Shown piece after piece: positions 1 through 36,157 of a stretch of 36,157 nucleotides of DNA. The position numbers were made by a program, and so were the translations under genes. Source of the stretch: Chloroflexota bacterium (GTDB lineage: Bacteria; Chloroflexota; Anaerolineae; Anaerolineales; UBA11579). Location: the NCBI GenBank assembly GCA_023485685.1, contig JAMCZK010000033.1, positions 1 through 36,157 on the forward strand, given 5' to 3'. The notes under the pieces were generated by a model. The model was not told where the DNA came from. It searched no databases and saw only the letters and a list, made by a program, of their open reading frames with translations. Every line of letters begins with the position of its first letter. The first letter of the stretch is position 1.

Positions 1-900
1 CGGGTATCCATCAATTTTGGTTACTACTTTAAATATTTTTCCGCCATCATCAATTCGTTCATGAAGCCACCCGTCTTTTTCTTCTAAAATCAAAGGGATT
101 TCCTTTATTTCATAGCCAAGAGCAATGGCACAAGCTAATGGGTCATGTTGAAAATTGATGTGGTCGTCGGGCAATCGCTCGCAAGTTTTTCCGAATCTTT
201 CTTCCATTTTTTCGTCTTCGGCAAATGATTCTGCTTGTTGGGTAATTAGCAATCCCAGTGCACCTGATTTTTCTAATTTTTCTAGGTGCGCTCTTCTTAA
301 AGATGTTTCCACGGTGACAGACAGCGGCACAAGTAAAGGCTCTGAATTTTCCAAAACATGTTTAGATGATCTAATGTCAACTTCAACATTGAAATCAAAA
401 TTCCTCCCCCATTGTGGATAACCGATTCGAGGTGGGTAAATATAGCCACCCATGAGGGTAATGGTTGTTTGCCTTAGTATTCCCGGATACTGGTTATCCA
501 GTAAGTATAAATTCGTGAGTGGCCCAATTCCAATTACGATTGCACCCTCATCTATGCTGTTTTTCAGTAATTCAAGTGCTTCCTCTGGCGGATTTGGCGA
601 TAGCGGGATCAGTTCTGGCCAGTATTTGCTTTCTTGAGGAAGCCCAAGTTCGTGGCGGTAAAAACCACCTGAAACATCAGCGCCAGCCGCAACTGGAATC
701 TCACTTCTATCGGAAATTCTTAGCACGTAGCGTACGTTGCCAGTTCTCTTGCCATTATTATCACCAACTACTGTGATCCCAGTAATTTCAATATCCGGCC
801 AATGCAATAGAAGAGCTAGCGCACAAAGGTCGTCAATGTCTCCGCCCAGATCAGTATCAAGATGGACTTTCAATTTAGTCACCTTTGGCCGGGTATCCAT
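1..900 (-). CDS. Nucleoside hydrolase (inosine/uridine-preferring type), 3' end cut by window edge
   Basis: The reverse strand is open from the ATG at 898-900 to the window edge, giving 300 residues without a stop. The N-terminus carries the metal-binding Asp cluster DTDLGGDIDD (residues 15-24). VIGIGPLTNL lies near residue 115, and the active-site loop HDPLA lies near residue 252. These are signatures of nucleoside hydrolases, which cleave the N-glycosidic bond of ribonucleosides to free base plus ribose. Family members are usually about 310-350 residues, so only a short C-terminal piece is missing. The last visible residues are KIDGYP. The stretch is clearly more AT-rich than the rest of the window, uses many TTA/ATA-type codons, and lies just past the 3' end of a tRNA gene, so recent acquisition is possible. 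The exact substrate cannot be told. Confidence 0.9.
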   Translation of the reverse strand, partial: MDTRPKVTKLKVHLDTDLGGDIDDLCALALLLHWPDIEITGITVVGDNNGKRTGNVRYVLRISDRSEIPVAAGADVSGGFYRHELGLPQESKYWPELIPLSPNPPEEALELLKNSIDEGAIVIGIGPLTNLYLLDNQYPGILRQTTITLMGGYIYPPRIGYPQWGRNFDFNVEVDIRSSKHVLENSEPLLVPLSVTVETSLRRAHLEKLEKSGALGLLITQQAESFAEDEKMEERFGKTCERLPDDHINFQHDPLACAIALGYEIKEIPLILEEKDGWLHERIDDGGKIFKVVTKIDGYP

Positions 901-981
901 CGAAATAGGTATATGGGTGAATTTTTTTTGGAAGGAAACCCCTATTTTGTTTTTAACTCTCTGACTATCGAACTAATCTAG

Positions 982-1068
982 CGGAGAGGGAGGGATTCGA
1001 ACCCTCGATACCTTGCGGTATACGCGCTTTCCAAGCGCGCGCACTAGGCCAGACTATGCGACCTCTCC
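982..1068 (-). tRNA. tRNA-Ser (anticodon GGA)
   Basis: Read on the minus strand, the 7-bp acceptor stem GGAGAGG/CCTCTCC closes the molecule and the discriminator is G, as expected for serine tRNAs. The anticodon loop TTGGAAA gives anticodon GGA, sitting on a CGCGC/GCGCG stem. A long class II variable arm (stem TACC/GGTA around GCAA) and a T arm GAGGG-TTCGAAT-CCCTC follow. The length is 87 nt. The 3' CCA is not encoded: the next bases are CTA, so it must be added by a nucleotidyltransferase. Confidence 0.97.
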
Positions 1069-1083
1069 GAGTTGAGCGGAAAA

Positions 1084-1092
1084 ATTATAGCA
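1084..1092 (-). promoter_or_regulatory. Extended -10 promoter of tRNA-Ser
   Basis: The minus strand reads TGCTATAAT, a perfect extended -10 element. Transcription would begin about 9 nt before the tRNA 5' end at 1068. No convincing -35 box is seen. The identical 9-mer stands before the LCP gene at 4857-4865. Confidence 0.7.
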
Positions 1093-1115
1093 TGGGGTGA
1101 TTGGGCAGAAACCGT

Positions 1116-1121
1116 TACAAT
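1116..1121 (+). promoter_or_regulatory. -10 box of folK, probably leaderless
   Basis: TACAAT ends 9 nt before the folK ATG, and there is no Shine-Dalgarno in that gap. A start site 6-8 nt downstream of the -10 would fall almost on the ATG, implying a leaderless or nearly leaderless mRNA. The -35 is unclear. Confidence 0.45.
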
Positions 1122-1130
1122 CTCGACACC

Positions 1131-1634
1131 ATGACTCACAAAATCTACCTCGGCCTCGGCAGCAACCTCGGCGACCGAAAAGGCTACCTGGACGCAGCCA
1201 TCGCCGCCATGGCGCCCGGTATCCGCATCTTGCGGCGCTCGCCCATATATGAGACGGCACCTTGGGGCTTCACGGATCAGGATGATTTCCTCAACATGGT
1301 CGTGGAGGCAGAAACAGAACTGGGTCCAAAACAATTGCTTGTGTTGCTAAAAGGTATTGAGGTTAAACTCGGGCGAAAGCCGCGCTTCCGCAACGGGCCG
1401 CGGGAAATTGATATCGACATCCTGCTTTATGACGACCTCATTCTTGATGAACCCGGCCTGCGCATCCCCCACCCCAGATTTCACGAGCGGGCGTTCATAT
1501 TGGCTCCATTGGCCGACCTGGCACCTGGCATACAACTGCCGACTTTGAGCAAAACAGTGAGTGAATGCCTTGCCGGTTTAGACAAAAGCGGAGTCCGTTT
1601 TTATGGAAAAGATGAAGCCCCTAAAAATCAATAA
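1131..1634 (+). CDS. folK: 2-amino-4-hydroxy-6-hydroxymethyldihydropteridine pyrophosphokinase
   Basis: HPPK transfers pyrophosphate from ATP to the hydroxymethyl-dihydropterin and is the step before dihydropteroate synthase in folate synthesis. The N-terminus YLGLGSNLGDR and the signature NGPREIDIDILLY (about residues 91-103) with two catalytic Asp are both present. The usual RWGPR Trp is Asn here. At 167 residues the length is normal. I chose ATG 1131 because the open frame upstream offers only a TTG at 1101 and family homology begins at MTHKIYLGLG. No Shine-Dalgarno is seen; a -10 box lies just upstream. The 3' end overlaps folP by 32 nt, so the two genes are translationally coupled. Confidence 0.96.
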   Translation: MTHKIYLGLGSNLGDRKGYLDAAIAAMAPGIRILRRSPIYETAPWGFTDQDDFLNMVVEAETELGPKQLLVLLKGIEVKLGRKPRFRNGPREIDIDILLYDDLILDEPGLRIPHPRFHERAFILAPLADLAPGIQLPTLSKTVSECLAGLDKSGVRFYGKDEAPKNQ

Positions 1635-2496
1635 AACGGATTTTATTTGGGGTTCCCGCACCTATGTGATGGGTGTCCTCAACATCACGCCTGACAGTTT
1701 CTCGGGCGATGGCCTGGCCGCTAGTGCCGATTCCGTCTACCGCGCCTTAGCGCAGGCTCTACGTTTCACTGATGCCGGTGTGGATATGCTCGACATCGGT
1801 GGCGAGAGCACGCGGCCGGGCGCCAAACCGGTAACTGCAGCAGAAGAAAGAACTCGCGTTATCCCCGTGATCGAAGCTCTGGTTTCCGAAGTGGATATCC
1901 CTATCTCTATCGACAGTTACAAGACCGACGTGGTCGCCGCAGCATTAGACGCTGGCACCTGCTTGGTGAATGACGTCTGGGGTTTACGCGCCGACCCGGG
2001 TTTAGCAACCCTGGTTGCCCAGCGCGGGGTGCCTATCATCCTGATGCACAACCGCAGTAACCCCGCCAATGCCGACCTGCGCGAACGACTCGGTGGCCGT
2101 TATATCGGTGTGGAATACAAGAACTTAATCGAAGACGTCAAACGGGAACTAGCGGAAAGCGTCGCTATTGCAAGCGGGGCTGGCGTCCCAGACGAACACA
2201 TCATCCTGGATCCCGGTATCGGTTTTGGCAAAACGGTGGAACAAAATCTGGAACTGCTCAATCGCTGCGGCGAAATTCGGGAACTCGGCTACCCGCTACT
2301 GGTTGGCCCCTCACGCAAGTCATTTATCGGTTACACGCTGGACCTGCCGCCCGATCAGCGCGTCGAAGGCACGGCCGCGGCGGTAGCGGTGGCTGTCGTG
2401 CGCGGCGCCGACATTGTGCGCGTACATGATGTGGAACAGATCGTGCGCGTGGCGAAAATGACGGATGCGATTACAAGAAAAAACGCCTCGAACTAG
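1603..2496 (+). CDS. folP: Dihydropteroate synthase
   Basis: DHPS condenses the HPPK product with p-aminobenzoate to form dihydropteroate. Family motifs appear in order: VLNITPDSFSGDG, DIGGESTRPGA (pterin/phosphate site), SIDSYK, LVNDVWGL, DPGIGFGK, and GPSRKSFIG with the pyrophosphate-binding Ser-Arg-Lys. The C-terminal RVHDV also matches. The length of 297 residues is typical. Two in-frame ATGs (1603 and 1612) are possible starts; both lie inside the end of folK. The gene converges on the acetyltransferase at 2555 with a 58-nt gap holding no obvious terminator. Confidence 0.97.
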   Translation: MEKMKPLKINKTDFIWGSRTYVMGVLNITPDSFSGDGLAASADSVYRALAQALRFTDAGVDMLDIGGESTRPGAKPVTAAEERTRVIPVIEALVSEVDIPISIDSYKTDVVAAALDAGTCLVNDVWGLRADPGLATLVAQRGVPIILMHNRSNPANADLRERLGGRYIGVEYKNLIEDVKRELAESVAIASGAGVPDEHIILDPGIGFGKTVEQNLELLNRCGEIRELGYPLLVGPSRKSFIGYTLDLPPDQRVEGTAAAVAVAVVRGADIVRVHDVEQIVRVAKMTDAITRKNASN

Positions 2497-2554
2497 TCTT
2501 TTGTTTTGAATAAATCCCGACGGTCGCCATATTCCGGTTTCACATTCCCTACCC

Positions 2555-3010
2555 TCATTTCAGCTTCTTCTCCATCACAATCGCGTCTTCGTCTCCCGAG
2601 TAATACTTGGGCCAAACATCGATCTGTTCATAGCCGCGTCCCTGGTACAGGCTTTGTGCGGATTTATTGCTGGCGCGCACGCTCAAACGCATGCAAGGCA
2701 TTCCGGCGCGCTGCTCGGCGGTCTGCATCAGCCGACCGCCGATCCCCAGGCCGCGGTAATCAGGATGCACCGCAATGGTGGCGATCCAGGCGACCTGCTG
2801 CCTGCGGCGAATGTCCACTGCAATAAAACCTACTAGCTTGTCCTCCAATACAGCCTTCCAGCGCTCAATACTGGGCAGGCTGAGCACTCCGATCATCTCG
2901 ATCAGCGGCCAGGCATCTAGGGGGAAGCTCAGGCGCTCCAACTCGCGCGCTGCATTTAAGTCCCAGAGGTTTGCAGGCAGGATTTCGATGGAAGCGCGGC
3001 GCTTGGGCAT
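2555..3010 (-). CDS. GNAT acetyltransferase, RimI-like
   Basis: The protein shows the GNAT acetyl-CoA binding motif IAVHPDYRGLGIGGRLM and the RimI-type C-terminus SVRASNKSAQSLY...YYSGDEDAIVMEK. RimI enzymes acetylate the N-terminal Ala of ribosomal protein S18 or other proteins. The substrate here is not proven. I chose ATG 3010 (151 aa) because a TATAAT at 3032-3037 on the same strand lies upstream of it but downstream of the longer ATG at 3049 (164 aa). The frame stays open farther upstream but runs into the divergent nitrilase gene. It is divergently arranged with the NAD synthetase pair. Confidence 0.8.
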   Translation of the reverse strand: MPKRRASIEILPANLWDLNAARELERLSFPLDAWPLIEMIGVLSLPSIERWKAVLEDKLVGFIAVDIRRRQQVAWIATIAVHPDYRGLGIGGRLMQTAEQRAGMPCMRLSVRASNKSAQSLYQGRGYEQIDVWPKYYSGDEDAIVMEKKLK

Positions 3011-3031
3011 GGCGGACCAGGATGGCGAAAG

Positions 3032-3057
3032 ATTATATACCGTCCACATGGTATTAT
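3032..3057. promoter_or_regulatory. Divergent -10 boxes of rimI-like gene and NAD synthetase pair
   Basis: On the minus strand TATAAT occupies 3032-3037, about 21 nt before the acetyltransferase ATG. On the plus strand TGGTATTAT, an extended -10, occupies 3049-3057, 32 nt before the amidase-gene ATG. Only about 10 nt separate the two boxes, so the promoters would compete for polymerase. No -35 boxes are obvious. Confidence 0.5.
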
Positions 3058-3089
3058 TCGCCAGTCCGTCGATAAAAAGCAGGGAAACC

Positions 3090-3947
3090 ATGAAACTAAA
3101 GTTAGCGCTGGTGCAAATGGATACCCGCCTTGGCGTGATGAACGCTAATCTCGAGAAGCATCTCGATTTCATCAAGCAAGCCAGGGGGGCGGACTTGATC
3201 ATCTTTCCTGAACTTTCGCTCACTGGCTACATTCTGCAGGATCTCGTCCCTACTGTGGTTGCACGCCCCACAGCAGACGACCCGACCTTCAAGCCACTGC
3301 TGCAAGCCAGCAAGAACACGGACTTGCTAGTTGGATTCGTGGAAGGAGACGGCCGCCATCGCTACTTCAATTCCGCCGCGTACCTCTCCAAAGGCGAAGT
3401 TGTCCACGTCCATCGCAAGGTTTACTTGCCCACCTATGGCATGTTTGATGAAGGCCGCTTCTGGGCCTGGGGAGACTCCGTGCGCGCGTTTGATACACGC
3501 TTTGGCCGGGCGGGGGTCTTGATTTGCGAAGACTTCTGGCACGCATCGAATCCTTACCTCCTTTGGATGGACGGCGCCGACTTGTTTTATTTCATATCCG
3601 TTTCACCCAGCCGCGGATTAACCGCGCGCGAGAATTTCGAATCAGCCGCTTGGGTCGAGCACGTCGGTCAGGCTTACGCCAGCCTATTCACCAGCTTTGT
3701 GGCGCAGACGAATCGCGTGGGCTACGAAGACGGGATTAATTTCTGGGGCGGCGCCACTGCCTATGACCCCAATGGCAATCTGATCGCAAAAGGTCCCTAT
3801 CATGAGGAATCGCTTACCATCGCCGAATTGGACCTGGACGAATTACGGCGCACCCGCAAGCGGTTGCCTCTGTTGCGGGATGAGCGCACTGCGTTAGTGC
3901 AGCGCGAACTGAACCGCATCTTGCAGGAACGCGGGAGGGCATTCTGA
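3090..3947 (+). CDS. Nitrilase-superfamily amidase, probable glutaminase partner of NAD synthetase
   Basis: A 285-residue carbon-nitrogen hydrolase with the Glu-Lys-Cys triad: E41 in FPELSLTGY, K110 in HRKVYLPTYGMFDE, and C146 in ICEDFWH. In many bacteria this domain is the N-terminal half of glutamine-dependent NadE and delivers ammonia from glutamine. Here it is a separate gene directly joined to the synthetase gene, which supports the same role. The ATG at 3090 begins a typical KLALVQMD start; a weak AGGGA precedes it. The frame is open upstream but overlaps the divergent gene. The stop TGA at 3945-3947 overlaps the next start. Another amidase role is possible, but the coupling makes it less likely. 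Confidence 0.85.
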   Translation: MKLKLALVQMDTRLGVMNANLEKHLDFIKQARGADLIIFPELSLTGYILQDLVPTVVARPTADDPTFKPLLQASKNTDLLVGFVEGDGRHRYFNSAAYLSKGEVVHVHRKVYLPTYGMFDEGRFWAWGDSVRAFDTRFGRAGVLICEDFWHASNPYLLWMDGADLFYFISVSPSRGLTARENFESAAWVEHVGQAYASLFTSFVAQTNRVGYEDGINFWGGATAYDPNGNLIAKGPYHEESLTIAELDLDELRRTRKRLPLLRDERTALVQRELNRILQERGRAF

Positions 3948-4774
3948 TCCCACAGGTCGACCTGCGGATCAACCCCGATGTGGCCCGCCGCGTGCTCACC
4001 GGCTTCATCCGCAGCGAAGTAGCGCGCGCCGGCTTCAAACGAGTTGTACTGGGCCTATCAGGAGGCATCGATTCTGCCGTCGCCTGCTATCTGGCTGCCG
4101 AAGCCCTGGGCCCGGAGAACGTCCTGGCACTGCGCCTTCCGTATAAGACCTCGTCCCCGGATTCGCTGCCCCTCGCCCAACTGGTTATTGATGCCACCGG
4201 CGTGCAGAGCAAGACAATCGATATCACGCCCATGGTGGACGCGTTCTTCAAAGACACTCCAGATATGGACAAAATCCGCCGCGGCAACGTGATGGCTCGC
4301 GCCCGCATGATCGCGTGGTACGACCAGTCGGCCGCGTTTAATGCCCTGGTGTTAGGCACCAGCAACAAAACCGAAATCCTCCTGGGCTACACCACTATTT
4401 ACGGGGACAACGCCTCAGCGATAAATCCAAACGGCGACCTGTACAAAACTCAATTACGCCAACTCGCCAAAGCGCTAGGGGTTCCTCAGGTCATTCAGGA
4501 CAAGGCACCCTCAGCCGACCTATGGCCGGGTCAAACCACCGAAGGCGAGCTGGGTTTTACCTACGAAGAAGTCGACAGCCTGCTTTACTTGCTGGTGGAT
4601 CGCCGCTACAGCCCCGAGGAATGCGTCGCCTCCGGCTTCAAACGCGACTTCGTAGAAACCGTGCTCGAGCGCGTGCGCCGCAACCAATTCAAACGTATGA
4701 CCCCGCTGGTCGCCAAAGTCAGCAACCGTACGGTTGGCTACGATTTCTTGTATCTGCGCGATTGGGGAACTTAA
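3944..4774 (+). CDS. nadE: NAD(+) synthetase (synthetase domain only), CTG start
   Basis: The protein adenylates nicotinic acid adenine dinucleotide and amidates it to NAD. The PP-loop SGGIDS (39-44) and GTSNKTE, YTTIYGDNAS and KAPSADLWPGQTTEGELG are all NadE motifs. No amidase domain is fused; the upstream gene supplies it. Start choice: the first ATG/GTG in frame is GTG 3980, which would cut family sequence and lacks a Shine-Dalgarno. CTG 3944 overlaps the upstream TGA as CTGA, sits 4-6 nt after a strong GGGAGGG (3933-3939), and gives a 276-residue protein beginning LIPQVDLRINPD. ATT 3941 is the other option. The start is inferred; the function is clear. Confidence 0.93.
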   Translation: MIPQVDLRINPDVARRVLTGFIRSEVARAGFKRVVLGLSGGIDSAVACYLAAEALGPENVLALRLPYKTSSPDSLPLAQLVIDATGVQSKTIDITPMVDAFFKDTPDMDKIRRGNVMARARMIAWYDQSAAFNALVLGTSNKTEILLGYTTIYGDNASAINPNGDLYKTQLRQLAKALGVPQVIQDKAPSADLWPGQTTEGELGFTYEEVDSLLYLLVDRRYSPEECVASGFKRDFVETVLERVRRNQFKRMTPLVAKVSNRTVGYDFLYLRDWGT

Positions 4775-4856
4775 GATTCTTTAGCCAATTTTTGGCATCG
4801 AATTTGCATCCTAATTGAATAACTCAAGGGCAATTAATGCCGTTCAAGACCATAAT

Positions 4857-4865
4857 TGCTATAAT
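4857..4865 (+). promoter_or_regulatory. Extended -10 promoter of LCP gene
   Basis: TGCTATAAT, a perfect extended -10, ends 12 nt before the ATG at 4878. The predicted leader is only about 5 nt and contains no Shine-Dalgarno. Confidence 0.7.
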
Positions 4866-4877
4866 CTCGCCCGTCCT

Positions 4878-6359
4878 ATGACCACCCTAACCAACGCATC
4901 TCAGTCCTTTCGCCGGTTGGCGGCTAGCTTCAGTCGCCTAGACCGGCTGACCAAGTTCTTCCTCATCGCCTTTGTGGTGGCGGGCACCGTCACCGGCATC
5001 CTGGCCTTCGGTTATGTGCGCCAATTCGTTGAAAGCTCGCCCTCATTCAGCCTGCCAGGTTTGGCTATCCACGCAGAGAGCACCTCACCAAGTGGAGAGG
5101 TTGTCGCACCTGTCGCAGAAAATGTATACAACTACCAGAAACCATCTCCCTGGGACGGTGCCAGCCGGGTAAACGTCTTGGTGATGGGTCTGGATGCACG
5201 CGATTGGGAAGCCGGTCAGGGCGCCCCACGCACCGACACCATGATAGTGCTGACGTACGACCCAGTGACTAAAACAGCCGGCATGCTTTCAATTCCACGG
5301 GACATGTGGGTCGAGATTCCTGGTTATGGGCACGACAAAATCAACAATGCCTATGCCATTGGGGAAGGCAACCGTCTGCCGGGAGGCGGCGCGGGGTTAG
5401 CTGTGCAGACCGTCGAGCAATTCTTAGGCATCACTATCAATTATTACGCCCAAATCGACTTCCGTGCATTCGAGCGTTTTATCGACATAATCGGAGGGGT
5501 AAAGATCGACGTCCAACAACGTGTCAAGGTTCAGATCATTGGAGAAACTTACGTAGATAAACAAGGTATTACCCACCAACGAGAACGAGTCATAGAACCT
5601 GGCCGCCAGTTGCTGAACGGCGCCTATGCCCTGGCTTATGCCCGCGCCCGCCACACTGAAGGCGGCGACTATGACCGCTCCCGCAGGCAACAGGAGGTGA
5701 TTCTAGCCATCCGCCAGCAATTGGCCCGAGACGACGTGCGCGCGTTGGTGCTCAATAATGCATTACAGATTTACGACTCGATTGCCAGCGGCATTAATAC
5801 CAATATGTCTATTCAGGACGCCTTCAGTCTGGGTTGGGCGGCGAAGGATATTGATTTGGAGAATATTGAACAAGCAGTGATCGCACCGAATGCCTGTGTA
5901 TATGAAGGCTGCATTGGCGACGATTTTGTTGATGAAGCCAAATCACCGGATGGCCTGGACATCCTAAAGCCGATTACCGAAAACATCCGCGTCATTCGCG
6001 ACCAGGTGTTTGCCAGCGGCAGCGCCCGCAGCCCGTTAGCACTTACCAGCCAGGCGGTGGATCTGATGAAAATGGAGGCCGCAAGCGTCGTGGTAAACAA
6101 TGGGTCAGGGAATTCAGGTATTGCCGATGCAACCCGTACTTACCTAGAAGGCCAGGGGATGATCGCCGTCAGCACAGGTAACGCGGATGTAGTCAACGGC
6201 ACAACCCTCGTTGATTACACCGGCAATCCTTATACATTACAGTTCCTGGCTCAGTTGATGGGCGTGAACGCCAGCCATATTTTTAGCAGTTACGATCCCA
6301 ATAGCACTATCGATGTAGAAATTATCATCGGCCCCGAATGGGTCGTCCCCGCCCAATAA
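4878..6359 (+). CDS. LytR-CpsA-Psr (LCP) family membrane protein
   Basis: LCP enzymes transfer undecaprenyl-phosphate-linked glycopolymers onto the cell envelope. The 493-residue protein has a short cytoplasmic N-terminus, one membrane segment (about 26-46), and the LCP domain (about 96-290) with the conserved acidic and Arg residues GLDARD, PRTDTM, SIPRDMWV, INNAY and YARARH...DYDRSRRQQ. A C-terminal LytR_C-type domain (about 395-490) begins VVVNNGSGNSGIA. The longer frame from ATG 4815 was rejected because the TATAAT at 4860 lies inside it and LCP proteins usually begin close to the membrane segment. The gene ends in a strong terminator, so it is probably monocistronic. Which polymer is attached cannot be told. 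Confidence 0.93.
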   Translation: MTTLTNASQSFRRLAASFSRLDRLTKFFLIAFVVAGTVTGILAFGYVRQFVESSPSFSLPGLAIHAESTSPSGEVVAPVAENVYNYQKPSPWDGASRVNVLVMGLDARDWEAGQGAPRTDTMIVLTYDPVTKTAGMLSIPRDMWVEIPGYGHDKINNAYAIGEGNRLPGGGAGLAVQTVEQFLGITINYYAQIDFRAFERFIDIIGGVKIDVQQRVKVQIIGETYVDKQGITHQRERVIEPGRQLLNGAYALAYARARHTEGGDYDRSRRQQEVILAIRQQLARDDVRALVLNNALQIYDSIASGINTNMSIQDAFSLGWAAKDIDLENIEQAVIAPNACVYEGCIGDDFVDEAKSPDGLDILKPITENIRVIRDQVFASGSARSPLALTSQAVDLMKMEAASVVVNNGSGNSGIADATRTYLEGQGMIAVSTGNADVVNGTTLVDYTGNPYTLQFLAQLMGVNASHIFSSYDPNSTIDVEIIIGPEWVVPAQ

Positions 6360-6373
6360 CGATGCTGGAATGT

Positions 6374-6404
6374 AAAAGCCCAGCTAGTTAGCTGGGCTTT
6401 TTTT
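6374..6404 (+). terminator. Rho-independent terminator after LCP gene
   Basis: A perfect 11-bp stem, AAAAGCCCAGC (6374-6384) with GCTGGGCTTTT (6391-6401), has a 6-nt loop and a T run to 6404. The symmetric A/T flanks may let it also work for the converging minus-strand genes. Confidence 0.92.
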
Positions 6405-6511
6405 GCTTGCTTCCCATCAAAATCCATGGAACAAACTCTTTTCCCCGCATCTATGCAATGGCACTAGAATTGTTGGCGTTTTTGCGAACTTAGATGGAAG
6501 CTCCAGCCCAG

Positions 6512-7285
6512 CTATGGTTCTGCATTAAACAACAGCAGCCAAGATCCCCAGGCCGGTTCGCCGGATTCCGTCTCGCAGGCTGCCGCCTGGATGCCGCCCA
6601 TCATCTCGTCGCCATTGATGGACAGCGAATACACCACCCGCGGCGTCAGAATGAATTCGGCGTAACCGGGGCTCATTTCGGGGTGTAAACCTGTGGAAAG
6701 GTCTGCCGTATCTTCCTCAGACTTGAGCACCAGTTGCACGCCTGCTTGGGGATTAGCATTAGCATCGAACACGAAGATTTTCAGATAAGGGGGCGTATCC
6801 ACGGAATCGCAAACAAGTTCCTGATCCTGCAGCTTGTAACTCGCCGATTCCGCGCCCGATTCGAACGGCGTGGAAACCTGGTCTTGCCGAGTCAAATCAG
6901 GAGTATTGATCGCTTGCGCCGTTGCCGCTTGGTCAGTAACAAAGCCTTGCAACGCTGAAGCCAGTCCGGCCAGAGCTCGCGCTTCGCGTTGTGTGGCGCT
7001 ATTTGCCAGCGCCACCTGCGCCTGAGTGGTGAGCGCCCTCACCGGGTCGCTATCTTGTAACAAAGCGATTCGCGCCTGGGCGCGGCCCAGGTCTCCTGAG
7101 GCAGCAAAAGCAAGCGAGGCCATCAGGCGATACTGTTCTTTATACGGCTCATCAAGGCTGGCAGGACTCACCCCGATGACCCGCGCAGGCCATAGAATCC
7201 AAGCGAGGATTAATCCGGCCAAGAGGCCCACGGCCAAGCCTGTGAGGAGATAGAGTGGCGGGCGTTGCTGCGGTTCTTTAATCAT
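6512..7285 (-). CDS. Membrane-anchored protein of unknown function
   Basis: No recognised family. The 257-residue protein has a Pro/Gln-rich start, one membrane segment (about 11-32), then a helical repeat-like stretch (QYRLMASLAFAASGDLGRA, residues about 51-120) resembling TPR-type helices. A C-terminal beta-rich domain (about 150-257) follows, with the phrases LKIFVFDANANPQAGV and GYAEFILTPRVVYSLSI, suggestive of an extracellular Ig-like or carboxypeptidase-regulatory-like fold. Its ATG overlaps the stop of the upstream gene by 4 nt (ATGA). Its N-terminal half resembles that upstream neighbour, so the pair look like tandem paralogues. It sits in an apparent operon behind the aminotransferase, but no functional link is evident. 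Confidence 0.75.
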   Translation of the reverse strand: MIKEPQQRPPLYLLTGLAVGLLAGLILAWILWPARVIGVSPASLDEPYKEQYRLMASLAFAASGDLGRAQARIALLQDSDPVRALTTQAQVALANSATQREARALAGLASALQGFVTDQAATAQAINTPDLTRQDQVSTPFESGAESASYKLQDQELVCDSVDTPPYLKIFVFDANANPQAGVQLVLKSEEDTADLSTGLHPEMSPGYAEFILTPRVVYSLSINGDEMMGGIQAAACETESGEPAWGSWLLLFNAEP

Positions 7286-7668
7286 GGCGTAGGGGTAGCG
7301 GCGAAGCCGGGATCGAATGTCTTTAGGGCTGCTGCCAGGATTTGAAGACGTTCGAGATCAGCAACCGAGTAACCGGCATCGACGCCGAAAGCCATGGCGT
7401 CGCTAACGAAGACCAAGGGGTTGTAGGACTCTTGGTCTTGGCTCAAGAAGCCTAGTGCACCAATGGCACGCTCGACCTGGTGGTCCGCTTCATAAGCTTC
7501 AGCCACCATGAGTACATAGTCTGCGCGAAAATCTTCGCGCAGCAGCGTGGGTTCCGCGTCCCTCACGGTCACCGGGCGTGCTGCCCAACCGTAGTAAACC
7601 GCGGCAACGAACCCCAGCAGGATAGCGAGCCCAAACAGGGCGTAACGATTGGAGAAAATCAAGTTCAC
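7282..7668 (-). CDS. Small membrane-anchored protein, paralogue of the next gene
   Basis: A 128-residue protein of unknown function starting with GTG. One membrane segment (about 10-28) is followed by ARPVTVRDAEPTLL and a helical stretch DYVLMVAEAYEADHQVERA. This stretch lines up with WPARVIGVSPASLD and QYRLMASLAFAASGDLGRA of the downstream protein. It lacks the C-terminal beta-rich domain of that partner. It starts 33 nt after the aminotransferase stop and overlaps the following gene by 4 nt, so the three are probably cotranscribed. The start is moderately uncertain; no strong Shine-Dalgarno is visible. Confidence 0.72.
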   Translation of the reverse strand: MNLIFSNRYALFGLAILLGFVAAVYYGWAARPVTVRDAEPTLLREDFRADYVLMVAEAYEADHQVERAIGALGFLSQDQESYNPLVFVSDAMAFGVDAGYSVADLERLQILAAALKTFDPGFAATPTP

Positions 7669-7701
7669 AAAATGTACAGGTGCAAGATTGACGCCAATAA
7701 C

Positions 7702-8829
7702 CTAACCTGAGGCCAGGATCTCCCGCAACGCCGCCAAGACCAGGCTGACGTATTTGCGCTGGCTACTATGGCCCATCAAGCCGATTCGCCAAATCTGGCC
7801 TTTAAGCTGGCCTAATCCTGCGCCTATTTCGATGCCGTAATCCTCTAGCAGGCGCTTCTTGACCAAGTCGTGGCTGGCTGAAGGCGGCACTTTGACCGAG
7901 GTGACCGTAGCCATGCGGTGTTCGCGCCTGACCAGCAATTCCATGTCCAGTTCTTCGAGGCCTTTCCATAGCTGCTCTGCGTTGCGTTGGTGGCGGGCAA
8001 ATCGGGCTTCCAGCCCTTCCTCGGCCACCAGTCGCAAGGCTTCGTGTAAAGCGTAATTAAGTTGGATTGGAGCTGTGTGATGGTATGTGCGTTCCTTGCC
8101 CCAATATTTCTGCACTTCACTAAGTGAAAGATACCAACTCCCTACTGGCGTCTTGCGCTTATTCAAAATTTCCTCGCCACGGGCGCCGACTGTAATAGGC
8201 GCTAAGCCGGGCGCAGCTGAGATGGCTTTCTGCGAACCGCTGAAGGCTACGTCCACATCCCGTGCGTCTACTTCAACAGGGATGCCTCCCAGGGTTGCGA
8301 CGGTGTCCAATACAAACAGCGCGCCGTGCTTGTGGGCCATTACGGCCATTTCCTTAATACTTGGTTGCTGCGCCCCAGAAGAGGTTTCGCCGTGAACAAC
8401 CGCGAGCAACTTGTATTTGTTCTTGGCGAGAGCTTTTTCTACCTCACCAAGGTCAAGCACCTGCCCCCAGGGAACTTCAATTCGATCTACAGTTGCGCCA
8501 TAACGACCGGCCATAGTAACCATGCGCTCGCCGAAATAGCCAATCACACCGATGAGTACACGATCGCCCGGCTCGATGAAATTGGCCAGGGCGGCTTCCA
8601 TGCCAGCGCTACCTGTGCCGGACACGGGGATGGTCAACTTATTCTTGGTCTGGAAGGTGGCGCGCAGCATTTCCTGGACTTCATCCATGATCATCAGGAA
8701 AGCAGGGTCGAGGTGGCCGATGACCGGCATTGCCAGGGCCTGAGAGACGCTGGCCGGCATGTTACTGGGGCCGGGTCCGAGCAGAATACGTTCTGGGGCT
8801 TTGAAGGCCTTAAAGGGTTTGGGTTCCAT
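7702..8829 (-). CDS. Class V aminotransferase, alanine/serine-glyoxylate type
   Basis: A 375-residue PLP-dependent enzyme of the alanine-glyoxylate/serine-pyruvate family. ERILLGPGPSN is the substrate-binding start; GTGSAGMEAAL follows, then VLDTVATLGGIP with the Asp that contacts the PLP nitrogen. SGSQKAISAAPGLAP carries the Schiff-base Lys201. Late motifs LLEDYGIEIGAGLG and WRIGLMGHSS also fit. These enzymes move the amino group of alanine or serine to glyoxylate in the cytosol; the donor cannot be assigned from sequence. An AGGAG lies 11 nt before the ATG, and an extended -10 TGGTACACT stands upstream (8858-8866). It leads an apparent operon with two unknown membrane proteins. Confidence 0.92.
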   Translation of the reverse strand: MEPKPFKAFKAPERILLGPGPSNMPASVSQALAMPVIGHLDPAFLMIMDEVQEMLRATFQTKNKLTIPVSGTGSAGMEAALANFIEPGDRVLIGVIGYFGERMVTMAGRYGATVDRIEVPWGQVLDLGEVEKALAKNKYKLLAVVHGETSSGAQQPSIKEMAVMAHKHGALFVLDTVATLGGIPVEVDARDVDVAFSGSQKAISAAPGLAPITVGARGEEILNKRKTPVGSWYLSLSEVQKYWGKERTYHHTAPIQLNYALHEALRLVAEEGLEARFARHQRNAEQLWKGLEELDMELLVRREHRMATVTSVKVPPSASHDLVKKRLLEDYGIEIGAGLGQLKGQIWRIGLMGHSSQRKYVSLVLAALREILASG

Positions 8830-8857
8830 TGGGAAGACTCCTGGGCTGGGTAAATTA

Positions 8858-8866
8858 AGTGTACCA
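8858..8866 (-). promoter_or_regulatory. Extended -10 promoter of aminotransferase operon
   Basis: The minus strand reads TGGTACACT, a TGn-type extended -10 with box TACACT. It lies 28 nt before the aminotransferase ATG and leaves room for the AGGAG ribosome site. No clear -35 is seen. The divergent PBP-like gene starts 27 nt away. Confidence 0.5.
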
Positions 8867-8892
8867 TTGGCTTTGTTCCGAAAGAACGAATC

Positions 8893-11280
8893 ATGCGTTC
8901 ATGCCGATTGATACGTGCCATCCAACTTGTAAAGCGCCGACATGCCGGGCCAACCGCGCGCAAAAGGATTGCCAGCCAACGATCCATGCAATTCAGGGTG
9001 ATAGCTCTTGGCATTCTAGGTGTAGTAGCTGCGGTATTTGCGGTGGCCGCCCTCCCGCTCTATTTTTCTCTTATCGCGGGCCTGCCAGCTGTCGAACAAT
9101 TGGCAGAATTGTTGGATCCGACAAATGGCGAATTGCTCCAATCCACTCGGATTTATGATCGAAATGGGGAAAACCTAATCCTTACTCTGGCACCTGAAGG
9201 CATCGAGAGGCATTTTGAGGCTGCAGCCAATATGCCCTGGCTGGCCAAGGCATATGTGGTCAGCCATCAGCCCAATTTCTGGCAGGAGAATCCGCTCAAC
9301 TGGGACGAATTAACTTCCCCGCCAAACACGATTGCTGAATACCTGGTGACCAGATTGCTGCTGTCCTCCCAGCCTGAAGGCTGGGTCAAGAATTTGCGAA
9401 CAAGCCTGATGGCTGCCCAAGCTTTGGACAGATACGGCCCGGAGCAAATCCTCACTTGGGCTTTGAACAGCACGGATTTCGGGCATTGGACCTTCGGTGC
9501 AGAAAGCGCTGCACAGCTGTATTTTGGCAAGCCAGCCTCAGAGCTTACGCTGGCCGAATCGGCATTGTTGGCGGCTGTGGCTCAAGCGCCGGCGCTGAAT
9601 CCCATCGACGCCCCTGAATTGGCGATTCGCTTCCAACGACTGGTGCTGACCGCTATGCGAGAGCAAGGGCTGATCTCAGAAGCCGAGTTCACTGCAGCTG
9701 TCTCCGAGCAATTGGTATTTTCGCCCGTCAGAGAACCGGTAAGCAGAGTGCCCGATTTCACCGACCTGGCCATTCAACAATTGGAAACAGAACTCGGGCA
9801 CGAACGTGTGGCCCGCGGTGGTCTGGATGTAATCACCACATTGGATTACGCGTTGCAACAAGAAGTCGCGGATCTGATCCCAAACCCAGGCAAAACAAGC
9901 TTAGTAATCGTAGATTCAGCCAATGGCCGCTTATTGGCTTCTTTAGGCGACGTGAGCAGCGACCATAAGTCGGAAAATTTATTGAGTCCCTTTAGCTATC
10001 TGAGCGCCTTTGCCCAGGGCTTATCGCCGTCAAGTCTGGTCTGGGATGTGGGCGAAATGAATGACAATCATTCACCAGGTACCGTGTTGTCGGCATTTCA
10101 TGGCCCGGTGACTCTGCGCCGGGCGCTGGCAAACCAATACGTGAACATTGAAATGTCCTTATTGGAAGACGCCGGCATCTCCCGATACACCATCGATCTT
10201 ATGCAGGCTCTTGGCCTGGATATTTTTTCTGCCAGGGGAATGGTATTCCAGTCTTCTGCCGCTCTGCAAGAATTGGACCTTAGTGTTTTGGAAGCATCAA
10301 AAGCTTACAGCGTGTTCAGCCAAAATGGTCTAGGTGTTAATGGCCCGCCCTCAACCCCAAACACACTTTTATTCGCCGCAGGACCAAACGGAAGCGTCGA
10401 GTTCGATTTCACTCATGTGATGTGGCAATCGATCATCAGCCCGGATTTGGTCTTTTTGGTGAATGACATTCTGAGTGACAAGACTTTTTTCAAAACAATC
10501 AATACAACCAGACAACCGGCAGCCTTTTTTTCTGATCCAAGTCAGCAATGGCTGGTAGCCTATTCTCCGAAACGAGTCGTCGTATCATGGACCGAAAAGG
10601 AATCTAAATTCGATTCGACATTGTGGCTCTCTTTATTCGAAGCTGCCCACCGCGGGCTGCCTGTGAAAGATTGGGAAATCCCCGCAGGTTTGACTTCGAC
10701 AATCGTCTGTGTGCCGTCGGGTCAGTTACCAGATGATGATTGTCCTGAAACACGGCGCGAATGGTTCCTGCATGGCGCCGAGCCAACTGAGACCGATAGC
10801 CTTTACCAGCGCATAGCGATCAACAGGTTAAATGGAAAGCTGGCCACCGTGTTTACGCCCGAAGAATTTGTCGAGGATCGCGTGTATTTGATGGTTCCAC
10901 CTGAGGCGGAAGTATGGGCGAAGATCGCAGGGATCCCCCTTCCGCCACGGGACTACGATCCCGTCTCGATATTCGTTGACGAAGAGTCAGGGCCCGCAAT
11001 AACCGAGCCAGCTCCTTTTACTTCTGTCGAGGGGATCGTCGAAATCATCGGCAGCCTGGGGCCCGACACCGCCGCCTATGATGTCCAAGTCGGACAGGGG
11101 CTTCGTCCAGGTGAATGGTTGCTGATTGCCGAGGGCGAAACCGCGCCCTCATCTGGCGAATTGGCGGAGTGGAATTCAGACGGACTAAGCGGGGTCTGGG
11201 CGATGCAATTACAAACCTGGGATGTTGAGGGCGGCATCACACGCGCGTATACGATTGTTACCATCGAGACCGCAAACTAA
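8893..11280 (+). CDS. PBP1C-like bifunctional penicillin-binding protein homologue lacking catalytic residues
   Basis: A 795-residue protein with the full class A PBP plan: basic cytoplasmic tail, membrane segment (35-62), glycosyltransferase-51-like domain (about 100-270), transpeptidase-like domain (about 320-575), and a C-terminal region with VCVPSGQLPDDDCP and WFLHGAEP as in PBP1C. A final beta domain starts near 700. The fold is recognisable from ILTWALNSTDFG, GAESAAQLYFGK, ELTLAESALLAAVAQAP, VTLRRALANQYVN and WLVAYSPKRVVVSW. The active sites are gone. The usual GT51 Glu-Asp is H125-Q126, and GGSTITQ is PPNTIAE. RKxxE has no Glu. SxxK is SPFS (365-368), SxN is lost, and KTG is RQP. A non-enzymatic scaffold or regulatory role is inferred. 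ATG 8986 is an alternative start. Both strands of the gene are free of frameshifts. Confidence 0.85.
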   Translation: MRSCRLIRAIQLVKRRHAGPTARKRIASQRSMQFRVIALGILGVVAAVFAVAALPLYFSLIAGLPAVEQLAELLDPTNGELLQSTRIYDRNGENLILTLAPEGIERHFEAAANMPWLAKAYVVSHQPNFWQENPLNWDELTSPPNTIAEYLVTRLLLSSQPEGWVKNLRTSLMAAQALDRYGPEQILTWALNSTDFGHWTFGAESAAQLYFGKPASELTLAESALLAAVAQAPALNPIDAPELAIRFQRLVLTAMREQGLISEAEFTAAVSEQLVFSPVREPVSRVPDFTDLAIQQLETELGHERVARGGLDVITTLDYALQQEVADLIPNPGKTSLVIVDSANGRLLASLGDVSSDHKSENLLSPFSYLSAFAQGLSPSSLVWDVGEMNDNHSPGTVLSAFHGPVTLRRALANQYVNIEMSLLEDAGISRYTIDLMQALGLDIFSARGMVFQSSAALQELDLSVLEASKAYSVFSQNGLGVNGPPSTPNTLLFAAGPNGSVEFDFTHVMWQSIISPDLVFLVNDILSDKTFFKTINTTRQPAAFFSDPSQQWLVAYSPKRVVVSWTEKESKFDSTLWLSLFEAAHRGLPVKDWEIPAGLTSTIVCVPSGQLPDDDCPETRREWFLHGAEPTETDSLYQRIAINRLNGKLATVFTPEEFVEDRVYLMVPPEAEVWAKIAGIPLPPRDYDPVSIFVDEESGPAITEPAPFTSVEGIVEIIGSLGPDTAAYDVQVGQGLRPGEWLLIAEGETAPSSGELAEWNSDGLSGVWAMQLQTWDVEGGITRAYTIVTIETAN

Positions 11281-11307
11281 AAAGGACGAGCTTCCACTCG
11301 TCCTTTT
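11280..11307. terminator. Bidirectional terminator between PBP-like and lipoprotein genes
   Basis: Stem AAAAGGACGAG (11280-11290) pairs with CTCGTCCTTTT (11297-11307) around a 6-nt loop. A runs and T runs on both sides serve both converging genes. Confidence 0.88.
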
Positions 11308-11325
11308 CGTGTCAAAGGATTTAAT

Positions 11326-12132
11326 CTAGGGGGTGCTGATGCTGACGTAATCAAACTCCACCAAAACTGGTATACCGTCAAACGAGGAGACAGAAACACC
11401 GATCAGTCCCTCATCATACAGGCTATCCTTTATCGTGCGGATCTCAGTGCCGTTGACACCGAGAGTCAGGCGTTCTCCCTGGCAAACGATTGTGTAATCA
11501 TTGGTAGCCTTGCCTGTCTTGAGATTGGCTACACCGCCGCTATATAGCGTGGCAAAATTACCTGTCGAACGTTCATAACGAAGGATTGTATATAAGCCGT
11601 TGTTGGCTACATTGAATTCATACCAACCGCGATCGTTGTAGCGACAGATGAGACTGACGTTGTTATTGTTATTCCCCAGATTCTCGGCGCGAGCATCAAC
11701 ACGGACATCGGTATAAGTGTAACTATCATAGGTGAGATACGACCAAATATTTTCTCCCTGGATATCGAAGATGAGCTTGCCACCTTCGGCATACAAGTCA
11801 AAATCCACGTCGTCCCCATTTATCAACTCATAGGTCCAATTCGCTGGAGCTTCATCGAACTCTTCGGTGAAATATGGCTGCGCTTCGACGACGGGCACCT
11901 CGGTGTCGGCTGGCGGTTCAGCAGTGGGCGGCTCAGCGGTCGGTTCGCTAGTAGGTGCGGGCTGAGAGGTGGGCTTGGGCTGGGCATTCAGCGCTTGTTG
12001 GGTTGCTTCCAAAGATTGTTGGGTGGCAGCCAGCTCTGCCGCGCTAGGTCCGCCGGCAGTACCACCACAGGCAGCCAGTACCAGCGAAAAAACAATGATC
12101 GCTGCCATACGAGTAAATAGGTGTATGCGCAT
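11326..12132 (-). CDS. Lipoprotein with a concanavalin/LamG-like domain
   Basis: A 268-residue exported lipoprotein. The signal peptide ends in lipobox LAAC. A coiled-coil-like AAELAATQQSLEATQQAL and a Pro/Thr/Glu-rich linker (about 50-85) follow. The C-terminal domain (about 90-268) has the pattern FTEEFDEAPANW, GGKLIFDIQG and GLIGVSVSSFDGIPVLVEFDYVSIS. That is typical of beta-sandwich domains related to DUF1080/LamG that bind sugars or act as adhesion modules. It has a good ribosome site (TTGAGGAG) before the ATG and its own -10 box. It lies downstream of the anti-sigma gene but has a separate promoter. The ligand is unknown. Confidence 0.8.
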   Translation of the reverse strand: MRIHLFTRMAAIIVFSLVLAACGGTAGGPSAAELAATQQSLEATQQALNAQPKPTSQPAPTSEPTAEPPTAEPPADTEVPVVEAQPYFTEEFDEAPANWTYELINGDDVDFDLYAEGGKLIFDIQGENIWSYLTYDSYTYTDVRVDARAENLGNNNNNVSLICRYNDRGWYEFNVANNGLYTILRYERSTGNFATLYSGGVANLKTGKATNDYTIVCQGERLTLGVNGTEIRTIKDSLYDEGLIGVSVSSFDGIPVLVEFDYVSISTP

Positions 12133-12176
12133 ATTATCTTCTCCTCAAGATATTTCGCGGTTTTACGGAATGGCGC

Positions 12177-12182
12177 AGTATA
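12177..12182 (-). promoter_or_regulatory. -10 box of lipoprotein gene
   Basis: TATACT on the minus strand lies 44 nt before the lipoprotein ATG and just past the anti-sigma stop; a GAGGAG ribosome site lies between. No clear -35. Confidence 0.4.
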
Positions 12183-12202
12183 ACAGGGAATTGGATGCAG
12201 AA

Positions 12203-12829
12203 CTACGAATTGTGCCTTAGCCACCAAGCCGCGAGGCCAGCCGCGATAGCCACAACACCCAAGGCAATTTCCAGCGGTCTGGCATAGTCAAATAAAAAAA
12301 CCCGCAGATCGAATGGCGCTCCGACCTCTCTCACTTGTTGATTCGCGTCCTCGGGCGCTGCGTATAGCTCAATCTCGCCTTCCCCTTCGGGCGCTGGCTC
12401 CGCCGGCGTAGGGGCAAGAGCTTCATCACCTGCTGTTGGCTCTTCCGCCATCAGCGCCTGAGGAGCTTCCGCGGCGGGCGCATAAGCACCGGCAAGGGGC
12501 CAACCGTTCGCCCAGATATCACCGGCGAAGACCAATACAAGCACCAGGGTGGCCGCGGCTGAAACAAGGTTCAGCGACATCCAGCCGCCAAAAACGGCTT
12601 TGCGTACTGGCGGCACCATGTCAGATCGAAGAGCAAAAGTCCGCGGGACGCGGCGGTGTGGTGCCTGGCGCAACAAGGCACGTGTGCGATCTAGGTCAGC
12701 CAGGGCGCGCGCCAGCGCCGGCTCGGTCTTCATTCTCTGCTCGAAGGAGGCCTGCTCTCGCGGAGGCAAGGCGTTATCAAGAAAGGCCGAAATCCGCTCC
12801 AGATCACGGGCGGAAATTCCATTACTCAT
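12203..12829 (-). CDS. Anti-sigma factor, membrane-anchored, without zinc motif
   Basis: A 208-residue protein directly behind an ECF sigma gene, sharing TAATG (stop/start overlap of 1 nt). The N-terminus SARDLERISAFLDNALPPREQASFEQRM resembles the helical anti-sigma domain of RsrA/ChrR-type proteins. It lacks the HxxxCxxC zinc motif. A membrane segment lies at about 89-110, then a Pro/Ala/Glu-rich linker, then a second hydrophobic stretch at the C-terminus (about 185-203). Known anti-sigmas of this kind hold their sigma at the membrane until a signal triggers release. ATG 12829 was preferred over the longer frame from 12892 because of the TAATG overlap and the GGAGAGAAG just before it. Confidence 0.8.
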   Translation of the reverse strand: MSNGISARDLERISAFLDNALPPREQASFEQRMKTEPALARALADLDRTRALLRQAPHRRVPRTFALRSDMVPPVRKAVFGGWMSLNLVSAAATLVLVLVFAGDIWANGWPLAGAYAPAAEAPQALMAEEPTAGDEALAPTPAEPAPEGEGEIELYAAPEDANQQVREVGAPFDLRVFLFDYARPLEIALGVVAIAAGLAAWWLRHNS

Positions 12830-13434
12830 TAACTTCTCTCCCCATGTAGACGGAAACGATCTGGCAAGAGTTCCATGTATCCCTGGAGGCAAAGCTGTAA
12901 TCGGCTGCGCGCCCGGGCGAGTCTGCTCTTCACGGTTCCCAGCGGGCGGCCCAGAACCCGGGCTGCTTCGGCGTAATCCATGCCTTGCACATCGACCAGC
13001 ACAACTGCAGCGCGGAATTCAGTCTCGAGTTGATTCAGGCAGCGCTGGATGGCTTTGCTCAATTCCACGCGTTCGGCCAGCTCCTGCGGGCTTTCACCAG
13101 GATCGGCCAGCCAAGCCGGGTCGGGAGCCTCCTCACCATCTCGATTTTCGGGTTCCAGCGGGGATTGTGGGCGGCGCTGCCGGCGGCGTAGTTCATCGTA
13201 GGAGCCGTTGGTGATAATACGAAGCAGCCAGGCCTTGAAGGATCCGCCGCGGTAATCACGCAGGTTTTTATAGGCGGAGACGAAAGCCTCTTGGGTGATA
13301 TCTTCGGCAGCAAAATCGTCGCCAAGCAGCCGGTAAGCAACGTTGAACGCCAGGCCCTGGTAACTGGTCACCAAGCGATTGAATGCTTCCAGATCGCCTT
13401 GCTGTGCAGCTTGGATCAGTTGCTCTTCATCCAT
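12829..13434 (-). CDS. ECF-type RNA polymerase sigma factor
   Basis: A 201-residue sigma-70 family protein. Region 2 (about 10-88) contains RLLGDDFAAEDITQEAFVSAYKNL, which contacts core polymerase and the -10. Region 4 (about 140-190) has the helix-turn-helix MDYAEAARVLGRPLGTVKSRLARARSRL. The linker is acidic and Pro-rich, and there is no region 1 or 3, as in ECF sigmas. It overlaps the end of the DUF3054 gene by 8 nt and the anti-sigma start by 1 nt, so the three form one operon. No target promoter consensus can be read from this window. Confidence 0.95.
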   Translation of the reverse strand: MDEEQLIQAAQQGDLEAFNRLVTSYQGLAFNVAYRLLGDDFAAEDITQEAFVSAYKNLRDYRGGSFKAWLLRIITNGSYDELRRRQRRPQSPLEPENRDGEEAPDPAWLADPGESPQELAERVELSKAIQRCLNQLETEFRAAVVLVDVQGMDYAEAARVLGRPLGTVKSRLARARSRLQLCLQGYMELLPDRFRLHGERS

Positions 13435-13825
13435 TTTCTCGATTTGACCAATGGCTCCCGAAAGCCAGGATGAATAGGCTGCGCGAAATAAGGATTCCGA
13501 CTGAAATTGCGGCTCCCATCACGGCGATGAATATGGGAACCAACGGAGTCCCAAGCAACCAGGCGCGAACTGAAGCGCCGATAAGCGCAGCCAACGCGGC
13601 CGCAACCGGAACCCGCCAAAGCTGGTTCCAGGCCGAGGCAGTTGTTGGACTATAGAGCCTCAATACGGCAGCGGCAATGATCCAGGCAGCTAAAAACGGG
13701 AATAGCGTGTAGGGCAATCTTGCGAACAGCGAGGGATCTGTTTGATGGAAACGGATGCCAAGCAAGGTAACGAGAAAGATAACGATGGCATCATCCACCA
13801 GCAGGAAGAATTGGGGAAGTTTCAT
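13427..13825 (-). CDS. DUF3054-family small membrane protein
   Basis: A 132-residue integral membrane protein with four hydrophobic segments (about 8-24, 40-58, 72-92, 98-118). It has the family-like beginning LLVDDAIVIFLVTLLGIRFHQ and PYTLFPFLAAWIIAA. The function is unknown. The longer open frame upstream was rejected: a TGGTAAAAC extended -10 ends 7 nt before ATG 13825, and homology begins at this Met. It is the first gene of the sigma/anti-sigma operon, so its product may be part of the envelope signal, but this is only context. Confidence 0.75.
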   Translation of the reverse strand: MKLPQFFLLVDDAIVIFLVTLLGIRFHQTDPSLFARLPYTLFPFLAAWIIAAAVLRLYSPTTASAWNQLWRVPVAAALAALIGASVRAWLLGTPLVPIFIAVMGAAISVGILISRSLFILAFGSHWSNRENG

Positions 13826-13832
13826 CTTGCAG

Positions 13833-13841
13833 GTTTTACCA
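13833..13841 (-). promoter_or_regulatory. Extended -10 promoter, leaderless, for DUF3054/sigma operon
   Basis: The minus strand reads TGGTAAAAC with its -10 box ending 7 nt before the ATG, so transcription would start on or next to the start codon. There is no Shine-Dalgarno in the gap. Confidence 0.5.
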
Positions 13842-13900
13842 CAAAGGCGGACCACCAGTGGTTCTTCTTTGGGAAGAAAATTGCCGCAACTTTCGGGTCT

Positions 13901-13909
13901 TGGTATAAC
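13901..13909 (+). promoter_or_regulatory. Extended -10 promoter of HAD gene
   Basis: TGGTATAAC lies 9 nt before the only possible NTG start (TTG 13919). It is divergent from the DUF3054 promoter 60 nt away. Confidence 0.55.
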
Positions 13910-13918
13910 TAGCCTCCC

Positions 13919-14626
13919 TTGAACAAGAAAACAAACGGTGCAGGCGGCCTTGATCTTACGCGGATAAAAGCGATCTGCTTTGACGTAGATGGCACGTTGA
14001 GAAAAACCGACGAGCAATACATCGGCCGCGTCAATATCCTCCTCGCTCCTTTGCGTTGGATTACTAGGCGAGACACCGCTGCATTGGCACGATCCATTGT
14101 TGCCCGCTTTGAGGATCCGGTGAACATCTTATTCATGTTGGCTGACCGCTTCCGGATCGACGCCCCCTTGCACAAACTAGTCGAGATCGCCAATCCCTGG
14201 AAGAAGCGAAAAGCCAAGCCAGATTATTACCAATTGATTCCGGGGCTGCTCGAGGCTTTGAAGCTGCTGGCCGCCCATTACCCCCTGGCTGTCATCAGCG
14301 TGCGCGGCCGCGAAGGTACGCAAAATTTCTTGAAAGTGACAGGTTTGGAAAAGTATTTTCCCTATGTGGTTTCCGGGCAAACCGCCAAACGCACCAAGCC
14401 CTTCCCAGACCAGATTTTCTGGGTAGCTGAACAACTGCATATCTCTCCAGCGGAATGTCTGATAATCGGGGATACGACCATAGATATCAAAGCCGGCAAG
14501 GCGGCTGGGGCGCAAACAGTAGGCGTTTTGTCAGGATTTGGCAGGCAGGGCGAATTGCAGGCACGCGGCGCTGACCTCATCCTGCCGAGCGTCAGCGACC
14601 TGCCCGCGGCTTTGGGGTTGACCTAG
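13919..14626 (+). CDS. HAD-superfamily hydrolase, phosphoglycolate-phosphatase-like
   Basis: A 235-residue haloacid-dehalogenase-type phosphatase. Motif I is ICFDVDGTLRK (nucleophile and acid Asp), motif II is VISVRG, motif III is the Lys in KRTKPFP, and motif IV is IIGDTTIDIKAGKAAG. An alpha-helical cap lies between motifs I and II (about 30-100). The C-terminal GADLILPSVSDLPAAL is typical of Gph-like members. The substrate is unknown. The start is TTG 13919: an in-frame TAG lies 9 nt upstream and no other NTG codon precedes motif I. The gap to the -10 box is only 9 nt with no Shine-Dalgarno, an odd combination with TTG. It ends 1 nt before the converging TPR gene. Confidence 0.88.
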   Translation: MNKKTNGAGGLDLTRIKAICFDVDGTLRKTDEQYIGRVNILLAPLRWITRRDTAALARSIVARFEDPVNILFMLADRFRIDAPLHKLVEIANPWKKRKAKPDYYQLIPGLLEALKLLAAHYPLAVISVRGREGTQNFLKVTGLEKYFPYVVSGQTAKRTKPFPDQIFWVAEQLHISPAECLIIGDTTIDIKAGKAAGAQTVGVLSGFGRQGELQARGADLILPSVSDLPAALGLT

Positions 14627-14627
14627 G

Positions 14628-16970
14628 CTATTTGATCAGTCGATTCAGGAATTGTTGATACCGCTGGGCATTGGGTGGGTTCAGCGCCAGAATGGCGCGC
14701 ACTGCCGCCTTCGCCCCTTCACGATCGCCGGATTCAACGAATAGTTCTCCCACCTTGTTCCATTCCCGGATGGCGTCTTCGCGCTGGCCGTTTTGCTGGT
14801 AATGCTCTGCTAAACGGCGATGCCCGAGTGGATAATCCTGATTCTCGTCTACAAGGTTGCGCAGGAAGTTCCCCGCGTCCTGCTCGCGGCCACGACTGTT
14901 CAATGAAGATAAGTAGTTATCGAGCTCGACATTTGCCTTGGCCGCCTGCCCCAGGCGCAAATTCAGCTGGATCAGTTTCAGCCGCGCCATCTCGTCGTTT
15001 GGAGCCATGGTGCGCAATTGTTCGTAAACGCGCAACGCTTTACGCCAATCGAGGCGTTGTAAATCGATGTCGGCCATCTGATGCAGGATCTGCACGTTCC
15101 AACTGGCATCCACATCCGCCCCCTGCGCGAGATGCAAGGCCTTCTCGTAGGTGTCGCGCGCCTCGTCCAATTGTGCCAGCCGGTAATAGACATCAGCGAG
15201 TTCTAAATTCTGGCGTGCGGCTTCCTCAAGGTGGCCGGCAGCAGTCAATTGATCGATGAGGTGGATGCGCGCATCAACATCCAGTGGAGAGATTGAAACG
15301 ATGCGCTCGTACGTCTGAGTAGCCCGGTCGCTCTCGCCGCGGGCGGAGTAGACACGCGCCACAGTAGAAAGTTTTTCGATGGCTTGCTGAGGGCGATCAT
15401 TCATCAGGAGCAGCTCGCCCATATGAATGTGCAAAGGTAGGTAACTCGGCGAGAATTCCAAGGCGGCGTACGCCTCTTCCATGGCGGTGCGCAAATAGCC
15501 TTCATGGGAAATTTGGTTAATGCGCGCCAGGGCATCCACCAGGCGACCGCTGTTTGCGTTGGTCAGGATATCCGCAATGGGAATGGGAACCGCTCCATTG
15601 GGCGTGCCTGGCAACTGGCCGCGGGCTTCATTAACGCCAGTGCGCCAATTGGGTCGCATCAGCAGATGACGTATATTCTCGCAGAGAAGTTTAATTTCGT
15701 TCTCGTTCGTGGATTGCGCGGTTGCGGCTATCAAGGGTTCATAAGCGGCCCGCAAGGCCTCTGCCTTGTCCTCGGGCAGTACGGACGAATCCGCAATTTT
15801 CAACGCCTGCAAATATTCAGTGACCGCTTCCGGGTAGCGTTCCTGTTCGAGATGGTGATCCCCCAAAAGCAGATTGGCCGCCAGCGCGAAATCTGCGTGC
15901 TTTACCGCATATTGAAAGCTGCGTTGGGCGCTTTCGCTACGCCCCTCGTTGGAAAGCAGTACGCCGAGATTGAAATGAGCCGCGGGATGATCCAGGCCGG
16001 CGTCAATGGCTGCCTTCAATTCCTCAGCGGATTCCTTCAGCTTGTTCTCCGTTTGTAGTGCGATCGTCCGGCTCAAATGGCGGAGGATGGCGGTTTCATC
16101 GAAGCCGCGGGTCAGCAACCCGTCGGAGACCGCCCGGGCGATTGAGCGCAGCGAGGCAGTTTTACGAGCGGGTTCTGGCTCCCTTGGGGAAAGATCGAAA
16201 AGCATATTGGCCAAGATCTGGAGAGATCTCTGGGTAGCTTCTTCAATGGGGTCCGGCCCTGCTTCGAATTCAGGCAATGGGACTTTACGAGTCAATTTAC
16301 CTTTGCCCGCTAGCAAACGGAGGGAGCCGCTTACCCCGCCTTGGCGCACGGGTTTCGGCAGAGGCTTGTGGGCTTGAAGCATAGCCACGGCTTCCTGGGC
16401 TTCTTTGTTCTTCGGATTCAAGTTCAGCGCATGTTCTCCACTCCTGAGAGCTTCATCCTGCATCCCGGCATGTTGCTGCAACGCGGCGACAGCGATGTAT
16501 TCAGTAATGGCTTGTGGAGTTCTTCCCAGTTTCTCATACACAAGGGCAAGCTTGGCATGCGCATCGATATGATCCGGTTCCAGGCGGATCACACGCGTCC
16601 AATTGTTGATGGCTTTATCGGCATCTCTGAGTTTCAGATGGAGTTCGGCAGCCTGCATGGAATACTTGACCGCTTCATCGATCCGGCCGGTCTGCTTGTA
16701 AATCTGCGCTGTCTTCTCAGGAGGTAACGGATCTTCGGGTGAAAGGCGAGCCGCCCGGCGATACAGGTCTAAGGCTTGCTCGAGGTTGCCCAGTTCCAAG
16801 TGAGCTAGAGCCAGGCTATTCAGCGTAGGCGCGTTATCGGGAAATTCAGCCAGGGCACGGCTGTAATGCTCCACAGCCTCCTGCCATCTGCCCTCCCAGG
16901 CAGCCGAGTGACCCTGGTTCATCGACCGGCGAAATAAATCCTCGTTGCCAAGCGGTGATAGAGTTACCAT
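14628..16970 (-). CDS. Large TPR-repeat protein
   Basis: A 780-residue soluble protein built almost entirely of tetratricopeptide repeats. Examples are AVEHYSRALAEFPDNAPTL, ALDLYRRAARLSPEDPLP, AINNWTRVIRLEPDHIDA, and later ARDTYEKALHLA and ALRVYEQLRTMAPNDEMA. TPR proteins serve as protein-protein scaffolds; no catalytic domain, signal peptide or membrane segment is seen. A basic low-complexity linker lies near residues 205-240. The start overlaps the stop of the alpha/beta hydrolase by 1 nt (TAATG), and that gene follows polA by 20 nt, so the three are likely cotranscribed. No specific partner can be named. Confidence 0.9.
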   Translation of the reverse strand: MVTLSPLGNEDLFRRSMNQGHSAAWEGRWQEAVEHYSRALAEFPDNAPTLNSLALAHLELGNLEQALDLYRRAARLSPEDPLPPEKTAQIYKQTGRIDEAVKYSMQAAELHLKLRDADKAINNWTRVIRLEPDHIDAHAKLALVYEKLGRTPQAITEYIAVAALQQHAGMQDEALRSGEHALNLNPKNKEAQEAVAMLQAHKPLPKPVRQGGVSGSLRLLAGKGKLTRKVPLPEFEAGPDPIEEATQRSLQILANMLFDLSPREPEPARKTASLRSIARAVSDGLLTRGFDETAILRHLSRTIALQTENKLKESAEELKAAIDAGLDHPAAHFNLGVLLSNEGRSESAQRSFQYAVKHADFALAANLLLGDHHLEQERYPEAVTEYLQALKIADSSVLPEDKAEALRAAYEPLIAATAQSTNENEIKLLCENIRHLLMRPNWRTGVNEARGQLPGTPNGAVPIPIADILTNANSGRLVDALARINQISHEGYLRTAMEEAYAALEFSPSYLPLHIHMGELLLMNDRPQQAIEKLSTVARVYSARGESDRATQTYERIVSISPLDVDARIHLIDQLTAAGHLEEAARQNLELADVYYRLAQLDEARDTYEKALHLAQGADVDASWNVQILHQMADIDLQRLDWRKALRVYEQLRTMAPNDEMARLKLIQLNLRLGQAAKANVELDNYLSSLNSRGREQDAGNFLRNLVDENQDYPLGHRRLAEHYQQNGQREDAIREWNKVGELFVESGDREGAKAAVRAILALNPPNAQRYQQFLNRLIK

Positions 16971-17776
16971 TATTGTTCTAGAAGAAAGTCTAGCACAATC
17001 CTATTGAAGGCTTCGGGCTTTTCCATGGGCGGCAGGTGTGCCGTGCCGGGCATATCGACGCGTTTGATATTCTTGATCCCATGTTCAATCTCGTCAGCAA
17101 TAGCATGCATGGCTTGTAGATCCTCTTCACCCAGGATCAACAATGTCGGCGCCTCGAGTCCCCTCAGTCTTTTGGCGGCAAGCGGCTGAGCATACGCACC
17201 CTCGCCCTCTCCGATTCCAACGTCGACGGTGTGGCGGATCAGTTGCAACGCCCATTCCCTGAATCCTTTATCGACTTGTTCCGGACTCCTGCCAGGGCCA
17301 TCCACCCATAGCTGGGCATTGATTTCTGCGGCCAGTTCATTGTTCCCTGATTTGATCGCGGCCTCATATTTGGCCGACATCTCTTCATCGAATTTATCCT
17401 CTGGAGCACTGTTGCCAGGTAAGCCAGGAGCCACAAGGACCAATTTATCGACCATTTCTGGAAACGTTAGCGCGAATTCCATTGCAATGCGGCCGCCATT
17501 TGAAATACCGAGGACATGGGCGCATTTTATTTCCAGAAAGTCCAGCAGGGTTTTAAGATCGTCGTAATCTGTATACTTGCCGGCGGGATCTGGGGTTTCG
17601 CCAAATCCGCGCACATCGTTACGGATCACGCGAAAATGTTTGGTGAAAGCTGGCATTTGCTTTTCCCACATAGTCAAGTTTGCGATCCCGGCATGGATAA
17701 GGACCAAAGGAAAACCTTCCCCCTGAACGTCATAATGCATTCGGACCCCGTTTACGTCGGCGAATTTGTAGGACAT
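16970..17776 (-). CDS. Alpha/beta-fold hydrolase
   Basis: A 268-residue hydrolase of the 3-oxoadipate-enol-lactonase/esterase type. The oxyanion loop is LIHAGIANLTMW, the nucleophile elbow is GISNGG (Ser in G-x-S-x-G), the acid is in LILGEEDLQAMH, and the catalytic His is in GTAHLPPMEKP. The cap region is about 125-190. The substrate is not predictable. A good AAGGA ribosome site stands before ATG 17776. It sits 20 nt after polA and is coupled to the TPR gene, so it belongs to the polA transcript by position only. Confidence 0.9.
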   Translation of the reverse strand: MSYKFADVNGVRMHYDVQGEGFPLVLIHAGIANLTMWEKQMPAFTKHFRVIRNDVRGFGETPDPAGKYTDYDDLKTLLDFLEIKCAHVLGISNGGRIAMEFALTFPEMVDKLVLVAPGLPGNSAPEDKFDEEMSAKYEAAIKSGNNELAAEINAQLWVDGPGRSPEQVDKGFREWALQLIRHTVDVGIGEGEGAYAQPLAAKRLRGLEAPTLLILGEEDLQAMHAIADEIEHGIKNIKRVDMPGTAHLPPMEKPEAFNRIVLDFLLEQ

Positions 17777-17796
17777 AGTTTCCTTTCGCTAGGAAA

Positions 17797-20598
17797 TTAG
17801 ACTTCAATCACCTGCATCTGCCCCCAATTCTTGCCTACTTTCACCTCAGTCTGCAAGGGAACCTTAAGCTGATAAGCAGAACCCATTTCCCGGCTGACGA
17901 TCTTGGTGGTCTCATCCAATTCGTCTTCGGGAACTTCGAGGACCAGTTCGTCATGGACTTGAAGCAACATCTGACCCTTTAATTTGGCCTTAGGCAAGGC
18001 GGCGGCCACGCGCAGCATGGCTACTTTCATAATATCGGCAGCGCTCCCTTGGATGGGGCTGTTGATGCATTCTCGTTCCAATCGGTTGCGCAAGATATAG
18101 TTCGTGCCATCTTTGAGGCCGGGGAAGTAACGTCGCCGCCCCAGCAGAGTTTCAACGTATCCCATCTTTTTGGCTTGTTGTTTCGTGTTTTCGATATAAG
18201 CGCGCACGCCAGGGAATTGAGCGAAATAAGCTTTGACGAAATTTTCCGCCTCGGCCAGCGTCAGACCGGTGCCGCGGCTGAGGCCAAAGGGGCTCATCCC
18301 GTAGATGAGGCCGAAATTCACGGCCTTGGCATTGCGACGCTGTTCACCGGTCACCTGGCTGAGCTGGATGCCTAGGATACTGGCGGCCGTGGTGGCATGG
18401 ATGTCTTGTCCATCCCGAAAGGCTTTCAACATGGCTTCATCATTGGCGATGTGCGCCACGATACGTAATTCAACCTGGGAGTAATCCACGCCCAACAGAA
18501 GATTTCCAGGCGAGGCGATAAAGGCCCTGCGCACTTTGCGGCCCAGATCGGTGCGGATTGGGATGTTTTGCAAATTCGGCTCGCTGGACGCGATGCGCCC
18601 GGTCACGGTGCCAGCCTGGTTGTACGAGGTGTGGACTCGCCCGGTTTGCGGGTTCACTTCGATGGGGAGCGCATCCACATAAGTCGATTTCAGCTTCGAC
18701 AATTCGCGGTAATCCAGAAGCCAGGCGACAACCGGATGCGCTTCGCGCATGGAATCCAGGATATCGGCGGCTGTAGAGTAGGAACCGCCGGCAGTCTTGC
18801 GCACGCCATCGGGCGGTGGGATCTTGAGCCGGTCGAAGAGGGCATGGGAGAGCTGTTGTGGAGAGTTAAGATTGAACTCCTCCCCCACCTGCTGATAAAC
18901 CTGTTGGGCAATCTGCGCCAAATCCTGGTCCAGTTCTTGAGACATTTCATGCAGAAAGTCGGTGTCCAGCGAAATGCCCTTCATTTCCATTTTGGCCAAC
19001 ACAGGGACCAATGGCATTTCGATTTCATTGAACAGCCTGTCGGCATTTTCCTCGCGGATGCGCTTATACAAGATGGGCTTTAGACGCAGCACCACCTCGG
19101 CATCAGCAGCCGCGTAGGCGCCGGCTTTTTCGATGGGCACTTGGGCCATGGTGATTTGCTTACGGCCTCTGCCAAGCAAGTCTTCGATCTCAATCATCTG
19201 CTGGTTCAGCCGTGCCCAAACAAGGCTCTTGAGGCCCAGGTTGCGTGAGGAAGAATCCCCTACCCATTCCGCGATCATGCTGTCAAAGGCAAGCGGTACT
19301 GTTTCCAATCCGTGACGCGCCAACATCACGTAATCGAAGCTGAGATTGTGGCCCAGCTTGGGGATCTTCGGATCGGTGAAAGGCCCGCGCAAGGCCTTGG
19401 TCACGTCTTCCAGCGCGAGTTGACGCCCCAGCTTTGGATCGTGGCCGATGGGGATGTAATAGCCCATGCCGGGTTCGACTGATATCGAAATACCGACGAT
19501 TTCAGACCGCATAGGGTTGGTGCCGGTAGTCTCGACATCAAATGAGATAGCGTTGGCGCCTGCCAGTACCTCAGCCAGCTCAGCCAAGGCTTGAGGAGTA
19601 TCGACGATGACCGGCTCGACATCCATTCCTGGCGCAGGGAATTGGGTTCCCGCTTCGGCGGGGAACAACCCCAGTTGGGCGCCGCTGGCAGGCTCGTGCG
19701 GAACACCAAGGAGTTCTATAACTGTATGGAGCCGTTTCATCAGAGAGCGAAATTCCAGTTGACGGAACAGCTCTTCTACGGCGCCGGGCTTGAAATCGTT
19801 GGTGAGGGCCTTTTGGAGGTCAAATTCGATTTCGAGATCGGTGACAATGCGGGACAATTTTTGGCTGAGTTCGGCTTTGGCGCGGCCATCCTGGAATTTT
19901 TGTTTTTGTGCCGGCTTCAATTCGTCCAGATGCTCATAAATACCTTCCAGGGTCTTATATTTTTCCAGCAGAGTGGCCGCGGTCTTTTCGCCGATGCCGG
20001 CAATCCCAGGGATGTTATCGGATTTGTCGCCAGTCATGGCTTTGTAATCCACAACTTGCTCCGGATACACGCCGAGAAAATCGTGCACGTCCTTAGGCAG
20101 GTAGTCCTTGGAATCGGCGAGTTGCTTGCCGGGCAGGCTGACCATGATGCGCTTGTCCACTAATTGCAGGAGGTCTTTATCGCCGGTAATGATCTTGACC
20201 CCCATCCCATCTTTGGAAATCTTTTTTGCTACGCTGCCCAACACGTCATCCGCTTCGTAACCATCTATTTCCAACCGCGGGATGCCAAAGGCATCCACCA
20301 GTTCACGGATGCGTTCGATTTGGGCGCGCAGATCGTCGGGCATCTTCTCGCGGGTGCCTTTGTAGGCGGGATACAAATCATCGCGAAAAGTGCGCCCGCG
20401 ATCGAAAGCCACCGCCATGTAATCAGGCCGCTCCTGTTCAAGCAGGCGCAACAAAACGGAGGTGAAACCAAAGATGCCTGCAGTGGGTTCTCCAGCGGTG
20501 GTTACCCAACGACTGGTACCGGCGCCCGCACCAGTCAGCGCAAAATAGGTGCGATAAGCGAGAGCATGGCCGTCAATCAAATAAAGCGTCGGAGGCAT
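17797..20598 (-). CDS. polA: DNA polymerase I
   Basis: A 933-residue family A polymerase with all three domains. The 5'-3' exonuclease (about 1-300) includes YLIDGHALAYR, DGYEADD and GDKSDNIPGI. The 3'-5' proofreading domain (about 330-530) keeps its metal ligands: FDVETTG, LGHNLSFD and YAAADAEVV. The polymerase domain has motif A VDYSQVELR, motif B RRNAKAVNFGLIYGMS and motif C QVHDELVLE. It fills gaps and removes RNA primers during replication and repair. The upstream -10 TAAAAT ends 7 nt before the ATG with no Shine-Dalgarno, so the message is probably leaderless. Intact proofreading is worth noting because several thermophile Pol I enzymes have lost it. Confidence 0.98.
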   Translation of the reverse strand: MPPTLYLIDGHALAYRTYFALTGAGAGTSRWVTTAGEPTAGIFGFTSVLLRLLEQERPDYMAVAFDRGRTFRDDLYPAYKGTREKMPDDLRAQIERIRELVDAFGIPRLEIDGYEADDVLGSVAKKISKDGMGVKIITGDKDLLQLVDKRIMVSLPGKQLADSKDYLPKDVHDFLGVYPEQVVDYKAMTGDKSDNIPGIAGIGEKTAATLLEKYKTLEGIYEHLDELKPAQKQKFQDGRAKAELSQKLSRIVTDLEIEFDLQKALTNDFKPGAVEELFRQLEFRSLMKRLHTVIELLGVPHEPASGAQLGLFPAEAGTQFPAPGMDVEPVIVDTPQALAELAEVLAGANAISFDVETTGTNPMRSEIVGISISVEPGMGYYIPIGHDPKLGRQLALEDVTKALRGPFTDPKIPKLGHNLSFDYVMLARHGLETVPLAFDSMIAEWVGDSSSRNLGLKSLVWARLNQQMIEIEDLLGRGRKQITMAQVPIEKAGAYAAADAEVVLRLKPILYKRIREENADRLFNEIEMPLVPVLAKMEMKGISLDTDFLHEMSQELDQDLAQIAQQVYQQVGEEFNLNSPQQLSHALFDRLKIPPPDGVRKTAGGSYSTAADILDSMREAHPVVAWLLDYRELSKLKSTYVDALPIEVNPQTGRVHTSYNQAGTVTGRIASSEPNLQNIPIRTDLGRKVRRAFIASPGNLLLGVDYSQVELRIVAHIANDEAMLKAFRDGQDIHATTAASILGIQLSQVTGEQRRNAKAVNFGLIYGMSPFGLSRGTGLTLAEAENFVKAYFAQFPGVRAYIENTKQQAKKMGYVETLLGRRRYFPGLKDGTNYILRNRLERECINSPIQGSAADIMKVAMLRVAAALPKAKLKGQMLLQVHDELVLEVPEDELDETTKIVSREMGSAYQLKVPLQTEVKVGKNWGQMQVIEV

Positions 20599-20605
20599 CG
20601 AAGCG

Positions 20606-20611
20606 ATTTTA
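20606..20611 (-). promoter_or_regulatory. -10 box of polA, probably leaderless
   Basis: TAAAAT on the minus strand, 7 nt before the polA ATG (20596-20598). The upstream terminator at 20631-20656 occupies the spacer/-35 region, so promoter and terminator abut. Confidence 0.4.
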
Positions 20612-20630
20612 CTCTGTAACTTGGGTCTTA

Positions 20631-20656
20631 AAAAGCAAAGGCGAGGATACCTCGCC
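20631..20656 (-). terminator. Terminator between the pseudo-receiver gene and polA
   Basis: On the minus strand GGCGAGG/CCTCGCC pairs around a 3-nt loop, followed by TTTGCTTTTT. It lies 24 nt past the stop of the upstream gene and isolates polA. Confidence 0.85.
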
Positions 20657-20680
20657 CTTAAGCATTCGATGCAACCTTTG

Positions 20681-22084
20681 TCAGAGTGCTACCCCTTGAG
20701 ATTTGCGCGTTTGATGAATGAAATCAGCTACTTGCGCAGGAGTTGGCGGTGAACCGCTAGTAACCAAGTATCCGGGCGCCCAAAATTGGCCCGAGGGGTT
20801 TTCTCGGCCTAGACGCGGGAATTCTTCGAAGATGCGGGTTGAAAGATGTCTGTCCATTGTCCGCGCTATGCTCTCGGGCGTCGCCTCGGAGGAAACTAAA
20901 ACTGACCATTGCAAGAATTCTGGCTGCACTGATTGTTCATCCAACTTCCAGGCAAAAGCCAGGCAAAGTTCAGGTAGCCATTCGGCCAACCTGGAGGCCA
21001 GATCGCCGGCCAGCTGATGCCTGGGGAGGCGCGGGATCAGGACAAAAGAATAGCGAAGTTGAGGTCCAGTTGCGGAAAATGCAGCCTGGCGGCTGGGTGA
21101 GCTGTAAGCTTGCTCTGCTCCAGCAGGAATTTCAGGAACGCCCGCGGAAACCGGCTCGCGTTCCGGGATCTCAGACGCTGGCTCCCCCACCCGCGGCCCC
21201 TCCTGCAGGCGAGTCATTCCCGTTTGTTGGGCCCGTACCTCTTGCATTCCTTCCCTATCGGTCAACACCTCTTCGGGCGCGGTGGCCAGCGCCCTGGCCA
21301 GTTCCGCCACGTGAGCGCGCATCTGGCTGAATGGCATTTGCGCATCGAAAACTAGCGCCAACCTGTATTCCCCGCCGAGATTGGTGGCGTAGAGCATATA
21401 GTCCGCGCTGGTGGCGGAAAGATGAATAAAGCGTGCCAAGTCGGTTCCATCTCCGCTGGCGACTTGCTCTGCCACAGTATCGGCTAACTCGTCGGCAGCT
21501 TGCTTGGGCAGCTCTCCGGCATAAGCCCACACCTGCTCACCGCGTGTGATTAGTGCGGCCTGGGAGGAGGATTCCAGCGACAAGCGCGTTAAATAACGCG
21601 CAGCCTGCGAGACGTCCTGCAGCCATTCTGGAGCCGGAATGGATTCGTGTTCTGTCACGGGTAGCCTAAGGGGGCTGGTCGGCTTTCCGTAAACTTTGCG
21701 GTTCGCCGTCTCCTGAGGAACCAAGGGACCGAAAAGTTGTTCGATCGCCGCCACCAGGTCAGGCAGATAGAACGGGCTAGGCAATACCGCGTTGGCTTCC
21801 AACTGCGCCAATTGGGGATTGTTGGGATTTTCCTCAGCCGGAACGACAATCAGGCGCGTTTGCGGCGCGTGGTTGCGAAGCTCGGAAATAAATGCAGGGA
21901 AATCCTGCAGCCCTAAGTCGGCGTCCAGAATCGTGAGCGCCAACGCTTCCTTTTGGGCCATTTGCATGGCCTGAACAGGGTCGGTGACCAGCAGCGGAGT
22001 AAAGCCTCCGGTATCCTCGAGTAGTTGACGGATCAGCTCTCCGAAACCGGGGCTCGCGGTAAGGATGAGAACCTTTTTCAGCAT
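20681..22084 (-). CDS. Pseudo-receiver / roadblock / IS200-transposase-like fusion protein
   Basis: A 467-residue protein with three parts. Residues 4-118 look like a response-regulator receiver: Asp54 (TILDADL) is kept, but the switch Thr is Pro82 and the KPF Lys is Ser103. Residues about 155-275 resemble a roadblock/LC7 domain. After a Pro/Glu-rich linker, residues 344-465 match the IS200/IS605 Y1 transposase fold: YSFVLIPRLPRHQLAGDLA, RIFEEFPRL and QFWAPGYLVTS. There the HUH histidines are replaced (F390-L391-Q392) and the catalytic Tyr is Phe455, so it should not cut DNA. A DNA-binding or signalling role is inferred. It has its own -10 box and ribosome site, and a terminator after it. Confidence 0.8.
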   Translation of the reverse strand: MLKKVLILTASPGFGELIRQLLEDTGGFTPLLVTDPVQAMQMAQKEALALTILDADLGLQDFPAFISELRNHAPQTRLIVVPAEENPNNPQLAQLEANAVLPSPFYLPDLVAAIEQLFGPLVPQETANRKVYGKPTSPLRLPVTEHESIPAPEWLQDVSQAARYLTRLSLESSSQAALITRGEQVWAYAGELPKQAADELADTVAEQVASGDGTDLARFIHLSATSADYMLYATNLGGEYRLALVFDAQMPFSQMRAHVAELARALATAPEEVLTDREGMQEVRAQQTGMTRLQEGPRVGEPASEIPEREPVSAGVPEIPAGAEQAYSSPSRQAAFSATGPQLRYSFVLIPRLPRHQLAGDLASRLAEWLPELCLAFAWKLDEQSVQPEFLQWSVLVSSEATPESIARTMDRHLSTRIFEEFPRLGRENPSGQFWAPGYLVTSGSPPTPAQVADFIHQTRKSQGVAL

Positions 22085-22085
22085 G

Positions 22086-22103
22086 TCTCCCCTATTTGGG
22101 AGA
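22086..22103 (-). promoter_or_regulatory. Hairpin covering the ribosome site of the pseudo-receiver gene
   Basis: TCTCCC and GGGAGA (6-bp stem, 6-nt loop) end 1 nt before the ATG, placing the GGGGAG ribosome site in the stem and loop. The short leader is almost entirely this hairpin. Confidence 0.5.
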
Positions 22104-22107
22104 AGAA

Positions 22108-22113
22108 AGTATA
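22108..22113 (-). promoter_or_regulatory. -10 box of pseudo-receiver gene
   Basis: TATACT on the minus strand, preceded by GTTG. Predicted transcription start is near 22101, right at the hairpin. Confidence 0.45.
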
Positions 22114-22149
22114 CAACGTGTTAGCATGGGTTGATGCCACCCAAAAGGG

Positions 22150-23403
22150 TCATTTCTTGGCAGTTTTTTTCTTTCTCTTGGACAAGAACCTTTTAACGCG
22201 GTCAATCAACCGCTGCAAAGGCCGTGCCAACGGGACGATTTCAGGTTCCTTCATTTTTTCGACCTGCGGCCAGGGATCCAAATCCAGCATCTTGCGCAGA
22301 GTATAGGTTGCAAAGAGCTGCAAGCTTGCAAGCACCGGCGCCGCCAACAGCAAGCCGACAACACCCAATAGATTGGCCGCAATCAGCGCCGTCACCAGAA
22401 CAGCCGCCGGGTGAACACCCAGGGCGCGGCCATAGATACGCGGGGTGACGATATTGTCGAAGGTCTGGTCAAGCAGGATGGCGGCCACCGCAACAATGAT
22501 GGCATAAGTCATCTCAGGTTGTATGTTCAGGTAATTGGCATCTTGGAAGAGCGCGACCAGGAAGACTGTAATATACATGGCCAGCGAGCCAACATAAGGG
22601 ACGAATTTCGCAAAGCCGGTAAGGAAGGCTATCGCCAGTGCGTAACGCACACCGAACAGGCTCATCAAAATGAAGGAAGTGATAGTGATGAGTGTCACCA
22701 AAAGAAGTTGGCCACGCAAAAAGGAGTTCCAGGTACGCCCCAGCTCCCTGCCCATGCGGCGGATATCGGCGTCGTGGCCTGGTAATTCGGCATTCCGGAA
22801 GAAATCAGGAGCGCTGCCCATCTCGGTGAGTGTGAGATAGGAGATGATGAAGATAAATAGTGCCCAGCCAATCGTAGTAACCGTGGAAGTGGCCAGGGCT
22901 GTAATCAAGCTGCCTGCTTGCCCTAAGGCTGGTTGGATAGCAGAAAGAAGCTGCTGGCTGATAGCGGTGAAGTCCATGCCGAATTCGTCTAACAGCAAGC
23001 GCTCCAGGCCAGCAAAATCCACCTCGAATGGACCGATCTGGACTGCCTGAGTTGACAGGCTGCGAGCCAACTCTGGTAACCCCGTAAGGAAGGTTTGCAA
23101 AACACGTACCAGGTTATCCAACTGGTCCACGATAGCAAAGCCGGCTACCGTGCTCAACAGCACGATGATTAGGAGAAACGCTATAAAGATGAGATTGACG
23201 GCAGCTCGCCAAGAAAGCTGCATGCTAACGCTGAGGCGTCTGGCTAGTGGGTTTAGCAAATAAGTGAGGATGAAGGCAAGCAACAGCGGGCCGATAAAGC
23301 TGCTGAAGCGCACCAAGATGGCGGCTACAATAGCCACCATCGTGAAGCCGGCAATCAGCTTGGTGGTGTTCGACCAGTGGGGAGAAGTTGCAGGCTTAGG
23401 CAT
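22150..23403 (-). CDS. AI-2E family transporter (PerM/YdiK type)
   Basis: A 417-residue multi-pass membrane protein with about eight hydrophobic segments. Family signatures are LLAFILTYLLNPLARRL near the start, FAKFVPYVGSLA, the C-terminal IYGRALGVHPAAVLVTALIAANLLGVVGLLLAAPVLA, and a basic cytoplasmic tail ending in KKKKTAKK. Members export small molecules such as autoinducer-2 or act as ion antiporters; the substrate here is unknown. A ribosome-site-like AAGGGG stands 5 nt before the ATG. It lies 73 nt downstream of the ccmD-like gene, but no operon link is apparent. Confidence 0.9.
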   Translation of the reverse strand: MPKPATSPHWSNTTKLIAGFTMVAIVAAILVRFSSFIGPLLLAFILTYLLNPLARRLSVSMQLSWRAAVNLIFIAFLLIIVLLSTVAGFAIVDQLDNLVRVLQTFLTGLPELARSLSTQAVQIGPFEVDFAGLERLLLDEFGMDFTAISQQLLSAIQPALGQAGSLITALATSTVTTIGWALFIFIISYLTLTEMGSAPDFFRNAELPGHDADIRRMGRELGRTWNSFLRGQLLLVTLITITSFILMSLFGVRYALAIAFLTGFAKFVPYVGSLAMYITVFLVALFQDANYLNIQPEMTYAIIVAVAAILLDQTFDNIVTPRIYGRALGVHPAAVLVTALIAANLLGVVGLLLAAPVLASLQLFATYTLRKMLDLDPWPQVEKMKEPEIVPLARPLQRLIDRVKRFLSKRKKKTAKK

Positions 23404-23476
23404 GGGTCCCCTTATGGGTGACTTATTGCATTCTAACGCATATGAAGCAGGCAGGGATATTTATCGGTGCCTGGTT

Positions 23477-23659
23477 TCACCGTCGAGAAGTTTTTTTCTT
23501 CTTGGCTGCCGTTTTCCTAGCTGAATGTTTCTCTAGTTGTTCCAACATCTGCAAGTCGCGACGCAGATTGCGGCCGCGTAAAAAGAAACTGGCGAGGTGT
23601 AAAAACAGAACGCCGAAAATTACGGCAAAACCTAAAAACAAATAGTTGGCGGTTTCCAT
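23477..23659 (-). CDS. ccmD: CcmD-like small membrane protein
   Basis: A 60-residue protein with one N-terminal membrane helix (about 5-27) followed by a basic, charged tail (LRRDLQMLEQLEKHS...AKKKKTSRR). This is the layout of CcmD, which helps CcmABC release haem-loaded CcmE. It starts 9 nt after ccmC with a perfect AAGGAG ribosome site 5 nt upstream. The assignment rests on size, topology and position more than on sequence. It is the last gene of the ccm operon. Confidence 0.75.
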   Translation of the reverse strand: METANYLFLGFAVIFGVLFLHLASFFLRGRNLRRDLQMLEQLEKHSARKTAAKKKKTSRR

Positions 23660-23668
23660 CTTTACTCC

Positions 23669-24385
23669 TTACATTCCCATGACTTTGAGGCGTAGTTGCT
23701 CCACCCTCTCAGTCAACCAGCCCAGGCGCACGCGATGCCAAAGCAATGTGACGCCGAATACAGTAAAAGCCAGCAGGCTGAACAAAAGCGTAAAGACCAT
23801 GGGCTGCGTCATAGCGAAGTTGCCCTTTGCGCCCGGATCGCCGCTGCCAATGACTACAGGGTGAATGGTGCGCCAAATGCGGATGGACATATAGGTAAGC
23901 GGCACGGTAAGTGAACCCAGAATGGAATAGATGGCTCCGAAACGGGCACGCCGTTCCGGGTCTTCGATGCTCTGGCGGAGCAGCAAGTAGGCGAGGAAGG
24001 TCAACTCCATCACAGAGGCGGTGACCAGGCGCGGGTCCCAAGTCCACCAGGTATTCCAAGTGGGTCGCGCCCATATCGAACCCGTGACGATATTTACAAG
24101 CGAATAGACTAATCCGATTTCGACGGCCGCCACGCTGAAGACATCCCACTTCTTGTCGGGGCGCACCAGGTAAATGATGCCGGCTACTGCAGCAGCGATA
24201 AAGGCGACCATGCCTACCCAACCAGCGGATACATGAAAATAAAACACGCGCTGCACCTCTCCCATGACCGCTTCGCGCGGCGCGTAGAAAAACACCATCC
24301 AGGTGGCCGCCAACATGAGCGCCAGTGACAGGTAGTTGAGTGCGGCCAGGAAGCTGGGCTTTTTGGAAACAGTTTCTGAAGCCAT
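23669..24385 (-). CDS. ccmC: Haem exporter subunit CcmC
   Basis: CcmC presents haem to CcmE on the outer face of the membrane. The 238-residue protein has six hydrophobic segments, the tryptophan-rich WNTWWTWDPRLVT motif (about 110-122), and flanking external His residues at FYFHVS (His51) and TIHPVV. ATG 24385 was chosen over the upstream one because GGAGGAG stands 5 nt before it and the family begins here. The gap to the ccmB stop is 1 nt. Confidence 0.96.
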   Translation of the reverse strand: MASETVSKKPSFLAALNYLSLALMLAATWMVFFYAPREAVMGEVQRVFYFHVSAGWVGMVAFIAAAVAGIIYLVRPDKKWDVFSVAAVEIGLVYSLVNIVTGSIWARPTWNTWWTWDPRLVTASVMELTFLAYLLLRQSIEDPERRARFGAIYSILGSLTVPLTYMSIRIWRTIHPVVIGSGDPGAKGNFAMTQPMVFTLLFSLLAFTVFGVTLLWHRVRLGWLTERVEQLRLKVMGM

Positions 24386-24386
24386 C

Positions 24387-25061
24387 TTACTCCTCCACGA
24401 TGAAATCAAAGAACATATAACCCAAAGCGGGCATGATAAGACCATAGGCGATTAGCAGATTGAGACTGGGCCAAATGTATGTGAGCTCGAGTCCCTGCAG
24501 AAAAAAAGAGGAGGCACGCACTGCCGTCACGAATACCGGAATCAGTAGAGGAAAAAGTAAGACAGGCAGCAGCAACTCGCGGCTGCGCGCCTGGATGGCC
24601 ATGGTAGCCAGCAGAGTGCCGATGGCTGAATATCCCCAGGAGCCCAGCAGCACCACAAGCAGAAAGCCGCTATGCCACAAGTTCACGTTGTACAGGATCG
24701 CATACATTGGCAATATCAAGACAGCTACCACCAACATAAAGAACAAATTGGCAAATGCCTTGCCAAAGTAAACGGCGCTGCGGTCCACGGGCGCCAGCAA
24801 CAGGCCGTCCAGAGCTTTGCCTTCTTTTTCGACAGCCATCGACCGGTTGAGGCCCAGCGTGCCGGCGAAAGCAAAGGTAGCCCACAGGACGCCGGCGCTT
24901 ACCTCGCTCCGGACTCGAGCGTCCAGCTCCAGAGCAAAATTGAAGATTAGGATCACCAGAAGTGTGAAGATCAGCATAGCTGCCAACAGTTGGCGGCTGC
25001 GCCATTCCACAGCCAGGTCTTTGCGCAGGATTGCAAATACGGTTGCCAGATACTGAGCCAA
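24387..25061 (-). CDS. ccmB: Haem exporter membrane subunit CcmB, TTG start
   Basis: CcmB is the membrane partner of CcmA. The 224-residue reading has six hydrophobic segments and the family phrases RKDLAVEWRSRQ, LDGLLLAPVDRSAVYFGKAFANL and SRELLLPVLLFPLLIPV. The longest frame starts at 25139 inside ccmA. TTG 25061 (LAQYLATVF) is preferred: it lies 1 nt after the ccmA stop, has an AGGGGGC just upstream, and gives the normal length. Confidence 0.93.
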   Translation of the reverse strand: MAQYLATVFAILRKDLAVEWRSRQLLAAMLIFTLLVILIFNFALELDARVRSEVSAGVLWATFAFAGTLGLNRSMAVEKEGKALDGLLLAPVDRSAVYFGKAFANLFFMLVVAVLILPMYAILYNVNLWHSGFLLVVLLGSWGYSAIGTLLATMAIQARSRELLLPVLLFPLLIPVFVTAVRASSFFLQGLELTYIWPSLNLLIAYGLIMPALGYMFFDFIVEE

Positions 25062-25062
25062 G

Positions 25063-25776
25063 CTAAGCCCCCTTTTGAGCCGCACGCAAAGCTCGACTGT
25101 ATACGCCAGAGAAGGAGCCCGGGATCCGCCTCCTGCCATCGGAGGGTGCCACCAGCCTCCCCTCTGCTAACACGTACACCTTGCGCGCCAAACTTTGTGC
25201 GCGATGAAGGTCGTGAGTGGCAAAGAGAATTGTCGTTCCTTTTTTGGCAAGTTTACGCAGCAGGCTGTCCAGAACATCCAATGCCGCACGATCCAACCCG
25301 CTATGGGGTTCATCCAATAGCAAAACGCGCGGGTTGTGCAATAGGACACGAGCGAGGGCCAGTCGCTGTTGCATGCCGCGAGAGAAGATGCGCACAGGCT
25401 CCTGGCGGCGCAGGTGCAAATCAAACAACCTGAGCAATTCGGTCACGCGGGCAGCCGGGCGTTTGATGCGATACAGCCGGGCGTAGAATGCCAGGTTCTG
25501 TTCAGCACTGAGGTCCTCATAAAGTAGCGGCTGGTGCGCCAGGAAGCCGATCCGCGCACGGGCTGCGGCGGCTTGCTGCGGTAAACTGAAACCGGCTATT
25601 TGACACTCGCCAAGCGTTGGCTTAGATAAAGTGGCGAGAATACGCAGAAGTGTGCTTTTGCCTGCGCCATTGGGACCCAGTAGCGCGACAATTTCGCCCG
25701 CCTGCGCGTCTAGATCTACGTCTTTCAATACCCAGCGGTAACCGAAGCGCTTGCTGAGACCTTGAGTGGAAATCAT
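25063..25776 (-). CDS. ccmA: Haem exporter ATP-binding protein CcmA
   Basis: The 237-residue ABC ATPase powers release of haem-loaded CcmE from CcmC. Walker A GPNGAGKS (34-41), signature FSRGMQQR (131-138) in place of LSGGQ as in many CcmA, Walker B VLLLDEPHSGLD (151-162), and the H-loop ATHD are present. Its ATG overlaps the stop of the cytochrome gene by 4 nt (ATGA). The basic C-terminal tail extends over the start of ccmB. Confidence 0.96.
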   Translation of the reverse strand: MISTQGLSKRFGYRWVLKDVDLDAQAGEIVALLGPNGAGKSTLLRILATLSKPTLGECQIAGFSLPQQAAAARARIGFLAHQPLLYEDLSAEQNLAFYARLYRIKRPAARVTELLRLFDLHLRRQEPVRIFSRGMQQRLALARVLLHNPRVLLLDEPHSGLDRAALDVLDSLLRKLAKKGTTILFATHDLHRAQSLARKVYVLAEGRLVAPSDGRRRIPGSFSGVYSRALRAAQKGA

Positions 25777-27485
25777 TGCTGGTTTTTCCTGCCCAGCTCA
25801 CGGCGCAGCCGGGCTTTGAGGGCTGTTCGCTGTTTTGTGTAAGTAGTTTTCGCCAGCCCGCCGCGTTCATACCGCTCATCTAAGTCAATAATTTCGTCCA
25901 GGATATGCTCTATCCCCTTTGGGGGCGCCGCAGGCCGGCGCCATAACCAGATCCAGGCAAAACCGACGGCAGCCGTAAGTGCCGCCAGGCCGGCTAGCAA
26001 ATTATCATCCCGGGCAAAACCGCCGCGTGGATGGGCGCCTTTAAGACTCAGGGAAACTTCGTCACCAGGGAAATATCCGGTCTCCGCGGCATACAGCGAA
26101 TATTCAATTCCATTGATTTCCTGGCTGCCCTGCAATTGGAATTCTATGTTTTCCATTTCGATCTCGTTTGCAGGCAGGAAGATTGCTACAACCCGGGTAG
26201 GCAGATCGATCGTGATTGGAAGACTAAGGCTCGAGGCGTATGGCAATTCGTAGGCAAATAACAATGAGTAGCTGTTGATACCAGGGATGACAGCACGTGT
26301 ATCTCCAAAACCAGTTTCATCGAGAACATAGCGGTTATCAAGCTCTCCCTCTTCGAAGGCCAGGTTACTGGCCTGCGGAGGTAAACTGAAATGCAAAACG
26401 GGTTGGCCGGATTCATCCGGGACCACAGCTCGGTCGCCCAGATTTGAAATTGTTACAGATTCCACGACGCGAACTATACCGGCCTGAAAGAAATCGAATA
26501 CCAGTTGGATTTTTTCCACTGCCAGTTGGCTGGCATCGCTAATAGTGTCATAGATATGTGCTTCGAGCGTATAAGTGCCTGCTTTGCCATCTACTGTTAG
26601 AAAATCGGAAAAGAAACTCAAACCTTGAAAATCCACTTGAACAAAGAAGATACGTCCTGCCGCAAGAGGTATATCTCTGAATACGAAACTGCCATCCGCT
26701 GCTATAGCCGTCACTTCAGAGACGATCCGATCGGTGTGATCGAAGCCATAGAGTCTTGCCTCGAGACCACTCGGAATCTGATCTCCATCTCCGTAGATCA
26801 CGTTCCCGCGGAAGTCTCCAAAAGCAGCCAGCGCTTCCTCATCCGGGGAAAGTTCTCCGTCTTCAACTGGAACCCTCTCACTCCTAGCAATGCCCAACGC
26901 CTTGGCCTGCAAGTAAGCAGCCAACGCCTGCGCGTCCTCCGCAGGTAGGCCTAAGGCGTCAACAAGATTTAATTTCATGGCAATGGGAGATATTCCGTCA
27001 AGCAGCCCGTCAATTTCAGATTGGTTCAATGCGTAAAGTTCGGCCCCGCGATTCAAGGTCTCGGCATCCCAACTCAGGCTGTACACATAAGCCAAGACGT
27101 CCCAGCGTTGTTGTGGAGAGAGCGCGGACTCGAAGGGCGGCATGTAGCGCTGCAGCCGGCCCTGGCTGAGCACGCGGTACCAATCCTCCGGGCTAGCCGC
27201 CCGCGCCAGATCCGGGTCGCCGATGGCTGACGGGGAGAATGGCAACTGCGCGGCCTGCTCGCCATTGCCCAGGCCGCCGGCGCCGTGGCAGGGCGCACAA
27301 CTGCTCGTGTAAATCGCGGCGCCGGCGGTCAGATCAAGCGCGGAGGCCGGAGCTTCGATGGGCGCCATTGTCGTCTCGCCAAAGATCACTGCGTCAGGCG
27401 GCGGGGTGATGTCACTCGCCAGCGAGAACTCACAGGCGGTGAGCAGCAAGGGAAGCACAGACAATATTAGAAACGTTTTTTTCAC
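25773..27485 (-). CDS. c-type cytochrome lipoprotein inside the ccm operon
   Basis: A 570-residue exported protein. The signal peptide ends in lipobox LTAC (Cys18). A class I cytochrome c domain (about 50-190) has the haem site CAPCH (63-67) and a likely axial Met in RYMPPF (Met115). The middle (about 225-480) is beta-rich, with GNVIYGDGDQIPSG...ADGSFVFRDIP typical of carboxypeptidase-regulatory/SpaA-like modules. A C-terminal membrane helix lies at about 505-525, followed by a charged tail. The start is GTG, overlapping the upstream TGA as GTGA; the ATPase gene overlaps its end as ATGA. It is both a substrate and an operon partner of the maturation machinery. Its exact redox role is unknown; guidance of haem delivery or electron supply to the thiol pathway are possibilities. 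Confidence 0.88.
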   Translation of the reverse strand: MKKTFLILSVLPLLLTACEFSLASDITPPPDAVIFGETTMAPIEAPASALDLTAGAAIYTSSCAPCHGAGGLGNGEQAAQLPFSPSAIGDPDLARAASPEDWYRVLSQGRLQRYMPPFESALSPQQRWDVLAYVYSLSWDAETLNRGAELYALNQSEIDGLLDGISPIAMKLNLVDALGLPAEDAQALAAYLQAKALGIARSERVPVEDGELSPDEEALAAFGDFRGNVIYGDGDQIPSGLEARLYGFDHTDRIVSEVTAIAADGSFVFRDIPLAAGRIFFVQVDFQGLSFFSDFLTVDGKAGTYTLEAHIYDTISDASQLAVEKIQLVFDFFQAGIVRVVESVTISNLGDRAVVPDESGQPVLHFSLPPQASNLAFEEGELDNRYVLDETGFGDTRAVIPGINSYSLLFAYELPYASSLSLPITIDLPTRVVAIFLPANEIEMENIEFQLQGSQEINGIEYSLYAAETGYFPGDEVSLSLKGAHPRGGFARDDNLLAGLAALTAAVGFAWIWLWRRPAAPPKGIEHILDEIIDLDERYERGGLAKTTYTKQRTALKARLRRELGRKNQQ

Positions 27486-27886
27486 TTGCGACCCTTGCGC
27501 TGAGTTTTATACGCAACAATCAATTCCTCTAAATAATCCCCTTTTTCCCCCTTTTCCTTTCTGTGTCTACTTTGTTTACTGGTGTGCTTGTGTCCTTGTC
27601 TACTTCTGTCCCTGTTTGCTTTTTCCAATTCCTCCAGAGCTAAAACACCCTTCGCGAGCAACTGCTGGCGTTGGGCCCCGTAAATCTCCTCTGGAACTTT
27701 GCCCAATTGCGAGTCTGCATCCAACTCAGCCAGGGCATCAAGCACGCGTTCGCGTTCGGCCAGCCAGCGAAAACCGTCATCCGCTGACGCGGATTCATCT
27801 ACTCGACCTTCAATCAGCGGGCGAGCAATAATCAGCGCAACGATCAGTAGTAGCGCCAGGAAGAGGAGAAGGGAGCCGAGCGCCAT
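27482..27886 (-). CDS. CcmI-like small membrane protein
   Basis: A 134-residue protein with one N-terminal membrane helix (about 3-22). A charged helical segment WLAERERVLDALAELDADSQLGKVPEEIYGAQR follows, resembling the start of CcmI/CycH-type proteins (which bind apocytochrome), but it has no TPR domain. The tail (about 92-134) is low-complexity and very basic, encoded by a degenerate short repeat at 27563-27617 that looks like an insertion. It starts 1 nt after ccmG. The role is inferred from position. Confidence 0.65.
   Translation of the reverse strand: MALGSLLLFLALLLIVALIIARPLIEGRVDESASADDGFRWLAERERVLDALAELDADSQLGKVPEEIYGAQRQQLLAKGVLALEELEKANRDRSRQGHKHTSKQSRHRKEKGEKGDYLEELIVAYKTQRKGRK
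27563..27617 (-). repeat. Degenerate 8-9 nt tandem repeat inside the CcmI-like gene
   Basis: On the minus strand, units such as AAGTAGACA, AGGACACA, AGCACACC, AGTAAACA and AAGTAGACA follow one another. The unit length is not a multiple of three, yet the frame stays open and encodes a His/Lys/Arg/Ser-rich tail. Confidence 0.55.
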
Positions 27887-27887
27887 G

Positions 27888-28433
27888 TCAGGGTTCCAGC
27901 AGGCGGTCGATGGCCATCGTAATTTCGTCCAGGCTTTCGAAAGGGCCGATCTTCACAAAGGCAACTTCCCCCAGCTTGTTGATGATGAAAGTCTCTGGCA
28001 CGCCGCGGGCCCGAAAGGCGTAGTAGATACGGATGCCCAGGTCAGGGCCGTTCGGATAGGTGATGGCGAAGCGCTTCAAATAGGCCAGCGCTTCGTTTTG
28101 AGTATCGGCATAGTCGACACCCACGAAAAGCACATCGCCGCGGGGCTCATACAATTCCCAGGCACTCTGCAGCGCCGCGGCTTCCTGCTCGCAGGGCTTA
28201 CACCAGGACGCCCAGAAATTCACCAGCACCACTTTACCAACCAGATTTTCAGGTCCGATGACTTCGCCTTCGAAAGTGGTGAGCGTGAACTCAGGCGCAG
28301 GTTCGCCACGGGTAAGCACACCGCGCTGCGCTGAGTTCAGTTGAATGGCAACCAGCGCCAGCAGACCAGCAAGGAAAGCCCAGGCGAATACAGCACCCCA
28401 AGAAGAAATTGTTTTCGATTTTTTCGCGAACAT
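27888..28433 (-). CDS. ccmG: Thiol-disulfide oxidoreductase of cytochrome c maturation (CcmG/TlpA/ResA)
   Basis: A 181-residue membrane-anchored thioredoxin-like protein. One N-terminal helix (about 13-31) is followed by the AhpC/TSA-Redoxin fold with PEFTLTTFEGEVIG, the active site WCKPC (Cys78, Cys81) and a cis-Pro loop GVPETFI. It keeps apocytochrome CxxCH cysteines reduced for haem attachment. Start and stop touch the neighbours: TGATG with ccmH upstream and a 1-nt gap downstream. Confidence 0.94.
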   Translation of the reverse strand: MFAKKSKTISSWGAVFAWAFLAGLLALVAIQLNSAQRGVLTRGEPAPEFTLTTFEGEVIGPENLVGKVVLVNFWASWCKPCEQEAAALQSAWELYEPRGDVLFVGVDYADTQNEALAYLKRFAITYPNGPDLGIRIYYAFRARGVPETFIINKLGEVAFVKIGPFESLDEITMAIDRLLEP

Positions 28434-28909
28434 CAGCGGCGGGCTCTCAGTTCATCTTCCAAGTGCTGTGCATATTTATCTTTGGCTGATTTCTTATGCG
28501 CAAGTTGCCTTTTGGCAGGCTTGCATTTCCAGTTCAGTAGCCCGCGCGACAAAAAGAGAGCGCCCAGTAACACGACAGCCGGCGGCAGGAGATAGATCAA
28601 CCAGTTGAACCCACTGGCTGGCGGCGTCGCCAGCACACTGGGCCCATATTGCTGGACAAAATAATCGTAGATTTGCTGTTCGGTATATCCCTGGGTCAAC
28701 AAGTCAGCGATCTGCTGGCGCCATTGGGCGCAGGCTGCCGTTCCACACACATCCAGCGGGACATTGGCGCACACCGGGCAGTACAGATTCCTGGCAATGG
28801 CGTTCACTTCATCAGGGTGGGGCGTTGGCCCCCCCTCTTGGGCGGCCGCGCTCGCCACAAAGATTCCCAACATCAAGACGAGGAGGAGGGAAACTGCCAA
28901 CGATTTCAT
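28433..28909 (-). CDS. ccmH: Cytochrome c maturation protein CcmH
   Basis: A 158-residue exported thiol protein. A signal peptide comes first, then the family motif NLYCPVCANVPLDVC (Cys44, Cys47) which handles the apocytochrome disulfide, and EQQIYDYFVQQYGPSVLATPP. A membrane helix lies at about 104-122 and a basic tail follows. Two extra Cys (55 and 60) are close to the CxxC pair, which is unusual. Its ATG overlaps the ccmF stop by 4 nt. Confidence 0.93.
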   Translation of the reverse strand: MKSLAVSLLLVLMLGIFVASAAAQEGGPTPHPDEVNAIARNLYCPVCANVPLDVCGTAACAQWRQQIADLLTQGYTEQQIYDYFVQQYGPSVLATPPASGFNWLIYLLPPAVVLLGALFLSRGLLNWKCKPAKRQLAHKKSAKDKYAQHLEDELRARR

Positions 28910-30966
28910 CCGCGCGCCTCTGCAGGCCTCCCGCGGAACCGAGCAGGCGCGGCCATCTCCACAGTTTCGCGCTCAGGCCAGGCGGCTACTAGTGTTCCGA
29001 CCATGAATACTATACCGCCCATCCACACCCAGTTCACCAACGGGTTCAAATAAACCTTGAAAGTAGCCGATTGCGCCGACACGGGCTCCCAGTCGACCAG
29101 GCGCAAATACACATCCGATTCGATGGTGCTGTACAGGCCCGGAATGTTCATGGGCTGCTGGGATTCAAAATAGAAATCGCGGCGCGGGTAGAGCTGGCGC
29201 AGGAATTGATCATCTTTGTAAAGATTTACTACCGCCCGATCGACCAGGCGGCCGTCCGCAGTTTGGAATTCGGCTAGCGAAACATACTCCATGCTGTAAC
29301 CGCCCAATTCGAGCCGCTCCCCCACCGCCAGGCTCCCCTGGGTCTCCAGCTGGAAGAACTCAATGCCGATGACGCCGATGGCAATCAAAACTACACCGAG
29401 ATGAATGATGTAACCGCCATAGCGGCGGCGGTTGCGCACCACCAAGAGCCAGAAAGCAGCAACGATATTCTCGCCCCGGTTCGAACTGCGTGCCTTGGCG
29501 CCGCGCCAGAATTCGTAGAGAGTGACCAGAAATACGAACGCAGACAACCATAGCCCAAGTATTGCACCGGGATTCCGCATACCAGTTGCAAGCAACAAAA
29601 GAACAACGGCTAGGGAGATGAGCAGCGGCTTCCATATCGCGCGGCCCAGTGTGCGCGCCGTGGAGGCGCGCCAGGCAGACAGCGGCGCCACGCCCATTAG
29701 CAGCAGCAAAGCTGCCCACAGCGGCCCGGTAGCGGTTTCGTAATAGACCGGGCCAACGGTCACTTTTTGGCCAGTCAGTATCTCGCTGGCCAACGGGAAA
29801 ATGACTCCCAGGAAGCAGATAACCAGAATGCTTACAAAGAGAAAGTTATTTAAAAGAAATAGTGCCTCGCGAGAAAGCAAAGATGTCATTCGTGTTTCGG
29901 ATTTCAGTTGCTGCCAGCGGCGGCTTAAGAGGAACAGGGAGACGATTAGCGTTGACGCGATAAAAAGGAAAAACAGTGGCCCAATGGCAGACTGCGCGAA
30001 AGCGTGAACCGAAGAGAGAACGCCTGATCGGGTAAGGAAGGTGCCGAAAATGACCAAGTCATAGGTAAGGATAATCAACAGCATATTCCAATGCTTGAAC
30101 AGGCCGCGCTTCTCTTGGATCATCACCGAATGCAGGAACGCGGTGCCGGTAAGCCAGGGCATGAAGGCGGCGATCTCTACCGGGTCCCAGCCCCAATAAC
30201 CGCCCCAACCCAGTACGTCGTATGCCCAGCGGCTGCCCACCAGATTGCCGAGCGAGAGGAAGAGCCAAGCCACCAGTGTCCAGCGCCGCGTTAGCCGGAT
30301 CCAGCGGTCATCGCTGCGGCCGGTTACCAACGCTGCGATGGCAAAAGCGAACGGAATAACAAATGAAACAAAGCCCAGATAAAGCAGTGGTGGATGGACA
30401 ACCATGCCGGGATGGCGCAAGAGCGGGTTAAGTCCGTTGCCATCGATGGGGGCGTACGGCTGGGCTCCGGCGGGCTGCCAAAGCGCAGTCCAAACAGTGC
30501 CCGTCACCCCTTGCCAGAGGCGCAGGAAAGGATTCTCAAAAAAGAGGATCAGCGAGAGGAAAAAGCCCAGAGTGACCATGCAAACGATAATGACCCAGGG
30601 TTGCAAATCGCGGTCGCGGCGCCAATCGCGCAACATGACCGCCGAAGCGAAAGCCGACAGCAGCCAGGACCAGAACAACAGCGACCCGGCCTGCCCGCCC
30701 CACAACGCCGTGGCACGCAGGTACAGCGGCATGCTGCGGCTGGTGACCGAGGCGACGTATTCTAGGTTGAAGTCGAGATTGATGAGGGAAAAAATAAGAG
30801 CGAGAGCCGAAATGGTAAGCAGCGGGAAACTAAGCAGCGTTGCCATGCGGGCGCTGCCAATCCACGCAGGCTGCCGCCGCCAAATGCCGATGGCGGCTGC
30901 TGCGCATCCATACAACGCCAGCAAAAATACTGTCAGCAGGGCGAAAAAACCAAGATCGGCAACCAT
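28906..30966 (-). CDS. ccmF: Cytochrome c haem lyase subunit CcmF
   Basis: CcmF takes haem from CcmE and ligates it to apocytochrome. The 686-residue protein has about 14 hydrophobic segments. GLNPLLRHPGMVVHPPLLYLG (about 178-198) carries conserved His, and the WWD motif GWGGYWGWDPVEIAAF follows (about 253-268). RSGVLSSVHAFAQ is another family block, as is the C-terminal periplasmic domain with NIPGLYSTIESDVYLRLVDWEP. It follows ccmE by 36 nt and overlaps ccmH. Confidence 0.97.
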   Translation of the reverse strand: MVADLGFFALLTVFLLALYGCAAAAIGIWRRQPAWIGSARMATLLSFPLLTISALALIFSLINLDFNLEYVASVTSRSMPLYLRATALWGGQAGSLLFWSWLLSAFASAVMLRDWRRDRDLQPWVIIVCMVTLGFFLSLILFFENPFLRLWQGVTGTVWTALWQPAGAQPYAPIDGNGLNPLLRHPGMVVHPPLLYLGFVSFVIPFAFAIAALVTGRSDDRWIRLTRRWTLVAWLFLSLGNLVGSRWAYDVLGWGGYWGWDPVEIAAFMPWLTGTAFLHSVMIQEKRGLFKHWNMLLIILTYDLVIFGTFLTRSGVLSSVHAFAQSAIGPLFFLFIASTLIVSLFLLSRRWQQLKSETRMTSLLSREALFLLNNFLFVSILVICFLGVIFPLASEILTGQKVTVGPVYYETATGPLWAALLLLMGVAPLSAWRASTARTLGRAIWKPLLISLAVVLLLLATGMRNPGAILGLWLSAFVFLVTLYEFWRGAKARSSNRGENIVAAFWLLVVRNRRRYGGYIIHLGVVLIAIGVIGIEFFQLETQGSLAVGERLELGGYSMEYVSLAEFQTADGRLVDRAVVNLYKDDQFLRQLYPRRDFYFESQQPMNIPGLYSTIESDVYLRLVDWEPVSAQSATFKVYLNPLVNWVWMGGIVFMVGTLVAAWPERETVEMAAPARFRGRPAEARG

Positions 30967-31002
30967 GTGGAAATTCTTCTTTTGGCGGCGCTTGGTGGCG
31001 AA

Positions 31003-31518
31003 CTATCTCGCCTGGCCGGGCAGCGCCTCTTCATAGCGGGTCGGGCAGCGCAACAACAACTCATTGGCGTAGAAGACGCCATTCTCACCCAGTTCACCAG
31101 TGAGGATAGCCTCGGCGGCGTTCTTCAACAAATCGGGCTTTACACCAACATAGACGATATCCAGACGATTGCGGCTGCCATCGGCCACTGCGGCGTCCAA
31201 CGCTGCAACCAGGCCACCATCGTCGTTGATGAGTTGTGTATCGGCGGGCATGTGCGCGATCGTGAATGTGAGGGTGAGAGTGTCGGCATCATACTGGATC
31301 GTGTCGCCAAGCACCGCACCAGCAATGCGCACGGGTTTGCCTACCGCCTCCGAGCCACGCGCCTTCAGCTCATCGACTGTGTAAAAGAATTGAGCGCCGG
31401 CCGCGGCAGCCGAAATGATTAGGTAAAGAAGGGCTGCCAAAATAACCAAGCCACCAATAAGAAACTTATTGCGGCCAATGCTACTTGTAGTTGGGTGAAG
31501 GAGTTTAGCTTTACTCAT
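31003..31518 (-). CDS. ccmE: Haem chaperone CcmE, CxxxY type
   Basis: CcmE binds haem covalently and shuttles it from CcmC to CcmF. The 171-residue protein has an N-terminal anchor (about 18-40) and an OB-fold domain (GKPVRIAGAVLGDTIQYD, DIVYVGVKPDLLKN). The haem-binding residue is Cys158 in CPTRY, where most CcmE have His in HxxxY. ATG 31518 fits family length; the open frame upstream holds the promoter TATAAT (31544-31549) and was rejected. No Shine-Dalgarno is seen. It is the first gene of the ccm operon. Confidence 0.92.
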   Translation of the reverse strand: MSKAKLLHPTTSSIGRNKFLIGGLVILAALLYLIISAAAAGAQFFYTVDELKARGSEAVGKPVRIAGAVLGDTIQYDADTLTLTFTIAHMPADTQLINDDGGLVAALDAAVADGSRNRLDIVYVGVKPDLLKNAAEAILTGELGENGVFYANELLLRCPTRYEEALPGQAR

Positions 31519-31543
31519 GTGCGAAATATCACTTTCGGCGAAG

Positions 31544-31588
31544 ATTATAACCATAGATAAAGAGATATGAATCCCGATATCTATGGTT
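31544..31588 (-). promoter_or_regulatory. ccm operon promoter overlapped by an 11-bp inverted repeat
   Basis: A TATAAT on the minus strand (31544-31549) lies 25 nt before the ccmE ATG. Arms AACCATAGATA (31549-31559) and TATCTATGGTT (31578-31588) are perfect inverted repeats spanning the region just upstream of the -10. The repeat could be an operator or a weak hairpin terminator for the upstream transporter operon. Confidence 0.5.
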
Positions 31589-31597
31589 TGCAGGGTT

Positions 31598-32365
31598 TCA
31601 TAAGTGGTTCTCAGCTTCAATAGCCGCCCGCAACCTGGCTGCCAGCTTGCCGAACTCGCGCGTATAGCGCACGGAAGGTCGCCGCGGGCGAGGCAACTGG
31701 ATCTTCAGATCCAGTTTTAGGCTGGCAGGTCGCGCGCTGAGAACCAGGACGCGATCCGCAAGATAGATGGCTTCGCTAATATCGTGGGTAACTAAGATCA
31801 CCGTCTTGTGATCCATCTCCCAAATGCGCAGCAGTTCTTCGCCCATGCGCTCCCGGGTGATAGCGTCCAGGGAACCAAAGGGTTCATCCATCAGCAGGAC
31901 ATCGGGGTCTTGCACCAGGGCGCGGGCAATCGCCACGCGCTGCGCCATGCCGCCTGATAGGTCGTGCGGGAGCGCATGTTCAAATCCTTGCAGACCGACA
32001 AGTTCTACCAGACGTTTGGCCCGAGTAAGGGTGCCATTCGTATGATTTCGGACTTCAAGAGGAAGGGCGATATTCTCCAGAACGGTGCGCCAGGGCATTA
32101 AGTTTGCATCTTGGAAGACCAAACCGATGCCGGGTTGTGGTCCGTGCAGCGCCCTTTGCTTTATGGTCACGGTTCCGGAATTCGAGCGCACCAGGCCTGC
32201 CAGAATGCGCAACAAAGTAGATTTGCCGCTACCGGATGGGCCCAAAACGCAAAGAAAATCGCCCTTCATTACTTCAAAGGACAGCTTGTCCAAAACTCGC
32301 AAGCTGCCCGCGTGGTCGGTGAAGGTGGCGCTTAATTTCTGAACTTCCAGCAAAGTTTGTTTCAT
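31598..32365 (-). CDS. ABC transporter ATP-binding protein (probable riboflavin importer)
   Basis: A 255-residue ATPase of the nitrate/sulfonate/taurine-type family. Walker A GPSGSGKS (42-49), Q-loop VFQDANLMPW, signature LSGGMAQR (136-143), Walker B VLLMDEPFGSLD (156-167) and H-loop VTHD are intact. ATG 32365 starts 4 nt after the stop of the binding-protein gene. It energises the importer encoded just upstream. Family membership alone would suggest sulfonate or nitrate; the FMN riboswitch at the head of the operon argues for riboflavin or a related flavin. Confidence 0.9.
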   Translation of the reverse strand: MKQTLLEVQKLSATFTDHAGSLRVLDKLSFEVMKGDFLCVLGPSGSGKSTLLRILAGLVRSNSGTVTIKQRALHGPQPGIGLVFQDANLMPWRTVLENIALPLEVRNHTNGTLTRAKRLVELVGLQGFEHALPHDLSGGMAQRVAIARALVQDPDVLLMDEPFGSLDAITRERMGEELLRIWEMDHKTVILVTHDISEAIYLADRVLVLSARPASLKLDLKIQLPRPRRPSVRYTREFGKLAARLRAAIEAENHL

Positions 32366-32369
32366 TTCG

Positions 32370-33338
32370 TTACGGTAAAAATTCATTCGTATACGCATCA
32401 TCCAGGTTGAGGGGTGCATCGAGCAAGCCCATATCCAGTAAGATGGACTGCATGTTTTCCCAGGCTTCCGGTTGTGAGTAGCCAGGCCGTTCAGCCCGCC
32501 AGAATTCCATGGAGAGAGCTAGAACTGTTTTTTGTACATACGAGTCTGCTTCGGCCAACGTGTCGATGTATTTCTTGCAGATTTCGTAAGCTGCATCCGG
32601 GTCTGTCAAAGTATCCTCCAGGCCGCGTAGGAAGGCACCAACAAAGGCGCGTACTCGTTCAGGATGATCGGCAATCATAGTTTCGTTGGTCAGGATTCCA
32701 TTGGAAGAAAGATCCACGTAATCGGCAACGCGGATCACATTGACGTCGTAACCTTGGGCTTCGAGCTGCACCGGCTCATTATTGACATAAGCTACGATAG
32801 CTTCTTCCTGATCGGCGGCTAGGGCCTGCACCTGGTTGAATCCAATCGAATCAAGGATCACATCCCTTTCGGCAATGTCGGCTTGGGCCAGTAAAGCGCG
32901 CAAGCCGATGTAATTGGCACCGAACAATCCGGGGAGGCCGATGCGCTTGCCCACCAGGTCTTCAGGCGTCTGGATGCCACTCTCCGCCTTGGCGACCACG
33001 GCCACCGGATAGTCCTGCCACCAGGCCGCCACGTAGACGACTGGCAGGCCTTGCTCGCGGGCCAGCAACACTTGCTCGCCCGAGACCAGAGCAAACGGCA
33101 ACTCTCCCGCGCCCACTAGCGCCACCCCATCAGTCTCAAAGCTGTAATCGAACTCGATCTCGAAGCCCGCTTCTGCAAAGTAGCCGCGTTCCACCGCCAC
33201 GTAGAAGGGCGCGAATTGCACATTGGGGATGTAGCCCATCGGCAAACGGATGCGCTGGGTTTCACCTGGCTGCCGGGTTGCAGGCTGGCAGGCTGCCAGC
33301 AACAGAAGCAATAAAAGTATGGCTAATTTTCTTGTCAT
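32370..33338 (-). CDS. ribY: Riboflavin-type ABC substrate-binding lipoprotein (NMT1/THI5-like)
   Basis: A 322-residue lipoprotein with lipobox LAAC (Cys17) and an NMT1/THI5-like periplasmic-binding fold: MGYIPNVQFAPFYVAVERGYFAEAG, LVGAGELPFALVSGEQVLLAREQGLPVVYVAAW and LVGKRIGLPGLFGANYIGLRALL. These are typical of ThiY/SsuA relatives and of the RibY proteins described for Chloroflexi. The operon begins with an FMN riboswitch, so riboflavin is the likely ligand; this is inference from regulation plus known family use. It starts directly after the permease stop (TAAATG). Confidence 0.82.
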   Translation of the reverse strand: MTRKLAILLLLLLLAACQPATRQPGETQRIRLPMGYIPNVQFAPFYVAVERGYFAEAGFEIEFDYSFETDGVALVGAGELPFALVSGEQVLLAREQGLPVVYVAAWWQDYPVAVVAKAESGIQTPEDLVGKRIGLPGLFGANYIGLRALLAQADIAERDVILDSIGFNQVQALAADQEEAIVAYVNNEPVQLEAQGYDVNVIRVADYVDLSSNGILTNETMIADHPERVRAFVGAFLRGLEDTLTDPDAAYEICKKYIDTLAEADSYVQKTVLALSMEFWRAERPGYSQPEAWENMQSILLDMGLLDAPLNLDDAYTNEFLP

Positions 33339-34142
33339 TTAGTCTCCAACCAGATTCGTCTCACGAGGTTTGTGTTGCCACCAAAGGAGGCGCGTCTCCA
33401 GCCAAACCACCAAACCGTACAAAGCCAACGCCATGGCGATGAGCGTGAACACCGCAACAAAAACCAAAGCGGTGTCATATTCGCCGCGACCCACATTGAT
33501 GAGGAAGCCCAGGCCGCGATCTGCCCCAACGAACTCGCCCACCACTGCACCGATCACCGAAAGCGTGGCGCCGATTCGCAATCCACCCAGGAAGACCGGC
33601 ATCGAGGAGGGTAATTCTAGAAGTCGAAAGGTTTGCCAGCGGCCGGCACGCAGTGAGCGCATGAGGTCGCGCAAATCGTGCGGGACACTGTGCAAACCCA
33701 CTACTGTGTTGATGAGGACAGGGAAAAACACGATTAACGCAGAAATCAACACCTTGGAAAAGAGCCCCGGCCCGAACCAAATGACCAGCAAAGGGGCAAT
33801 GGCCACTATTGGCACAGACTGGCTGGCAACGACGTAGGGGGCCAGGGCACGCTCCAGGCGGCGGGATTTCGCCAACAGGTAGCCAAGGGCACTGGCGGCA
33901 AGCACGCCTAAGAACAAGCCCAGCACCACTTCCTGCAGTGTCACCCAAACGTGCCGAACCAAGCTGCCATCGGCCAGCGCCTGCTGGAAGCGCCCCCAAA
34001 CCAAAGCGGGGGGCGGCAGGATGAAAGCCGGCAAGCCACCCAGGTTCACCAAGGCAGTCCAAAGCAGGATACCGATGACCAATGAGATCGGCACCAGCGC
34101 CCAGGCCAGACTACGTCGGGATCTTTTATTTTCTTTTTTCAT
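33339..34142 (-). CDS. ribX: Riboflavin-type ABC permease
   Basis: A 267-residue BPD-type inner-membrane permease with six hydrophobic segments. The EAA loop is DLMRSLRAGRWQTFRLLELPSSMPVFLGGLRIGATLSVIGAVVGEFVG, which docks on the ATPase. QSVPIVAIAPLLVIWFGPGLFSKV is also typical. It is the first gene behind the FMN riboswitch, with an intrinsic terminator ending 12 nt before its ATG. Like its partners, it would be named sulfonate or thiamine-precursor permease from similarity alone. Confidence 0.85.
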   Translation of the reverse strand: MKKENKRSRRSLAWALVPISLVIGILLWTALVNLGGLPAFILPPPALVWGRFQQALADGSLVRHVWVTLQEVVLGLFLGVLAASALGYLLAKSRRLERALAPYVVASQSVPIVAIAPLLVIWFGPGLFSKVLISALIVFFPVLINTVVGLHSVPHDLRDLMRSLRAGRWQTFRLLELPSSMPVFLGGLRIGATLSVIGAVVGEFVGADRGLGFLINVGRGEYDTALVFVAVFTLIAMALALYGLVVWLETRLLWWQHKPRETNLVGD

Positions 34143-34154
34143 CGCCTAAGGGGC

Positions 34155-34190
34155 AAAAAAATGCCCCGTTCCTTACTCGAAATCGGGGCA
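34155..34190 (-). terminator. Riboswitch-controlled intrinsic terminator
   Basis: On the minus strand TGCCCCG (34184-34190) pairs with CGGGGCA (34162-34168), followed by seven T (34155-34161), ending 12 nt before the permease ATG. A second hairpin can pair GGGGCA with the TGCCCC just beyond, nearer the start codon. This is the expression platform of the FMN riboswitch. Confidence 0.85.
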
Positions 34191-34238
34191 AACAAAGCAT
34201 CGCGAATTGAAGGCAGCGCTGCCGCATCAATTCACGTC

Positions 34239-34402
34239 ATACTTCTTATCATCCGGACTATACCGTCGGCCCCGGAGTTTCACCGGATCCTGCGCGGCGC
34301 AAAGTTATTCACGCAACGCTCGTGGGCTTTACCACCGATCGGGAATTGTTAAACATTGAAGCTTTTTAATGCTTCAATGTAACGCACCCTGCCCCGAAGT
34401 AT
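34239..34402 (-). ncRNA. FMN riboswitch (RFN element)
   Basis: The minus strand holds the conserved core: CTTCGGGGCAGGGTG, CCCGATCGGTGGTAAAGCCC, then GATCCGGTGAAACTCCGG, GGCCGACGGTATAGTCCGG. P1 is closed by ATACTTC (34396-34402) and GAAGTAT (34239-34245). Between GGGTG and AATTCCC the usual tiny P2 loop is replaced by an extra 10-bp hairpin (34353-34380). FMN binding would favour the downstream terminator and switch off the importer genes. Confidence 0.95.
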
Positions 34403-34423
34403 TTTCTATTCAGTTGTGGAGCT

Positions 34424-34429
34424 ATTATA
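34424..34429 (-). promoter_or_regulatory. -10 box of the riboswitch-controlled transporter operon
   Basis: TATAAT on the minus strand, about 22 nt upstream of P1 of the riboswitch. The -35 is unclear; the large palindrome begins about 22 nt farther upstream. Confidence 0.6.
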
Positions 34430-34450
34430 CCTTGAGCCCCTATGCACACC

Positions 34451-34492
34451 ACGCAATAGGCAACACGTAATATTACGTGTTGCCTATTGCGT
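34451..34492. repeat. Perfect 42-nt palindrome
   Basis: Two exactly complementary 21-nt arms meet with no spacer; the left arm begins ACGCAATAGGCAACACG and the centre is TAATATTA. It lies just upstream of the importer promoter and past the ferritin remnant. There is no T run, so it is not an ordinary terminator. The arms are built from similar 8-nt words (ACGCAATA, ACGTAATA). Confidence 0.85.
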
Positions 34493-34513
34493 ATTATTTC
34501 TAAGGGAACAAAC

Positions 34514-34582
34514 CTATTCTTTCGAACTGCCGCCTTCAACATTTTCGATGTCCGCCGGCGTCTGCTGCACATATTGCTTTTC
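34514..34582 (-). pseudogene. Duplicated C-terminal tail of ferritin
   Basis: The minus strand encodes KQYVQQTPADIENVEGG followed by SSKE and a TAG stop (34514-34516). The intact ferritin ends QYVQQTPADIERVEGGG. A 35-nt block is identical between the copies (34544-34578 and 34693-34727). No ferritin body precedes it, so it is a leftover of a tandem duplication. The rest of 34403-34659 holds only the promoter, palindrome and small insertion listed separately. Confidence 0.85.
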
Positions 34583-34655
34583 AATCGTAGGGGCGGGTCT
34601 GGTTCCTTGTCGGCGCCACTGATCCCAAGACTCGATTAGACCCGCCCGTTCAATC
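34580..34655. mobile_element. Small inverted-repeat insertion (MITE-like) with 7-bp direct repeats
   Basis: GGGCGGGTCT (34591-34600) and AGACCCGCCC (34638-34647) are perfect inverted ends. The whole is flanked by TTCAATC at 34580-34586 and 34649-34655, like a target-site duplication. It codes for nothing and sits between ferritin and its duplicated tail. It may double as the ferritin terminator hairpin. Confidence 0.55.
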
Positions 34656-34659
34656 ACTA

Positions 34660-35184
34660 CTACTTCCCCGCCGTCCCCCCGCCCTCCACGCGTTCGATGT
34701 CCGCCGGCGTCTGCTGCACATATTGCTCTGCCAGAAGCAAATTGTCGCCGGAGCGCTGGACCACGCTGAGGATAGTGCTCATCTTAGAGACTTCCTCGAG
34801 CTGTTCGTTGACGAACCAGCCGAGGAATTCCTGGGCGATGTAATCCTTCTCTTTGAAGGCAATATCCATCAGGCCGTTGATCTGTACGGTGACCTCTTCT
34901 TCCCATTTGAGAGCGGCTGCCACAGCGTCTGCAGCGGATTTGAAGTCGGAGCGGGCCTCTGCGATGGCGGGCACAGCGATGCGGCCGCCAGCATCCAGCA
35001 CGTAGCGCACCAACTTCATGGCGTGTCCGTTTTCTTCGGCGGCCTGGCCGAAAAAGATCCTGCCAAATAAAAGCATATTCTCAGCGGTGAAGTACGAGGC
35101 GATATTCACGTACTGCATCTGAGCGCCAAGTTCCCGGCCGATCTGCTCGTTGATCGCCTTTTCGAGAGTTTTGCTGATTAACAT
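34660..35184 (-). CDS. Ferritin (non-haem iron storage protein)
   Basis: A 174-residue four-helix ferritin that oxidises and stores iron in a 24-subunit shell. Ferroxidase ligands are visible: Glu18 in GRELGAQ, Glu51 and His54 in AAEENGHAMK, Glu96-97 in KWEEEV, and Gln128/Glu131 in NEQLEEV. ATG 35184 was chosen because AAAGGAGG stands 5 nt before it and family sequence begins MLISKTLEKAINEQI. The longer open frame runs into an upstream repeat element and is spurious. The C-terminal tail has been duplicated downstream. Confidence 0.95.
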   Translation of the reverse strand: MLISKTLEKAINEQIGRELGAQMQYVNIASYFTAENMLLFGRIFFGQAAEENGHAMKLVRYVLDAGGRIAVPAIAEARSDFKSAADAVAAALKWEEEVTVQINGLMDIAFKEKDYIAQEFLGWFVNEQLEEVSKMSTILSVVQRSGDNLLLAEQYVQQTPADIERVEGGGTAGK

Positions 35185-35211
35185 GGTTCCTCCTTTGACG
35201 TTCCAAAGTTC

Positions 35212-35333
35212 TGTCATTTCGACGAGCAGCGAAGCTGCGAGGAGAAATCCCTTTGAGTACGGATCCAGATCCTGAGTTCGGGATGCTGGATCCAAAGGGA
35301 TTCTTCCTCGGGCTGGCGCCCGTCGGAATCACA
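35212..35333. repeat. Inverted-repeat element, copy A
   Basis: About 122 nt able to fold into one long imperfect hairpin. The ends are TGTCATTTCGACGAGC and, inverted, TGTGATTCCGACGGGC; inner arms are GAGAAATCCCTTTG and CAAAGGGATTCTTC. It shares both end and inner words with copy B at 35650. It separates ferritin from the GIY-YIG remnant and may overlap the ferritin promoter region. Confidence 0.75.
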
Positions 35334-35345
35334 AAAAATATGAGA

Positions 35346-35639
35346 TTAGTCATCGAACCAATTCTTGCTTAGATCTACCCATCCCGGATTCATTTCCTTG
35401 AATAATGCAATCTTCTTATCCCTCCGCCACTTCTTGATTTCCTTCTCACGCGTAATCGCCATGTACACATCATCGTATTCTTCATAATAGAGCAGTTTCT
35501 TCACCTTGTATTTCTCGTAAAACCCGCGATCTCCCCAGACTTGTGCTGCGCCATTCGCCCTTCGAGATTGCTGGTCTACATAAAGCGTACCCGTCGTACT
35601 GGCCAATATATACACGTAATAGCAGCGCTCCTCTCTCAT
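35346..35639 (-). pseudogene. GIY-YIG nuclease-domain gene with two compensating frameshifts
   Basis: The 97-residue frame begins YYVYILASTTGTLYV and ends YKVKKLLYYEEYDDVYMAITREKEIKKWRRDKKIALFKEMNPGW, both typical of the YhbQ/UPF0213-type GIY-YIG family. The middle does not match. Another frame of the same DNA encodes TSNLEGRMAQHKSGEIAGFT, which is the missing family core. A loss of about 5 nt after LYV and 1 nt before the YKVKK block would explain it and restores the frame. As read, the catalytic Arg/His region is scrambled, so the product is unlikely to be active. Confidence 0.8.
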
Positions 35640-35649
35640 GATTTAGCCT

Positions 35650-35821
35650 TGTCATTTCGTTGAACGGCGAAGCCGTGAGAGCCTGTCCCGAGGAGTTGCC
35701 TTGGCAACGAGGAGGGAAGAAATCCCTTTGGATGCTGCATCCTGCTTCCGTATGCAAAGGGATTTCTCCTCGGCTGGAGCCTGCCCTGAGCGAAGCGAAT
35801 GGGGCTTTCGTCGGAATGACA
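35650..35821. repeat. Inverted-repeat element, copy B
   Basis: About 172 nt with ends TGTCATTTCGTTGAAC and, inverted, TGTCATTCCGACGAAA. The inner arms GAAATCCCTTTG and CAAAGGGATTTC are shared with copy A. It contains extra segments (GTCCCGAGGAGTTGCC, CTGAGCGAAGCGAATGG) absent from A. It lies between the GIY-YIG remnant and selD. Confidence 0.75.
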
Positions 35822-35823
35822 GG

Positions 35824-36157
35824 TTAGATGACAACCTCGATCCCTTCTCCTTCCTCTACTTCGCCGATTTCCCAGACCGGCTGCTTGAGTTCAGCTGCCC
35901 TGGCGGCAAAATCCGCCGCCTTGGCTTCAGCAACGGCTAACAGCAGCCCGCCGCTGGTTTGCGCATCGAAGAGCAGGTTCTGCTCCCACTCCGTCAGCGA
36001 TGCCGAGAATTCCACATGCGGCGAATAATATTTGCGGTTATCCAGCGATCCGCCAGGAAATGTTCCTTGCTCCGCAAATTTGCGCGCCGCCGAAGTAAAT
36101 GGGATCGCATCGAAATAAAACCGCAACCGGATCCCGCCGGCAGTCTTTAGGGGAGCA
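35824..36157 (-). CDS. selD: Selenide, water dikinase, C-terminal part (5' end outside window)
   Basis: SelD makes selenophosphate from selenide and ATP for selenocysteine or selenouridine synthesis. The visible 110 residues are the end of the AIRS C-terminal domain: GGIRLRFYFDAIPF, DNRKYYSPHVEF, LLFDAQTSGGLLLAV (the FDPQTSGG family block) and a short acidic end. The frame is open to the window edge, so there is no internal start; a TTG at 36126 is just an internal Leu. The stop is TAA 35824-35826, 2 nt before repeat copy B. Confidence 0.92.
   Translation of the reverse strand, partial: APLKTAGGIRLRFYFDAIPFTSAARKFAEQGTFPGGSLDNRKYYSPHVEFSASLTEWEQNLLFDAQTSGGLLLAVAEAKAADFAARAAELKQPVWEIGEVEEGEGIEVVI

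Follow-up and report, generated by a model that had tools for sequence, protein, structure and literature searches.

Organization of the Locus

The window is the whole stretch of DNA that was analysed, 36,157 nucleotides of contig JAMCZK010000033.1 from a Chloroflexota bacterium of the order Anaerolineales. On its minus strand, the window contains a gene for a protein of 467 amino acids, which begins with ATG and has no internal stops; the intact frame given in the preliminary description is thus confirmed. The anatomy of the protein is near certain: a degenerate receiver, a roadblock-like middle part, and a catalytically dead Y1 (TnpA) end (Table 1). The linker preceding the Y1 domain is under weak constraint, and its size varies among family members. 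A promoter of its own had also been claimed for the gene; no sigma-70-like sites were found, against 0.9 expected by chance, and this claim is not upheld.

Table 1. Features of the 467-aa gene and its surroundings, in positions of the window.
Feature	Position	Strand	Remark
Whole gene: receiver, roadblock, linker, Y1 (467 aa)	20681..22084	minus	
Degenerate receiver domain, aa 1-121	21722..22084	minus	
Asp54 codon of the receiver	21923-21925	minus	
Roadblock/LC7-like domain, aa ~150-275	21260..21637	minus	profile evidence
Variable linker, aa 276-338	21071..21259	minus	
Catalytically dead IS200/IS605-type Y1 (TnpA) domain, aa 342-458	20711..21061	minus	
F390-L391-Q392, at the HUH site	20909..20917	minus	alignment
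Phe455, at the catalytic Tyr site	20720..20722	minus	alignment
Terminator-like hairpin in the gene-polA gap, 11-bp stem and T-rich tail	20636..20660	minus	
polA, full-length DNA polymerase I (5'-3' exo, 3'-5' exo, pol)	17797..20598	minus	conserved downstream neighbour
780-aa TPR-repeat protein	14628..16970	minus	next but one after polA
AI-2E family transporter gene	22150..23403	minus	upstream of the 467-aa gene

The C-Terminal Domain Descends from TnpA

The C-terminal domain belongs by descent to TnpA (Y1 transposase) stock. The Pfam model Y1_Tnp (PF01797, curated cutoff 23 bits) matched residues 342-458 with 37.1 bits (E 3.9e-9). The score of the NCBIfam IS200 transposase model NF033573, 38.3 bits, is below the equivalog cutoff of 55, as expected because the domain is a diverged member. 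In a single-sequence alignment the C-terminus paired with ISDra2-type TnpA structures (2fyx/2xo6), a profile built from 24 family members matched solved TnpAs with E=6e-24, and independent TnpA genes from plasmids aligned to the Y1 part at 28-30% identity.

An AlphaFold model of the Y1 part only (pLDDT 85.2, pTM 0.77) matched TnpA structures with an E of 4e-9 and Z scores of 13-15 over 106-124 residues, the value for 2fyx (ISDra2-type) being 15.3; the top-ranked structure not in the TnpA group had a Z of 8, and the RAYT structure 4er8 one of 7.2. The preliminary description had reported that the C-terminus follows the Y1 fold, and the predicted structure is that of TnpA rather than an unrelated fold. 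The whole-protein model, calculated from two sequences only, was mediocre (pLDDT 54); its best Foldseek matches were TnpA, followed by receivers such as Spo0F.

Loss of Catalytic Residues and Newly Conserved Positions

In alignments to 2fyx/2xo6 and canonical TnpAs, the HUH motif is replaced by F390-L391-Q392 and the catalytic Tyr of the last helix by Phe455, both as read from the sequence beforehand. The Gln at Tyr+4 of TnpA acts as the third metal ligand (PMC6006769); this position is Thr459 in the 467-aa protein, whose Y1 domain lacks all three catalytic or metal-binding features. HUH and Tyr occur together in none of the 44 distinct family Y1 domains, Tyr is kept without HUH in 15/44, and most stand-alone TnpAs retrieved by the same family profile have HUH with Tyr. 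One family member (L012:924-2417, minus strand) keeps H-L-H and has Phe at the Tyr site; its Y1 domain had the top score (61 bits) among the fused members scanned. Two stand-alone Y1-like ORFs from other Chloroflexota, L110 (136 aa) and L116 (156 aa), have R-V-Y at the HUH site and are possibly further inactive TnpAs.

The dead domains have also lost canonical basic positions: only 0-7% have K/R at positions 354, 355, 437, and 454, and position 454 is acidic in 84%. The mean net charge of the aligned Y1 domain falls from +5.5 in canonical TnpA to +0.6 in the dead family, and the domain of the 467-aa protein has a net charge of -1 and a pI of 6.3; several family members have a pI near 9-10. Lys/Arg at 352 is retained in 100% of dead members and a basic residue at 411 in 68%. 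Newly conserved in the dead domains are R380, E382, R417, R424, N429-S431-G432, and a C-terminal motif, R460-x-R462-Q463-G464; the 467-aa protein departs from this consensus at two sites (K380 and S462). Taken together, the lost and gained residues suggest that a binding surface was rebuilt, not that the domain is decaying.

Receiver and Roadblock Domains

Pfam Response_reg matched residues 7-115 with an E of 1.1e-7, over the curated cutoff, and Foldseek detected the receiver fold in the whole-protein model. Asp54 is all that is kept of the phosphorylation site: Pro82 takes the place of Thr and Ser103 that of Lys, in agreement with the preliminary description, and the acidic pair is also lost (T9-A10-S11-P12). 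Across the family receivers, Thr is absent, the acidic pair is absent with few exceptions, Asp54 is present in 22/23, and Lys in 11/23. Receiver-roadblock proteins without Y1 from other families (L068, L081, L048) retain more of the site; therefore, from the sequences compared, degeneration of the receiver seems to have taken place inside the Y1-bearing lineage.

The roadblock domain had been named without qualification. The family profile gives a weak match to MglB structures (E 1.7e-3) and one family member matches Robl_LC7 at 1.1e-4, but in the 467-aa protein itself this part falls below Pfam detection. The corresponding stretch of the structural model has a pLDDT below 50, too poor to inform. 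Family-wide, the roadblock-like domain is the part richest in invariant residues.

Distribution, Phylogeny, and Selection

Homologues were found in 47 of 61 genomes from the same genus, family, and order, and the Y1 part is present in about 41 of the 47 (manual count of the table). Forms without Y1 include L047, L048, and others. In three long forms (L071:1087-3387, L077:1045-3363, and L076:436-2274), a roadblock-like part is followed by a dead Y1 at the C-terminal side, and the N-terminal ~350-480 aa are acidic, low-complexity-looking, and match no Pfam family. One genome that encodes a full-length family gene also has a stand-alone dead Y1 paralogue of 184 aa away from polA (L051:9618-10169, minus strand). 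In its own draft genome, the 467-aa gene is single copy.

A scan of genome contigs yielded one relative only, from an Anaerolineales MAG, because the scan requires near-identical peptides. The class-level search with a whole-protein profile was swamped by ordinary receivers, and its counts were therefore not used. The viral contigs searched contained no relative of the family, and the plasmids searched contained only ordinary TnpAs, which aligned to the C-terminal part; the possibility of a phage- or plasmid-borne family was rejected on these grounds. The sole PADLOC match, to PD-T4-6 (E 2.8e-4), falls on the receiver and was read as ordinary receiver similarity, and a defence gene was likewise rejected.

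In the unrooted Y1 phylogeny, the HUH proteins cluster together (support 100/99), as do 41 of the 44 dead Y1 domains (100/98) in a second group. L059, L027, L045, and the long forms are placed outside both groups on long branches; a single origin of the catalytic loss is therefore not proven. Because HUH transposases are widespread, the active state was taken as the older one. Among close relatives, dN/dS is 0.02-0.11 for the Y1 domain versus 0.17-0.48 for the linker, values indicating that the Y1 domain is under strong purifying selection. The receiver-roadblock-Y1 protein has been kept across the Anaerolineales by vertical inheritance and purifying selection. The preliminary description had taken the C-terminal part for a domesticated transposase; homology, fold, and catalytic loss in every relative strongly support this, and orthology, purifying selection, and the fixed chromosomal place beside polA agree.

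Conserved Linkage to polA

The adjacency to polA noted earlier for this locus is conserved in relatives. In 17/21 wide loci the family gene lies immediately 5' of polA and shares its strand, and in two more it is one gene off; in one of the remaining two polA was not seen, and the other is the locus of the stand-alone Y1 paralogue. Among 29 narrow loci, 25 include the polA start. The family gene and polA are separated by anything from 7 to more than 200 nt; in several relatives the gap measures 7-17 nt, too short for a promoter. Short overlaps of the gene with polA occur in L048 and L072. The gaps of L034, L035, and L042 are filled with short degenerate repeats (GTGA/ACTGT or ATTGTGAATT types) capable of folding back on themselves.

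The linkage to polA lasts where other neighbours differ. A relative of the TPR-repeat protein is found near polA in 13/21 loci, and about half of the loci have the AI-2E family transporter next to the family gene. Other families of the class encode receiver-roadblock-only proteins just upstream of polA (L068, L072, L073, L075, and L081), and long acidic roadblock-Y1 proteins precede polA in L071 and L077. In a polA-anchored survey of about 70 class-level loci, most had no such neighbour. The pairing with polA is near universal among gene carriers of the order and patchy beyond it.

The Hairpin before polA and REP Elements

The terminator proposed in the preliminary description is plausible at this locus, given the stem and T-rich tail of the hairpin; it is not a family trait, since the gaps of several relatives are only 7-17 nt. 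The core of the hairpin (20640-20657) matches REP hairpins of the same genome but without the GTAG foot. Some 20 REP hairpins with a GTAG foot occur in the genome, most of them as inverted pairs (loci L189-L196 and L207-L209), and the paired hairpins are REPIN-like (GTAGGGGCGAGG...CCTCGCC / GGGCGGGG...CCCCGCCCCTAC). No GTAG-footed REP hairpins were found flanking the 467-aa gene, where the footless core is the single copy. The hairpin is missing at the equivalent place in the relatives examined, same genus included, and a copy of its core is present in only one other genome of the genus. The hairpin is probably a REP-like element acting as a terminator. With the hairpin in the gap, the gene and polA could be transcribed separately here, and co-transcription is not assured. 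Recognition of this hairpin by the Y1 domain as its cognate site was also considered, and was rejected because the hairpin is absent from this place in the relatives examined and rare in the genus.

The same genome encodes a Y1/RAYT-like gene with intact HYH (L083:1270-1836, minus strand), flanked by genes that look like those for the alpha and beta subunits of a pyruvate-dehydrogenase-type E1 (subunits named by eye).

Possible Functions of the Protein

Our tentative preference, held with somewhat less than even confidence, is that the 467-aa protein works alongside DNA polymerase I as a dimeric adaptor without catalytic activity; the reasons are the absence of catalysis, the degenerate receiver, the rebuilt Y1 surface, and the constant polA neighbour. 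Roadblock proteins are dimeric in known relatives, and by analogy the protein may dimerize via its roadblock and TnpA-type folds. TnpA itself forms dimers (PMC6006769). The degenerate receiver would no longer be a phospho-switch; its surface would instead serve in docking or regulation. Through its rebuilt surface, the Y1 domain would bind a partner. The likeliest one is DNA polymerase I or its primer-template, at repair sites or on the lagging strand, and such binding would recruit or modulate Pol I. We infer the tie to Pol I from gene order alone, which is vertically inherited within one class. Against the adaptor, most members of the class have Pol I but a polA without such a neighbour, the terminator-like hairpin parts the two genes, and the roadblock assignment comes from weak profile scores. 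That the protein is an ancient, lineage-wide partner or regulator of Pol I in the Anaerolineales, a dead transposase fused to a receiver-roadblock signalling core, is a stronger proposal and an unlikely one; a fold that once found single-stranded hairpins at forks would now position or control the polymerase there.

It is rather doubtful, if by no means far-fetched, that recognition of hairpin or single-stranded nucleic acid, DNA or RNA, survives in the dead Y1 domain and makes it the nucleic-acid-binding output of a signalling protein, for example in polA regulation or in marking hairpins of the lagging-strand template. Hairpin binding is typical of TnpA-type folds, and the retained basic residues at 352 and 411, the new conserved Arg at 380, 417, 424, 460, and 462, the high pI of several members, and the REP-resembling hairpin at the 3' end of the gene are consistent with such a role. 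Weighing against it are the four lost basic positions with the mostly acidic 454, the fall in mean charge and the negative charge of this domain, and the absence of the hairpin from this place in relatives. The output role suggested in the preliminary description is weakened, the more so since the residues conserved in the family differ from the canonical basic ones of TnpA.

Decidedly unlikely is a role of the roadblock and receiver in controlling a small Ras-like GTPase of the MglA type, or some other process, with Y1 as an extra dimerisation module and the polA linkage as frozen gene order. Roadblock and receiver proteins are paired in MglB/RomR systems (PMC4316618), the roadblock is the part richest in invariant residues, and forms without Y1 exist; however, no GTPase gene was seen among the conserved neighbours, and the polA linkage outlasts changes of the other neighbours.

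A decaying, functionless fusion (pseudogene or annotation artefact) would account for catalytic residues that are lost and variable between members, but frames open in many genomes, low Y1 dN/dS, invariant non-catalytic residues, and a conserved place make it highly improbable, and profile, fold, selection, and orthology led us to reject it together with chance resemblance. Equally slim are the chances that the protein is an IS200/IS605 or REP-associated transposase still working through an altered active site: the fold, the Tyr of some members, and H-L-H in L012 (though with Phe for Tyr) would fit, but no member combines HUH and Tyr, the gene is single copy in its genome, its orthologous position is conserved, and it is fused to signalling domains.

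Comparison with Known Systems

The family is an exapted Y1 transposase that has lost catalysis and become part of a signalling protein, and is apparently undescribed in the open literature. Our search, which covered mainly openly available papers, found no earlier description of such a fusion or dead TnpA exaptation. A survey of RAYTs excluded overlong proteins, taking them for fusions or annotation errors (PMC6006769), and a family like this one would therefore be invisible there. Unlike the RAYTs, such a widespread family would retain the TnpA fold yet discard its chemistry; the dead fold is joined to signalling domains, and gene order links it to an enzyme at the core of replication and repair. 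The family offers a testable candidate for an accessory factor of Pol I in the little-studied phylum Chloroflexota, and a warning that "transposase" matches in Anaerolineae may be host genes.

With IS200/IS605 TnpA (ISDra2, IS608), the family shares a homologous domain, the same order of secondary structures, and the W-x-x-(G)Y and FP-L core motifs. It differs in lacking HUH, the catalytic Tyr, the Gln, and most canonical basic positions, in the fusion to receiver and roadblock domains, and in the extra C-terminal R-x-R-Q-G; it is also not mobile, with one copy in the draft genome and a fixed place beside polA in relatives. Like RAYT/TnpAREP (E. coli, 4er8), it has the Y1 fold and is a TnpA-derived single-copy chromosomal gene. 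RAYTs are domesticated Y1 proteins whose HUH and Tyr are intact and which process REP hairpins (PMC6006769), whereas the family Y1 is catalytically dead, with HUH and the Y---NP motif absent, and its predicted structure appears nearer to IS200/IS605 TnpA than to RAYT (Z 15.3 vs. 7.2).

As in MglB-type roadblock/LC7 proteins and their RomR-type receiver partners, a roadblock-like part and a receiver are combined in bacterial signalling; here, in contrast, both are in one chain, a dead Y1 is added, and the neighbour is polA, not an MglA gene. TldR proteins are nuclease-dead derivatives of TnpB, an RNA-guided nuclease unrelated to TnpA, and are a case of an inactivated IS200/IS605 protein exapted for a host role. 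The present family resembles TldR in being such an inactivated protein in a host role, but it derives from TnpA, not from TnpB.
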